From positions 2,682,336 to 2,746,335 of the forward strand of contig PSQN01000016.1 in the NCBI GenBank assembly GCA_002989075.1: a stretch of 64,000 nt of DNA. The letters are read 5' to 3'. The notes beneath the pieces are model-generated. The model saw only the letters and a program-made list of their open reading frames with translations, was not told the origin of the DNA and did no database searches. The translations under genes were made by a program, and so were the position numbers. Positions 1 through 64,000 of this stretch are shown one piece after another. The first letter of the stretch is position 1. Each line of letters opens with the position of its first letter. This DNA is from Arthonia radiata (lineage: Eukaryota > Ascomycota > Arthoniomycetes > Arthoniales > Arthoniaceae).

Positions 1-1039
1 GGCGAGAGCTGCAGAGCCGCATCTGTATTGCATGCAGGTGAGAGAATTGGCGACGTGGGTTTGGCCCTGCAAGAGCGCGCCCTTAGTGTCGCCGCCTTCT
101 CCTTTTCGTCCGCTCCCTTGCGCCAATGCCCGGGGCTCTAGCCCGACCACTGCACATTCTTCGATCCGCGCCCCAGAACGCCGGTTTCTGACCTACACTG
201 GGAGTAGATTCATTCTGAACATACCCCACAGTGGAAAGTGGCGAATCGAGCTGTCTGCGCACGTCCCGTATCAGATAGTCCCACCGGATCTTTCCTCTCG
301 ACCCTCTTGGCAAGCTCCCGATGCGGCTAGCTTGCTGGGGCCACGTACCAAAACAGTGAAATCCTCAAGTACATGACACAGAGCTCTCGTCTCCTTCATC
401 AGCGTCATCTCTCCGTTCTGTGTGCGAGTGAAGTCTCCAGTCAAGTGAAGACGCAGATCCATCACGCCTTCACCGTGCACATCGTAGAGGAGCTTCGCCG
501 CTCTGTCAAACCTCGGACGCACCCTCGTCCCTTACCCAACCCCGCTCATCAACGTTCTCAGTACTTACCTCTTGGAAGGGTCTCAGCTTTCTTCATTCAG
601 CCTCATGATTGTTGCATGCTGACTCGTCCCATCAAGCGCACAGCATTTGCTTGCGGGCTGTGTCAAGCATATCTACTGTTTCATTTGGCAACTGAGTAGC
701 ACTCCGCACATGGCAACATCACACATGTCACAATTGCCACCGATGAAGTGAGGGGTTTGACGATTCAAACCGACTCTGATCCCCAGGTCCATACCTTCAC
801 CGCGCTGTGAGTCGCTCGCTTGCTGTACATGCCTTCCATCAACAATATGCCACCTCCCGCCTTCCAACGCCAGGCCAATGCTTCAGGATCTGCACAAGAC
901 ATGTATACCATGTGATTGCCATGGTACAACTCAATCACACTTCAACGCTCTCGCTGATCCTGAGGGTTCAAGCCCAGTCCCTCGCCGCACGAGGCTTCCA
1001 CTGAGGAACAGCTTCTTTCCGGCATTTGGCAGTAGGCTA
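1..1039. other. No gene recognised at left edge
   Basis: Only short, mutually overlapping open frames occur here and none resembles a known protein. The stretch is probably the downstream region of the carrier gene that begins at 1040 on the minus strand, plus flanking sequence of a gene outside the window. Confidence 0.5.
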
Positions 1040-3262
1040 TCACGCGGGCGTGATTCGGCTGCCCAAACCTGGAATGCTCCAGCCCTTTCCTTCTCCGGTC
1101 GGCATCCGCGGCTTTCCGAAGTGCTGATCCAGGTCAAGTATAATCTTGAGCGCGTTGCGCGAGCGCAGGTACGGCAACGGCGCTTGAGCTTCATGGAGAC
1201 CGACAGCTGGTTCTGCATGACCGCGCAGCTCCTCTTCACTCGTACCTGGCATAGGCAGCAGCTTCTGTAGAACCTCATAGCCCGCCAGTGTGAACCCGAA
1301 CTGCGGCGACGATCGCAGCACTCGCGCGGGGCCGCCTTTGAAGAAGGCGCGAAAGCCTTCTTGCTTGAACACGGTCTTGGCGCAATGCCGAAGGCCGTTG
1401 TAGGTGTCCTCACCTTTCCGCGCCTCAACCTGTAACCGCGTCTTGATGACATCACACGGCGTTGTAAGGTATGCGGCTGGCATGCCAGCAATAGCGCCAG
1501 CTGTCAGGAGTTGCACAATGCCCAATTTCTTGTTGGGACTCTCCCCGAAGAAGTCACGCTTCAAGTGGTTGTAGCTTGGGAAGTAGATGGCGGAGAACGG
1601 GACTAAGAATCTGTCAGCTTACGCGCATCCCCACATGAGCTCGTTGCACCAAATGGAAACCTACCATCTCGTAGCAAACAGGCACCGGCGCCTTTGTACA
1701 AGCCGACGATGCCCAAGTTCCGCACAATCCACATTGCCGAGCGACGCGGTGTGCCACTGCTTTTCGCCATCTCACCTTGCACCTGTAATCGAATCTTCAC
1801 GATCTCCAGGGGGTTCGTGAAGACCACCTGACAACCACCTGCAGAGCCACCTGCCAGGAGCTCGTGGCCCAACCAGATGTCTCTGGTTTTCTTGTCACTG
1901 AAATGGCCTCGCACCAGATCGTTGACCGTCAACTTGATGGCCTTTTCCGGCGCCACACCAACAAGCTGAGGTAGCACTCCCGAGTACAGCCCCTTGAGGC
2001 CCTCATTACGAATGACCTTTTTAGCACAGTCTATCGAGTTTGCATAGAGCCGCTCGCCGACTCGTTGACTCCTTTGATTCTGCATCCTTGTCTTTACGAG
2101 ATCAATGGGATACACCATAAATGCGCCAAAAGCGCCTGCGATACTACCGAGGCCGAAATGATGTGCTGACTCAAGCAGGCCGTGGAGGAAATTCTTCGTC
2201 GAAGATGCGGTATTTTTGACGGCATCAGAGGCCGCGTCCGCAGCACTGGTGTATGTGTTCTGCCAGGAGGCATCAAGGACTTTCGCAAAATCAGTCAAGC
2301 TCAATCTTCCCGTGGGTTCGTCCAGTCCAGCAAAGTGAAACAGAATGTCAGCTTCCATAGGGGTGAAAAGCGAGAACCTTGTGATTCGCGAGGCCTCATT
2401 CAGGAAGTCCGTCCGAGTAATTTTACCGTCATCACTTTTCGTCGACGCGTTCCGCACCACAAGCTCTACCAGGTCCATCTCGCGCATCATGTTCTGGAAA
2501 GCGCGCACGTTCGCGTATGAGATCTTGGTTCCCGGCCCAATGTTGCACAGTGTTTGTAGATTTGTCAATAAGTGGTCAGAAAGCTTGTGGCTTGCGGTCT
2601 CCATAATGATATGCTGAAAGTCTTCGGGCTCGATGTAGCCATCTCCGTTTTTATCAAAGTGTAGGAACGCTTGCCGGATCTTCTCTCCTTGTAAGCCTCG
2701 CAGCATCTGCGCAAACTGTGGGTATGTCATATCATGTCGGTGTCGCTTGCTTCCTATGTACAAGGATGCCCAACCGGAGTTCCAATTGAAGGGTATTGAT
2801 GAAGGTCCTTTATTCTCGTTGTATAGCCGTTGAAACTCTTCGAAGCTGACCACACCGTCTCCATTGAGATCGAACAGCCGAAAAGCGATCTCATATTCTG
2901 CGTCGGGCTTTGCGAGGAGATTTTCGAACGTGCCCCAGTCGGATAGACTGACTCGACCCCTCCGCCTGGGGTCGGCAATCTGGTATAGGATGGCGTACTG
3001 TGACCGTTTGATTTTATGCTGAAATGAGCTCAGAGTCAGCGAGATGCGATCCGCACGGTATTAGAAGCTGCTGCGAGCTTACATAGTCCTCCCCCTTGGG
3101 GGCAATTGCGTTTATGAATTGCTCCTCGTCAAGGTATCTTTCTCCCGTCTCTTCGTCTTGTATGGCATACTTGTTGAACTCTGCGCGCGTCTGCTGACTG
3201 AGCTGAGGCTCGTCCGTTGTACCAAGGAGAGCCTCTTTTGCTTGCTCTGTCACGGACGCCAT
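1040..3262 (-). CDS. AGC1: Mitochondrial aspartate/glutamate carrier with N-terminal EF-hands
   Basis: Predicted Ca2+-regulated inner-membrane carrier that exchanges aspartate for glutamate in the malate-aspartate shuttle. Exons are 3262-3083, 3018-1665 and 1602-1040, with introns of 64 and 62 bp, giving 698 residues. The N-terminal half has EF-hand loops (DLNGDG near residue 109, DKNGDG near 182). From about residue 345 there are three mitochondrial-carrier repeats, each with the P-x-[DE]-x-x-[KR]-x-R signature ([27 protein letters not shown]). The second splice rebuilds [11 protein letters not shown], a conserved carrier stretch. I chose the start MASVTEQ; an in-frame upstream Met at 3406 would add 48 residues and could serve as a longer targeting sequence. 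The domain order matches the SLC25A12/13 family and the length is normal for fungi. Confidence 0.93.
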
Positions 3263-4404
3263 TGGTATGAGAGAGGACGAGCGTCGGACGGGAAGAGAGG
3301 GAGTGTTGGCCTCAGGGGCCTTGAATGTGCGAAAATCGCAGGCTTGGGAGAGATATAATGCTCTCAGACGAGAGCTGCGTGCAAAGCTTGGATAACAGGC
3401 AGCCAAATGTTCTAGGCCAATGCGCGTGAAGCCACTTGTTGGTGTTCTAGATGCGTTGGTCGCGCGGTAGCTCTGGGAGAAGAGCGTTCGGGCTTGCTCA
3501 AATATGAACGGCTTCCAACGCGCAGTCTACTATCTGATGGGCAGTGTGAGATGAGAGAAAGAGGTGCTAGGTTGAGAGTAGAGAGTGGATGCTCGAGAGC
3601 ATCTGTCGTATCATGAAGTCTTCCGTAAAGATGTTGACCGTGTTCCGGATCTTGGCGAGTAAGGCTTGGCATTATTGATGGAAACCCCCTGGCGCCATAC
3701 TTAAACCGATCTCTCGGTCCTCGCAGACGAAAATGCACAATGTCGACAACAATACAGTGAGTCAGCACACCCTACAACGACCATCCTCTCCACGGGATTC
3801 ACGAAACAATCAGGATTCCTTCAATAGTACTTCATCCTGCTCAACAGGCGTTGCTGCAGGGTCTGGCGCTAGAGCACAGCTTGTGCATTGTACTCTCTGG
3901 CTGGAAACATTGCCTTCGGGAAGATTGCCTTCGGCCTGCCTGCCTCTGTCGGTGCAGGACCCTCCATTCCTCTCTTTATATTTATTGATCGAGCTTTGCA
4001 AAGGCTACTCATACGCGCTCTGCAAACGTGCCAGTCTCGCAGCGTAAGTCTGCGTGGAAGTAAGCTCCTCAACGATCATGCTTTGTCTGCGCGTCAAAAG
4101 CCAGCGGTCATCACATCCATATTACTTCTTCTTCCAAGCAGAGCTGCGCTCTCAGATCTGGCATATTGTGATACAACGGGCCAATTCTGTGAAGGCCGTC
4201 AACGTGGACCGATTGTATTCTTACTTCCGAAAAGTCACGTGTGGCGCCGCACAGATCGAAAGGCTTGGGCGATAACCACGTGAAGTTTTCCCATACTGCG
4301 GGCGAGATCGTGCCCCTTGAGGTGGCCGTATAAGCCTCTGGCGTAATTGATGTGTACGGCTATTGACGTGTATGGCTGTAGATTTATGGATAGGCGTCCT
4401 TCGC
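3263..4404. other. Intergenic, AGC1 promoter side
   Basis: This lies between the AGC1 start and the HIS6 3' end. It holds only short ORFs without recognisable similarity. It should contain the AGC1 promoter and the HIS6 terminator; no clear motif was identified. Confidence 0.5.
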
Positions 4405-5228
4405 TCATGTCTGCTCGGCGTTCCAACGCACACAGTCGTCGAATTTTACGAGACTACCGCCGAAGATGTCGAGTGCGCTGCCGATTGTTACATCGACCTT
4501 GCCCTTACTCAGCGCTGCGACCCTCTCGAGATCGTCGAACGATTTTGCACCGCCAGCGTAAGTCACTGGGATGTCGCAGTATTCTGATAGCTTCTGCACT
4601 AGAGCTTCATCAATACCGCGTTGAAGACCCTCGTTGTCTGCCGCGTGGATGAGGAATTCACTACAATAATTCTGCAGGTGTTTGATGTTTTCTGGTTGTG
4701 ATTAGACCTGTTCGCTTGAAGTTGTTCAGTCACATACTTACCCTTTGATATTTCAAACGTGGTAAGAGTCTGCCATTTATTAGTTGCAACCACCCATGTA
4801 CTACCCTTCTTTCGACAGCTAAGGTCGATGACAAGTCTCTCCTTGTCATTGCCCAGTGCTTTCAAACAATTGTCGAGGCGTGCTTGTGAAAAATATGCAT
4901 CTGGAAATAGAAAGGAGGTAATGATAACCTTTTCAGCCCCTTGGTCGATCCAATGTTGAGCGGTCGTTTCAGTGATACCACCGCCGACTTGCAAGCCTCC
5001 AGGCCAGCAAGACAGCGCTTCTCTTGCAGCGCTTTCATTTTTGGGACCAAGCATAATGACGTGACTACCGGTCAACCCATGGTCTCGGTACAATTGAGCA
5101 TAATGTCGTGCGGGAAACGTTGAGACGTGGTTTGTCTTCAGCGTGGCTTCTTGATCGGTTAGAGAGCCCCCTACAATCTGCTTGACCTGGCCGGCATGCA
5201 AGTCTATGCAAGGACGAAATTTGGTCAT
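4405..5228 (-). CDS. HIS6: HisA-type ProFAR isomerase (histidine biosynthesis)
   Basis: Predicted phosphoribosyl-formimino-AICAR-phosphate isomerase, a TIM-barrel enzyme of the histidine pathway in the cytosol. Exons are 5228-4742 and 4691-4405; the single 50-bp intron has donor GTAAGT and acceptor CAG. Splicing joins the ISK codons to ENIKHLQ in frame, giving 257 residues, close to yeast His6. The conserved N-terminus [15 protein letters not shown] contains the catalytic Asp. VGGGI and the C-terminal [11 protein letters not shown] phosphate-binding loop are also present. The start MTKF was chosen because yeast His6 begins the same way; an in-frame Met six codons upstream (5246) is possible. 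Confidence 0.94.
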
Positions 5229-6488
5229 TGTTGCAACCGCAAGCACCGTATGTTGCGACTCTGTGGCCGTGGTGCGGAAGATGAAAAGGGGCTCGCTACA
5301 CCTGCGGGCTCAACCAGGAAGCACCGCGGGTGAAACGCTTCCTGGATCCTTGCACGCCCTTTTCAGTTGGCCGTGCAGGTTTTTGCAAGCTTCTCGACCG
5401 GCCAATAGAAGCGCTGTTATCTTGCGACGCTTCTGTGAGGCTGCAGTCACTTTCGCAGATAGATGCCGATGTCGCCCTAGTGGCCTGGCACAAATTGCAC
5501 CGAGACAAGAGAGTGGCGCAGCTATGAAATGGTCCAATAAAGGGCGGCAGCATAGGGAGCCTATTAAGAAGACGCTGTGGGATTACAGTACGTCAAGCGA
5601 AGGTCAAGGCTGCGACGTAGAAGTGTAGCTGGAAAAGAGGGCAGCAAGGTTGTTGTAGAACGGATGCAACCTGTACGACGGCAGATCGACGAGGCGCACC
5701 TTTTCTCTGCTTCTTCTAGTCCTTTTCCAGAAGGCCCGCCAGCTTCCATTTATGCACCTACCCTGCTCCCGCGGGTCCATACAGATACTGCAAGCGGCAA
5801 TTCGACATCGGATGAGAACCGTGCGGAGTCACTGATCAGAGACAACCTCGACGGCGTGACGGCTCATCGCTGCCTCTTTCATCCTCTTCCTCTCGGTCTC
5901 TCTACTTCAGGCGAAGCCGTATCCGCGAACATCTACTGTCTCAGCCTGTGCGGTCTTGGACTTGTTTAGAAGCTATAACCCGCCTGTTCCTGACGGTCAC
6001 ATCGCGTGCAACAAGCTCTCCGCAGTCAACTACAACAAACATTCCTGGATCGCGTCTACATATCTAGCATTCTCAGCGTCTAATTATTGCCGCCAGGCAT
6101 TGCCGCCACTGCTCCTCGCTCTGTCGAACTTGGTAGCCTGATGTTTTGCGTCTGCGCGTATGCCCGTTGACCCACGAGGTAAGCGAGCGCTCCTTCTCCG
6201 CCAACTCCAGGTGGCCCAAGCAGCAGCGTTAATATTTGCACCTTCTAACCTCCAATGTCCTCACAGGACGATTGAGAAGCATCATAGCTGCATGCGCCTG
6301 ACCATATGCAACCAGTCTCGAGTCTCTACAGCGCTCGCTCGACCTGTATACCCCGATGGAACGACGAAAAGCTCTCCCGCCTGTGATTGGAACGCCTTTG
6401 TTTCGATAGCAAAAAGGGTTGCCTGCGCAACGAAGATTGCTTGAGCAACGGCTGGCCCCGATCTACTGCTTCATCCGGGGAGCGAACG
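5229..6488. other. Divergent promoter region HIS6 / PDE2
   Basis: This 1.26-kb stretch separates two divergently transcribed genes. Short ORFs on both strands show no recognisable domains. It probably holds the promoters and 5' leaders of both genes. Confidence 0.5.
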
Positions 6489-9377
6489 ATGGACGATGGG
6501 CAATGCAATATTATATACTACGATCCCAGAGCTTCGGCCGATCTTATACTCAACGAGTCCACTTTCACAAATTTGACGCTGAGCGATGACTGCGAGAAAC
6601 AGTCCGATCAAAAGCTTATACCAAATGATGACGTGAAACAGACCATTAGGGCCATACTCCCTAGCTTTCAAGAAGGTATGTGAGCCGTCGCTCGTGGGAA
6701 TATACACTCTACATTGTGAATCGCAGAGCGCATGTGCACGTCAACGATTGTTAAGCGGCTAAGAGCAAGAAATCATATACGCTGACGCCGACGCTAGTAC
6801 ATCTTGTCAAGAATAGCATCGCCTGTGTGGCTAAGATCCGGGAGCTCGAAGGAAGAGACCATCCGCTACCTACGGTTCTTTTGATCTACGCATCCGAACA
6901 TGACTCTGTCAACGAGAGCAGGTATATTGACCTCGAGGACTCTCCTGGCACGTTGGAGGCGTCCAATGTGGATGAGCTCGGAGGGGTGTCCTTTCTCCGC
7001 CAAGTCAAGTTCCGGGCTGGCATGAAACACCTGACTTGCGTACTCCTACTGGCACGCAATATCGACGGTTCTGACCGACAGAAGTTCAACACATGCTATT
7101 CAGAATACTTTGCCCTGGGCGCTGCAGACGTTGTGCAAGCGCCGATCTCCCCCGAGCGCGCCTCAAGTTTGCCCGCTCATGCTTATAGGACTATGCAAGA
7201 GCGGTCTGGCACAGATCCATCCCGCATGCTGAAGCCCACAAAGCGATCTTCTCTGCCAATCGACGAGAGCAAACCCTACGCATACCTTCGGGAATCCATG
7301 GTTTCGGGATTGATGGATCGTATATGTAATCCCGGCTACATTGAGAAACCCATGGATCCACTGTATGCCCCTTTTTCCCCTCAACACGGGCGGCGCTAAC
7401 TTTCTCAAAGCGACTTGAGGCTGTCGAGTGAGAGAAAGTCTGCTGTTGCCACACACGTTGGCCTCTGGAGCTTCTCAGCACACGACTACACTGATGATGA
7501 GCTTCTCTACTCCGCGTTCTTGGTCTTACACCATGTGCTTCAGATGCCCGAGCTAGAACACTGGCGCATTAGAGACGGTAATGGACACAGTCCCTGCGAG
7601 TGAAGCCCCACTGACAAGCGCTAGATGAACTGATAATATTCCTGATGGCTTGCCGTAGGGTGTACAATTCTTTTGTCATCTATCACAATTTTCGTCATGC
7701 TTGTGACGTTTTGCAGGCCGCCTTCTGCTTTCTGCTGGGCATCGGCGCAATACCGCCATATACCCGCTCCCACGACAACCTAAGCGTGGCGCAAGCAGGT
7801 CAGACATCACTCAAGCAGCGTCCAACTCGCAGTGATCAGATTTCAAGCGATCCGAGTGCCGGATTGCCCGACTCGGAATATTCCGGCCTTCTTCGGCCAT
7901 TCGACGCGATGACTTTGGTCATATCATGCATCGGGCACGATGTCGGCCATCCAGGAGTCAACAATTTGTTCCTGGTGACGCTGAACGCACCTTTGGCTCA
8001 GCTTTACAATGATCGTTCCGTCCTCGAGTCCTTTCATTGCGCCGCGTTTTCACAAATCCTTCGTCGATATTGGCCCGCAGCTTTCCACGACGTGGCGTTA
8101 CGGAAGCTAATGATCAACTCCATTCTGGCAACAGACATGAGTCACCACACACATTATCTTGAAAGCTTTCACAAGATGAGGAAGGAAAGAGATAATCACA
8201 GCGGCAGCATCACAACTCTTGATGAGAAGACTCTAGACAGCTACCGTGAGCTGCTGTGCTGCATGCTGATCAAATGCGCCGACATCTGCAATGTGGTGAG
8301 TGTTAGCCGTGTGCGTTTGGAATGGCAAATAGCTAACTCTCACAGGCGCGGAGGTACAATGTAGCCACGGAATGGGCTGATATCTTGACCAATGAGTTCG
8401 CGAACCAAGCAACAATGGAGACTGAGCTCCGCCTGCCATCATGCCTGTTTGGTGGACCGCCTGTGCTCAATGATCGGATGAAGATGGGTACCTCTCAGAT
8501 CGGGTTTATAAACATATTCGGTCTACCGCTCTTCACGGCCATGAGTCAAGCCTTGCCAGGTATGAAGTTCACTGTCGACGAGCTCACGGCAAATAAAGCT
8601 ATCTGGGAGCGTATCATTGAGGAAGAGAAAACAAAGTCAGCCAAAGACACTTCGTCAACAACATCAAAGGAAAGGACGCAGAGCCCGCATACTAGAAGGG
8701 GCTCCGCGTATGCACAAACCCAGATGCGGGCCGATCCCATGGTCTTTGGCTCACATTCGGCCTCATCGTTGACTCAGACGCGACGGCAGTCAGCACATAC
8801 TGGATCGGATATGGTGGCGAACGCTACGAGACGGGCATCGCTAGGCCCTACGGTCATTCCATTGAACAAATCTCGGCCCGGCTCTCGACGAGGGTCGACG
8901 GACCTACTCAAGCCCGAAGACTTTCCACCCCAGATGCAGGGTGGCGTTATCAGGACAGGAGATCTACCTCCGCAGATCCGAGGTGCGTCTGGCATAGCAA
9001 GCGCGATGGGCTTCGATGGCCATCAATCTCCTGGTCCTGCCGGCTCACTGAATGGAAATGCTCCTCAAAGCAGTACCACTGGGAGGTCATCGTCTGTTCA
9101 AGAGCTAATATCAAACCCGCCGGGCTTTCTTGCAAGGGATCCGAACTCGGTCGATCCCTCACGGTCTGACTTGCAAGTATCGCATCAGCAACGGAACGCA
9201 CAATATACGGGCTCTGTACCACCAACAAGAGGAAGAGGGAGTTTGTCTGGTATAGCGCAAGCTCAAGGTTTGAATGGCAACGAGCAGCGACCGCGGAGTA
9301 AGACTCGACGGAAGCTCAGCTTCAAATTTTGGAGGAAGTCGAAAAGCGCCGAGGCTCTGGCCAGGGAAGATGAGTAA
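6489..9377 (+). CDS. PDE2: High-affinity 3',5'-cyclic nucleotide phosphodiesterase
   Basis: Predicted class I cAMP phosphodiesterase that lowers cAMP in the Ras/PKA pathway. Exons are 6489-6675, 6798-7362, 7411-7577, 7625-8295 and 8346-9377 (873 residues); all junctions keep phase and introns are 122, 48, 47 and 50 bp. The catalytic HD-type domain shows HNFRH and the PDE signature HDVGHPGVNN, followed by the metal-binding KCADICN. The N-terminal ~200 residues read like a degenerate response-regulator receiver fold (hydrophobic strands VLLIYAS and VLLLARN, then GAADVVQAPIS). The last ~230 residues are Ser/Pro/Arg-rich with many RRGS/RRxS-like sites, plausible PKA targets for feedback (inference). 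The start MDDG was chosen as the first Met of the open first exon. Confidence 0.92.
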
Positions 9378-10263
9378 AGAGACTTCAAATCGGGAGCCTC
9401 AAATACCCCATGATCACGACTTGACGATGTACGAGCAAGGCATAAGTGTTTCTTGAAGGGAGTTGAGGGAGTTCCTGCAAGACGGGTGTTACCGCATTGG
9501 TGGTAAAGGCGATGGGACAGGCCCCTCTGGTGTCTGATTTCGCCTCTAAGAAATCAATATTGACACTGAAGCACCCATGACGATTGTGTACGAGGCGTGC
9601 ACATCTGTTCATTCACGAGGAGGCACGGTGTTCGCATACGGCGGCGTTCGAAGCAGGGAAGTTCCCCGTCTAAAGGCGTGCGGTCTGACAGCTCGGGAGG
9701 AGTTTGTTTTGGAGCTGGACACTGCAAAGGTGCAGCTGTTGTCCAGAGACGATGGAGCGAAATAGCCAGCACGTGAAATGCAACCATTATCTCCTACTTC
9801 TCTCACTCCCTTGCAAACAGACCTACTGTTCCAGTGCATGGCGACGCCCGTGATTGCAGGAAGCTTGACGTCACCGCCTACAACAAATCACGACGCTTGG
9901 CGCGAAGAGGGAGTTCTGCCCTGAGGCACTGCAATATCCCTCCACCTCTTCGAAGCCATGCAAGGCTCCACGAACCTACACATTCGTGCACCATGGACGA
10001 GCTTCTTCTTACAGCAAGGAGCTTTACCATTGTCCCTCACAATGCTCTGATGCCCCTGCTGACATCCCCACATCGAGCCCCGCAAGGTGTGATTGAGTTC
10101 GACGCTGGATGACGCCGTATTGCTGGTACCCTTGCGCATTGCAATGAAATATAGAAGATGCAGCTTGCCCTGAGACTGCAGATGTGCGATGAATGCGACG
10201 TGCGAATCGAGGGTAAGGAGTCGCCTACCAAGATTCAAGCGAAGCTCGCCCTTACATTCAGAC
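9378..10263. other. Intergenic between PDE2 and GH1 gene
   Basis: Short ORFs only, on both strands, none with a recognisable domain. It presumably holds the PDE2 3' end and the beta-glucosidase promoter. Confidence 0.5.
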
Positions 10264-12440
10264 ATGGCTCTGAGCGCCATAATTCTTGCAACGCTGTGCG
10301 TCCAGCATGGCCTCGCCCAGTATTCAGTCTCGCAAAGCGGCGTGGAAGCAGCGTCTTCTACAGCAGGCCAACCCGCCATCACTTCGACCATGGCCCTCGG
10401 CGTGGACGGTCAGTATTTATTGACGCCCGCAAGAGTCTGAGCAATAGTTTTCTGCGAGCTGTACACATCAACAGCAGAGCTACGTGTGAATCTCAGTTAC
10501 TGATGATTTGCCTTCGAAGATCTTTGGAATCTTTACGTTGGGCCTGTCTCGATCGCGGCTACGAACACCACCGTTCAGCCAACACCCATTCCTTCTTCGT
10601 CGCTCATCCCGCCGCCACCCCTGTACTACTCTCCCTATCCTTCTGGCGCGCAAGTGTCGATGGTCTCGAAGAACGAGAGCTGGCAATTTCCACAAGACTT
10701 CTTCTGGGGCGTGTAAGCCAACCTGTCAAACGCCGTCTGTGCTTCAGATGACCAATGGACTGACCCGTCAACATCCAGTTCCAGTGCAGCGTATCAAGTC
10801 GAGGGTGCAGTCCGGGACGAAGGACGCGGACCGAGCATTTGGGACGTCTTGACGCATCGCGTCGCAGACTTTGTGGTAGACAACTCGACCGGCGATGTTG
10901 CAGATAACCAGTATTACCTCTACAAGCAAGGTGAGCAGCGCAGGTATCCGGAGTGGAGAGACTCAACTGACATGTGCAGATATCGCTAGGATAGCAGCAC
11001 TGTAAGCCACCTATCTCGACCTTCGGTGCTTCTCTGATGCAAGCGACCACAGCGGGGTGCCGATATACTCATTCTCCATCTCGTGGTCAAGGATTTTTCC
11101 ATTTGGCAGTGGACAGACCAATCCTGCAGGACTAGCTCACTACGAGGACGTCATTAACACATGCATCGAGTACGGCGTCCAGCCTTCGGTGACCTTGTAT
11201 CATTGGGACCTACCGCTGTTCCTGCAGAACACATACGGTGGCTGGCTCAACTCGCAGATCGTGGATGACTTTACCGCGTATGCGGAACTGCTTTTCTCGC
11301 GTTGGGGGAACAAAGTGCCGTACTGGTTCACGGTCAATGAGCCTATTGTGTTCTGTGATGAGTACCCACTGCCCAATGGATATTTCAGATCTCTGAATCC
11401 ACCTATCCCAGAGGAGCAGCAGCCATACGTGTGTGGGCATAACGTGCTACTTGCGCACTCTGCGGCATACCGTGCAGCTAAACGGCTCGGTATCAATGGG
11501 GCGGTGGCTTTCAAGAACAATGGTGGCTACAAGACCGCTTTGACTCAGACTGATGCTGATGCGGAAGCTACGCAACGAGCCTGGGTAGGTTGCAGCATGA
11601 TTGATGCCACAGACGAAGTTACTGATAGCAACGTGTAGGATTTCAACGAAGGTTGGTTCGCCACACCCATCTTCTTGACGGGTGACTATCCGCCGACCCT
11701 GAAGGAGTACGTGTCTGGCTTCTTGCCGGAGTTCACGCAGGAGCAGAAAGACATGATTCTAGGAAGCTCTGACTTCTTCGCGCACGATGCCTACACTTCC
11801 CAATTCTACATGGCGCCGGACGATGGCATTGCGGGATGCCTGGCCAACACCTCGAACGAGTTGTATCCTGGCTGTTACAACACTACCTACGCTTACAACG
11901 AAGCCGACGGCGGCTGGCTGATTGGCCCTGCTGCAGATGTCGGCAGTCCGTGGCTTCATAAAGCAACTGACTGGGTGCCCGTATTTCTAAGGTACATCCA
12001 AGATACATGGAAGCCAGCCGGCGGCATTGCGATCACCGAGTTCGGCTTCTCAGAACCGTTCGAGCAGTTCAGGACAGAGAGAGCCGAAATCCTCACGGAC
12101 TTTGTGCGGAGCGCATACTACAGCGACTACATCAACGCTCTGCTGATCGCTGTCAGCGAAGGTGTGAATGTGGTGGGGTGCCTGGCGTGGTCGATCTTGG
12201 ACAATCTGGAATGGTATGTCGCTAGTGCGCGTTCTCTGCCTTCTGGTGCAACGAGGCTGCATTTAGAATCTGCGAGACATCTTGCTGACTCGCTTGCGTC
12301 GCAGGTCCGAAGGGTACTCAACGAAGTTCGGGATGCAGTATGTGAACTTCACCACCCAGGAGCGGGCATACAAGGCCTCTTTCTTTCATTATGTGGACAG
12401 CATCAAGACGTATCTGCCCGCTCAGAATGGTACACAGTAG
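10264..12440 (+). CDS. Secreted GH1 beta-glucosidase
   Basis: Predicted glycoside hydrolase family 1 enzyme releasing glucose from beta-glucosides outside the cell. Seven exons: 10264-10408, 10520-10712, 10779-10930, 10980-11001, 11053-11584, 11639-12213, 12305-12440; 584 residues, all phases consistent. Exon 4 is a 22-nt micro-exon encoding IARIAA. The N-terminus MALSAIILATLCVQHGLA looks like a signal peptide and is followed by a Ser/Pro/Thr-rich linker of about 80 residues. The GH1 core starts near FFWGVSSAAYQVEGA. The acid/base glutamate lies in FTVNEPI and the nucleophile in ITEFGF, where Phe replaces the usual Asn of ITENG. The first intron uses a GTCAGT donor, so the signal-peptide-to-linker junction is the least certain part. 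Confidence 0.9.
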
Positions 12441-12828
12441 TCACGTACAAGCGCAATGAGCAAATGATGACGAAACGAGCCAAACAACGGCGTGTGCACA
12501 AAGCGCTCGTTTGGCACCACACTGCAACATTGCTTGTCCCTCAGGGTGGAATCCATTATCAAACCTGCATCTTGCTGATCGGACTCGCGAATCGCATCGT
12601 ACGCGAAAGTATTTAAAGGCCAGTGAGGTTTGCGCTGTCAGGACACGTTGGAGATGTAAGCTTGGCACTAGCGTTGACCATCACGGTACTCATTATTGTC
12701 ACATCCTGACAAAATGCAGCCACCCTTCCACAACTGAGCCCCAGCCGCTGTCGCACACACTTTTCGCCCTCTCTGTCCTGTGTCACCGAACCTAGCGCTC
12801 AATTGAATACCGAAATTGTGAGCTCGCC
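12441..12828. other. Intergenic upstream of ZIP transporter
   Basis: This holds the GH1 3' end and the promoter of the zinc transporter. An AT-rich TATTTAAAG element at about 12609-12617 lies some 210 bp before the start codon and could act as a TATA-type element. No Zap1-type zinc-response palindrome was seen. Confidence 0.4.
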
Positions 12829-14218
12829 ATGGGTGGCACCTTCGACCCGACCAACGTGGACCTCACAAACGCCTCCGACGACCTCATTAGGCAGGTCACT
12901 TGCTACTTCCAAGAAGGAGACAACGAATATAATGGATCGCTCGGTATGTGGATTGCGTTGGTGACACCCGAGGCGGCTCTAACGCGTGCTTCATGCAGGT
13001 GCCCGGATTTCTGCGCTCTTCGTCATCCTGGTCGTTTCAACGTCTCTTACCTTCTTTCCGGTACTCGCGGCAAGAGTGAAATGGTTCAGAGTTCCGCTCT
13101 ACTTCTACCTCTTTGCGCGATATTTTGGTGCTGGAGTTATCGTTGCGACTGCGTTCATCCAGTGAGTGAACCTACTTCCCCGCTCTTCTTGAAGACGCAA
13201 GGGAGATCTAATCAGATTGATCGCATTGTGCTAATTTTACCATAGCCTACTTGAGCCAGCGTACGAAGCAATCGGGCCTAACACATGCGTGGGCATGACA
13301 GGCGGGTGGTCACAGTACTCATGGCCGCCCGCCATCTCACTTACTTCGGTCTTCGTGATCTTTCTGATGGACTTCGGGGCCGAGCGCTACGTGGAGACGA
13401 AGTACGAGTACCCGCATAACGACGTCGATCTCGAGCACATCGTAGTCGCCGGAGACCCAGCTCACGACGAACCCAACGGACAAAGGCCCAGTGGAGGACT
13501 GGACCACCGCTTCCTGCACAGCGGAGACCAGCGCGACGACCTTCACGAGCGCGCCCAGAGCGCCAGAGCAGCACGCACCGGAAGCATAAGTGAGGATGGC
13601 TTGGACAAGAAGATCTCGAATGCCGACGGCCACGGTAAGGACGTGGAAGCCGGTGAGCGCGGCAGATCCGCGGACCTCAGCGCACTGCGTCACGGCCACG
13701 CTGAGACTGCCGAGGAGCTTGAGCAGTCCTTCCACATGCAGATTGCCGCGTTTCTGATTCTCGAGTTCGGTGTCATCTTCCACTCTGTCATCATTGGGCT
13801 CAATCTTGGCACTGCAGGCAAAGAGTTCAGCACGCTCTACCCCGTGCTCGTCTTCCACCAGAGCTTCGAGGGTCTGGGTCTTGGTGCGCGTATGTCTGCG
13901 ATTCCATTCCCCAGCCGGTATAGGTGGCTACCTTGGATTCTGTGCCTGTGCTATGGCCTCACAACGCCTATCGCTATTGCCATCGGTTTAGGTGTGCGCA
14001 CGACCTACAATTCAGGCAGCTTCACCGCGAACGTGGTGTCAGGGGTGCTGGACGCTACGAGCTCGGGTATATTGCTGTGGACGGGTCTGGTCGAGCTGCT
14101 GGCGAGAGACTTCTTGTTCGATCCAAAGCGGACGAAGGACAACAAAAGGCTTACGTTCATGGTTGGATCGACCGTTCTAGGGACGTTGCTGATGGCGCTG
14201 TTGGGCAAGTGGGCCTAA
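12829..14218 (+). CDS. ZIP-family zinc/metal transporter
   Basis: Predicted plasma-membrane Zn2+ importer of the ZIP (SLC39/ZRT) family. Exons are 12829-12943, 12999-13161 and 13246-14218 (introns 55 and 84 bp), giving 416 residues. Hydrophobic helices TM1-TM3 lie in exons 2 and 3. A long, charged loop rich in His, Asp and Gly follows (about residues 145-245, including HGKD and LRHGHAE). TM4 contains HSVIIGLNLG and TM5 HQSFEGLGLGAR, the paired ZIP metal-site signatures. The protein ends in a short hydrophobic helix (LLMALLGKWA), as ZRT1/ZRT2 do. The two splice junctions restore SLGARISALF and AFIHLLEPAYEA, both typical of fungal ZRT proteins. Whether it is the high- or low-affinity paralogue cannot be told from sequence alone. 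Confidence 0.93.
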
Positions 14219-14471
14219 AGGAGCATGGTGACAAACAAGCCGTCATGAGACTTGAATTATGATGGAGGCACTCTGAAGATACCATAAAATGTACAGTGTC
14301 CGAGTTGAAGAAAGTCCTTCGCGTAGGAACGAATGGCATACTTTCTCACGCTTCTGGCTCTTGTGAAAGTCGAGGGCTGAGGGTGACTAGGTCAAATGAA
14401 CATTGCAACGCTGATGCGCCGTTAGCTCGTCTCAAGCTGTCTTGATTTCAATGAGCGACCCCCGCTAATTT

Positions 14472-14496
14472 ACGCGTCTACTTTTCGCGCACGCGT
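14472..14496 (+). promoter_or_regulatory. Paired ACGCGT MCB elements with TTTTCGCGC between, upstream of ORC4
   Basis: ACGCGT occurs at 14472-14477 and 14491-14496, with TTTTCGCGC (an E2F/SCB-like core) at 14482-14490 between them. They lie about 80-100 bp before the ORC4 ATG. ACGCGT is the known MBF (Mbp1/Res) site driving G1/S transcription of replication genes in fungi. Function here is inferred. Confidence 0.6.
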
Positions 14497-14518
14497 GCCA
14501 TTGACTTGGGTTTGCAAG

Positions 14519-14572
14519 GTAAGATACAGAGTGGCCCACTCTCTTATTTTGAGCCCATACTGATCAATACAG
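14519..14572 (+). other. Probable 5'UTR intron of ORC4
   Basis: GTAAGA at 14519, a branch-like ACTGATC, and ACAG ending at 14572, two bases before the ATG at 14575. Splicing it out would remove the in-frame upstream Met codon at 14506 from the mRNA context, supporting the MSDTPR start. Confidence 0.6.
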
Positions 14573-14574
14573 TC

Positions 14575-16656
14575 ATGTCAGACACTCCTCGAGCGTCCAA
14601 AAGGCGCAAGATCACTCCTGCAGAAGATGCTCCAACACCCGAGACACCCGCAAGCACACGGAGATCAACCCGCCGTTCCGAGCGCATTGTACCTAAATCT
14701 GATTTGAAAGAGACGATAGCGAGCACACCACTGCCATCACGCCGCTCGCGAAGAGGTGCAATTGACGGAGAGAGAAGTGAAGCTCACGACGAGACACCGC
14801 CTCAGCGCCCGTCCAGAAAAAGCCAGCCGAAGAGGACACCTGCTCGGAAGCAGGCTAAAGGAGATGGCAAGAGCCGGGACATAGGCGGAGAAGCAGCGGA
14901 GCAGGCTGACACGCCTGCTACTCATTCAAGCAGGGCAAATCGACGCAAAAAAGGGGAACAGCATAAGGCAGCAACGCCTACTTCTGCCCGTGCAAGGCGG
15001 GAGAAGGAAAACGAGCAGGATGAGACAGAGCAAGTCAGCTCTGTTAATGCCAATGGTGTCAACTACGAGGCTGAAATGGACGATCTCGAAGAGGCGGACG
15101 ACGATGAACATCTCGAAGACGACGAAGCTGCCGATGGTGCGGAAGGTGACCAGCAAATCGTTGACCCTATGGCAGTGGTAAACGAGCCACCGCATATCAG
15201 CTCTGTACGCGTAACAGACACAGATGTCCTGCCACATACTTCTCAATATGATCTATTACGGCACGTCGCGCTCTCCAAGCTGACATCTCGCCGCGCAACT
15301 CTAATACGACACCTCAGTCCCCAACGCACGCAAGTGCAGCAGCTGCTGTCCTCCACCGTCACAGCCGGTCAAGGCAGTTCACTCCTACTGCTCGGCAGCC
15401 GCGGCGCAGGCAAATCCGCAATCGTCGACTCAGTCATCAACGAGCTATCAACAGACCCCATGAACATCGCCTCAGACGGCACCCCAAACTTCCACGTCAT
15501 ACGCCTCAACGGCCTCATCCAGAACGACGACAAGCTCGCGCTCCGCGAGATCTGGCGCCAACTCGGCCGCGAGATGGAAATCTCAGACGACGAGCACAAA
15601 GGCCTGAACTACGCCGACACCTTAGCGAGCCTACTCGCGCTCCTCAGCCATCCCACCGAACTCGCTGCGCAGCTGCCCATGGACGTGCAAATGGACACCG
15701 ACAGTCACCGCCCACCCTCCGCGCACGACAACAAACTCTCCAACGCCGTCCTCTTCCTCCTCTCCGAATTCGACGCCTTCGCAGCCCGCCCCCGCCAAAC
15801 CCTCCTCTACAACCTCTTCGACATCGCGCAGTCCCGGAAAGCGCCCATCGCCGTCCTCGGCATGAGCACGCGCATGGACTGCGCGGAGATGCTCGAAAAG
15901 CGCGTGAAGTCACGATTTAGCCACCGCTACGTCCACGTCTCGGCGCCGAAAACCTTCGACGCGTATCTCGACGTCTGTAGATCGGCTATTACCGTCTCCA
16001 CTGCGGAGTTGACTTACGACGAACAGCAGTCGCTCGCTTCCCTCCCGCCGGACACGCTGGATGCCTGGAACGCCGCGGCTGAGACGTTAATTGCGGATTC
16101 GAGCCCCCTAAGAACACATCTTGAGCAGACGTACCACACCACCCGCTCCGTCCCCACGGCGTTCAGCATCCTGCATCTCCCCATCGCTACGCTCGCACCC
16201 TCCTCTTCCAGCCAAATCCCGCAGCTGAACCCCATAGCTCTCCCAGTACCTACCGCTGCGCTCACATCTCCCAAACTGCTGCACCTGCCTTCCCTCCCGC
16301 ACCTCTCCCTCGCGCTCCTCATCGCCGCTGCCCGGTTGCCCCTCCTCACTGGCACGGACGTCGTTTCTTTTCCCCTCGCGTACGACGAATACCGCTCTCT
16401 GGCTACGAAAGCGCGACTGTCGGCGAGTAGCGGCGGCGCGCAGGTACATGGAGGTGTCGCCGGCAGGGTGTGGGGGAGGGAGGTGGCGAGGGGGTGTTGG
16501 GAGGGGTTGTGTGAGGCTGGGTTGATAATTGAGGAGGAGAGGGGTGCGGTGGGGTTAGGAACGGGGAGATGTGATGTTGCGCTTGAGGAGATTGTGCCGG
16601 CGTTGGGCGCGGGGGCGGTGGAGAAGGTGTTGGGGAGGTGGTGTCGGGAGCTTTAG
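14575..16656 (+). CDS. ORC4: Origin recognition complex subunit 4
   Basis: Predicted AAA+ subunit of the six-part ORC that marks replication origins and loads MCM helicase. One exon, 693 residues from MSDTPRASKRRK. The first ~210 residues are disordered, basic then acidic, with RRSTRRS-type and poly-Asp/Glu tracts. The AAA+ domain has Walker A GSRGAGKSA at about residue 280 and a Walker-B-like LFLLSEFDAFA, matching the degenerate form in Orc4 proteins. A winged-helix region forms the C-terminus. The middle of the gene is very rich in C-ending codons. The MCB pair just upstream fits a cell-cycle-regulated replication gene. Confidence 0.92.
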   Translation: MSDTPRASKRRKITPAEDAPTPETPASTRRSTRRSERIVPKSDLKETIASTPLPSRRSRRGAIDGERSEAHDETPPQRPSRKSQPKRTPARKQAKGDGKSRDIGGEAAEQADTPATHSSRANRRKKGEQHKAATPTSARARREKENEQDETEQVSSVNANGVNYEAEMDDLEEADDDEHLEDDEAADGAEGDQQIVDPMAVVNEPPHISSVRVTDTDVLPHTSQYDLLRHVALSKLTSRRATLIRHLSPQRTQVQQLLSSTVTAGQGSSLLLLGSRGAGKSAIVDSVINELSTDPMNIASDGTPNFHVIRLNGLIQNDDKLALREIWRQLGREMEISDDEHKGLNYADTLASLLALLSHPTELAAQLPMDVQMDTDSHRPPSAHDNKLSNAVLFLLSEFDAFAARPRQTLLYNLFDIAQSRKAPIAVLGMSTRMDCAEMLEKRVKSRFSHRYVHVSAPKTFDAYLDVCRSAITVSTAELTYDEQQSLASLPPDTLDAWNAAAETLIADSSPLRTHLEQTYHTTRSVPTAFSILHLPIATLAPSSSSQIPQLNPIALPVPTAALTSPKLLHLPSLPHLSLALLIAAARLPLLTGTDVVSFPLAYDEYRSLATKARLSASSGGAQVHGGVAGRVWGREVARGCWEGLCEAGLIIEEERGAVGLGTGRCDVALEEIVPALGAGAVEKVLGRWCREL

Positions 16657-17027
16657 GGTGGGTGGGTAAAGGGAGAGTGGGGTTGCGGATGGGGTGAGTG
16701 AGTGAGTGAGTGCTCTGTATGGTTTGTATAGAAGTGAGAACGTGAATGCTACATCCGACCCAGCTGTTTACGACGACTGGTAGATGAGTGATTTGGATAG
16801 TTTATATAGAAGTGAGAAAGCGTCTGCTACATCCAACCTTGCTGCTTACGAGGACAATCGCATCTTCCGCGACTCCAAACGGCGTGTCAAGCACACATCT
16901 CCCCAAACATCCATATCACACCCACTAGCCTCAATACCAGGCGACATGCCCATCTCACACTGCCTCCTCTCCGAAACTGTTTCATCACCAAATCACCTCT
17001 TTTTCCCGCTACACGTCAACTCCCACA
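16657..17027. other. Convergent 3' region ORC4 / EED
   Basis: Both flanking genes end here. It contains a (TGAG)4 tract at 16695-16710 and a diverged 57-bp duplication, listed separately. A short ORF at 16784-17038 derives partly from the duplication and is not considered a gene. Confidence 0.6.
16721..16855 (+). repeat. Imperfect 57-bp duplication, 78-bp spacing
   Basis: Segments 16721-16777 and 16799-16855 match at about 46 of 57 positions by eye, sharing TATAGAAGTGAGAA and GCTACATCC. The 21-bp spacer carries no further copy. It looks like an old local tandem duplication in non-coding sequence. Confidence 0.7.
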
Positions 17028-19183
17028 TCACCGCCTAAACACATAAACCCGCCCATACGTCCCCCCAACGACACACCACTTCCCATCCGGGCTCCACGCA
17101 ACGCAATACCCAATCTCCTTGCTCTTGGTGTCCCTGCCTGTGGTGTGCTTTGACGTGGGTAGTGTTGCGGTCTCGTGCGCGCGGATGGGATTGAAGGGCC
17201 CGCTGCGTGGGGGGCGTGGCACTGGTGTTGCTGGGGGTTGGGCTGACGTTGCTGGTGGCGCTGGAATTGATGGGGGTTGAGCTGGGGTTGCTGGGGTCTG
17301 CGCTGGGGCTGGCGTTTGCGCTGGCGTTTGCGCTGGGGTTGGGATCTGCGCCGGCGTGGGGGTTGAGACTGCAGCGGGTGCGGCTGGGGTGACTGGGGTT
17401 TCTGCTGCGGCTAGTGCGGCTGGTGCTGTTTGTGCTGGGTCTGTTGGGGAGTTTTCGGGGGCTGGTGGTGGGTTTGGTGATGCCTGGGGAGAGTTTGCGG
17501 ACTCCGGCGGTTGGCTCGGGGTCTTTGTTGTCGTGCTTGCTGTTTCTGCTGTCGTCTTTGCAGGCTCCGGTGCAGGTTTCGCTGTCTCCCTCGCTGCCTT
17601 GGAGACCGCGTCTGGAGTCTCCGGCAAAGGTTCGGGTGGTGCCCGTGACGCCTGTGCCTTTTCTGGCGCTTCCGATCTCTCCAATCGTGCCAGGTCCCAA
17701 AAGAACAATTGGCCGTTCTGGTTCCCGGCGGCCAGCGTGGGAACCTGACCTGCAGGGTGCGAAAGGGCGAAGCGCATCCAGTAGCTCTTGGAGTCGGGGA
17801 GCTCGAGGGCGGCGAGTTGGCGCCAGGAGCGGCCGAAGCAGGACCTGGTTTGACTGTCAGCAACGCTAGCATATAGTGTGGATGCATGGTCATCATAGTC
17901 TCCTTGCCTGAGCTTGGCAACGCAATGGCGCCGCGCGAGTGAGAAAGCTTACCAAATGTCTTTGCTGTACCGGCGGGGAGGCAGCGCAGGCGGATCCGCG
18001 CAAGGGTTGAAGCCGGCGATTGACCAGATGAGGACGCGGTTCGTCTTGAGGTCGCCGGAGGCGCATTTGGAGATGAGGAGGTCGCCATGAAAGAGGACGC
18101 AGTCGACTTTGTCGTGGTGTTGTTCGTGGGAGCGAAAGTGCGGATTTGGGATTGTGAGGGGCTCGTCGGTGCCGGTGGAATGATCGGGGAGGGTGGGGAT
18201 GTGCCACTGAAGAGGATTAGTCATTGATCTCAACGGGATTTGGGGATGGGAAGGAGGGATCAACAAGGAGGGTGTCGGACTGGGACAGCGACGTACAACG
18301 CAGACTGCTGAGTCCATGCCGCCGGAGACGAGCCACTGGCCGGAGCGGTGGAAGGAGATGCTGAGAGGCGCTTGTCGGTGTGCGTCGGGGCCTGCGAGGA
18401 CTGCAGCGAGAGGGTTGTGCTTGTATCGGTCACCGAGGTGCCAGATGCGGATTGAATAGTCGTCAGACGCAGACGCTAGAAGTTGTGGATCGAGTGGTGA
18501 GATGGCGAGATCTTGAATTGCGCCTCCATGTCCTGAGAGAGTGCGCACCAGCGTCCCATCGATAATGTCGAAGACTTTGATGGTCGCCTTCACACCTGAC
18601 ACGCAGATAAGGGGATGGCCCGTCGCAGGATCATATGTCCAGCAGACAGAGTTGAGGTCGGCTGCGCCGTCTTTGTCGGTGAACCAGCGGAGGACTTCAG
18701 CGCCCTTCTCAGGGTCGTCGGAGACGCGCAGGACGATGGTGTTTAGGTTACCGCAGAGTGCGAAGACAGGTAGGCTTCCGGGTGTTGGGAAGGGATAGAA
18801 CTTGAGGTCGTAAACGGCGAATTGACCTTTTTGCCAGCGATGCTCTTCGTGGAATCTGGAGTTAGGTAAGGGCCAGTCGAAGATGTCGATGATGCTGAAG
18901 AGTGTGGGGAAACTGGGAAACGCAGTGTGCGATACCATGATGATAGCTTCACAAGTCGATCGCCTCACGTGCCTGGCGTCCCAGGACCGTTGCCCTTCAG
19001 GTCAGAGAGCTGCCAATCGATGTTGTGATACCTGTTGATTGCAGATGATTGTACAGGCAAGAGGTACTTCTGTCTGTGATTACGTCGTCGATATGGCTTC
19101 AAGATCTGAGTGCAGAGAGGGAAAAGGGATGGTATGGAAATCTACGCGACGAGACAGACGCCGAGTATGGTTCTACTTCGCAT
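17028..19183 (-). CDS. EED: WD40 Polycomb subunit EED homologue (PRC2)
   Basis: Predicted EED/ESC WD40 subunit of PRC2, which deposits and reads H3K27me3 in facultative heterochromatin. Exons: 19183-19160 (tentative), 19105-18969, 18855-18297, 18206-17953, 17844-17028; 596 residues, phases consistent. Family-like stretches include AVYDLKFYPF, LNSVCWTYDPATGHPLICVSG, SGHGGAIQDLAISPLDPQLLASASDDYSIRIW, SISFHRSGQWLVSGGMDSAVCVW and the final CVAWSPDGKWCVVGG. Exon 2 adds NRYHNIDWQLSDLKGNGPG. An in-frame Met at 18938 lies inside what I read as the 113-bp intron between exons 2 and 3. Between the last two WD segments sits a Pro/Ala/Thr-rich insertion of about 165 residues (17190-17685). The first exon has a weak GTCTGT donor. 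Confidence 0.85.
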
Positions 19184-20250
19184 TGTTCTATTGAGGTTCG
19201 GCCATCTCAATAAGTAAAAGAGATGGCGGGGAACAGATGGGATGAACGGGTTCTGAATGAGACGAGAACACTGCGATCAGTACGTAGACACATTCTTGCA
19301 CCATCTGCATCGTCTACAACGGACCTTCACAGAGTACTGACAGACATCTGAATGACATGTCGCTGTATCATGGGGTGGGGGTACGAGAAAGACATGCACG
19401 TGACCTGATAAAAGGAATTGGAGTTCCGATGCGATGAAACGACGTCACTAAATGGGAGTTAGCGCGGCGCTAAGCCCAAATGCTCTGCAGCGACTTTGCG
19501 AGCAAGCACTGCACCGGCAATCACTCTCTCGCCCGTCGCCGCCCAGAGCCAGATATTCACCTCTTTGACCGTTCACCTCGTCATCCATACTCGCTCCCCT
19601 CTGCCTAGAATCTCCCTCTCGCAGCCGCGCCTCGTTACCTTGCAACAGCTGTTTTTACCCTTATTGGCAACTCGGAGCATACCCGTTGCGGTCCGAGCTT
19701 TCCCTTCTTCTCTCCGCTTCATCGCCGCAACCTTCGACATTTCTCGACAATCCCACTCACCCCAATTGCCTTTCGATTTTCGCGTTGCTTTTCTTTCAAA
19801 CATGAGCAGCCCTTCCTGACCATCGAGCTGCAGCATTCAGGTCTTTCACACGAAGCTCGCTCTCACGTCGCCACGCGCTTCTCCCACCGTCTCGCTCTCA
19901 CTCACACACCACAGTACGGAGCTACGATCACACCCTGCTCTTGTACTACCCAGTTGAAGAGTCTGTTCCTACCCTGAAGGTACCATTTGCATCAACGACC
20001 CTTATTCTACGATCTCCAGTGCCACCGGATTTGGCTCATCGACCCCGCTCAGCCAGTCTGTGAAGCCCCGTTGTCACACAAAGTTCCTCACCTGCAAATA
20101 ACGCCTTGGGTTTCTGCGCATCGCCATCGAGCTGCGCCTGCGTCTCTGAATCTGTCTCAAGGATCAGCCGTGGCTCCACTCGTCTGCTGCGTGTACTCAC
20201 AGGCCCCTCGTCACTCTCGATAGCAGCGTGCTCTGGGGCCAGCAAGCAGA
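19184..20250. other. Divergent promoter region EED / PAS gene
   Basis: About 1.07 kb between two divergent genes. From about 19530 to 19870 the plus strand is strongly pyrimidine-rich, as in the core promoters and leaders of many filamentous-fungal genes, so the PAS-gene transcript may start near 19850 (inference). No gene is seen. Confidence 0.5.
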
Positions 20251-22109
20251 ATGGAGACGACTTTTATAACGATTCATGGTACGTAAATTGGACCAGGCAC
20301 CAAATACTAGCTGACCATCCTCGCTGTAGATCTGACCCCGGATGCTCGCATTCTGTATTCGTCTGACTCTATCGTCGACGTCCTTGGATACGCCCCTGGG
20401 GATGTCGTCAGTAGATCATGTTGGGACTTCTTCCATCCAGAGGAACTGCCAATAGCAAAGGAAAAACACGGCCATGGCGTGGCAACGGACAAGGCGGCCA
20501 TGCTCAACTATTGCAGAATGAAGGATAGAGATGGCAACTATGTTGGCTGTGAGGTGGTCTTCACTGTTGTCTACGACGTGCTAGTTGGATGCACAAGCAT
20601 ATACCGTCGAGGACTCAAGAGCCATAGTATGTGTCCCCCCAGTAGAGACAAGCACAGTATACTAACACTTCAACAGAGCGCGCCGCCGAAGCACCCGTCG
20701 TTCGCCGTCTCTTCTCTACATCACCGAAAGACCCTCGATACCACATGCTGTCACATCTGTCAGCCAAGTTCGCAGCGCCGTCAGTATCCCAAGACCATGA
20801 GCCTCGCACCGCCCTCTTCTTGAATCGCTTCACACGAACACTGACAATCATGTATGCCACGAATGGCCTCTCAGGGCTTCTGGGCCTCTCAGGTTCGGAG
20901 ATGATAGGCAAGAGCTTCTACTATTGCATCCAGGAGAACTGCTTGCAAGACGCGATACGCTGCCTAGAGAATGCAAAGTCTAATGACTCTATCGCCTATC
21001 TACGCTTCTGGTTCCGCGACCCTCGAGTGGACACTTCATACAGCAGCGATTCAGACAGCCCTCCTACACAGATGGACGTGGATCAACAGCCTCCTCGTTA
21101 TGGAACTAGCAGTAGCGATGACAGTGAAGGTAGTACGTTTCAGCGCAGTTTCCACAACAGCAGACCCGCTGCCCGTCCGTTTCCAGGTCTAGAGCGCCGC
21201 GAGCGCTCGTCTGCCGATAGCCAGGCAGTCTCATCCGACGACAGTGTCGAACCCATGGATACTTCTGGACAGAACCTGCGGGCTCCGATTGAAGACCCCG
21301 ACTCGCGAGGTTCGTCTGGAGACTCAAACATGTACACGCATGAGAATGTCTTTGGAGAGCTTCGACATCATCGATCGTCGGCGTCCTCTGTATCGAGGTC
21401 TTCGAGTGGTCGATTCAATCCTATCGAGCTCGAAGCTGTCGTGTCATGCACATCAGACGGTTTGGTTGTCTGCTTACGACGCGCCAAGCATGGCACTCCT
21501 CTGAGTGCTTTGCAGCCGCCACAACCGAGCTATGCCAATGGCCTCTTCGCCGTTCCTTGGGCAACCAACCCTATCTATCCAGACGTACCAGATCAGCAGC
21601 CGCACTTCGCCACACGACCTGATATCTCCCCTCCGCCTGCCGCAGTTCCACAGGCAGCCCAAATGGCTGCGGCGGACAACACCGGTCCTCCTACCGGGTC
21701 GGATTTCATGAGTTCTATCCGCGACATTGCGATTTTCGCGTGGGCGTTGACTGGCATCAATGGATCACTCGCTGAATACGGCTCGGGGTCGCCTCATGGC
21801 GAGTCCCAACCGGCTGCTGGGCTTCCTATCTGGATGCCGGACCCTATTCGTGAACGGCAGACGGTTGGAGGTGGATCTCATCCGGAACAGCGACCCAATG
21901 GCTATCACCCCGTACAGAGCTGCCAGACGGCGTTCTTACGACCTGCTATGCAGGGCAACAGCCCAGTGCATGGAGATGCATCCACCTCGGCAGGCACATC
22001 CGCCATTTCAATGGATAATGTGCAGGGCAGCCTGCCGATGCCGTGGGCCTCACAGCCACAGTCACACCCACAGCAGACTGCGTACGAGCAGCCCTTCCAA
22101 CCTTCGTGA
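20251..22109 (+). CDS. Two-PAS-domain protein, unknown function
   Basis: Predicted sensory or regulatory protein, possibly a transcriptional co-regulator. Exons are 20251-20278, 20330-20626 and 20677-22109 (introns 51 and 50 bp); 585 residues. PAS 1 spans about residues 10-110 and includes ILYSSDSIVDVLGYAPGDV and SCWDFFHPEELP. PAS 2 (about 150-220) includes FTRTLTIMYATNGLSGLLG and GKSFYYCIQENCLQDAI. The rest is low-complexity Ser/Pro/Gln/Asp-rich sequence. No flavin-binding LOV cysteine motif (NCRFLQ) and no GATA zinc finger were found, which argues against a white-collar photoreceptor, though the PAS folds resemble that group. It shares a promoter region with EED. Similar proteins probably exist in related fungi, but I do not recognise a characterised member. 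Confidence 0.85.
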
Positions 22110-22776
22110 GGTTTACTGCTCTGACAATCAATTCAAAGACAAGCCCGAAGTACCACCAAATCATATGCCAGCAAGAGTAGCTGGATGTTGTCGCACAATC
22201 ATCGAAGAATATGTTGAAGACTCACGGAAGAATCTGTAATAGAATACACCTTCGAAATGCCTCACGCGAAGTACATCAGCGCCAGTTAGCAATCGCACGG
22301 CCTGCTCAAGATGTCACGCGGATGGACACATTTCGAAGCTTTGCAACAAAAGCATTGTATAAGTATACTAAGCATGGAGTAGGAGACAAGCATGGCTACC
22401 ATTAAGCCTTGGTGGGAAATCACGAAGCATGGACCGGCGCTTGATTACGAACAGGAAGATGAACGAAATAATGTCAATGTTGAATGATCGTACCCATGGC
22501 ATGGGGGATAATGCTAGCGACGGGGACGGTGGCTGCTCTGAGAAACGAAAATAGCTTGATACCCAAAACATGATTGCCGCTCTTTCAAGTCTCCGGTAAT
22601 GCAATTGTTCATTGATGCTCCTATGCCTCGATCAATGACCGTTGTTTGCTCGGGTTTTAGTCCTCGTAACTTCATCACGTGAAATGTCTTGGCAAGGGAG
22701 CTCGGCAGCTTCAATAACAGCTCCGGGAAATGTGGCTCTACGACTCTACGCTCGTCTCCCACACGACAACCCAGAC
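22110..22776. other. Intergenic between PAS gene and ATP16
   Basis: No supported gene. Short minus-strand ORFs lack recognisable features. It contains the PAS-gene 3' end and the ATP16 promoter. Confidence 0.5.
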
Positions 22777-23656
22777 ATGAACGCTCTCAGACTCACGAGG
22801 GCTGCGGCTCGTTTCAGACCGGCTGTTGCACGTCCGGCTTTGCAGCGCCGCGCATACGCCGACGTCGCATCCGACAAAATCCAGCTCTCCCTTACCCTCC
22901 CTCATCAGGTACGCTGCTCTGTTGGAGAGCTCTTCTGCCGATTGATTGAGCACCAGCACTGACTTGCGATGATCAGAGCATTTTCAAATCGACAGATGTG
23001 TACGACCTCCCTCCAGACACCCTTGTCCCCGCCTCGGTCTCAAACTCAAATGGTGAATATACGCTGAGACGAGACATCACATAGTGTACAGGTCAACATA
23101 CCCGCAGAGTCTGGCGAGATGGGTGTTTTAGCGGGCCATGTACCGTCTATCGAGCAGCTGAAGCCGGGCCTAATCGAGGTCATCGAAGAGAGCGGAGGTA
23201 GCAAGCAGTTCTTCCGTACGTTGCTGCGAACGAACACGAGCTCGAATACCGTATACTGACGGAAAATTACAAGTATCTGGTGGCTTCGCTGTGGTTCAGC
23301 CTGGCTCGAAGCTCAGCATCAACGCCGTGGAAGGATACTCGCTGGACAGTTTCAATGCGGACGTACGTCAAGACTCCGAATTCGCAAGAGCACAATGCAA
23401 TACATCTGATTGGAGGCATTGGCGAGGACAGAACAAGCTGACTTTCATGAACAGGCCGTCAGAAATCAGATCACCGAGGCACAAAAGATCGCAGGTGGCA
23501 GCGGCAGCGAGCAAGACATTGCAGAGGCCAAGATCGAATTAGAGGTAGGCTATGACCATTGAAACGTGTCGCGTTGATGCGTTGGAACAAGCTATTGAAG
23601 AGGCCTGTACTGACTGTGATCAGGTTCTCGAGAGTTTACAAGCGGCACTCAAGTAG
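22777..23656 (+). CDS. ATP16: Mitochondrial F1Fo ATP synthase delta subunit
   Basis: Predicted central-stalk subunit of the F1 sector (bacterial epsilon equivalent). Six exons: 22777-22908, 22977-22999, 23085-23215, 23274-23362, 23455-23544, 23624-23656; 165 residues, all phases fit. Exon 2 is only 23 nt. The N-terminus is a mitochondrial presequence rich in Arg and Ala (MNALRLTRAAARF). Family-typical stretches follow: KIQLSLTLPHQ, VVQVNIPAESGEMGVLAGHVPSIEQLKPG and GGFAVVQPGSKLSINAVEGYSLD. The C-terminal helix hairpin is encoded by exons 5 and 6. Five introns in a 0.5-kb coding sequence make this the most intron-dense gene of the window. Confidence 0.93.
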
Positions 23657-24197
23657 CGGCCGCGACGTCAATGTATAGCGGTTGCGTCGCAATGTATAAA
23701 TAAAGTTCAGTGTTCCTTTGCCGACTTCTCTATATGCCCCATTCTCTCTCATATATCCTGCTCCCCAGGGTGCGCCGTAGTCTAACCAATGCCAAAGACG
23801 CGACTTCCTCAGCTGCAACAGGCACTGACGATCATTGCGTGCATGCCATCTGGATTTCCCATGAAGCGCCTTCCTGCGTGGGGACGAGCTGATTGTTTAC
23901 CTCCCGTTCACCTCGCTCTTCTCTTCCTCCCTGTTCTTCGTCTCTACTCACCCCGTCCTAACACTCCCTATTCTTTGCCCCTGCCGTGCAGGCTCCCTTT
24001 AACCTTGCTCCGTCTGCTTGGTTTCATTCTTCAGGCACCTGTCCGTTTCCTACTCCGCTTGTCCTACTTGGACGAGCCTCCTCCTAGCGATCACGATCTT
24101 CACAGCCTCCCAGACACTGGTCCTCGGTGTATGAGCGATAGCCTGAACGTAAGTACGCGCTCATCGCCCTCACAAGCTTCGACTTCCACCGCGGGCA
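23657..24197. other. Intergenic, CT-rich leader of next gene
   Basis: A pyrimidine-rich plus strand at about 23890-24110 resembles a fungal promoter and leader. The open frame starting at 23789 runs through it but later overlaps the coiled-coil gene in another frame and has no recognisable domain. Confidence 0.45.
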
Positions 24198-26199
24198 ATG
24201 CCGGACTCGTTCAAGACCAAGCCCCACCCCAAGGCCTCCCACCACTTTCACTGGATTCGGGATCTGTTGGTCTTCGAGATCATCAAGCACAAGATCGAGT
24301 CCCACCACGAGAAAAAGAAGGCTGCGAAGGAGGCAAAGAAGAAGTTGAAACAGGAAGAGCAAGAACGCAAGAAGGTTTCCAAAGAGAGGGACAAACTCGA
24401 GAAGGAGAACAACAAGCTACGGGACCTTCAGAAGCTCAACGCCGAGAAAGAGAAGAAGGCCGACGACAAACGACAGGAGGAAATGAAAAAGCTGAAGGCA
24501 GAGCAAGCCAACGCCAAGCTGAAACAGAGCACGTAAGCTCTGGCATATCAGAAGATTCCGTAGCCGCTCCCCCTACACCATTGACCCCTAGCTCGTCGCT
24601 CGGAAAGAGGTCAGAGTCTATAGCCAAGCATCCTGTTGTGAAGGGCAGCCTGGTATCTTCGCGAGTTCAAGCTTGGAACGACAAGCATAACGCATCGAGA
24701 GTCGACGATAGAGCACTTCCAGCAAAGTCCAAGGGCGCCACAACCTCGACGGCTCAAGAGCCAGCTCCGTTCCTTCACTCTCTGGCAAAAATTCCTACCC
24801 GATTGCCCGATGGCAAGACTTCTGCTACCCGTTCCAAGGCTACGGCCTTGAGACCAGGCTTGACAGAGTCTACAGTCACTGCAGTGCGTTATGACTTAAA
24901 ATAAGCTTGGATGCGTCGCTTACTGAACACAGACCGACTTGTGTCCTCACGGGAAGCTACGGCCAGACCCTCGACGCCTCTCCGATCATGGCGCTTTCAT
25001 TGGCCACAAGGAAAGTGAAGCGAAGAATTCGACCAGTGCGTGGGCTCTCGCTGCACGACGAGCTAAAGACGCAGACGCAGAGTACGGCCGAGCTGTCTGC
25101 CAGCAGTGTCTTGCTCACGCCCGCCAAGCAGCCGCAAATGCTCAGGGTGGTGCCACGACTGCTGCTCCGGTCAGCAGTGTAAATTCTGGACAACATGAAC
25201 TCGGGTATCGAGCCATCTCGCCGGACCCATCTCCTCTGGAACTTCAAGCTTCGTCCTCCTCTGTTTCGGCCTTGGTCAGCCCCAGCAGTTCTAAAGCATC
25301 GCAGATCCTCCCAGCTTCTGCCACACTGCCATCCAAGGACTCGGAGCCTACTGATGATGCCGTCCACAGCGCTGCTCCATCTTCGGAGAAAGCGGTTCCT
25401 CCGGTCAAAGCTGTGAGTGAGTCTCGAGGTTTCCCCCTTCTTTCCATGCATTGTTCTTGGACACACTCCAAAGCGTAAATATACCTGACAACATCTCCGT
25501 TATCCAGGCCGAATACCAATTCGAAGTGCCGCTTCGAGCAATCCGCTTGTAGGCCCACGACGCGACAAAGCTGACAGCCTGCGACAGACGGAGCCCATTT
25601 CGACCATCAGTCGACGCGATGTGCGTTTCTTGAGTGAAGCTCTCGACACTGTCATCACGGAGCACGGCGGTAGCTTGAAAGACATTGCTGGCAGACTGTC
25701 TCGTGAGCTTCAAGTATTGCAGACACCAATCGAGGATGATGCCGCAGTCTTCAAGTCAACTGGCGACGGCAACCTTCCAGCGCTTGTACGTCCAAGGAAG
25801 CACGTCACCTTTGCCGCATTGCCTGAGCCCTGGCGGCCCGAGCACCTCGCAGAGCATACCGCCCAGGTCCAACGTCTGTCTACTGAGCTCACTCGTCTAA
25901 TCACGGAGATCGAACAAGAGAGTGAGAGCTGGCTAGACATGATGGCCGGGCAGTGGGGTGGCGGAGCCGGCAGCGTGACCGGTGAGATCACCATGGAGGC
26001 TCAAGAAGACCGTGCAAAGGACGTAGGACTTTGGGCTCCACGTGGTGTACCGAGACCCCTGCGGACGAATTCAAGTTTGCGACCCGATGAACGGCTGGGC
26101 TGGACGAGTGAAGGGACGATGGTGGCTCTATCGCGGCGGGCGACGGTGTACTATGAAAGCGAGGAGTGGCCTGAGGTTGGTGAGGGTGGGGAGGAGTGA
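24198..26199 (+). CDS. Uncharacterised protein with Lys/Glu coiled coil
   Basis: I do not recognise this protein. A phase-consistent model has exons 24198-24532, 24592-24883, 24933-25416 and 25508-26199 (introns 59, 49 and 91 bp), giving 600 residues. Residues ~1-30 are aromatic and His-rich (HHFHWIRDLLVFEIIKHK). Residues ~30-110 form a highly charged K/E coiled coil. A Ser/Pro-rich middle follows. Around residue 210 the sequence TDLCPHGKLRPDP is followed by an Ala-rich helix with CQQC. The C-terminal ~190 residues look folded (RRDVRFLSEALDTVITEHGG, then WRPEHLAEHTAQVQRLSTEL) and end acidic. The 5' end is uncertain: an ATG at 24131 is followed closely by a GTAAGT that could belong to an upstream exon. 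Confidence 0.7.
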
Positions 26200-29100
26200 G
26201 ACTGAATACCTGTGTTGGAGTATGTACGAGAATGGAGGTTTGTAAACCCATTGCTTTGTTCTTACTCCACTATTCGCGATGGTGTAGGAACAGCTGAATG
26301 ACCGTGCCTGCTGCGTACGCCTGGATTTGCTGTGTACTTTATGTACTATGGCAGGACAGTATTGTGTTCGTGGCGCGACATTTATTGAATGCCCGGTGTT
26401 GATGGACGCGGCTTGATGTCCGTGTAGCTTTTGCGATGGCACAACGTGCGAGGTCAGACCAAGGCGGGATACTCGAGAGGGGAGGGGTGAGTTGCGTGTT
26501 GGAGGGTATTTCCAAGGTGAAGAGACCAAATACCACCTGACAAGCTTTGAGGACAAATCTCAACGTCTCGGACTTCTTGTGAGCAATCAACTACGATCGT
26601 TTTCAGACTCCTTGCACAAGCTAGGTAATTTCTTTGCTAGGATTAGGTTTGCAGAACGGTACGTTCTGTGGTTCTGGCAGTGATACAAGCGTTCAGCCGA
26701 TACATAACCCGCTGCCTTTGGGCCGGATGCTTCGGGCATCTCTTTGACGTCGAGACAACGGAGCTTGCAAGCAATAGGAAAAGTAGGAATATCCCCATGT
26801 CGAGGATGCCTGAAGACCCGATTTTTTGAGCGCAAGATCGCGTTCGCGCATCTTGGTGCAAGAGTATCCCCTCGTCGCGCTGATGGGGAATAAACTCAGG
26901 ACACAAGTGCTCAAGAGTCGCTATGACCCCTCTGTTGGTCTGCACCCGAAAGCACCCCGACAATGACAGGCTTGGCGGTTGCCCATGTCCGGCTGAACGA
27001 GATCCGACAATGCCATCAGCCACCGGGCATAGTCTCTCAATTCTAACGGAGCGATATCGTGATTACAGAACAGCTCTGAAGTCATAGTCGCTTGCAAAAC
27101 GAGGGTCAGAGACAAACCCTCTAAGCTGCCACGGAGGAAGAAATCCGTATTGTCGCTTCTCGTTCTGATGACTACATCCGCCGTGATTCGTTGCAGCAGT
27201 GCGTGCGGGTGCTTTACAGCACGGTCACCTGCAATGGTCACCCACATTGGCATGAGCTGGATACCTAGATTTAACGCCGAAGGATGCAGGTATAGCTTTG
27301 ATGATGGCTAGCGATGTGACTGCGGTAATCCGTTTGCGTCGCTCGTAGTGTTGCGAGATGAGGGCATGTGATCTGTATAGATCTGTGAGGACTGGGGACA
27401 CTCAGAGGGAAGTGTGCGCTTGTATTTTGTAAGATGGTGGAGTGAGTCTCGGATAGTGAAGGGTGGAGCACGCGATGGTGGTCGGTCTGGACTTAGTCTC
27501 TAGAGTTCTATGCGATGCGGGACTGAGAGGGACTGAGAGGTAGTTTTACGGGGATGAGCGTTGTGCTGGTTTGCTTTGATTGGACACTGGGGTTATGGGA
27601 TGAAGTATAGCCTACAGGATACGGGCGGGAGAGCGTGGGTCGCTATGTCGGGGATGGAGGGAGAGTTGCGAATTTAGCAGTCCTGCGGGCGGGTTGGATG
27701 GCACTGTTTCCATCGAGGGGCCGCAGTCTTGACGTCAGAATAGGGAAGCGGAAAGCGCTGTGGTGGGATGGTGGTCGTCGAGCGAGGGAGAAGAACGTTG
27801 GAAAGCGGATGCATTGCTGTACCCAGGTGCTTCTCGATTGATTGCGATCCGCTATCGTGCTCTTTCAATGAGGGCAGGAATCGAAGGATGTTGGTGACGT
27901 TGGAAATACGTGCGCTCTACCCAAGGAGCTTGACCCAGAAGAGAAAGTTCCTGCTGATAGCTCTTCTGACATTCTACGTTCTGTGTTGGCATGTTGCATA
28001 ACTGTGAGCGTAAGAGGATACTAACGAAGAATAAGGGGCCGCTTTCGAGTCACCTCCGACTTTGATAGATCGGCACAAACCTCAGGAGTTGAGCAAGGCA
28101 AGACAGGGTGACATACAGTAGTGTTTTCCCGAGCATGATGAGGAAGCCTGCAATGGCCTACTGGGGTGGTTTTTGGCATAGCAAACATGTGCGAAGGTTG
28201 CTTGCACCTCGAGGCGATGAACTGTACGTTTTTGCTCAACATAGAGGAACAATGGGAAGTGCGCGGGCAAAGTAGGTGTGGCAATCGAGAGGCCATCTGA
28301 AGCAGGCCTAGGCCTGAATGTACGCACCAAGCAAGACCTCTGACAAGAGATGTACGAGCCCAAGGCTTGCCATGAGAAGCCGTTGCAGCTAAACGAACAA
28401 ATCTCAGAAAGATGGCGTCAATAAAGGAGATGCGGGGATCGAGCTGACTAGAGAGCCTCGCGGCGAGCTGCTGCGAAAGCAGCGCGCTGGGAAAGAGCAC
28501 GAAGAGCCGAAGCATCCAGTCGGCCTCTTCAGATGCAACAAGGGGAGGAAATGTTGGGAAAGCCAAGCGTCCACAGCCGGATTGCCTCCACAGCAGGCAT
28601 GCTCCCCAATACAAATAGATGTGTCGCGCGCTGACCGAGTCTGTCGGCGGCATGAGGCCCACTTTCTCCGCTTGGCAGGGACCGTAGGCTCATACCAACA
28701 AGGTAGGCGTATGGCTGCTCTGCTACAATAGACGGCATGCTGCATGGGCTCACAAGCGGAGCTCTACCCTGAAGGGTACTCCAGAGGGACACGTCGTCGA
28801 CGCTATGCGTAGAGCTTTTCCAGAATGCCGTTCGACTTCCCAATTGTGCAAGGGACCGCTAGATCGGCGCGCTAATTTGACGGATGATTCACTCTTACCC
28901 TATCACTCGATCCTTGAATATTAATGAGACCCTTGCAAAGTGCCTGCGGAAACGTTTGGCCGAATGGTTATGAGCGTGCGAGGACGGCAAATTCTTTCCG
29001 AGGCAGAAGAGCCGAACAAACCACGTTTGGAGTGCTGTAACTGACCGCGACCCCTGAATTGGGGTTTGATGACGGATACAAGTGGTAGCACGCCTCATGC

Positions 29101-32100
29101 TGCGTTGATTATACGATGTTATCCACCCATGTTAACTGGCTGACAGCCTCATCGACAACTTCATCTTGATGGTTCAAGGGGAGCGAATGGCACCTACCTA
29201 GGGCTCGGAGTCCGAGCGTATGAAGGGTCTGGATCATGGCGATCATGGACGAACGACAGCTTTTGAGAGTGCGCCTCGCCGTGCAACCCTAGTAATGAAA
29301 AGCCAGCAGACTATGGCTTGAAGTGTAGACGGACAAACAATTCTGTTTGCTCTGAAGACAGCACGCACGAGTCAATCATGTGCAAGTAGCACCATATCAA
29401 CGATCGCTGGCTGTTGTTGTGAGCTCGGCACACCCGTCCCTGAGAAAATAGTTGCAGGGGTCTGCGGGGCTGGCTCGTAGCCAGACCGCATGCGTCATTG
29501 ATGTTTAGATTCAGAACTCTGCGATCATGGCCGCACAATCGATTCTATCATCATTCAAATGCGCCGTAGAGTCGTGCAGTGATGACCAGATGTAAAAAAT
29601 GTCAAAATGCACCAATGAAAGTGCATAGGAATGGAATAAAGTCTGCCCTGCTTGAATCTTTGGGCAATCTTGTCTGGGCAGAGGCAAATACTGGACAGCT
29701 CGCAAGATGCCTGTCGGGCTATTGTGATCCACGGTAACAGACTCAGTCATGACAGCCCCCACTTGTCGTTAGGAAAGCGAGTCATTGGCTTCATACATTG
29801 GCTTGCGCTGCGTCTTGACCTGTTACTCTCAGCAAGACGCGTTCGGCAGTTGCTTGTTGTGTTATCATTGACCCACTGATTGTCTGCCAATAGTAGTTTG
29901 CGTGGAGAGCACCGACGACAGCAGCTCACATAGATCTGAATCGACACTGTCAGGATGTGCACCAACGGCTTGGGCCCCAAAGCGCCCAAAATAGCCATCG
30001 GACGCAACTGCAATAGGCAGGAAAGTCCGGTTGCAGATGTTTCGATGTGTGCGAAAAAGGTACGCTCGCCGAAAAAACGGTGCTGTAGATCGCGTGAAAC
30101 GTTTAGACAGATGACAAAATGTTGGTGCCCCGGATTCACGTTGAAGGATGGCCCCGAGCGTTTGATGCATTGCAAATCATCCTCGTTGTGGGCGTCGGCA
30201 GTACCTAGCTCAACCACGGCGATCAGGACAGAAGGAGTCTCGGGCCTCGGATAGCTGCATGTCACTGTTAGTACATCAGCTTTCACCGTGCTGCCTATGG
30301 AGCACGGAAATTGTTCCTTGCTAGGCTCAATTCGAGGCAAGTAAAACTCAAATCAACTTGCATGAGCGCTTGAGCAGGTAATTAGGTTCGGTCTGGAAAC
30401 AAACCTGACGGCACTTGTGACAGAAATGATACGCAAATATTGCAGGTGTGGTCGTTCGAGAAGGTTACTATTTACGTGCTCAGTCCAGAGACAGCTGCGA
30501 ATAAACCACTGAATGTCTGGTGCCAATACTTGTCACGGAAAGCGATTTCCGAGGTTGCTCAGTCTGTGGTCAAAGTCGCCTCAGGCATTGAACAAATGAC
30601 TTCTCGCGCGAAACCCGAGCTGTGTTATCGTGTGGACAATCTTTGAGGCCGACAGAGAACATTTGTTGGTCGGTCCTCGTCAGCACTTGCAGGTATTCAT
30701 TATCGACTGAAGGAAGGACGCATCCGGACGGAGAAGTCTCCTTCAAGATTGTTATTGGAAGCGCAGTGATTCTACCTGACATTCAAGCTTGATCTCTAGC
30801 CTCATGAGTTGGAAGAGAACATGCTTCGATATGGTGGGAAGGAGGGAGTAGATCAGAGAGAAGAAGAGAGGCGTGTCGGACGAGAGAAGCCACCATACCA
30901 GTCCTGGTTAGCGCGGATTGAGCACGGTCCACAGATTCCTCTCCCACACTCTCTCCAAGCAAGGGCTCCGCGCACGCAATAATGCGGCCGAGACCTCTGC
31001 TTTCGCCTCATTCCACGACACTGACACCTGATCTTTATCGAGCTCCTGAGTGTAGAGGTCTATCTTCAGCCAGCGCGTGAAACTCGTTGCTCATCTGGCT
31101 TTTTCCTTTCTTAATCGGGCATCCTGCAAAGCTTGTCAGATAAGGCACGACATGCAGCTTCTCCAAGAATTGCAGGCGCTAGGCGGCAAAGTGACAGCAT
31201 TCTGAACTACTTCGGCTTCTCTAGTTGCTTCAGAGCTCCGAATCCTTGTCGAAACGACGAGACGCTAATATACAGCCGTTATGGATGGCGCTAAATTGGG
31301 AGGGATTCTTTGACAAGCAACGGCCCGTACCTTGTTGTGGCCGTAAGCTCAGAGCTAGCTGCCGGTCAGCATGAGTCGCCGGTTCCATCTGATATCTCGG
31401 GCAATCTGAAGTATGATTGCAGGCAATAACCAAGAAGGCCAGCAGCAAAGACAGTGGCTGTGAGCGATCAGTGCGATCAGTGGATATTGGAGATGGTGCG
31501 GGGAAGAAGCAAGCAGATGAGCACGATCGAATACTCTAGGATATCCCAATGTAGAACATTGCAAAAAGGTCTGGCCGCGATGATGATTTGATGTCGTTCA
31601 GTTGGCACCCGCTGTGTGGGCCAAAATAACAGGCGGTGTACCTGCATGGCTATCCTATGCAAAATGAATGGCTACCCGGAGTGTGGGCCATCCCTTGATG
31701 GTTGGGTGAAGGCAGACGCCTCTTTCCCTGACTCTGCATCGTGCTGTTCTGCCTCAGGGCGTTGCGCGAACGCCATTGAGCAGCACGCTGCTGGGGAGTC
31801 CACGGGCGTGCGCCGGAAGCGAGGTTTGAGGAATGCAGATCAGAGCCTAACTGCATGTCGCGCTCTCAGTACAGCCTCTCGTTCTTCTCTTCCAGATGCT
31901 AGAGCCTCCCGATGGCGCCTATCCAAATTGAGTTCCTCCCGCAATGCTTGCTAGGTGCCAATACAAATCGAACCTTTCCAGGTTGCAGACAGTGGAGACG
32001 ATCATTCAACTTCACTCCCTCATATCTCCTACGCTTGCATCCATCCACGACCCAACTTTGCCTGACAGCACAGATCGTCCGCAGATACATTCAAACACTA

Positions 32101-32859
32101 GATCACCTAAGGAGACGTCTTGCACTCACGGCAGTACGTGGAGATATCAATCAACGGTCTGGCAGATCAACCTGGCGACTTTATTGGGCACCCAGAATTT
32201 TGTAAAGCTGGAACCACTTCTAGCTGTAAGAAATTCACGACGTCCACCTTCTTCTGTCGAGGTGAGTAAATGATCAATGCCGCGGATTTGGCTGTTCTTC
32301 TTGAGTCACCTTCACTGGCATTGGAAAATCTGATACACTGACAACATCATTTACAGATATTCGATCACCTTGTCACTTTATGAGCCTGCTTTCGTTGCAC
32401 CAAATCCTCTCGACCATCCTTCTGAGTATTTTGTAGCCAGAACATTGGATCCAGATTCCTGCAATCTCAGTTGATCGGTCCTCGAGGACAGACAACTCAT
32501 GAACAATATCTTCTCAGACCACTGCCAGGTTTATCACCCACCGAGGGTCCTCGAGATTGAACTTCAAGCCTAACCAAGGCTACCGGAAAGAATATCGAGT
32601 CTTGACTCATGTCAAGTTGTGCAATTGTCACCTATCAAGCCGAACCTGGACACTGTGGAAACGACGAGCTCTAGTAGCGGCATCTACGCAACACATCCAA
32701 AACCCACAAACAATACAAGCCGACAGTTTTTTGTGTCGACCTGAAACTTGTATATCTGAGCTTGGCAACAGATCAGGTCACAACTTCTGCCGCACGCTTT
32801 CTTGTGGACTTGGAAACTTTGTGACGAGCGCAAAGAGGCAGGAGAACATCTTGCATGAT
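26200..32859. other. 6.7-kb gene-poor region upstream of the NDT80-type gene
   Basis: No recognisable gene. Open frames are short and overlap in several frames. The longest are 28021-28662 (-), 213 codons, and 29747-30340 (-), 197 codons, neither with family resemblance. It may include a long promoter and multi-uORF leader of the downstream regulator, a non-coding RNA, or decayed sequence. A small tandem repeat of GGGACTGAGA occurs near 27520-27540. Confidence 0.5.
26921..27253 (-). CDS. Possible small hypothetical protein (110 aa)
   Basis: This open frame reads like an amphipathic folded protein (ITADVVIRTRSDNTDFFLRG, LELRDYARWLMALSDLV) and less like random translation. It has no recognised domain, no neighbour support and no clear splice context. 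It may be a real small gene, one exon of a larger one, or chance. Confidence 0.25.
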   Translation of the reverse strand: MPMWVTIAGDRAVKHPHALLQRITADVVIRTRSDNTDFFLRGSLEGLSLTLVLQATMTSELFCNHDIAPLELRDYARWLMALSDLVQPDMGNRQACHCRGAFGCRPTEGS

Positions 32860-35573
32860 ATGAACAGTGGAGTGCCGGCTTTCTTGGAAGAGGACCTACA
32901 AACCTTTGCACAGATTGCGCCTCGCAGACGCGATATGACAGCTACCAGTAAGGTTTTTTGTTTCCTCTGAACACTTCTCCTTTCCTGCCATGTGGATCTG
33001 CTAGCGACGGCCTCAGATCTGCGATGAGTGGGCCCAATTTCTCACCGACATCTGTGCTGGGCAAGCGTGTATGCGGGCAGAGTACGAGTTTCCCCGCGTT
33101 CGTGTAACCTGAGCATGTACCTTGTCGGGTACTTCCATTTCTTGTTTCGACCTATATATGCTGACGCTAACACTCTGAAAGTGACAGAAACACATTTACT
33201 CCACACTACTTCACCTCAGTGCCGTCTCTCTGGCGTCCAAGGCCACGGTCCCGGATGTGGTTGCGGAACTACAGCGAGTTCAGATCAAGCAGCAAGGTAC
33301 CACCATCTGAACCTGGACCCTCTGCAGTCTGGGACTGAGAGCCCCAGCAGCTATTTGTCGCAGCACAGCAGTGCCGCGAATCTTTGGCCACAGCGTCACC
33401 CACTAGCGGACTATTCGCAGTAAGTGATACCCGTTTCCTATCAAATGCTCCAATCAGCCACGCGAAGTTATGGCGCCCGGTCAAGCCCTGTCGAGTCTCT
33501 GCAAGGTTCGCGTGCTCTTTGCGGCTCTCGCCCCTCTTTAATCATGCCATCTTCACCACACGCTTCACCTCGCACAGCAGCTTTACTGGCTTGCCCTTCG
33601 CTATTTCCATCGGCCAACACTCCATGTTCGGGCATCAACGGAGACTTGTCTTATCATGTCCTGGCTCTCTCGGCAGCCCGCAGGTCGTGTGACGAGCACC
33701 CGCGACACAGGCTGAAAATGGTTGAGTACAACTGATCACATGGCTGATATGTGATTTCTTTAGATCTCACCTTGCGCCCTTCAGCACGGGCGAGCACATC
33801 TCGGTTCCCCCACCAGGCTCCCAAACGGTTGCTGGCTCGCAGCTCCAGATTCCATCTGGACAGAATCTTTCAATTCAAGGCACTGGTGCCTTCACGCCTG
33901 GCTTCGCCCCTTCTTTTGGCTACGACCAGTATCCATACCAAGCTCCCCTCAACATGGCCGAAACAACACTCACTACACATCTCAAGTATGTACCAAACGT
34001 CTCTGAGTCGAAGTCTTAACTTGCACTACAGGTTTGGAGAGGGCATATTGACTGATGCTGCTTAGTAACGTTAAGTCGATGCCCCGGCGCCGCTCGACGG
34101 ATTCGGAGCGTTCAGTTTCCGTTGAAACCAGTCCCACGTCGCCGACTTCTCCGCATGCGACCATACATTCATCGAGGTAAGCTCTATCTCATCTCCTGTT
34201 CACCAAGAGCACCACATGCCTGTAATGCGCTTGCTTGTCTAGCTATGAAAGCTTATTCTCATCGGAGATTGCAGGCCAATCTCGGCCAACTTTTCCGTTA
34301 CTGATTAAAAAGCAGGACCGAGTATGGGCCACACAGAGCACCCCAGGAAAAGCAAATGAACTTTCCAGAGCTGAAGACGATTCATGATCTGAAATGTAAT
34401 GGTCAGACCGTGACACCGCTGATCGAGGCACGTATGGATAAGAATCTGATGTGGGTGGATGGTCAATGGACGTGCTATCGGCGCAACTACATTACGATCC
34501 AAGTTCACTACACGCTCAAGCCCAATGTGCCTGAGACGGCGTTGACCGTCGACTTGAAAGATGGTCAAGGGAAAAAGATGGTCCAAGCCTTTGGCGTCTG
34601 TCTGGCAGCCACCATGGACGAGGAGAGAGGTAAGCCAATTGGGCTAATCCAGCACACAGCAAAACGAGACCGGGGCCCTCAGCATGATGTTTGCATAGCC
34701 AAGCTACCGCCGCTCATTCCTGGTTCGCAGATGCCACCATACCATGGAACCTGCAAAACAAACGGACCTTACCTGCCCTTGCAACTTGAAGGGGATCATC
34801 AGAACACTTCTATCGCGCCCGTTGGGCAACATACTTTCGAGCGCATTCAGTTTAAGCAAGCGACCGCAAACAACGGCCGTCGTCGAGCCCAACAGCAGTT
34901 CTATCACATCATGGTTGAGCTGTACGCCGACATCCGCGACAACGCAGGCGAGGAAGAGAAGTGGGTAAAGATCGCCCACAAGATGTCTGATGCGATGGTA
35001 GTGCGTGGCCGCTCACCGGGCCACTACAAGGACTCGCCCAGCTCTTCTGGCCAATCTTCTGGCAACGCTGGAGGAGCTGCAGGCTCATCGTTTGGCTTAT
35101 CTGCGCTCAGTCACGGCGCGTTCCGTTACGGGGGCTCCATGCACTCCCAGAGTCGCAGCGGTATGGGAGGTGGTGGAAGCTCCTACCGTGGTCATCAATG
35201 CATGAGTGGCTCTCATGCTAGTGTACTTTCCACACCGAGTCGCACCTACGCCACGCCCGGGCGAAAGCTTCACGACTCTCCATCTCTGCCCCTACTTGTT
35301 GGCTCTGACGCCTACGGCTCCTTCAATCAAGACGACACTCATCCGACCTTCTACTCGCCTCTAGCGTACAACTCAGGCTATCATACACACTCGCAGTCCC
35401 TAGTCAAGCATGAGCCGGCCCACACTCCAAACCCTTTGATCACTGGCTCATGTGGATCTGAGGAGCCGACTCTGGCACAAATATACGCAAATCCTTGGAC
35501 CCTGACCACATCCAACCGCATTCCCCTCGACGGCAGATCTTCGTACATCCCAGACCTGGGCGCGTCGTACTAG
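32860..35573 (+). CDS. xprG: NDT80/PhoG-family transcription factor (XprG/VIB-1-like)
   Basis: Predicted p53-fold DNA-binding regulator. In Aspergillus and Neurospora such proteins (XprG, VIB-1) control carbon-starvation responses, extracellular proteases and heterokaryon incompatibility. Model: exons 32860-32947, 33188-33419, 33764-33985, 34066-34176, 34316-35573; 636 residues with consistent phase. The first two exons are tentative. The NDT80 domain runs from about NFPELKTIHDLKCNGQ through WTCYRRNYI, LIQHTAKRDRGPQ and QHTFERIQFKQATANNGRRRAQQQFYH to MVVRGRSPGHY, the last typical of the XprG/VIB-1 branch. A Ser/Gly-rich tail follows. Intron 2 is unusually long (344 bp). The exon-5 acceptor is debatable because another frame across 34243-34380 is also open; see findings. 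Confidence 0.82.
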
Positions 35574-37409
35574 AGCGCGTCCGCCCGGTTGCTCTGCCGA
35601 TCGTCATAAATTACGCGACAATCCGATTCATCCAATCTAGTTCACAGTACTTGGAGTGGCTTAAATCTTCCTCTGGCTTCACGGTCTCAATGACGACTGT
35701 TTCACTCCTTCCCGAACAGCCCGTATTCACGACCCAGCTCTGACTTCAAGTCGAGCTCCTTCTTGATTTTCATTACGACCTGTTTACGACTTCACGATTT
35801 GCATGGGCAAGGCAAGATTGCATTAGATGTGGCGCACGACCAAAGAGGCTCACCGCCTGTTCGAATGTCTTGAATGGGAAAAGTCCAAGCGGCGGCGCCA
35901 CGTTTTCCGAAACGAATGGACGTCAATGATCCGAGGCACCTCGCTGTGGCGGACCAGATTCGCCTGTTAATGTCAAATGATGCGGCTCGGGGAGCCGACC
36001 GCGTGTAATTAGAGCTTGTGGATCTGTAGAGCTTCCAAGCAATGGACAGCGCGCTTTCGTTTATCTCTCTCCCTTCTTTTCTGACAGTGCACGCTTGGCC
36101 ACGAGAAGAGTCTCAGCTCCGGTCCCATTGGCAGACTGACAGATTCCCGCACAAGTAGGCCAGATGCGCGAGGATGAACAGGGATGGAAAGTCTACCGAT
36201 CTTCATATACCTCCGATGCCTTGATACTGGCTGACAGCCAACATATATTGCTTTGACCCACAATAACTCAACCGTCTGCAATGAACGGCCGCACATACCC
36301 CTGCTACGTACATGAAGTCTGCATGAGGCTTGCGCAAACGCCTACTTAGCTCATGTTTTCTATGCACGCTGACTCAGTTGAACGGGTGGGCCTTACCATG
36401 AGCAGCTGTTAATTCACGAGTGGCGTCAGTTCGCCGTCGGCACATTTCAAACGTCCACTAGAAGTCAAAAGGCCATTATTCTACACGTCGCCAAACCCAA
36501 ACTGTAAGTCTTTGACGAACTGCACGCGAACGTGAACGTCGAGAATGAACTCAACGCCATCTCGTCACAATTCTGTCGCTTCGTTGTTGAAACCTTCCCT
36601 CCTTTCCCACATTTCTACGCTTTTCTCAGCCAGCCGTCCCGCGCAAAATGCTCTCAGTGACCCACTGGCCCGCTATGAACATGATCAATCTATCTTGACA
36701 GATAGAAGTGATTAATGACGTTCCCTTGATTCAACCAATCGCTGAGTACAAGCAGCTACTAGTGGCGTCTTCGCCGCTTGCATCAACACGTGATGCTATA
36801 CTTCTATGCTGCAGGTAGACGCCTCTTCCTGCAATTTTCATAGGGGCGCCAGCGCATCGGCGTCATAACGGCCGACCCTCGCCAGATAGTTTCCAGCTGG
36901 AAGAACGCCACACGAAGGCTATGAGAGGAAGATCCATTCAATCAAAAACACCAATTTGCTCTTACGACTCCGCAGTGAACGATTTGTGGCTGACGATCTA
37001 CGAACCGAGTGGTATCGCTTCAGGAAAAGGAGCAGCTCGGGAGCTAAGGGGAAAGAGGGGTGCACTCATATTCGTCCCGTCACAGATGATGCGAGTGTCG
37101 ACACAATAAGGTGCAGCTTCGCTTGAGAGGTCGAGTATCGCTGGTTGAGTCTTTGAGCTATATTATAGGCTGGATGTCTTTGAGAGTTGTATTTGTGCTG
37201 GACCAGTTCATCCTCGAAGATGGATACACTTTTGAGCCTTACTTTCAAGGCTTCAAAGAAGCTTTACACGCTAGAGGCCCAATGTAGTAACGCTGATCTG
37301 AATCGGCCGAGACGCGTCAAGACGCGTCCTCCGTCACTTGTGTCGCAGGCCAACGTTGACTTGGATTTGCCGTCCCTTCGTATTCAAGCACTAGGCACGT
37401 TTCGCAGCC
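35574..37409. other. Intergenic, 1.8 kb, PRI2 promoter at right end
   Basis: No gene recognised. ORFs are short and unrelated to known families. The right end carries paired MCB elements (37312-37327), listed separately. Confidence 0.5.
37312..37327 (+). promoter_or_regulatory. Paired ACGCGT MCB elements upstream of PRI2
   Basis: ACGCGT at 37312-37317 and again at 37322-37327 within a GACGCGTC repeat, 83-98 bp before the PRI2 ATG. This is the canonical MBF site arrangement known upstream of yeast primase and polymerase genes. Direct sequence match; function inferred. Confidence 0.65.
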
Positions 37410-39022
37410 ATGATCAGGCAAGAGTATACCAGAGTTGATCCCAAACGACGTCAGGTGATCAACCCCAAGACGAGGCAATTCCTCAATCCTGTGTACGGCG
37501 AGTTAGAATACAAGCATCGTCTCAACTTTTACACTATACCACCGACTTCAGACATTACACTTGAGGAGTTTGAACTATGGGCCATCGATCGTCTGAAAGG
37601 TCAGTCTACCGCCTCAAAATCTGCCTAGTCTGTGAACGCTGCAGGCCCCCTTGTGTGTCGAACTCAACGCTAACGCTCTCTCTCTTCGCAGTGCTGGCTG
37701 AGCTTGAGGCCTGTTCTTTCCGCAACAAGTCTTCTGAAGAAACTGAGAACTACATGCGACCGATCCTGGAGAAATATCTTCCACTCACGCAGAACAACGC
37801 TCGGTCACCAGCCCAGCAGCAAGAACGGAAGAAGGATCACTACTCCCATTTCATCCTTCGTCTCGCCTTTTCCGCAACCGAAGACCTGCGCCGCCGTTTT
37901 GCTCGCCTCGAAACATCTCTCTTTCGCATGCGCTTCATTAGCAACGACTCTCGCGACCGGACCGACTTCGTGGAAAGCCTAGCCTTTGACTGGGTCAAGG
38001 TCGACCCCGAGGAGCGCGCGGAGCTGTCAGTAGAGCTCACTGCTGTTGCACCATCGAGGAGAGACGTACAAGCGGGCGAAGATGCGTTTTACAAAGTTCC
38101 CTGGACGCGTGTCCCCGAGCTCGTCGAGTCCCGCCGTGTATTTCTGAAGCGGGGTTTTGCGTATGTGCCTGCGCGCGAACAAACGTCAATGGTAGTGTCT
38201 GAATTTGCGCGGCGACTGGACGCGGCGCTGGAGCAGACGGCGCGCGCGCTGCCGCGCTTGGATGAAGACGACCGTCTCTCGCCAATCTTGCAGCATCTGT
38301 CGCAGAACTTCACAGCGCCGGGGAGCACGTACACCTCTGAAAGCAGCCTCGATGCAGAGATGGGTGGTGCAATCACAGCAGGAAGTGTGGACGGGCTGAA
38401 CAGCCACTTTCCGCTATGCATGCGCAACCTGCATATGCAACTCAGGAAGAATAATCATCTGAAGCATTATGGACGGTTGCAATATACGCTTTTCCTGAAA
38501 GGGATCGGGGTGAGTTTGGAGGAGTGCTTGATCTTCTGGCGGCAGTCGTTCAAGCTGATTACAGATGATACATTCAACAAGGAGTACCGGTACAACGTGC
38601 GACATTCATATGGTGATGTGGGCGGAGACGCAAATAGGCGGGGACAGGGCTACACGCCCTACTCGTGCCAGAAGCTGCTCACTGAGCCCTTGCCAGGACC
38701 AGGACAGAATCACGGCTGTCCGTATCGCACATACGGCGAGGATAACCTTATTGCAATGCTCGAAGGTGTTGGCGTTCGGGACAGGGAAGTACTGAAAGGT
38801 GTAAGAGAGGATGCGAAAAAGCAGCGCTACCACATCGCTTGCAATCGCGTGTTTGAGTGGAGTCACCGGACGGAAATCAAGAAAGTCAAGGAAGATGGGA
38901 CGTGGGGAGCAGAACAGCTGGATACCATTTCCCATCCGAACGTGTATTTCAAGAGGAGTTTTCTGCTGAAGAATTTAGCAAACCAGGAGGGACCAAATCG
39001 GGAGGTGAAGATGGAAGGGTAG
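37410..39022 (+). CDS. PRI2: DNA primase large subunit (4Fe-4S)
   Basis: Predicted large subunit of primase in the DNA polymerase alpha-primase complex, needed for RNA-primer initiation. Exons are 37410-37599 and 37692-39022 with a 92-bp intron (GTCAGT donor, TTCGCAG acceptor); 506 residues. The N-terminus has YRLNFY-like LNFYTIPP and ITLEEFELWAIDRLK, and the junction restores VLAELEACSFRN. The C-terminal iron-sulphur domain has the four expected cysteines in FPLCMRN, YSCQKLL, HGCPYR and HIACNRVFEW. The start MIRQEYTRVDPKRRQV matches the fungal family start. Two MCB sites lie just upstream. Confidence 0.95.
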
Positions 39023-39481
39023 GTTGAGGTAGGACCTCGAAGGTTCTGCGGTGGGCCGAAATGGCGGCGTTGTTGGCATTGGGAAATGGGTATTTACGTC
39101 GGATGGTATCTGCTTGGGGAGTCCACGGGCATTGGCAAGAGAGCCTCGACGCGACGTGGGTTTTCAAGGTGTAGATGTTTAAGAAACGAGCTGCTTGGAC
39201 ACTTCAGCGACTGGCCCATCCCTGAACCAATCGAGTGTTGACTAGCAAGTGCCATATCTATCTACCTGAGGCCAGGCTTTGCAGTGACACGTGAATTTTT
39301 ACAACCTCGAAGCACGAGCTTTGGGACCACCCGCCAAGACGTGCCTTGAATAGCCATCACGTGTTGGCGCTCCTCAAGCGCGTCCAACAAATTGTCATCT
39401 TTTCATCGTCCAGTCGAATCGTAATGATCCCGACCTTGCTCTCACGACCGTAGTCCAAATGGCATCTCCTGCGCAAATAGC
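39023..39481. other. Intergenic PRI2-MTG1
   Basis: A 3' region and short promoter. It contains an upstream ATG (39459) listed separately. No gene seen. Confidence 0.5.
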
Positions 39482-39545
39482 ATGCCCTTCACGCCTCACG
39501 CCATCTTTCCACTTCCTGCATCCTTGCCACGCTCGTATTACCTAG
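39459..39545 (+). promoter_or_regulatory. uORF overlapping the MTG1 start
   Basis: An ATG at 39459 opens a 28-codon frame ending at the TAG at 39543-39545, out of frame with and overlapping the MTG1 ATG at 39482. If the transcript starts upstream of it, it would require leaky scanning to reach MTG1. The 5' end of the mRNA is unknown. Confidence 0.4.
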
Positions 39546-41014
39546 GCCACCACGCGACTGCACTCCGAGAAATCAAACAGCTCATCAGCCGCATCGATCT
39601 TGTTCTAGAAGTTCGCGACTACAGATTACCGCTGACAAGCCACAACCCGTTGTTGAATGAGGCGCTGCGACATGACGGCGTCCGACGCAAGCGAATCGTA
39701 GTGTTCACCAAGAGAGACGTAGGCAGTCCGCTTGGAAAATCCTTCACAGGGCCTCTCAAAGCAGGTGGCAGATCACTAGCAAAAGCGCTGGGAGATCAGA
39801 CAGCGAGCACAGATGGTCTCATTCGTGCCACCGTAAGCAACCAGTCGCGCAACAATGGCAGCAGTCCTCTCTACGAGGATGACGACGGCAAGCATACAGT
39901 GTCCGAGATCAAAGATGAGACCACATTCTTCCTTCACCCGACACGTCCTGCGTCCGCATCAGCTCAACAGATCTGGAACAAACGTCATTCACCGACCGCT
40001 CTTCTCCGCTTAGTTGCGCAACACGCAAGCAATAGCTTTTCACTGACTGGTACGCGCGTCCTAGTCGCAGGCGTCCCGAACGTGGGGAAGTCTACACTGC
40101 TCAATGCGCTCCGCTCCGCCAATCTCGCTGGGTCAGGCCGACCCAAAGTCAAGAAAGCCGCCAAAGTAGGGGGCGAGGCGGGTGTGACTAGGAGACTTGG
40201 TACGCCCGTCCGTATCCTGGATGGTAAGGATGTGGACGCGCTGCTTGGGCTCCGCAGCAGTGGTTCTCGTTCGGGGCCAGGTGCAAACAACAGTGAGGGC
40301 AAGGAAGAAGGGGTGCACTCGGCACAAAACGGGCCCGTTCTCCTGCTCGACAGTCCAGGCGTGTTTGTGCCTTTCGTGCCGGACGGCGAGAGCATGCTTA
40401 AGCTCGCTTTGTGCGGATGCGTCAAGGAAGGGCTGATACCGTATGAGGTGTTGGCGGACTATCTCATTTATCGTATGAACCTCATCCCTCCTGCATATAC
40501 GGCCGCTCCGGAGACACAGCAGACGTCCAACCACCCCAAAGCATCAGAGGATATCCATCAGCGCTGTTGTACTGGCCACTGTGGCTATCTGACCTTGGTT
40601 GACGGCTGGGCGCGCAAGAAACTCGGCGATGCACGATGGGAAGCAGTACTGTCTGGGTCTGCCGAGTATACCGAAGATAGAGACTCGCCCGGCCCAACCA
40701 ACAACGCTTGGTCTTTCTTGCGCTGGCTGGCATCGGCGACTGGAAAGCTCGAAGCAGGGGGGCACCCGAGCTACGAGCGTGCCGCGGCATACTTCGTGCA
40801 GAAGTGGCGCGCAGGCGACTGCGGACGCTTTGTTCTGGATGAAATCGACAGGGAGACGTTCCAGCTGAGGAGCAGTATCGGCCTGCAAGGAAGAATGGAT
40901 GAACAAGATCAGTCAGGCGGCGAGAACGGCACGCATGTCAGTGCCAGTCAAGCGAGAAAGGCGCACGTTGCGATGAGGAAGCAGGAGATGCGAAGGCGAG
41001 CGAAGGCATCATGA
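39482..41014 (+). CDS. MTG1: Mitochondrial ribosome-associated GTPase (YlqF/MTG1 family)
   Basis: Predicted circularly permuted GTPase that helps assemble the large mitochondrial ribosomal subunit at the inner membrane. One exon, 510 residues. The motif order is G4 (TKRD, near residue 78), then G1 (GVPNVGKST, near 197), then G3 (DSPG, near 290), the permutation diagnostic of the YlqF/YawG class. The N-terminus (FPLPASLPRSYYLGHH) and IDLVLEVRDYRLPLTSHNP are typical of fungal Mtg1. Length exceeds yeast Mtg1 because of Ser/Gly/Gln-rich insertions around residues 105-160, 255-280 and 345-365, and a basic C-terminal tail (RKAHVAMRKQEMRRRAK). Confidence 0.92.
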   Translation: MPFTPHAIFPLPASLPRSYYLGHHATALREIKQLISRIDLVLEVRDYRLPLTSHNPLLNEALRHDGVRRKRIVVFTKRDVGSPLGKSFTGPLKAGGRSLAKALGDQTASTDGLIRATVSNQSRNNGSSPLYEDDDGKHTVSEIKDETTFFLHPTRPASASAQQIWNKRHSPTALLRLVAQHASNSFSLTGTRVLVAGVPNVGKSTLLNALRSANLAGSGRPKVKKAAKVGGEAGVTRRLGTPVRILDGKDVDALLGLRSSGSRSGPGANNSEGKEEGVHSAQNGPVLLLDSPGVFVPFVPDGESMLKLALCGCVKEGLIPYEVLADYLIYRMNLIPPAYTAAPETQQTSNHPKASEDIHQRCCTGHCGYLTLVDGWARKKLGDARWEAVLSGSAEYTEDRDSPGPTNNAWSFLRWLASATGKLEAGGHPSYERAAAYFVQKWRAGDCGRFVLDEIDRETFQLRSSIGLQGRMDEQDQSGGENGTHVSASQARKAHVAMRKQEMRRRAKAS

Positions 41015-42207
41015 AAAACTCAAATGCATTCTTGATCTGAATTGGAGATCTTGATTACCACGGCTATCGATGGTTCAACGGGCACGCTGCGGGCCGAGCA
41101 AGACGGCTGTATGCGGTGACAATTTTGTTCATCTCACATCTGATGCATTTGCCACCGCTTTGAGAAGCATTTCAGCCGCCCAAAGGGTGGGTCTGGAACA
41201 TGACAAGCCACATGCGGACATGCGTGTGGAAGATGACTTTGCCCGGAAATCAATCATTCACTCCCGGTCCTATGGTAGGTGCCGAAGTTCGGCATTCCAT
41301 CTGATACCTCACAATCGGGTGTTTCTGTTATTGCAAGGCGGAGTATTTTGCCGACACCAGAGCTGCATGATCAAAGAGAACCAACGCCTTCATTGATGCG
41401 CCGCTCGGCTACGCGGCTAGATGCGGCATTGTGATTAATCTTCACTGCTCAAGCTACTGCAGAGTTCGACAAGTAAGGGCGCCTTGATTGACGAAGCGGA
41501 GGTGACGAAGCAGGGAGGTGTATTGGAGACATTGGAAGTAGACGAACGCGTGGACCAAGCTCTTGGATCGAAGACGGGGTTCGATGAATTCTAGAAGCAG
41601 GCTTACTTTCATCTCGATGCAGGCAGCTTCGAAAAAGAAAGCTGTTCAGAAAGTGCCGAAGAGCGATGTGAGACGAGAGCTTCGGCCAGTGAGTGCGCCC
41701 ACAGTCCCCGATGAGCCCCCGATGAACCCCCGATGAACCCCCGATGAACCCCCGATGAACCCCCGATGAACCCCGATAAGCCCCAGACCGCCCCCGCCCG
41801 CTCGATGACCCCTACGCGCCCAGAGCTGGCGCTCACAGGCAAGATGGTGGCACTGCGCAGATTCTAATATGACACTTGGCCTATCTAGGCTGTCCGTGGT
41901 TTCATCTCAGATACAATTTGCATCGGTCGATCCACCATCTCGTTGTGCAGACGACACATGTATCAACCTTTTATATGTCCTTGCCCCATGTATATATTAC
42001 TTCTACCTCCTCTTGGCCACTCCTACTCTCCACGCCGCCTTACAAACACTCGCAGACGTCAACGACCACCAGACAAACCTCACAACATCAAAGCTGTTCA
42101 AGTACGGCCTACATCACTTCGACGACGACGCATTCTCACCCACTCACCGTGACAACCGAAAGTCAACACACCGAACATTAACAATCAGTTATTCGATATC
42201 TTGAGGG
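41015..42207. other. Intergenic with minisatellite
   Basis: 1.2 kb with no recognised gene; contains an 11-bp minisatellite at 41706-41780. The right half (41980-42200) is CT/CA-rich and probably the leader of the next gene. Confidence 0.5.
41706..41780 (+). repeat. 11-bp minisatellite (CCCCCGATGAA)n
   Basis: Five exact tandem 11-bp units CCCCCGATGAA at 41716-41770 are flanked by one 10-bp variant on each side (CCCCGATGAG at 41706-41715 and CCCCGATAAG at 41771-41780). Read on the minus strand it lies in a short ORF giving a Gly/Ser/Phe/His-rich peptide, which I regard as incidental. Confidence 0.95.
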
Positions 42208-42642
42208 ATGTTGACACTCTCAAACCCCATCGACGGCCTCGCCGATCCATCGCAGCGACCCTCGATGCTGGACTCCCCCGTTCAACCATCCACAATGGCC
42301 GCCTCGAAGTTCTTCCAACTTCAGACCTCAGCCGCACATCCACAATCACAGAGCTCAGCTCCCACAAAATTCAGCGTACGGCCAGCACCTCAGCCATTGC
42401 AGACCGGCGGCTCTTCTTCCACGCAATTGTCGAAGAATAGCACCTACTCACAAGAAAGCCCCTCACCAAGTCCTGAGCGAAGATCGTCCGGTGATTCAAC
42501 TTTGTCTTTCGCACGCTGCAGCCGCTGCCACCGATCCTCCAGTGAGCTTTCAGCATGGACAAACAGTGGCATGGTCGCTTACGGGCTCAACTCATACTAT
42601 TGCCATCGTTGTGCCGACATGGTGGGGTTGAAGAAGGGTTGA
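42208..42642 (+). CDS. Small protein with C-terminal CxxC...CxxC zinc-ribbon-like motif
   Basis: 144 residues, one exon. The first ~100 residues are Ser/Pro/Gln-rich and disordered. The last ~40 form a compact motif, RCSRCHRSSSE followed by GMVAYGLNSYYCHRCADMVG, which can coordinate one zinc through two CxxC pairs spaced by 25 residues. I recall small fungal proteins with this C-terminal YGLNxYYCxRCA ending but no assigned function. The preceding CA/CT-rich leader and the sharply bounded motif support a real gene. Confidence 0.7.
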   Translation: MLTLSNPIDGLADPSQRPSMLDSPVQPSTMAASKFFQLQTSAAHPQSQSSAPTKFSVRPAPQPLQTGGSSSTQLSKNSTYSQESPSPSPERRSSGDSTLSFARCSRCHRSSSELSAWTNSGMVAYGLNSYYCHRCADMVGLKKG

Positions 42643-43640
42643 AAGATATCTGAGGGCGAGCCTCGTTCCTTACAAACCACTCAAAACAAAACATCCGCAC
42701 GTCATTCGGTAGAATGACAGAGCATCACTCAGACCAACGCGTACCATGACACATCGAACCTCATTCGAGCGCAGCTGGGACCCATCACTCACCGAGCACG
42801 ACGCGCTTGCAAACGCTGTGGGCTCGATCTGAGGCCACACCCTCACACAACTCGCTCAAGCAAGGCCATCGACCCCCATCAAGCCGCCATTCGTGACCCA
42901 ACTTCATATGAGTCAATTCCACGCATCGGCAATGAGAGTTGGCATGGAAGACATGATCTACGACCGATTAATGATGTTGATGTTCTGAGATACTCCTTTC
43001 CCTTCGACTTGTCCATATCCTAAATACTGAAGTAAATATAAAGCTGCGAGCTTTTTATCGAACCAAATCATCGGTTCTATTCAGATTGTGACCATGGCAA
43101 ACTGCGCTCCAACCAGACCTGTGATCTCATCTGCACATGCCCCACAAAACGTAAATCCGCACGCCGAGCTCCCCAATGCGAAGTATCCTTGGCAATGGTA
43201 CACATCAACACGCAATGCCAATTTCTGTGGCCATTGGCAACATCATTGGCATTCTAGTCATGGGTGTGTTGATTTGTGTTTCCATGCGAACGAGCTGGCA
43301 ATTCCGCATGAAGCGCGTCCATCAGCGATGACAAGCTGCACGCGTCACGCCCATCGACACGATCTAGAATCTGAAAGGTGGCATATACTTTGCATGACCT
43401 GGCTAATCTCCGGCCCGCCAGCTGATCGATTTGTTGCGGCAGATGTGGCTGGTGCTCTGCCAAGTCTGCCGCATACCCTCCACACGCACGATCGAGATGC
43501 ACGTGTTCGCACACCGATCTCCTCCTGAAGTCTGTGCAAACGTGCCAACCTCTTGAGCACGTCGAACAGCTATCACAACGCCAGAGCATCTCCCTGCTCG
43601 ATTATCGGCCTGCAGCACCTTCCACGATCGGCTTTCGAGC
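42643..43640. other. Intergenic, possible micro-ORF
   Basis: No certain gene. A frame at 43215-43331 encodes a 38-residue peptide with one strong hydrophobic segment (SVAIGNIIGILVMGVLICVSM) followed by a basic tail, separately listed. The 43088-43528 frame overlapping it has no protein-like character. Confidence 0.45.
43215..43331 (+). CDS. Possible 38-residue single-pass membrane microprotein
   Basis: ATG at 43215, stop at 43329-43331. The predicted peptide has one ~20-residue transmembrane-like stretch and then RTSWQFRMKRVHQR, a positively charged flank consistent with membrane topology. It is too short to judge by coding statistics and could be chance. Confidence 0.25.
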   Translation: MPISVAIGNIIGILVMGVLICVSMRTSWQFRMKRVHQR

Positions 43641-45383
43641 ATGCATCTTCTGCAACATCGAGATCGACTTACCCTATGTCTTCACGAAGAGCCGTACTCC
43701 TTGTCGCTCTACGCTCAGCGCGCGTGCATCTATCATGAACTGGGCTACCCCGATCTCGCGGTCATGGATGTGTACAAGGTGCTGCTGTTAGCTGACGAGG
43801 TTCTTGAGTCTTCCGGTGGATTTCATGACCAGGCCTATGCATCAGCCGCGTCGATTGTTGCAGATGCGCAAGCAAACGCAGCTTTAATAGCATCACTGGC
43901 GGTGCCTACCAACGGCACAGCCGCAAAAGAGGAGCTCAACAGAGAGCATTGTTGCGATGTATCATCGTCCGAGGATGTCGTTACTGAAGTCATACGCGAG
44001 CATGTGGTTCCGCGTGCTAGCTTGCTCTTAGCATGTCATCTATGCTTCACAGGCTGTCTACGCTCCGCTTACGAATACACGCACAACGTTTTGAAGATGA
44101 ACGACGTTTATTTTGACGATGCAAAATCAATTCGTGAGCACATATTCGCCTCTGCCGAAGTCGTCGCAGAATCAAAGAAAGAGTCATGGGATCCAGCCCA
44201 CATAAACGTAGATGATCTTCCTGATCGTAGTCATGTCCGAAGAGAAGTATACCCATGGAACGATCACGAGCAAGACCGACTCGCAGCTGAATCCCTGTAT
44301 CTACTCAACGCTCAGCTCAGCTCTGTGGCACCTAAGCTGGAAGTCAAAGTAACAGAATTACCCGCTCTTGCACTACACGATGCATCCAGTGAACCTGGGG
44401 TATCTAGACAGCTTGGCGTGTTTGCGAATGAAGATATACGTCCCGGAGAGACCATACTCCGTGAGCGTTCTTTGCTGACTGCCAGTGCTAGGCTCCACGA
44501 ACCTGTCTGCGACGCCTGTAGTGCAGCATTACCCGCCATTGCCAACTGCAATGATCCCAGCGCGGGAGGGGAGCAGCCGGTCGCCTGCCCTGATTGCGAC
44601 GACATTGTGTTCTGTGGCCGCCAGTGCTTAGATCATGCACAAGATTCATACCATGGAGCCGTCTGCGGAGCAGATATTGATTCTATCGCTAAAGACGTAC
44701 CTGCGTCTCAGGCAGTCGACGCACTATATACACAACTCCTCTTCCGCTCATTAGCCATGTCATGCACTCAGGATCGCCATGCTCTCGATTTGTCGGAGCT
44801 CAAAAACATCTGGGGCGACTTTACAACATCGGACCACACGGGAAGCGCTGAGTGTTTGAGCGGATCTGATCTCTTCAAAAGCCGGTCCCGAACTCTGCCT
44901 TTCGATTTCCGCTCGCAAGTACTGCAGCCGCTTCACTTCCTTGAGATGCTCGACATCAATATATTCGAGGCCCCGCACGACCTCGCCGAAACCTGGATGT
45001 ACAACACATTGTTCGCTAAGTTTCGGGGGACGGCGAGCGCACGCATGCACCCACGTACTGGGCGACCGGAAGTTGCGGCTGTACATGCCCTGTGGTGTCT
45101 TGCGAACCATTCTTGTGACCCGAATGTGCAATGGGAATGGGCTGGTGAGATTACATTCACTGCAAGACCGGAACGAGTGAAATGGAAGAGGAAAGATTCG
45201 CATGCGGCGATAGAGAACGAGTTGCCAGCACAGCCCAGTGGCATCAAAACAGGAGAGGAGATCCTAAATCACTACGTTGACATCGATCTGGACGTAAAGG
45301 ATCGCCGCGAGTGGGGTGCTGGCGCTCTCGGTGGACATTGTCGGTGTGAGAGATGCCTCTGGGAATCTAGTGAGGCTGGATAA
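43641..45383 (+). CDS. TPR-MYND-SET domain protein (putative lysine methyltransferase)
   Basis: 580 residues from the Met at 43641, one exon. N-terminal helices resemble TPRs (EEPYSLSLYAQRACIYHELGYPDLAVMD). A MYND-like cysteine cluster follows (CDACSAAL, CPDCDDIVFCGRQC, then HGAVC). The SET core has NHSCDPNVQWEW, GEEILNHYVD and a post-SET CRCERC, matching SMYD/SET5-type methyltransferases. The SET-I part before the MYND (LGVFANEDIRPGETILRERSLL) is the SET N-terminal half, so the MYND is inserted within SET as in SMYD proteins. Substrate unknown. The frame is open upstream of 43641 to a TGA about 95 bp away, so an extra upstream exon is possible. Confidence 0.87.
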   Translation: MHLLQHRDRLTLCLHEEPYSLSLYAQRACIYHELGYPDLAVMDVYKVLLLADEVLESSGGFHDQAYASAASIVADAQANAALIASLAVPTNGTAAKEELNREHCCDVSSSEDVVTEVIREHVVPRASLLLACHLCFTGCLRSAYEYTHNVLKMNDVYFDDAKSIREHIFASAEVVAESKKESWDPAHINVDDLPDRSHVRREVYPWNDHEQDRLAAESLYLLNAQLSSVAPKLEVKVTELPALALHDASSEPGVSRQLGVFANEDIRPGETILRERSLLTASARLHEPVCDACSAALPAIANCNDPSAGGEQPVACPDCDDIVFCGRQCLDHAQDSYHGAVCGADIDSIAKDVPASQAVDALYTQLLFRSLAMSCTQDRHALDLSELKNIWGDFTTSDHTGSAECLSGSDLFKSRSRTLPFDFRSQVLQPLHFLEMLDINIFEAPHDLAETWMYNTLFAKFRGTASARMHPRTGRPEVAAVHALWCLANHSCDPNVQWEWAGEITFTARPERVKWKRKDSHAAIENELPAQPSGIKTGEEILNHYVDIDLDVKDRREWGAGALGGHCRCERCLWESSEAG

Positions 45384-46422
45384 ATGTCTTGTCGTTTCTA
45401 CGACTCCAAGCCAAGCCAGGATCACACCTCCGCATCTCTCCGTACTTCGGCGAAAAACACCTCTTCATGGACAAGATTGGGAATACCCTTTTGACTGTGG
45501 ATGCAAACAGCCTCGATATGACAGTGCGAGGGTTGCCTACTCCCAATACTTTTAATCCAGCTGTGATGGCCGATTGGATGGCGCTCTGCCCCACGCTTAC
45601 GTGGGCTGACTACCACGGCCGAGTTGCACGTCCCAGAAGGGCCATCAATTCAACTTGCTGCACACTCAGCGGGGGCTTCAACACCGTAGGCAAAGTTGCA
45701 GATCTAGGTTCGAGCGCCGAAAGCGTGTCGTTCGCGATTACCCGGTCAGCAAATGGTCGCGACCACGTGGGTGAGATCTGAGTTGGCTTCCTCGATCGCT
45801 CGTACTGCGACGATATTGCCTCTAGCATCGATTCTCGAAAAGATGGCCACGTATCGCCGCAGGTGAATTGCCGACCGAATGGATGGACCGGCCGGGTATA
45901 ATCCTCAATGCGTCCGGCGCTCGCTTTGCAATAGCTGCTGACGGTCACGCTCGTCGAGCCGGAAAGAATATGATGGCACACCTTGCAACAAGACTGAGTG
46001 GTGCCTTGCACATACACTCGTACTCTGAGCTTTTCACGGATCTAGGCCTTCCGGTCTTAGTCATCCTGAACGAGGTCAGTCACAAAGACTGTTCGAGGCA
46101 AACCATCGGCAAGTGGTGTGGTCCAGCCTCTCATCACTAATAAGCCTGTCCAACCCTTCTCCGCATCAGTATTGCTTAGCACCTTTGAACCATCTGTTCC
46201 GAGCCAGCCGGCAAGAAGCGGGTGTGCGCTCACTGCTGCGTTGCATTGCCAATGTCTAATGTCTCCGCCGCAGCTGAGCGAGATGAGTGTACAAAAGGAT
46301 GACTACTTCCAGCACAGTGATTGAACAGCGTCTACCTGCAATCGGTATTCAGCGTCTCAGACTATCTCACACTTCTCAACACTCACGTCGCCTCGATTTC
46401 GTTCAGCGTCCACAGACTCAAC
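45384..46422. other. Intergenic SET gene - Cys-rich gene
   Basis: Two medium ORFs face each other (45389-45781 + and 45610-46017 -). Neither has recognisable domains or convincing composition, and they overlap, so neither is annotated. Confidence 0.45.
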
Positions 46423-46976
46423 ATGTTCTCATCCAAGCTTCTGTTCTTCAGCACACTCCTCCTCTTCCTCTCGACACTGACCGTCGCTGTCCCTTGCACG
46501 ACGTACATTCCTGATTGCGCTCCAGGCGAGAGCCCTTGCGGATTCTGTGGTCAGCAATGCGTAAGTGCTTAGCAAGACTTTGGCCCCGTCATCGAAGAGC
46601 ATTGAAGGGTATACAAGCTGACATTACGGACTAGTGCCCAGACACATCCATCATTGAGCGAGCCCCCGAACCTGAAGCCAAGGTCTGCCCGCTCTTTCGT
46701 CCTCAATGTGGTGACCACGAGGAGCTCTGCGGCGATTGCTTGACCAAGTGCTGCCCCGTCAAGACGCCGCGGTCTGAGGCCGAACCAAGAGCGACTTTAT
46801 GTCCGCAGGTCCAGAGACAATGCTCAGCTGGTCAAACCAGTTGCGGCGTCTGCCATCAGGACTGCTGCCCAGGGGACGGAACGCAATTTCTGGACAAGCG
46901 CTGTCCTGAAATCGTCCCAATTTGTGAGCCGACGCAGCACTTGTGTGGACCGTGCAAGACGGCGTGCTGCGACTGA
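46423..46976 (+). CDS. Small secreted protein of four identical six-cysteine modules
   Basis: Exons 46423-46560 and 46635-46976, with a 74-bp intron; 159 residues. The N-terminus MFSSKLLFFSTLLLFLSTLTVAV is a clear signal peptide. The mature part consists of four modules with exactly the same spacing, C-x6-C-x6-C-x2-C-x3-C-C. Cysteines are at 25/32/39/42/46/47, 64/71/78/81/85/86, 102/109/116/119/123/124 and 136/143/150/153/157/158. Each module has Gly directly after the third Cys. Linkers are 16, 15 and 11 residues and contain acidic and Arg residues. That is 24 cysteines in about 136 mature residues, an even number able to form 12 disulphides. The intron splits the CC pair of module 1. I do not recognise the family. 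Small secreted Cys-rich proteins of fungi are often effectors, antimicrobial or wall proteins, but no role can be assigned. Confidence 0.85.
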
Positions 46977-47675
46977 GGTGTTGTCGCTCTATTGCAGGTC
47001 TCCTGACGGGCGAAAACACAAGAGGATCGCATCCCTTCCTGCAACTCCAGGCAGCACAATTGGATGCATACGGTCAGCCTGGTCCTCAATATTGACCCCT
47101 GAGAACGATCGCCCGTTCGAGCTGGGGAGTGTGTCACATGCGGCGGAATTACTGTTCTCGGAATATGATGATTGTTTCAACATCCTGACCCTTGCTCTTC
47201 AAGAAGCGCTAGTCCTCGAATACTACTCGTTGGCTCCCTATCCTCCTCCAAAACCACCCAGCGTGGTTTGAACCCAATGCAAACGACCCCTTGGTAGACC
47301 CCAGTACGCACAGGCGCTGATACACAACATCCACGATCATGGCTGTGCTGTACAGGCGGGAGTGCAGCCTTCCGACTGCATACCCATTATTGACGCCCGT
47401 ACAAGATGCTGGTGTTCGCCAGCTCCAGTAACTATCTTGCTCTCCTTGCTTCTGTAATATGAGATGTTTTGCTTTCTCGTTGCCAGTTCGCACTCACATG
47501 GAAAAATGATGTAAAATCAACTGACGTTCTTTCTTCACATCCACTGTCGTTCATCGCATTTTTCTCCTAAGTACTTTCCTTTGACCCAGACAATCCACCA
47601 CCACACGCGCACCTACTGGCGGCAATCACAACCTAACGATCCGACGTCTCTTCTCACTACATCCGCGCGCGCGCC
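46977..47675. other. Intergenic upstream of RTA1-family gene
   Basis: No gene seen. The last ~130 bases are C/T/A-rich and end in a GCGCGCGCGCC run just before the ATG, a likely leader. Confidence 0.5.
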
Positions 47676-49172
47676 ATGCCGCTCATAAACCCAAACTGTC
47701 TAGGTGCGAAATACCCTCCCAACACTCTTTCCACTCCCACTGACCATTCCACCAAACCCAGAATCCGCATACCCCTACTGCCCCTCCTTCCCCGCCGCCC
47801 TCGTCAGCACCATCCTCTTCTTCCTCGTCACCGTCTACGCCATCATCCAGTACTTCCGCCTCCGCTCATGGTTCTACTACTGGATGCTCATCGCCCTCCT
47901 CGGGGAGACGGTGGGCCTGGCTGCGCGCGCCGTGTACAGCAAGCAACTCACCAACCTGCACGCCTTCGTCACGCAATATATCCTCATCATGTACGCCTTC
48001 CACTCCCTTCCCCATTCTACTCCCTCCCCCTTCCCACCACCCCACCACCCCACCACCTACATCCCACATCCCCAAACCCGCAACTAACCCCACAAGTGTC
48101 TGCCCCTCCCTCATGGCCGCATCCGTCTACATGGCCTTCGCCCGCCTCGTCTGGTACATCGCGCCCTTTTCCAAACTCAACTTCCGCACCCTCTGGATCC
48201 CGCCCCGCTGGATCACGCCCATCTTCGTCACCTTCGACGCCGTCACGTTTTTCATCCAGATGGTCGGCATCTCCGCGGCCGCGACGGCCATCCACGGACC
48301 GGGGGACGTGGATATCACTCAGCTGAATAACGGGTTGAAGGTCGCGAAGATCGGGTTGATTGCGCAGATGGTGTGTTTTTTGCTGTTTGCGGTGGTGGGG
48401 GTGAGGTTTTTGGTGGTGAGTAGGCGGTGGGGTGTGGTTAGTAGGGCGGGCAGGCATCAGTGGCAGAGGTTGAATTGGGCGGTTAATGCTGCGGCGACGT
48501 TAATCACGGTGAGTAGCCTCTTGTGTGGGGGTCGTGGTTTGGGGGGAGGGTGCTGACAAAGACAGATACGTGCGCTTTACCGCATTGTTGAGTTCTCGGC
48601 GAGTGTGGGGTCCCCGGAGGATGAGCACGGGTTTGCGTGGTATTTGTATTCGAATGAGTGGCCGGCGTATGTGTTGGATTCGTTGTTGATATTTCGTGAG
48701 TCCTACTTCCCTCTCTCCCTTACATCCTCTCGCTTCGGTCTTCTCTCTCCAATTCTCTCCTCGATCACACTCGCCTTCCGCACCCTTCGCAAGCTCCGCG
48801 CCCACGCCGCAATCACGATCACGTCGCATACAAGCACCACCTCGCCGCCATCATCATCAGAATCACACAACCACACCATCACCACACCGCCATTGCCGTC
48901 TCCCTGTTCATCCAACAATTCAGGATAGCTAACAGTCCCCAACAGTCTCCGTCACCATCATGAACGTCATCCACCCCGGGGAGTACCTGCCCACAGACTT
49001 CATCCGGGTCCGGCTGGTCAAGAAGAATGTGCGCCGCAAGAAGCAGCTGGAAGAGCAGGGCGCGCAGGTCGTGCCGTTGACGGGCGGCGCCAAGGACGAC
49101 GCGTTGGCGCCGTACAGCCATTTGTATCAGGGTGGGGCGGGGAGTTATCAGACGGGGCGGCCGGGTTATTGA
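47676..49172 (+). CDS. RTA1-family seven-helix membrane protein (RSB1/RTA1-like)
   Basis: Predicted plasma-membrane protein of the RTA1/RSB1 lipid-translocating or stress-resistance family, members of which affect sphingoid-base export or 7-aminocholesterol tolerance in yeast. Exons: 47676-47703, 47762-47990, 48097-48508, 48566-48695, 48946-49172; 341 residues, in-phase. Hydrophobic helices include FPAALVSTILFFLVTVYAII, FYYWMLIALLGETVGLAARAVY and, across the second junction, LIIVCPSLMAASVYMAFARLVWYIAP. IGLIAQMVCFLLFAVVGV and the RALYRIVEF...GPEDEH-type loop (here VGSPEDEHGFAWYLYSNEW) are RTA1 hallmarks. The ending MNVIHPGEYLP is also family-typical. The fourth intron (250 bp) is long for this window, and donor 1 is GTGCGA. 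Confidence 0.9.
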
Positions 49173-49381
49173 GGGTCATGGATGGAAAATGGGTTGGGGG
49201 TGCGGATTGGGGACGTGGGTGGTGCTGGGTGGGGAACCAAGAGTGTGGTTGTGGGGAAAGCGGATTTGTATAGCATGTTGGACATGGGCACTTTACATCA
49301 TTTGAACAGAGATAAGATCGGAGCACTGAAACAACAAGAATGACACTGTACAACAAGCGATCTATTCAGCGCAACGATATG

Positions 49382-50816
49382 TCACCTCACCTCTTCTCTA
49401 CTCTCCCGCTCGTCCTCCCCATCAATCTCCTCCACACTCTCGTACTCCTCGCTCTCCTCCACCTTCCTCCGCCCCTTCATCCTCCCTTTCCTATTCCTCC
49501 GCCTCCCTTCCTGCCCATCCACGACCCGCGCCGCCTGCTCCAACAACTCCCTCATCGCATCCACGCCCCCCACAGCCCTCACATCCCTCCCCATCTGCAA
49601 CCTCGCCGCCAAATACAGCATGAAATCATCCGTCCTCAACCCCCGCAGATCTCTCGGCCTCGTCCCCCTCACACTCTCCCCCCTCGCCTTCCTCGCCTGT
49701 ATCATCTCCCGCATCGGCGCCATCGCCGCCTCCCGACAACACTCCTTCACGTCACTCCCGCTCATTCCCTCACTCATCTTCACAACCCACTCCAGATCAA
49801 ACGCCTTCACCCCTTCCACCTCGGTAGTATCCACCACCGCATCCCGCAACACCAACTTAAATATCCTGCGTCTCTGCTCCTCATCCGGCAGCCCGATCGC
49901 GAACCGCTTCGGCATCCGCCTGAGTATAGCGTCATCAATGTCCTGCGGCCGGTTCGTCGCACCCAGTATGAGAATCTGCTGCGCGTGCCCCGCCGCGTCC
50001 GCGGACGCCAACCCGTCCCAGTGCGTCATCATCTCCGCTTTCACCATCCCGCTGGCTTCGTGGTCGCTGCTCCGCCGCGTCCCCAGCACCGCGTCGATCT
50101 CATCCACGAAGACGATCGCCGGCGCCAGTTTCCGCGCGAGACTGAACACAGCGGCCACGAGCTTGTTGCTGTCGCCGTACCACTTCTCGGTTAGGGTGGA
50201 GATATGCAGGTTTATGAACACGGCGCCAGATTCATGCGCCAGCGCCTTCGCGAGCATGGTTTTCCCGCAGCCAGGGGGGCCGTACAGGAGGACGCCTGTG
50301 GGTGCCGCGAGGAGGTTACTCGAGCGGTAGAGGGACGGGAGGGTCAAAGGGTAGATGACGGATTCCTGGAGGTCGGCGATGATGTTGTCGAGGCCGCCTA
50401 TGTCGGCGAAGGCGACGGGGATGGTGGAGGGGTGGACGACCTCGGAGGCGATGGAGGATTCGTAGGGGGTGAGGGTGATGGGCGGGCGGGGAAGGGGTTT
50501 CCGAGTCTTCTGTTGATATGGTGCTTTCTCGTCGTAGGAAGAGTCCGAGGAATGCGGAGAGGTGGGTGAGTCGTCGAAGGCGGCGTATTCTTCGTCGCGC
50601 TCGGTGAGGATGCGCTCGAGGCGTTTGGAGGCTTCGGGGTTGGTGGGGAGGGCGTCTTGGCGGGAGAGGATGCGGCGCGCGAGGAAGTAGAGCATGATGG
50701 GCTGGGTGGGGCATTAGTTTCTGAGCCTCTGGATGGAGGGTAGTGTGGAGTGTGCGTACGCCGATGGTCACGACCAAGAGGTCCTGGACGAACTGCCATT
50801 TCTTCCAGTCAACCAT
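49382..50816 (-). CDS. MSP1: Msp1/ATAD1-type outer-mitochondrial-membrane AAA ATPase
   Basis: Predicted extractor of mislocalised tail-anchored proteins from the mitochondrial outer membrane. Exons 50816-50760 and 50701-49382 (58-bp intron); 458 residues. Residues ~8-30 (FVQDLLVVTIGPIMLYFLARRI) form the N-terminal transmembrane anchor, created by the splice. The AAA domain has Walker A GPPGCGKT, pore loop KWYGDSNK, Walker B IVFVDEID, sensor GATNRPQDID and the arginine-finger region RRMPKRFAIGLP. The linker before the AAA domain (about residues 50-110) is Ser/Pro-rich and longer than in yeast. The last ~50 residues are highly charged (RRRNRKGRMKGRRK, then acidic). It is head to head with TIF35. 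Confidence 0.93.
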
Positions 50817-51199
50817 CTTGGTCAGTGAGATCTGGGTGGCCCAGGCCGCTTTTGAGGGTGATGGAAGGAATGTGAAGAATATTGAACCGCTGCTACGCCT
50901 TGAAAGGCCTCCAGCAGCGAGCCATATAGAATAGCTGGTAGCTCGTAGACTTCACATCCGATCTTCTTGGATGAAAGCGTGAAGCTGTTTCACATGCAAG
51001 ATCTGAAAAGCTAGGGTTAGGGTACAGAACAGAGCTTGACTCATGCACACGCATTTTCGCCTCCGAGCAGCGTTTGAAATCCAGCACACTTTCTTCTTCT
51101 ACCACATCTACCTTCTCACACCTTGCTCCCACACCATCAAACCACAGAACTACCCTCACCAGCACAATCGACCATAAACAAACCAACACACATTCCAAA
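50817..51199. promoter_or_regulatory. Bidirectional promoter MSP1 / TIF35
   Basis: A 383-bp region between two divergent start codons. It holds a telobox-like motif at 51012-51023 and a CA/CT-rich TIF35 leader at about 51090-51199. Confidence 0.6.
51012..51023 (-). promoter_or_regulatory. Telobox-like motif (TAGGGTTAGGGT)
   Basis: The plus strand reads TAGGGTTAGGGT; the minus strand reads ACCCTAACCCTA. It contains the AACCCTA core bound by Tbf1/Teb1-type Myb factors in promoters of translation-related genes. It lies about 180 bp upstream of the TIF35 ATG. Match is direct; role is inferred. Confidence 0.5.
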
Positions 51200-52148
51200 A
51201 TGTCCAAACCGACCGAGCGGTAAGCCGCCCTTCCCCCTCTCCCAACCCAAAACTCCACTAACCCCCCTCCACAGCCGCACCGACTGGGCCGAAGACGACG
51301 ACGACGTCGTCGACCTCCCCGCAAAGACCATCACCAAAAACCCCGACGGCACCGAAACCCACGTCTCCCACCGCATCCGCGACGACGGCAAGCGCGTCCG
51401 CACGACCCAGATCATCCGCAAGACCGTGCACAAGCAGAAGGTGAACCCGCGCATCGCCGAGCGGCGGTCCTGGGCGAAGTTCGGGCTTTCCGCCAAGGAC
51501 CCGGCCGGCCCGCAGAGCGACACCACGAGCGTGGGCGAGAACATCGAGCTCAGTTTGAAAGTCGGCTTCAAAGGCGGCGATGGCGGTAAAGAAGGCGAGG
51601 CAGACGCGAAAATGGCGGAGCTGCAGAAGGAGCAGAAAGCCGCGCTTGCGACGGCGCGCGTGAAGTGCAGAATCTGTCAGGGCGAGCATTTCACCGCGCG
51701 CTGTCCGTTCAAGGGGACGATGGCGCCAGAGGGGGAGACGGCCGCTTCTGAAGCTACCGGCGCATCTGCTGCTGCGGTGGCGGACGAGGGCACCGCGGGC
51801 GCCGGGAAGTCAGGGAAGTACCTGCCTCCGAGCATGCGGGCGGGTGCGGCAGGCGGCGGCGGCGGCGAGCGGATGATGGGGAAGCACGAGCGGGATGATT
51901 TGGCGACGTTGCGGGTGACGAATGTGAGTGAGTACGCGGAGGAGGATGAGCTGCGGGATTTGTTTGGGCGGTCGGGGAGGGTGACGAGGGTGTTTCTGGC
52001 GAAGGACCGCGAGACGGGGAGAGCGAAGGGGTTCGCGTTCGTGAGTTTTGCGGATCGCGATGATGCGGCCAAGGCGATGGAGAAGATGGATGGGTTTGGG
52101 TATAATAATTTGATTCTGAGGGTGGAGTTTGCGAAGAAGACGACTTGA
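51200..52148 (+). CDS. TIF35: Translation initiation factor eIF3 subunit g
   Basis: Predicted eIF3g, an RNA-binding subunit involved in scanning and reinitiation. Exons 51200-51219 and 51275-52148 (55-bp intron); 297 residues beginning [17 protein letters not shown]. The N-terminal half contains [14 protein letters not shown] and the [14 protein letters not shown] stretch of the eIF3g family. A CCHC-type zinc knuckle is visible as [17 protein letters not shown]-terminal RRM has RNP2-like [12 protein letters not shown] and RNP1 [11 protein letters not shown]. Between them is a Gly/Ala-rich linker. The gene is very rich in G/C-ending codons, as expected for high expression. An intron right after the first codons is typical of translation genes in fungi. 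Confidence 0.95.
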
Positions 52149-52272
52149 GCGTGTGATGTGAAGGGGGATGGTGGGCATGTGGTATGGAGGAGTGTCGCCG
52201 TAGCGTGTGAGATTCGTGGAAAGAATGCATTATGCTCGTGCTCTAGCGAACGTCTCTATGAATCGTATTCTT

Positions 52273-54035
52273 CTATCTCTTTGCACTACTGGCCACCGTC
52301 ATCAGCGTATTCAAGCTTGATCCCGCCACCTCCGTCGCAATCGGCGCCGTCGGCAACGTCCTCGCTGTGTTAGCGGCATACGTGGTCGTATATATCTCCG
52401 TCGGAATCAACGGATTCGTATACACACTCACAATACTCCCACCCAGCGTGCTCACCAACCCCGGCGCCGTCGTGACAGCAGACGTAACGCCCGTGGTCTC
52501 TCCAGGTTCCGACCCTTCCGCCGTACTCCCCTTGCCATACGTACTCTTCCCCGTTCCTACACCGGTCGTCCCTTCACACCCGGACGTCGTGCACGCAGTC
52601 ACGGTTTCCGTCACCGTCACCGTCGTGACTCCTGTACCTGCGTCGAAGAAGTGCGTCCGATTCGGCACTTCGACTGCCTCGCCTCGACTGTTGGTCGTCA
52701 CTGTCACACCATCGATCGTGTAGGTGCTTTGACCAGCAGATGTGAAGACGGCTGGCTTAGTGGGGTGAGGAACAGTAGTGATCCGAGTGTCAATGTACAC
52801 TGTGCCGGTTGTGTGGCCTGCGCTGTCAGTCGCATACGATACGGGATGGTGGGCGCTGTCCGTAGTATACGTGGCCGCAACGATGGAGGTGCCAATGACG
52901 CTTCCCAGGCTATTGGTAACGTAGGAGAAACGAGAGGCGACAATTACTCCGCTGGTGCCAGCGGCGGCTTGTGCTGTGCTGGCGAGAGTTGTGGTACCGA
53001 CCGTGCTGCCCACACTGTTCGTAATGTAGGAGACAGCTTGACCAGAAGTCTGTTCGCTCGTGGCTGCGGGGGCTTCCGCAGTGCTGGCGACAGTTGTTGT
53101 GCCGACTGTGCTGCCTGCACTATTCGTGATGTAGGAGACAGATTGACCAGTCTCTTCGCTCGTGGCTGCGGCGGCTGCGGCAGTACTGGCAAGAGTTGAT
53201 GTGCGGACCGTGCTACCTGTGCTATCTGTGATGTATGAGACAGACTGTCCGGTTTTCTTGATACTTGCAGCTGTCGTGGCACCTGTAGTTCCCAGGGCGC
53301 TCGTAGCGATCGTACTGCCCTCACCGTTCGTGATGTACGAGATAGGTTGACCAAGGCTATTAGTGCTTGCAGCTGCGATGGCTGTGCTCGCAAGAACGCT
53401 TGTGCCAACCGTGCTACCCAAACTGTTGGTTTCATATGTCACGGGCTGACCAAGGCTGTTAGTGCTGGCGGCTGCGGTGGGTGGACCACCCGGACCATTC
53501 GTAGTCATGCCCTCAGTACATTCGTCACTTTCAGTGCCTCCGCCGTAAGTAATGAAAGGAGGTTCGGTTGTTGGTCCACCCACACGCGTCCACGGTGCGA
53601 AAATCGAGGTGATAGGGGCGGCCGTAGTCTGCGGCATGTTTGTGTCCGTTCCGGCATTGCTCCCACATACAGTAGACGTGATGGTACCTGTGCCGGCTGC
53701 CGACGTAGGCCGTATACACGCATTGTTGACGACCTCCACCGTGCGAAGGCTATCGCATGCACCGCAGTCTGCCGTCTCGGTCACAGTTGTATAGTCGGCG
53801 TAGCTGGTCGGCTCACAAGCCCCTCGTTCAACCTGGAGGATTGATGTGCAGGCGCCATGGCTGAGCTCAATCGTCAGTCAATTGTAGCTTTGTGGCTTTG
53901 AAAGCGTGCGTGGCAAATGGTGGCCATGCGCGGCCGAGCAGTGTAGATAACACTTTTATCGATTTGGTGACGAGGACGAACTTACGAGAGACGTGCAAGA
54001 CCGCTAATCGCCAAGTAGGCAGCAACTGTGTGCAT
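52273..54035 (-). CDS. Secreted mucin-like Ser/Thr-rich repeat protein
   Basis: Exons 54035-53986 and 53860-52273 (125-bp intron); 545 residues. The first exon gives a signal peptide (MHTVAAYLAISGLARLS), joined in frame to HGACTSILQVERGACEPTS. A Cys-containing head of ~65 residues (CGACDSLRTVEVVNNAC) precedes a Thr/Ser-rich stalk. Residues ~151-375 hold about seven diverged repeats of 32-36 residues with the core GQxVSYITNSxGSTVGTTTLASTA. The C-terminal part has VTVTVTETVTAC followed by Gly/Thr-rich sequence. A GPI-anchor signal is not evident: the end LNTLMTVASSAKR is only weakly hydrophobic, so it may be freely secreted or the 3' end is mis-spliced. Likely a heavily O-glycosylated wall or matrix protein (inference). 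Confidence 0.82.
52786..53460 (-). repeat. Tandem coding repeat of the mucin-like protein
   Basis: About seven diverged ~100-bp units each encoding a variant of GQxVSYITNSxGSTVGTTT. Units 3-5 are most alike; units 1-2 begin NSLGQP; units 6-7 are degenerate. Copy number may vary between strains (inference from this class of repeat). Confidence 0.85.
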
Positions 54036-54832
54036 TCTCGATGCTCTGTACCGCCAGGTGAAGAATGAATGATCTTGCTTGGAACTGAGACTGAATTCGG
54101 AATTTATTACGGGGTCGTTTGAATGCTGTAGATTTATTTCAACGAACGACTGTGAAAAGCGAGAGACTGGAAGTAGCTGCGCCGCGAAAACGAGAGTGGA
54201 ATGAACTCAACAGACTAATAAGTACAGTCAACTTGACAGGAACACTCCTAGACTCTCGAAGACTGTTCATGGAGGATGCAGGATTGAAGTCGGGGTGTTT
54301 CAGTTCGCTTCATCATCGTATACGGGGGCCATGTCCGTGGACAGCGGCAAGTCAAAACTAGAGGCTGCTCCCTGGAGGCCACGGGCTCCACCAAGGCTTC
54401 AGCAACACGAACCTCAAGTTTCGCTCTTGACGGGGGATTCCGGGGAGATTGCGAAGTTGTTCGGTGGCTATTGGCGTTACGAGGCTTGACATGTCATAAT
54501 CCGTACAAACATGGCGGAAGAGCCTACGCATCCTTTTATATCAACGCATCCGCGAAAGGCGAAGCCGAGAGTCGATCTTGTCGCAGATAATAAATCCTTC
54601 CTCCTCACATCTGTATTTTTAGTACGAGTTGAGTCAGGTATTCCTCATGAACGTCCATTCGTTGGTACGGTCATTCAATGGGTGGCACGACGGGTGGTTT
54701 CGCTCATCTTGCCTCTTTATGCTTCACTTCTCGCTCCTAAGGACAATGCAGCTCCATTGTTGGAGTGCCCAGGTATCGGCCACATTATCTCCTTTTTGGC
54801 TGCCCAAACACTCATCTTTCATCACCACCTGC
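54036..54832. other. Intergenic, mucin promoter and 6PGL 3' region
   Basis: No recognised gene. The frame 54511-54861 (+) has no domain and overlaps the 6-phosphogluconolactonase 3' end. Confidence 0.5.
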
Positions 54833-55624
54833 TCACAGACTGCTCTTCTTCGGGAAGCTAATGCCCTCCGTCGCGTCCGCATCACAAAACCAGCTCACTT
54901 TGTCCCCCGCCTGATTCACTAGCCCACAAGGCAGCTCTCTTCCCGCGTCCTCGTCAAAGATCTTCTTCAGAATCTCTTTCTTGCTACCACCGGTCGCAAC
55001 GAACGCCACACGTGTAGCAGCGTGCACCACGGGTAGACTCAGCGTGATTCGTTTCGGCGGCGGCTTCGGGCTATCCTCGATCGGCAGCACCCATCCGGTA
55101 GTCTCTCTCAGTAGTGGATGCCCAGGGAACAGCGAGCAGGTGTGTCCGTCCGGCCCCGACCCCAGCAATAGCAGGTCAAAGATAGGCAGCTTGACGCTAT
55201 CCTTCGCCGCGAACGTCTTGACCAATTTCTGCTCATAAGCATCTGCCAACTCTTGTGGATCGTCCATCAGCTGTGTGTCTATCGTGTGCACAGTCGGCTT
55301 GCCGAGCTTGTCTGTTGGGATCTTATCCAATAGCTCATCTTTCAACAATTTGTAGTTGCTATCCTCGTTGTCAAGGGGGATGATGCGCTCGTCAGCGAAG
55401 AAGATGTCCCAGCTGTTGAACTTGACGGTGTCTTCGGGGGTCTGATTGCCTTGAGCGAGGAGAGCCTTGGCAAGGGTTTTGGGGAGCGAGCCGCCAGATA
55501 CAGCGATGCGGAAGGCAGTGTGATGTTGCAGCGCGGCGTTCTGAGCGTGGATGATGTATTTGCGAAGGTAGGGTGCGAGGTTGTCGACGGTAGAAAAAGA
55601 GTAGAGATGAGGTTGAGCTGGCAT
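54833..55624 (-). CDS. SOL3: 6-phosphogluconolactonase
   Basis: Predicted cytosolic enzyme hydrolysing 6-phosphogluconolactone to 6-phosphogluconate, step two of the oxidative pentose-phosphate pathway (NADPH supply). One exon, 263 residues, normal length. Motifs: FRIAVSGGSLPKTLAKAL (substrate phosphate loop), WDIFFADERIIPLDNEDSNY and LLLLGSGPDGHTCSLFPGHP, the family signature around the catalytic His. C-terminal RITLSLPVVHAATRVAFVATGGSKKEIL is also conserved. It resembles yeast Sol3/Sol4; paralogue assignment is not possible from this. Confidence 0.95.
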   Translation of the reverse strand: MPAQPHLYSFSTVDNLAPYLRKYIIHAQNAALQHHTAFRIAVSGGSLPKTLAKALLAQGNQTPEDTVKFNSWDIFFADERIIPLDNEDSNYKLLKDELLDKIPTDKLGKPTVHTIDTQLMDDPQELADAYEQKLVKTFAAKDSVKLPIFDLLLLGSGPDGHTCSLFPGHPLLRETTGWVLPIEDSPKPPPKRITLSLPVVHAATRVAFVATGGSKKEILKKIFDEDAGRELPCGLVNQAGDKVSWFCDADATEGISFPKKSSL

Positions 55625-56430
55625 TCTGATGGTCTGAAGCTTTGGTTGTGCTCAGTATAAGAAGTTGTGGAGCTGCAAGAAGCGTGCGATTGCTTTCATT
55701 TAGGGGTTCTGCACTTCGTGAATGCGCTCAAGGTATTGACGATCCCGGAATTATAGTATAATTAGGTAAGTTCAAGAACGCAAGTCTATTTGACCGGTAA
55801 AATGGGAAACGTTCCGCATGTGACAGTCCGTGACGTCAACCTCGAGTGTTGGGTGTAATTCAGGGTTATGCATGCGGTCGTCCGCCGTGTTGACGGCAAC
55901 ATCATGATCTACTGCTATGCAAACATTAAAACAAGTCGACGACAATACTTCAAAGAGCAGAGCATGACGCGAAGCCCGATCACAAGAGGGAGGCTGAGCG
56001 CCTTGTCTGTCGTTTGCCAGTTGTTTGAGTATGGCCAAACTCATTTCTTGTATCATACAATTGCATTTGATGTCTGCAGCAAAACGCACCCAAATCCAGG
56101 TGCATTCATTTCTGCCAGAGATGCTTGCATCTCATCCCAAACGCCGCGCTGCGTGAGTTACGTGTCGTCGTCGGTTCTGTTCATGCGCATATGACATGTC
56201 TCAGCTTCTTTCTAGCTTGAGCAGATCATCCGTGCGGCGATACATCCCTTTTGTTAATATCCCCGATGCCCCTGGGTCAGCCTACTTCGCTCGTTAATAT
56301 CTCCAAGCGCCGCCGCTATGCATTCGTACAATCATGTGCTCGTGAGTGGTGCAGTGTTCAGATCAACGCTACGAGCATCCTGGTGGATTTTGCCCACTCG
56401 GCTTACCCACCGACGTCAGCTTCGCATGCT
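55625..56430. other. Intergenic, 6PGL promoter and USP 3' end
   Basis: No gene recognised; short ORFs in several frames. Contains the 6PGL promoter on its left. Confidence 0.5.
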
Positions 56431-59400
56431 TCAATGCATCGGGGAACCATTCAAGCTTGGACTCATCCGATCCGTCTCCAAGTCGTCTTCATCATCCTCA
56501 TATTCGACATCGCTGACTTGTGCCTCTTCCGTAGCTGTGTCACGAAGGTCAGTCAGAATCTCTCATCTCGAAAGACCAAAAGACAACTCACCATTACCGT
56601 CTTCAGCCGCCACCGACTCAACGTCGCGGCTCTCCTCATACTCTGCCCGAATCTTGTTCCATGAGTGGTATGCAGCATTATACTGATCTCCGAACTCGTT
56701 GTAGACTGCGTCAAATGCAGGCACAACGGTCCGGTGGGTCTCGATGTTGCGAAGCATCACTATGCATTGCTCAAGTGCTGTCATCAGCTGTGAACGAGTG
56801 GCTATCGCTACGCGTCGAGTAGTGCTGAAGTAGAAGTTGCATGCGTGCTTCACGAGCTCGAGCCAGGTACGAACACGGTACGTGTCAGGTTTCGAGAGAT
56901 GAGTCTCGCCCTCTGCTGGGACCATAACGTCTTGTAAGAGGATAGTTCGAACTGCCATGAGAGCTTCGTTGCGGCCTGCCGTACTGTCAAATTGCAGCAG
57001 TCGGAGGGCCCAAGTTGGGGAGTGCTCCAAGAACAGCATCCGGAAGGGGTACTCTTCTGTGGCACCAGCCCATCGCGTAGCCTTCATATTGGCCAGTGAC
57101 ATAAGGAATTTCGTGAAGTTCCGCCCATTGGAGTCGCTCATTTCAAAAGGCCTTCGGGTCTTGTCGAAGCGTACCTGCGATTCGCCGTCAAGAAAGTTAA
57201 TCTTCTTCCTCGTAGCTGCCAAAACCTCGTCGACATAATTCTTGCTTGGAGCGAATTGACATAACGGAATCGCAACAGCGAGCGGTAGGTGCTGCCATGG
57301 GAAATCGAATTCCCCTATCTGTCGCTGTACGGTAGCTGCCACAAGACCGAAGATCGTGGGGTTGCTGCTGTTTTTCAGCATCTGAGAGACGATAGAAGTT
57401 GCAGCGACTGCTTCTGTATCATTGTCGCTTGTAGCCTCTAGGCATCTGACCAGAAATGACGAGCTGCCGTTCTCGGTCATGCGAGTAATCTCATGCTCTC
57501 TAGCAGTAAGGGGCAGAAGTTCGTCGCAGTCATCCGCCTGAGTCAAGCGCTCGTAGGGCTCGCCCTCGAAACCCTTTCCATACCTCAGATGTGTGAATAA
57601 ACTGGCAACAAATTCAAGCACAGCGCTGTACCTGACTTGCTTGCGTAGACGCGTGATGAAGGACTTGTTGTCTTCGTAAAACTTGTCGTCAAGGGGAGTT
57701 TCGATACTGTCTCCAGGATCGACCATGAACAGCAGCATCATGGCTTGGACAAACGCGTCGGTTGTGAGCAGAGCGTAAGATTCTAGCCGACCCATCTGAG
57801 AGATGTCCGCCAGCAATGAGAAGTACTGATCCCATCGGTCAGAGAAACGACCGATCTCCTCCATGTTAAGCAACAGCGTCTCCACGATACTGTTGAACGC
57901 GCCGCGTTTCTCAATGTCAATAGCATGTGAAGAGTTGGAAGCTGCCTGTAAACCGTAACGATGCGAGCTCTCACTGCTGCGTACCTTCTGCATGAGTGCC
58001 ATTATAAGATCCCGGGTCTGCGTTCTTGTTTTGAACTCTGGGCAGTGTATGACCATATCCACCAGTCGACTGGATCTTGCATCAGCAATCATGTCCAGGA
58101 CCTCTGCACAGCAGTCGTCGCATGGAAGCACGAGCGATTCCAGGCCGAACGCGGTTTGTTCGAATGTGGTCGATTCTTTGAGTCTGCTCGCGACTAGGTG
58201 TAGGTAGTCGACACATGTTGCGGCCAGCTGCGCTCTGGCAAAATGCTGCAAGTGGTCTTCTGTGCTGTCTGGCGCTTGCAAGTCTTCAATCTTAATGATT
58301 ACAGACCTGAGGAAGCTTCCATGTTCCGGGTCCAGAAGGCAGAACCACCGAATGAGGGCGTCATTTTCTTGAGCGATGTTGGAGCTCTGCGTGAGTGCTT
58401 GGTTATCAGGAGTGGCATTGGTTGACGGTTTTTCAGGTCGACCTGAGGCAGGCTGGGTAGCGACATCTCTGCGCTGGTAAAAGAGCATGTAGGCGCTGTT
58501 AGCTTTCGGTATCCAGTTGCGCCACTGTTCATTCTCCGTAAAACCGCCATAGGCGGCCTCCTCCACTCGGCTGATGTCAAAATCGGTCACATCCGTGTCA
58601 TTAAACTCAAACCACCGGGCGGACTTGCCGGGTTGTGATGCACTGTCGCGAATGAAGCTGTAATAGTGGCCGACCTCAGCAGACCCGCTATGGACCAAGA
58701 TGCCCACCAGATCGAAGAGATCTGGTTGAGCTTGCGCTGCACCGCCTGTCACCGTCTCGTATTTGTATGGCGCCATGTCAATGTCGCCTGGGAATGCGAA
58801 GTAGTCATATAGCTTGCATCTCTGCATACTGACGAGGTCAAAGTCAAACCTCTTCAGATGGAAGGCCAAGTTGTCAGGGATGTCCTTCAAGCACGAGCGT
58901 TTGACAGCGTTCACGTAGCGGTTGCCACAGGACTCGCATTTGTACTTGTTATCGCCTTCCATGGAATCACCAGCCGTGAAAGCTCGCAGACTCTCGTGCA
59001 GATTGTGTTTGCCCTTGACCTCGCAGGATACAGTTAGGTATTCCTCTACCCTCTCGGAGATGTGGTCGCAATCAAGCGACTTGATTTGAGTCACCGAGGT
59101 GCCGCCATAGATTGATCTGAACTCTTTTCGAGCTTCTTTGTCGTTGATCTGGTCCTCCCACTGCTCGAATAGCAGGTTGTAGAATTCGTCGACGTCCATC
59201 TGTATGGCAACATCTATGACAGGCGCATCGTAAGGCTTGACAGAGTAGGCGAACTCCTCGGTATCTGCGTACTTACGCTGGCTCTGCCTCATGTTGTGGA
59301 AGAGATTCTGCGTTGCTGCCAGAAGCTTCTGAGATCCCGGTTCTGGTGTAGGAATCTGCAGGATAAAGTCCCTGAATTTCGGATTCATGTATAATTGTGT

Positions 59401-62400
59401 CATCAAAGAGTTCATGTAACACGTGTTTGTAAGGTTTCTGAGTCCAGCGTAGCCAGATGGCGATCGTATTAGCGAGAAGCGGTCTTGTCTCCAGAACAAG
59501 AGGTCGTCCGGAATGCGCTCTGCAGTGAGTTCTCGCAGCACTTCTATCACGCGTCGACAAGCATCCCAAGACGTGCACAGAACCAGAAGCAGATCATAGA
59601 CTTGCTTGCGAGCCTCAGAGTGCAATACCGAGGCGTTCGCAGCGGTCAAGCCAGAGTCATTCGAAGTGAGATCAACGATCGGTGGGAATAGCAGATTGTT
59701 GCAAATGGAGGTAATCCACATGACCGTCTCCGCATCCTGCAGTGTCAGACGGGAACAAATGATTTGCGTAGAGATCAGTCTGCTCAGCCCATAAGTGAAA
59801 GGGTCCGGAACAGTGGCGGGCAGGAACGTCCGTCCTCGGCGGTTGACAAGCAAAGCCAGCCAGCCACGTACTGCATCATGCGTCCCAAGTTCTTGATTGC
59901 GTAGGTGATCGATTAACGGGCAAATATCAATCATAAGGTCGAAAAAGTGTTGCGACTGCAAGGCGAGATGTCGAGAGCTCGGTAAAAGAGAGGCCAGGAT
60001 GGTCCAAAGCGCGTTCAACGCTGCTGTCGATTTGCTCGTTGAGTACTCCTTCGCGATGATCACGAGTGCATGTGTACATCGTTGAGCATGTTGACGTGTC
60101 AAAGGATCAGCATTCCGTATGAGAAGCCACTCGTGAATAGCAGGTCCAGCGTCGCTGCTAACAATCGCCGCCAGGCCTTCTATATCGCGACGCGCGACCT
60201 CCACCAGACAGTCGTGCGCCGCACGGGTAAGGGTGCCGGTTTGTGCTACGTTGGACTGACTGGCTGCAAGTAGCAGTTGACAGAGTCGATCGACGATTTC
60301 TGCGCTCTTTGCCCTCAGTGTGCGAAAGCTTCCGTCAAGGGGAAGCAACCTGAGGCAATGTAAGACTGCTTGTATGAAGGCTTCTGCGAGATCCAGATCT
60401 TGCACCGTTTCCAGCTTGAGCGTTGTCACCGAGGTGTCGACAAAGGCACCAAGTAGCTTGATCCAAATTTGCTGCAGGTATTGTCGGTCTTGATCCTTAC
60501 GCACATCTAAAGACGTCACCACCTGAAGTAAGCAGTGCAAACTGTAGAGCGTCTTGTACGTGCGTCGTGGATGATACAGATCACCAGCTGGTGTGTCTGA
60601 GCTGAGTGTCTCCTTTACGCGTTCGTGAGGGGGAAACTGCCGCAAGAGATTATAGGCATAGATGCTCATCGCATCTGGAAGATCGAGAAGTGGGTATAGC
60701 TGATCAAAGCGCGAAGATATAGCCTTTCCGGCTGTTGTCTTCGAGCCCGATGTGTCCAACGTAGACGGCAAAAGCTTATCACTCTGCAGGTTAGTAACCA
60801 GCAGCAAGCCTGGCCTCTCTGCTATAGCCTGTACTGTGCTGTCGGGCGACGACCGCAGATCAACCGGTCGTCCACCGAAGATCACACGAAACTCCGGAAA
60901 TCTCGTTTTGTGCCTCAGAACATCGTAAAGATCCGCCAGTGATGTTGATGAATCAAGTCGCAGTTCCTTGATCTCTTTGCCCGGTGGGAAAGCTTGATAC
61001 TTGAGTAGCACAGGTGTCCCCAGAGGCGAATACTTTGCGGATCGAGGCGAGCTACTGGCACGCTCCTCGCTAAGACTCAGGTACCTCGACTCCGCTTGCA
61101 CCTCAGCCATGAACACACGAAGGCAATCGATGGCCCGCTTGAACCGTAACGCCTGCACGTTGTCCTTGGCTTGCCTCAAAGGAGCGTTTGTGCCGAGATC
61201 GGGAGATGCTACCCTAAGATCTGTTGCGCAAAAGCTTAGTTCACGGACAGCCTTATCGACGAACGCCTCGTGGTACTCTGCAACAACGTGCAGAGGAGCC
61301 CGGGTAATAGCATCGGATTTGGTGTAGAAGTCGCAAAGAACTTGCATCGCCATGTGGGCAACATCGTCATCAAGACAGTTGAGCACCACCGTCCACAGTA
61401 GGTCGACTAGCACGTCTTGCATACTGGGCTTTGTGCTCGCTTCGCCACTCGGCAACACGCGAATGCAATATTGAACGGCCTGCTTCACGAACTCAACGAG
61501 TCCATGAGTGTACAACTTGGCATCCATGATCGGTAAATAGTCTTGAATGCAACGCTCCAGGAAAGGGTGACTAGACGCTGCTTCGCTGGGGAGGCGTCGT
61601 AATATACTCCAGGCATGATTGCGATATTGATCATTGATTGCCGAGTCTCCGACTAGACATTGCCAGAGCGCGAGTTCATTAGCTGGAATCAAGCTGTGAT
61701 CCGATTTCCAGAGCATCAATTGCACCACAGTCCCTATCAATGGCGGAAACCCCAGAACAAGAGCGTCACCGACGGGCTGGCCTTTCGAGCATGCTGAGAT
61801 CATCTTGACAAGGCTGTCACTCAGTACATCAGGAGCATGCAGCTGGTCAACGAGAAGGTCTCGCAGCCCTGGCTCTCTTCTCGCAAACAAAACCAGATGT
61901 AATGCAGCCGCACTTCCACCTACAGTAGATGAGCATGCTTGCACATCATCGACGCAGATCTTGCATATCTTCTGAACAGGTGCTTCCGCAGCGTCAAATT
62001 GCGACATCGTGTGGATCAGTTCTGAAATGTGTCGCTCATTCACGACAGCCTCATCGCGATCAGCTGGGCTGTGCGCCTTCATCTCCCGGAGCATATGAGT
62101 TGCGCTGGTGAAAATGACGTCGAGTGACTCCGGAGTCAAGTCCTTTGTCCAATACAGCTTGGCTACCTCGCAGCAGAGGCTGACGATGCGTGGCTGACAA
62201 GCGCTGGCTGATGATGCGCAGATTCGCTCAAGAATGTCCTTCAAAACCGCAGAGCTCGCGTACTGAATGACTCCCTGGAGAAGTTTGATGATGGACATCT
62301 TGAGATGAATGTCTTGGACCGCGACAATCGTGTCGAAGACGGCGCCAGTCAAAGTTGAAGGCCACGAATTGGTGATGAGGACAAACCCCAGCACATTCTC

Positions 62401-63984
62401 CCCGCCTTGTACCACAGCTGGGTGGGTGTCAATGTTGACGATTTGTTCGACCACTCCCTCACGGGCCAGCCACTGCGCAGTGCATTCGCGAAGTCCGTCC
62501 GACAAGTGTGTCGACGAGAGTCTGATAATATAGGCATATATGTCCCGCAGGGCAAAGCCTAGGCTCACAGTGCCGCACACGCGCAATTCCAGGCGTCCTC
62601 TGCCGATGAGGCGACGAAAAGATGTCATCCTCATAGCGAACCCCTGAACGTCAGCGAACGCCTCCGGCTCCATCTTCTTACCGACTTCTGCCCAAGGTTC
62701 GATCGCATTGTCCGTATCTCCTGGATCTAGTGTCATGGACGATTTCCACCCGTGAACGAGGCTGTCCAGAAAGTGACCAGCGAATTCAGAGGAAACCGTC
62801 GACGTCTGCTTGCCAACGATGCTGAAAAAGGCCTCAACAATATGCTGTATGGCACTCTGCGTTGTGTACTGAATGTGTTCCATTTCTTCAAGACGTCCGT
62901 CCGGTTCTGTCAAACGTGCAATGAGAAAGGACAGCGCTTCATTGCCAATCTTAATCACTTGCAAGGCGGTGTCTTGCAAAACAGGCTCATCTCTCATGGC
63001 GTCGACAAGCGCAGCAGCGAAGTCATACCAGGAGTTTGAAGAAGTCGAAGTCATGAGTAGCCTCGGTGCCATATCGCACGCAATTGATTTTGCATCCAGA
63101 TCAAAGAATCTTGCGGCGAGGCGCCAGACGGTGGTATGCTCGGGTCTCGTCAGCAGCATGGTTAAATTCTTCAGGTGTTTACTACGATCGTTGAATCGTA
63201 ACTGCATGGTATCCGTTGACCCTTCTCGTAGATTGGCCGAGTCGCTTACTGCGAGCTGACCACAAAGGTCAAGATAAGATTCGATCAACCGACGTGAGAA
63301 GTCGACAACATAGTGGCCTGGTGTGTTCTGTAGAGAATATCCGTAAGTCTTGTTTGTAAGTAGGCGATGTATGCAATTTCCAAATCGAATGAAGTCATCG
63401 TAGTGTTTTGCGTAAACACGCGGCCAAAGCTCCGGCTGGTCTCTTGTAATCTCTACCCACTCAGAAAACCAAGTCGCAAGTTTCTCGAGTTGGTGCACAA
63501 GTAGATGAGCGTTCTCGAAGTGGTCTGGCTGCCAAGGAAATGTGTGCACCATGGCACTGAGTTGGCCTTCCATGCCTTGTGGTTGTCCAGTGTACTGCTC
63601 ATCCTCGCTTCCTGTGTCGTCAAGAGATATGTCAACAACTGGTGGACTTGAAGGTTTAGGCCCATCTAGAAAACTGATCTCGTTATCTTCCTCGCCATCT
63701 GCGTTGAGTAGCGGTTGATGGGACATGCGCGACATGTTGGTTATAGGACTCGTAGAGTTCTGCTGGCGAGTCGCCCTGCGTCCTGTGGACGGCTGGTCTT
63801 GAGGAGTGCGCAGATTCAACGTGACCCTGCTTGGGGTGGCACTGGTCGGCGGAGCAGCCGATGGAGGGGTCGCAGACTGATTAGGAGGAGTCGTCATCCG
63901 TTGGCAGCGATTGTCGTCGAAATCAGTTGATGTGATTGCTGTGGAAGAAGCTTCGTTGGCATCCAGGCGGGGCTTCTTTCTCAT
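56431..63984 (-). CDS. Giant ubiquitin-specific protease (USP9X/USP34-like), possibly 5'-incomplete
   Basis: Predicted cysteine deubiquitinase of about 2,498 residues from the Met at 63984. Exons 63984-56592 and 56534-56431; the 57-bp terminal intron replaces a short tail by an acidic one (VEYEDDEDDLETD). The N-terminus is disordered (Pro/Ser/Thr-rich), followed by ~1,350 residues of helical-repeat-like sequence, then a ubiquitin-like stretch (ELRLDSSTSLADLYDVLRHKT). The peptidase domain starts near residue 1515: Cys box GLRNLTNTCYMNS (Cys ~1522), zinc-ribbon CESCGN, LAFHLKRFDFDL, and His box GHYYSFIRD (His ~1773). A long helical C-terminal region follows, as in USP9X/USP34. The frame remains open upstream to the window edge, so the true start may lie outside. 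Confidence 0.9.
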
Positions 63985-64000
63985 TGGAGAATCTTCGTGG

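Follow-up and report, generated by a model that had tools for sequence, protein, structure and literature searches.

The described systems that come closest to the protein considered here are the Kex2-processed repeat proteins (KEPs), among them alpha-pheromone precursors, Rep1 and ustiloxin-type precursors, and the avenatide precursors of oat. Surveys of KEPs require tandem repeats that are identical, nearly identical or strongly scoring, at least three of which must be separated by a dibasic site (KR, RR, KK or RK) (PMC6339444, PMC7329392), and the word cysteine is absent from the main text of the latter survey. According to a further study, an expanded Kex2 motif has Arg at P1, any of Lys, Arg, Thr, Pro, Glu or Ile at P2, and an aliphatic residue or Pro at P4, with Asp at P3 being unfavourable for the protease (PMC8528282). 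The X-P/X-A dipeptides that make up the STE13 signature are generally limited to alpha-pheromones within the Ascomycota (PMC6339444). The oat avenatide precursors, which are hevein-type hololectins, carry four tandem Cys-rich modules on linkers of 13-16 residues and are cut to single peptides, and the long linker class of cleavable plant multi-module precursors is given there as 13-18 residues (PMC9127739). Granulins are freed by proteolysis (PMC4527844).

A protein with four such repeated modules is encoded in a 64,000-nucleotide stretch of DNA, here called the window, from Arthonia radiata, which is probably a lichen former. It appears to be akin to KEPs but to lie outside their strict definition. 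A signal-peptide-like start, repeated units, an expanded Kex2 motif between the units and one STE13-like signature are shared with them, whereas in place of at least three near-identical repeats there are four modules alike at 9-11 of 23 residues, six of which are Cys, and a dibasic site (KR) is found in only one of the three linkers, the third. Measured from the last Cys of one module to the first Cys of the next, the linkers are 16, 15 and 11 residues long, so that the first two belong to the long class of cleavable plant precursors and the third is shorter. The oat hololectins also differ in being plant proteins that are cut by an asparaginyl endopeptidase and in having eight Cys with the CC at Cys3-Cys4, whereas the fungal modules have six and no Pfam match. 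The hevein-like/CBM18 pattern C-Xn-C-Xn-CC-Xn-C-Xn-C, as given in PMC9127739, does not fit any of the four modules, in which CC is formed by Cys5-Cys6. The granulin and pacifastin precursors of animals, which were compared by Pfam scan alone, resemble the fungal protein in being chains of disulphide modules. Pacifastin is a multi-module precursor, and the cysteine patterns of granulin and pacifastin differ from that of the fungal module.

The module gene

The gene consists of two exons separated by a short intron (Table 1), and the spliced product of 46423-46560 and 46635-46976 on the + strand is a protein of 159 residues. Judged by eye, it has a hydrophobic start like that of a signal peptide, with a possible cut at A22|V23. 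Splice solutions were enumerated between the start codon at 46423 and the stop codon at 46976 for GT-AG introns of 40-250 bases, with the donor at most 160 and the acceptor at most 330 bases from the start. The frame is open in 25 solutions, 6 of which have a GTAAGT donor; among the 25 the intron 46561-46634 is the only one that restores four modules, and also the only one in which a GTAAGT donor is paired with a branch-like CTRAY site whose first base lies 17 bases before the intron end. The coordinates, the intron and the cysteine spacing that the earlier note had proposed are right, as judged by translation and this enumeration. The four-module pattern is independent of the intron, because modules 2-4 sit within one unbroken exon.

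Table 1. Features of the module gene, with positions in the window
Feature	Position	Strand	Residues or codons	Remarks
Exon 1	46423..46560	+		Signal-peptide-like start and module 1 through its fifth Cys; from translation
Signal-peptide-like start	46423-46488	+	codons 1-22	Judged by eye
Module 1	46495..46637	+	residues 25-47	Split by intron
Intron	46561..46634	+		74 nt, phase 0; GTAAGT...CTGAC...TAG; between Cys5 and Cys6 of module 1
Exon 2 including stop codon	46635..46976	+		Final Cys of module 1, followed by modules 2-4
IIER, linker 1	46650..46661	+		Expanded Kex2-type motif, followed by AP-EP-EA (STE13-like X-P/X-A dipeptides)
Module 2	46686..46754	+	residues 64-86	DNA pattern and translation
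AEPR, linker 2	46779..46790	+		Expanded Kex2-type motif; motif scan
Module 3	46800..46868	+	residues 102-124	DNA pattern and translation
LDKR, linker 3	46890..46901	+		Kex2-type motif with dibasic KR, directly before Cys1 of module 4
Module 4	46902..46970	+	residues 136-158	DNA pattern and translation

The module follows the pattern C-x6-C-x6-C-G-x-C-x3-CC, which occurs four times with 24 of 24 cysteines in register, and the 159-residue protein has no cysteine elsewhere. The description of four perfect modules whose remaining residues have diverged holds in full, the non-Cys positions that are alike between module pairs numbering 3-5 of 17. When the mature sequence was shuffled 200,000 times, one module arose in 32 shuffles and two or more in none. 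In DNA form, to which the intron-split module 1 is invisible, the pattern has 3 matches in the window, whereas 100 dinucleotide shuffles gave 0. Because only 30-38 of 69 nucleotides agree between modules, we infer an old age for the copies and selection for the retention of their cysteines. The synonymous codon score of the gene is 0.026 (5000 random recodings gave a mean of -0.027, an sd of 0.023 and a largest value of 0.060, and six training frames of the window range from -0.018 to 0.139); its codon usage looks coding-like, which is not decisive.

The mature protein has 24 Cys in 137 residues, with CxxC and CC in every module, a composition that would also suit a secreted metallothionein-like protein whose cysteines bind metal and form no disulphide pairs. 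This we consider quite unlikely, since the signal-peptide-like start implies passage through an oxidising path, the constant Gly and the long, invariant spacings (x6, x6) of the six Cys resemble a disulphide scaffold, and no Pfam match of any kind was obtained. Module 3 was modelled from a four-row alignment that also held modules 2 and 4 and the larger part of module 1; the model reached a pLDDT of 81.4 with a pTM of 0.39, and residues 18-21 and 27-30 form a beta hairpin in it. Exon 2, modelled without an alignment, reached a pLDDT of 43.5.

Searches for relatives and a fifth module

No Pfam-A family was matched at E<=10 by the whole protein, by exon 2 or by any of the four single modules, in a scan whose HMMER filters may let short Cys-rich modules slip through; hydrophobin, CFEM, LysM, CBM1 and LDL-receptor class A are among the families so covered. 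The module protein had no NCBIfam match at E<=10 and no match in a PDB sequence search, and exon 2 had none among PHROGs. The earlier note had held that selection maintains a repeated disulphide scaffold outside described families, and this gains support from the retention of all cysteines amid diverged residues and from the empty Pfam and NCBIfam scans. Among the open-licence papers listed by literature searches, no description of the cysteine spacing was recognised, a spacing not being in itself a searchable term, and we could not match the framework to any described one found.

Faint resemblance to one receptor family was encountered. PDB profile searches with four or five modules matched only pieces of the VLDL receptor or LDL-receptor class A modules, at E 2.2-9.9, and in one of them the three matches (E 2.3-9.9) are all to the VLDL receptor or its class A modules. 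A Foldseek search with the module model gave eight matches, none significant, and no solved fold was matched; one of the eight (9l9a) is a VLDL receptor LA piece, and two more (megalin, CD320) are proteins of the same receptor group. The module shares six Cys with the class A module, which is a weak lead only; the profile matches were set aside as chance. The LDL-receptor class A module has no terminal CC, and its acidic calcium-site pattern is absent from the fungal modules.

A search of 5.8 billion proteins, with a tool that requires shared 5-residue words and similar length, returned 24 candidates with shared words and none at E<=10. As a control query served the aspartate-glutamate carrier of the window (1606-3060, - strand), for which 4731 of 7995 candidates scored reached E<=1e-30; among 120 listed, its best named matches come from two Arthoniomycetes, Alyxoria varia (83%) and Coniocarpon cinnabarinum (90%). 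Because the control shows many fungi in the collection, the lack of relatives for the module protein can be taken as a real absence at that tool's sensitivity. Gene prediction easily misses small intron-bearing genes. Since the closest named control matches are Arthoniomycetes and the genome is probably that of a lichen former, growth on host or plant material, the setting in which the earlier note would have looked for expression, seems less apt for this fungus. Contigs of GTDB yielded 31 stretches matching the peptide pattern and no relatives among them. The full pattern matched at least 120 stretches of IMG/VR contigs, with at least 123 translated matches, at least 60 of them without an internal stop; the 30 matches listed, with frames of at least 60 residues, looked by eye low-complexity or generally Cys-rich, and in two of these 30 (L118 and L156) the module contains six Cys and no more.

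The genome itself (33,499,693 bases in 16 contigs) holds a further copy. The tail pattern CGxC-x3-CC has 29 matches, against 14 for the reversed pattern, and these are three in the module gene, one fifth module and 25 without in-frame upstream cysteines; at seven of these 25 loci the 240 bases upstream were also inspected (on the wrong strand in the case of L021), and no split module was seen. Minus the Gly, the tail pattern has 459 matches against 306 for the reversed control, listed as far as C2:2.77 Mb, so that the census is incomplete for Gly-less or intron-split modules. The CCP form of the pattern has nine matches, two of them in the module gene, and when both strands of the other seven loci were read, with Gly optional, none proved to contain a complete module. 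The same holds for all 52 loci of the genome that were examined in this way, where no other complete module was found. Two weak protein matches in the genome were taken as noise, one (E 0.146) having an internal stop and the other (E 0.0147) three stops and no module.

The fifth module, CPDIVPICPAGQVNCGECGLECC, has the complete framework and lies in an open frame of 425 residues that begins like a signal peptide and occupies C2:2264407-2265684 (L032:2407-3684), on the contig of the window and about 417 kb before it. It is identical to module 4 at 13 of 23 residues and shares with all four modules the Gly after Cys3, and the two proteins match each other by BLASTP at E=5e-4. Repeats of the type ERPxQPVxGVPWGRITPRDAN precede the module and repeats of the type PRQ...FTTVTPDPPIVTPPP follow it, and the only other cysteine of the protein stands 18 residues ahead of the module. 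The 425-residue protein, which is probably secreted, has no Pfam match and no relative at E<=1 among 7996 candidates scored. Because it differs from the module protein outside the fifth module, the module is present in more than one architecture.

That the module gene is a chance or decayed frame and does not work would agree with the search of 5.8 billion proteins, which found no homologue at the sensitivity of the tool. The 24 cysteines in register, the consensus-like intron and the homologous module in a second open frame speak against it, and this explanation is highly improbable. The net charge of the module cores (His not counted) is 0 to -2 in the four modules and -3 in the fifth, and because of these values a classical cationic antimicrobial role is mildly disfavoured.

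Linker motifs and the putative release of peptides

The linkers were scanned for [LIVAP]x[KRTPEI]R, a motif set after the P4-P1 preferences in PMC8528282. It occurs exactly three times in the module protein, once in each linker and in none of the four modules. When the pooled linker residues were shuffled, all three linkers received the motif in 520 of 100,000 trials, a figure that is not a clean p-value, the test having been chosen after the linkers were read. Signals placed between the copies in this way hint that each module may be freed as a separate disulphide-stapled peptide, and in view of the linker motifs a cleavable precursor would be no less likely than a single wall protein. The STE13-like signature (AP-EP-EA) is found in linker 1 only, and LDKR has the unfavourable Asp at P3. 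The genome has a single match to the kexin-type domain P_proprotein, located in a frame of 860 residues, and a single match to DPPIV_N, located in a frame of 918 residues.

A stricter matrix, based on yeast-enzyme data, takes Arg at P1 and scores 0 for any P2 residue other than Lys or Arg (Table 1 of PMC2515848). By this matrix IIER and AEPR score 0 at P2 and are rejected, as are the xPR sites of the 425-residue protein, and LDKR is the sole linker motif of the three that is accepted, with low values at P4 (0.09) and P3 (0.27). Because two of the three motifs are rejected, cleavage becomes less likely and an intact protein more so. The protein, which intact is 14.7 kDa, could then stay whole as a multivalent binder, secreted or wall-associated, like an uncleaved hololectin. 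Four tandem modules on flexible Pro/Glu/Ala linkers would suit such a binder, as would the shortness of linker 3 and the two putative sites that are not dibasic and, by that matrix, score 0 at P2; against it stand the expanded Kex2-type motif in every linker and in no module, and the setting of the fifth module, which is also flanked by KR and LLPR in a protein that differs elsewhere. We give the intact binder a chance only slightly below that of the cleaved precursor.

Around the fifth module, KR ends two residues before Cys1 and LLPR ends 15 residues after the last Cys; this KR has Asp at P4 and falls outside the expanded motif. The motif occurs 11 times in the whole 425-residue frame; shuffling of residues 19-425 predicts 4.3 occurrences, and 16 of 20,000 such shuffles reach 11, an excess that the internal repeats of the protein inflate. 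These repeats end in ITPR/VTPR and in LLPR/ILPR/IAPR/LAPR, and the protein resembles a repeat precursor with non-dibasic Kex2-type sites.

The explanation that we prefer, tentatively and at slightly short of an even chance, holds the protein to be a secreted precursor, split by Kex2-type cleavage into four three-disulphide peptides much as the cleavable hololectins of plants are. The reading frame, the spacing, the homologous fifth module, the places of the motifs and the genomic frames with P_proprotein and DPPIV domains are established, and secretion, disulphides and cleavage are features that we infer from sequence. The signal peptide would be removed and the precursor would transit the Golgi, each of the four modules being probably closed by three disulphides. 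A Kex2-type protease would then cut each linker once, at IIER|AP, AEPR|AT and LDKR|C, and yield four peptides, 33, 43, 37 and 24 residues long, in each of which there would be a single C-x6-C-x6-C-G-x-C-x3-CC core; the peptide of 43 residues might be trimmed further by a STE13-type dipeptidase at AP-EP-EA. The probably secreted 425-residue protein carries one such core between a dibasic KR and LLPR. The constant scaffold with its variable loops is reminiscent of peptides selected for different targets on one fold. At a guess, the freed peptides would act extracellularly on the neighbours of the fungus (alga, bacteria or grazers) or on its own wall.

A wider proposal, which we hold more loosely and as a possibility, is that the module is a new three-disulphide scaffold of an arthonialean lichen fungus, released by Kex2-type cleavage at mostly non-dibasic sites from at least two different precursors, as a counterpart of the disulphide-peptide precursors of plants and animals and possibly directed at the algal partner. 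If cleavage does occur, the gene would provide a set of concrete peptides, secreted and stable, from a fungus that is probably a lichen former, several per precursor on one scaffold with variable loops, that could be synthesised and tried on the partners of the fungus. It would also mean that surveys of Kex2 repeats that demand near-identical repeats and dibasic sites overlook disulphide-peptide precursors.

Neighbouring genes and other loci

The earlier note placed the module gene between a SET protein and an RTA1-family protein, and Pfam matches agree with both assignments. The SET neighbour lies at 43557-45383 of the window (+ strand), with a MYND finger match below the cut-off, and the RTA1 neighbour at 47744-48556 (+ strand); neither suggests a shared pathway with the module gene. 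Further along the window, at 52273-53877 (- strand), a 534-residue Ser/Thr/Gly-rich open frame has tandem repeats of the type SYITNSxGSTVGTSTLASTA and no Pfam match, looking like a secreted mucin-like wall protein. Across the genome, UstYa (PF11807) has 16 exon-wise matches, 14 of them above the cut-off and several close together. They lie on contigs C3, C4, C6, C7, C9, C11, C12 and C16, with none on C2, and could represent clusters of the ustiloxin type in a fungus that probably forms lichens.
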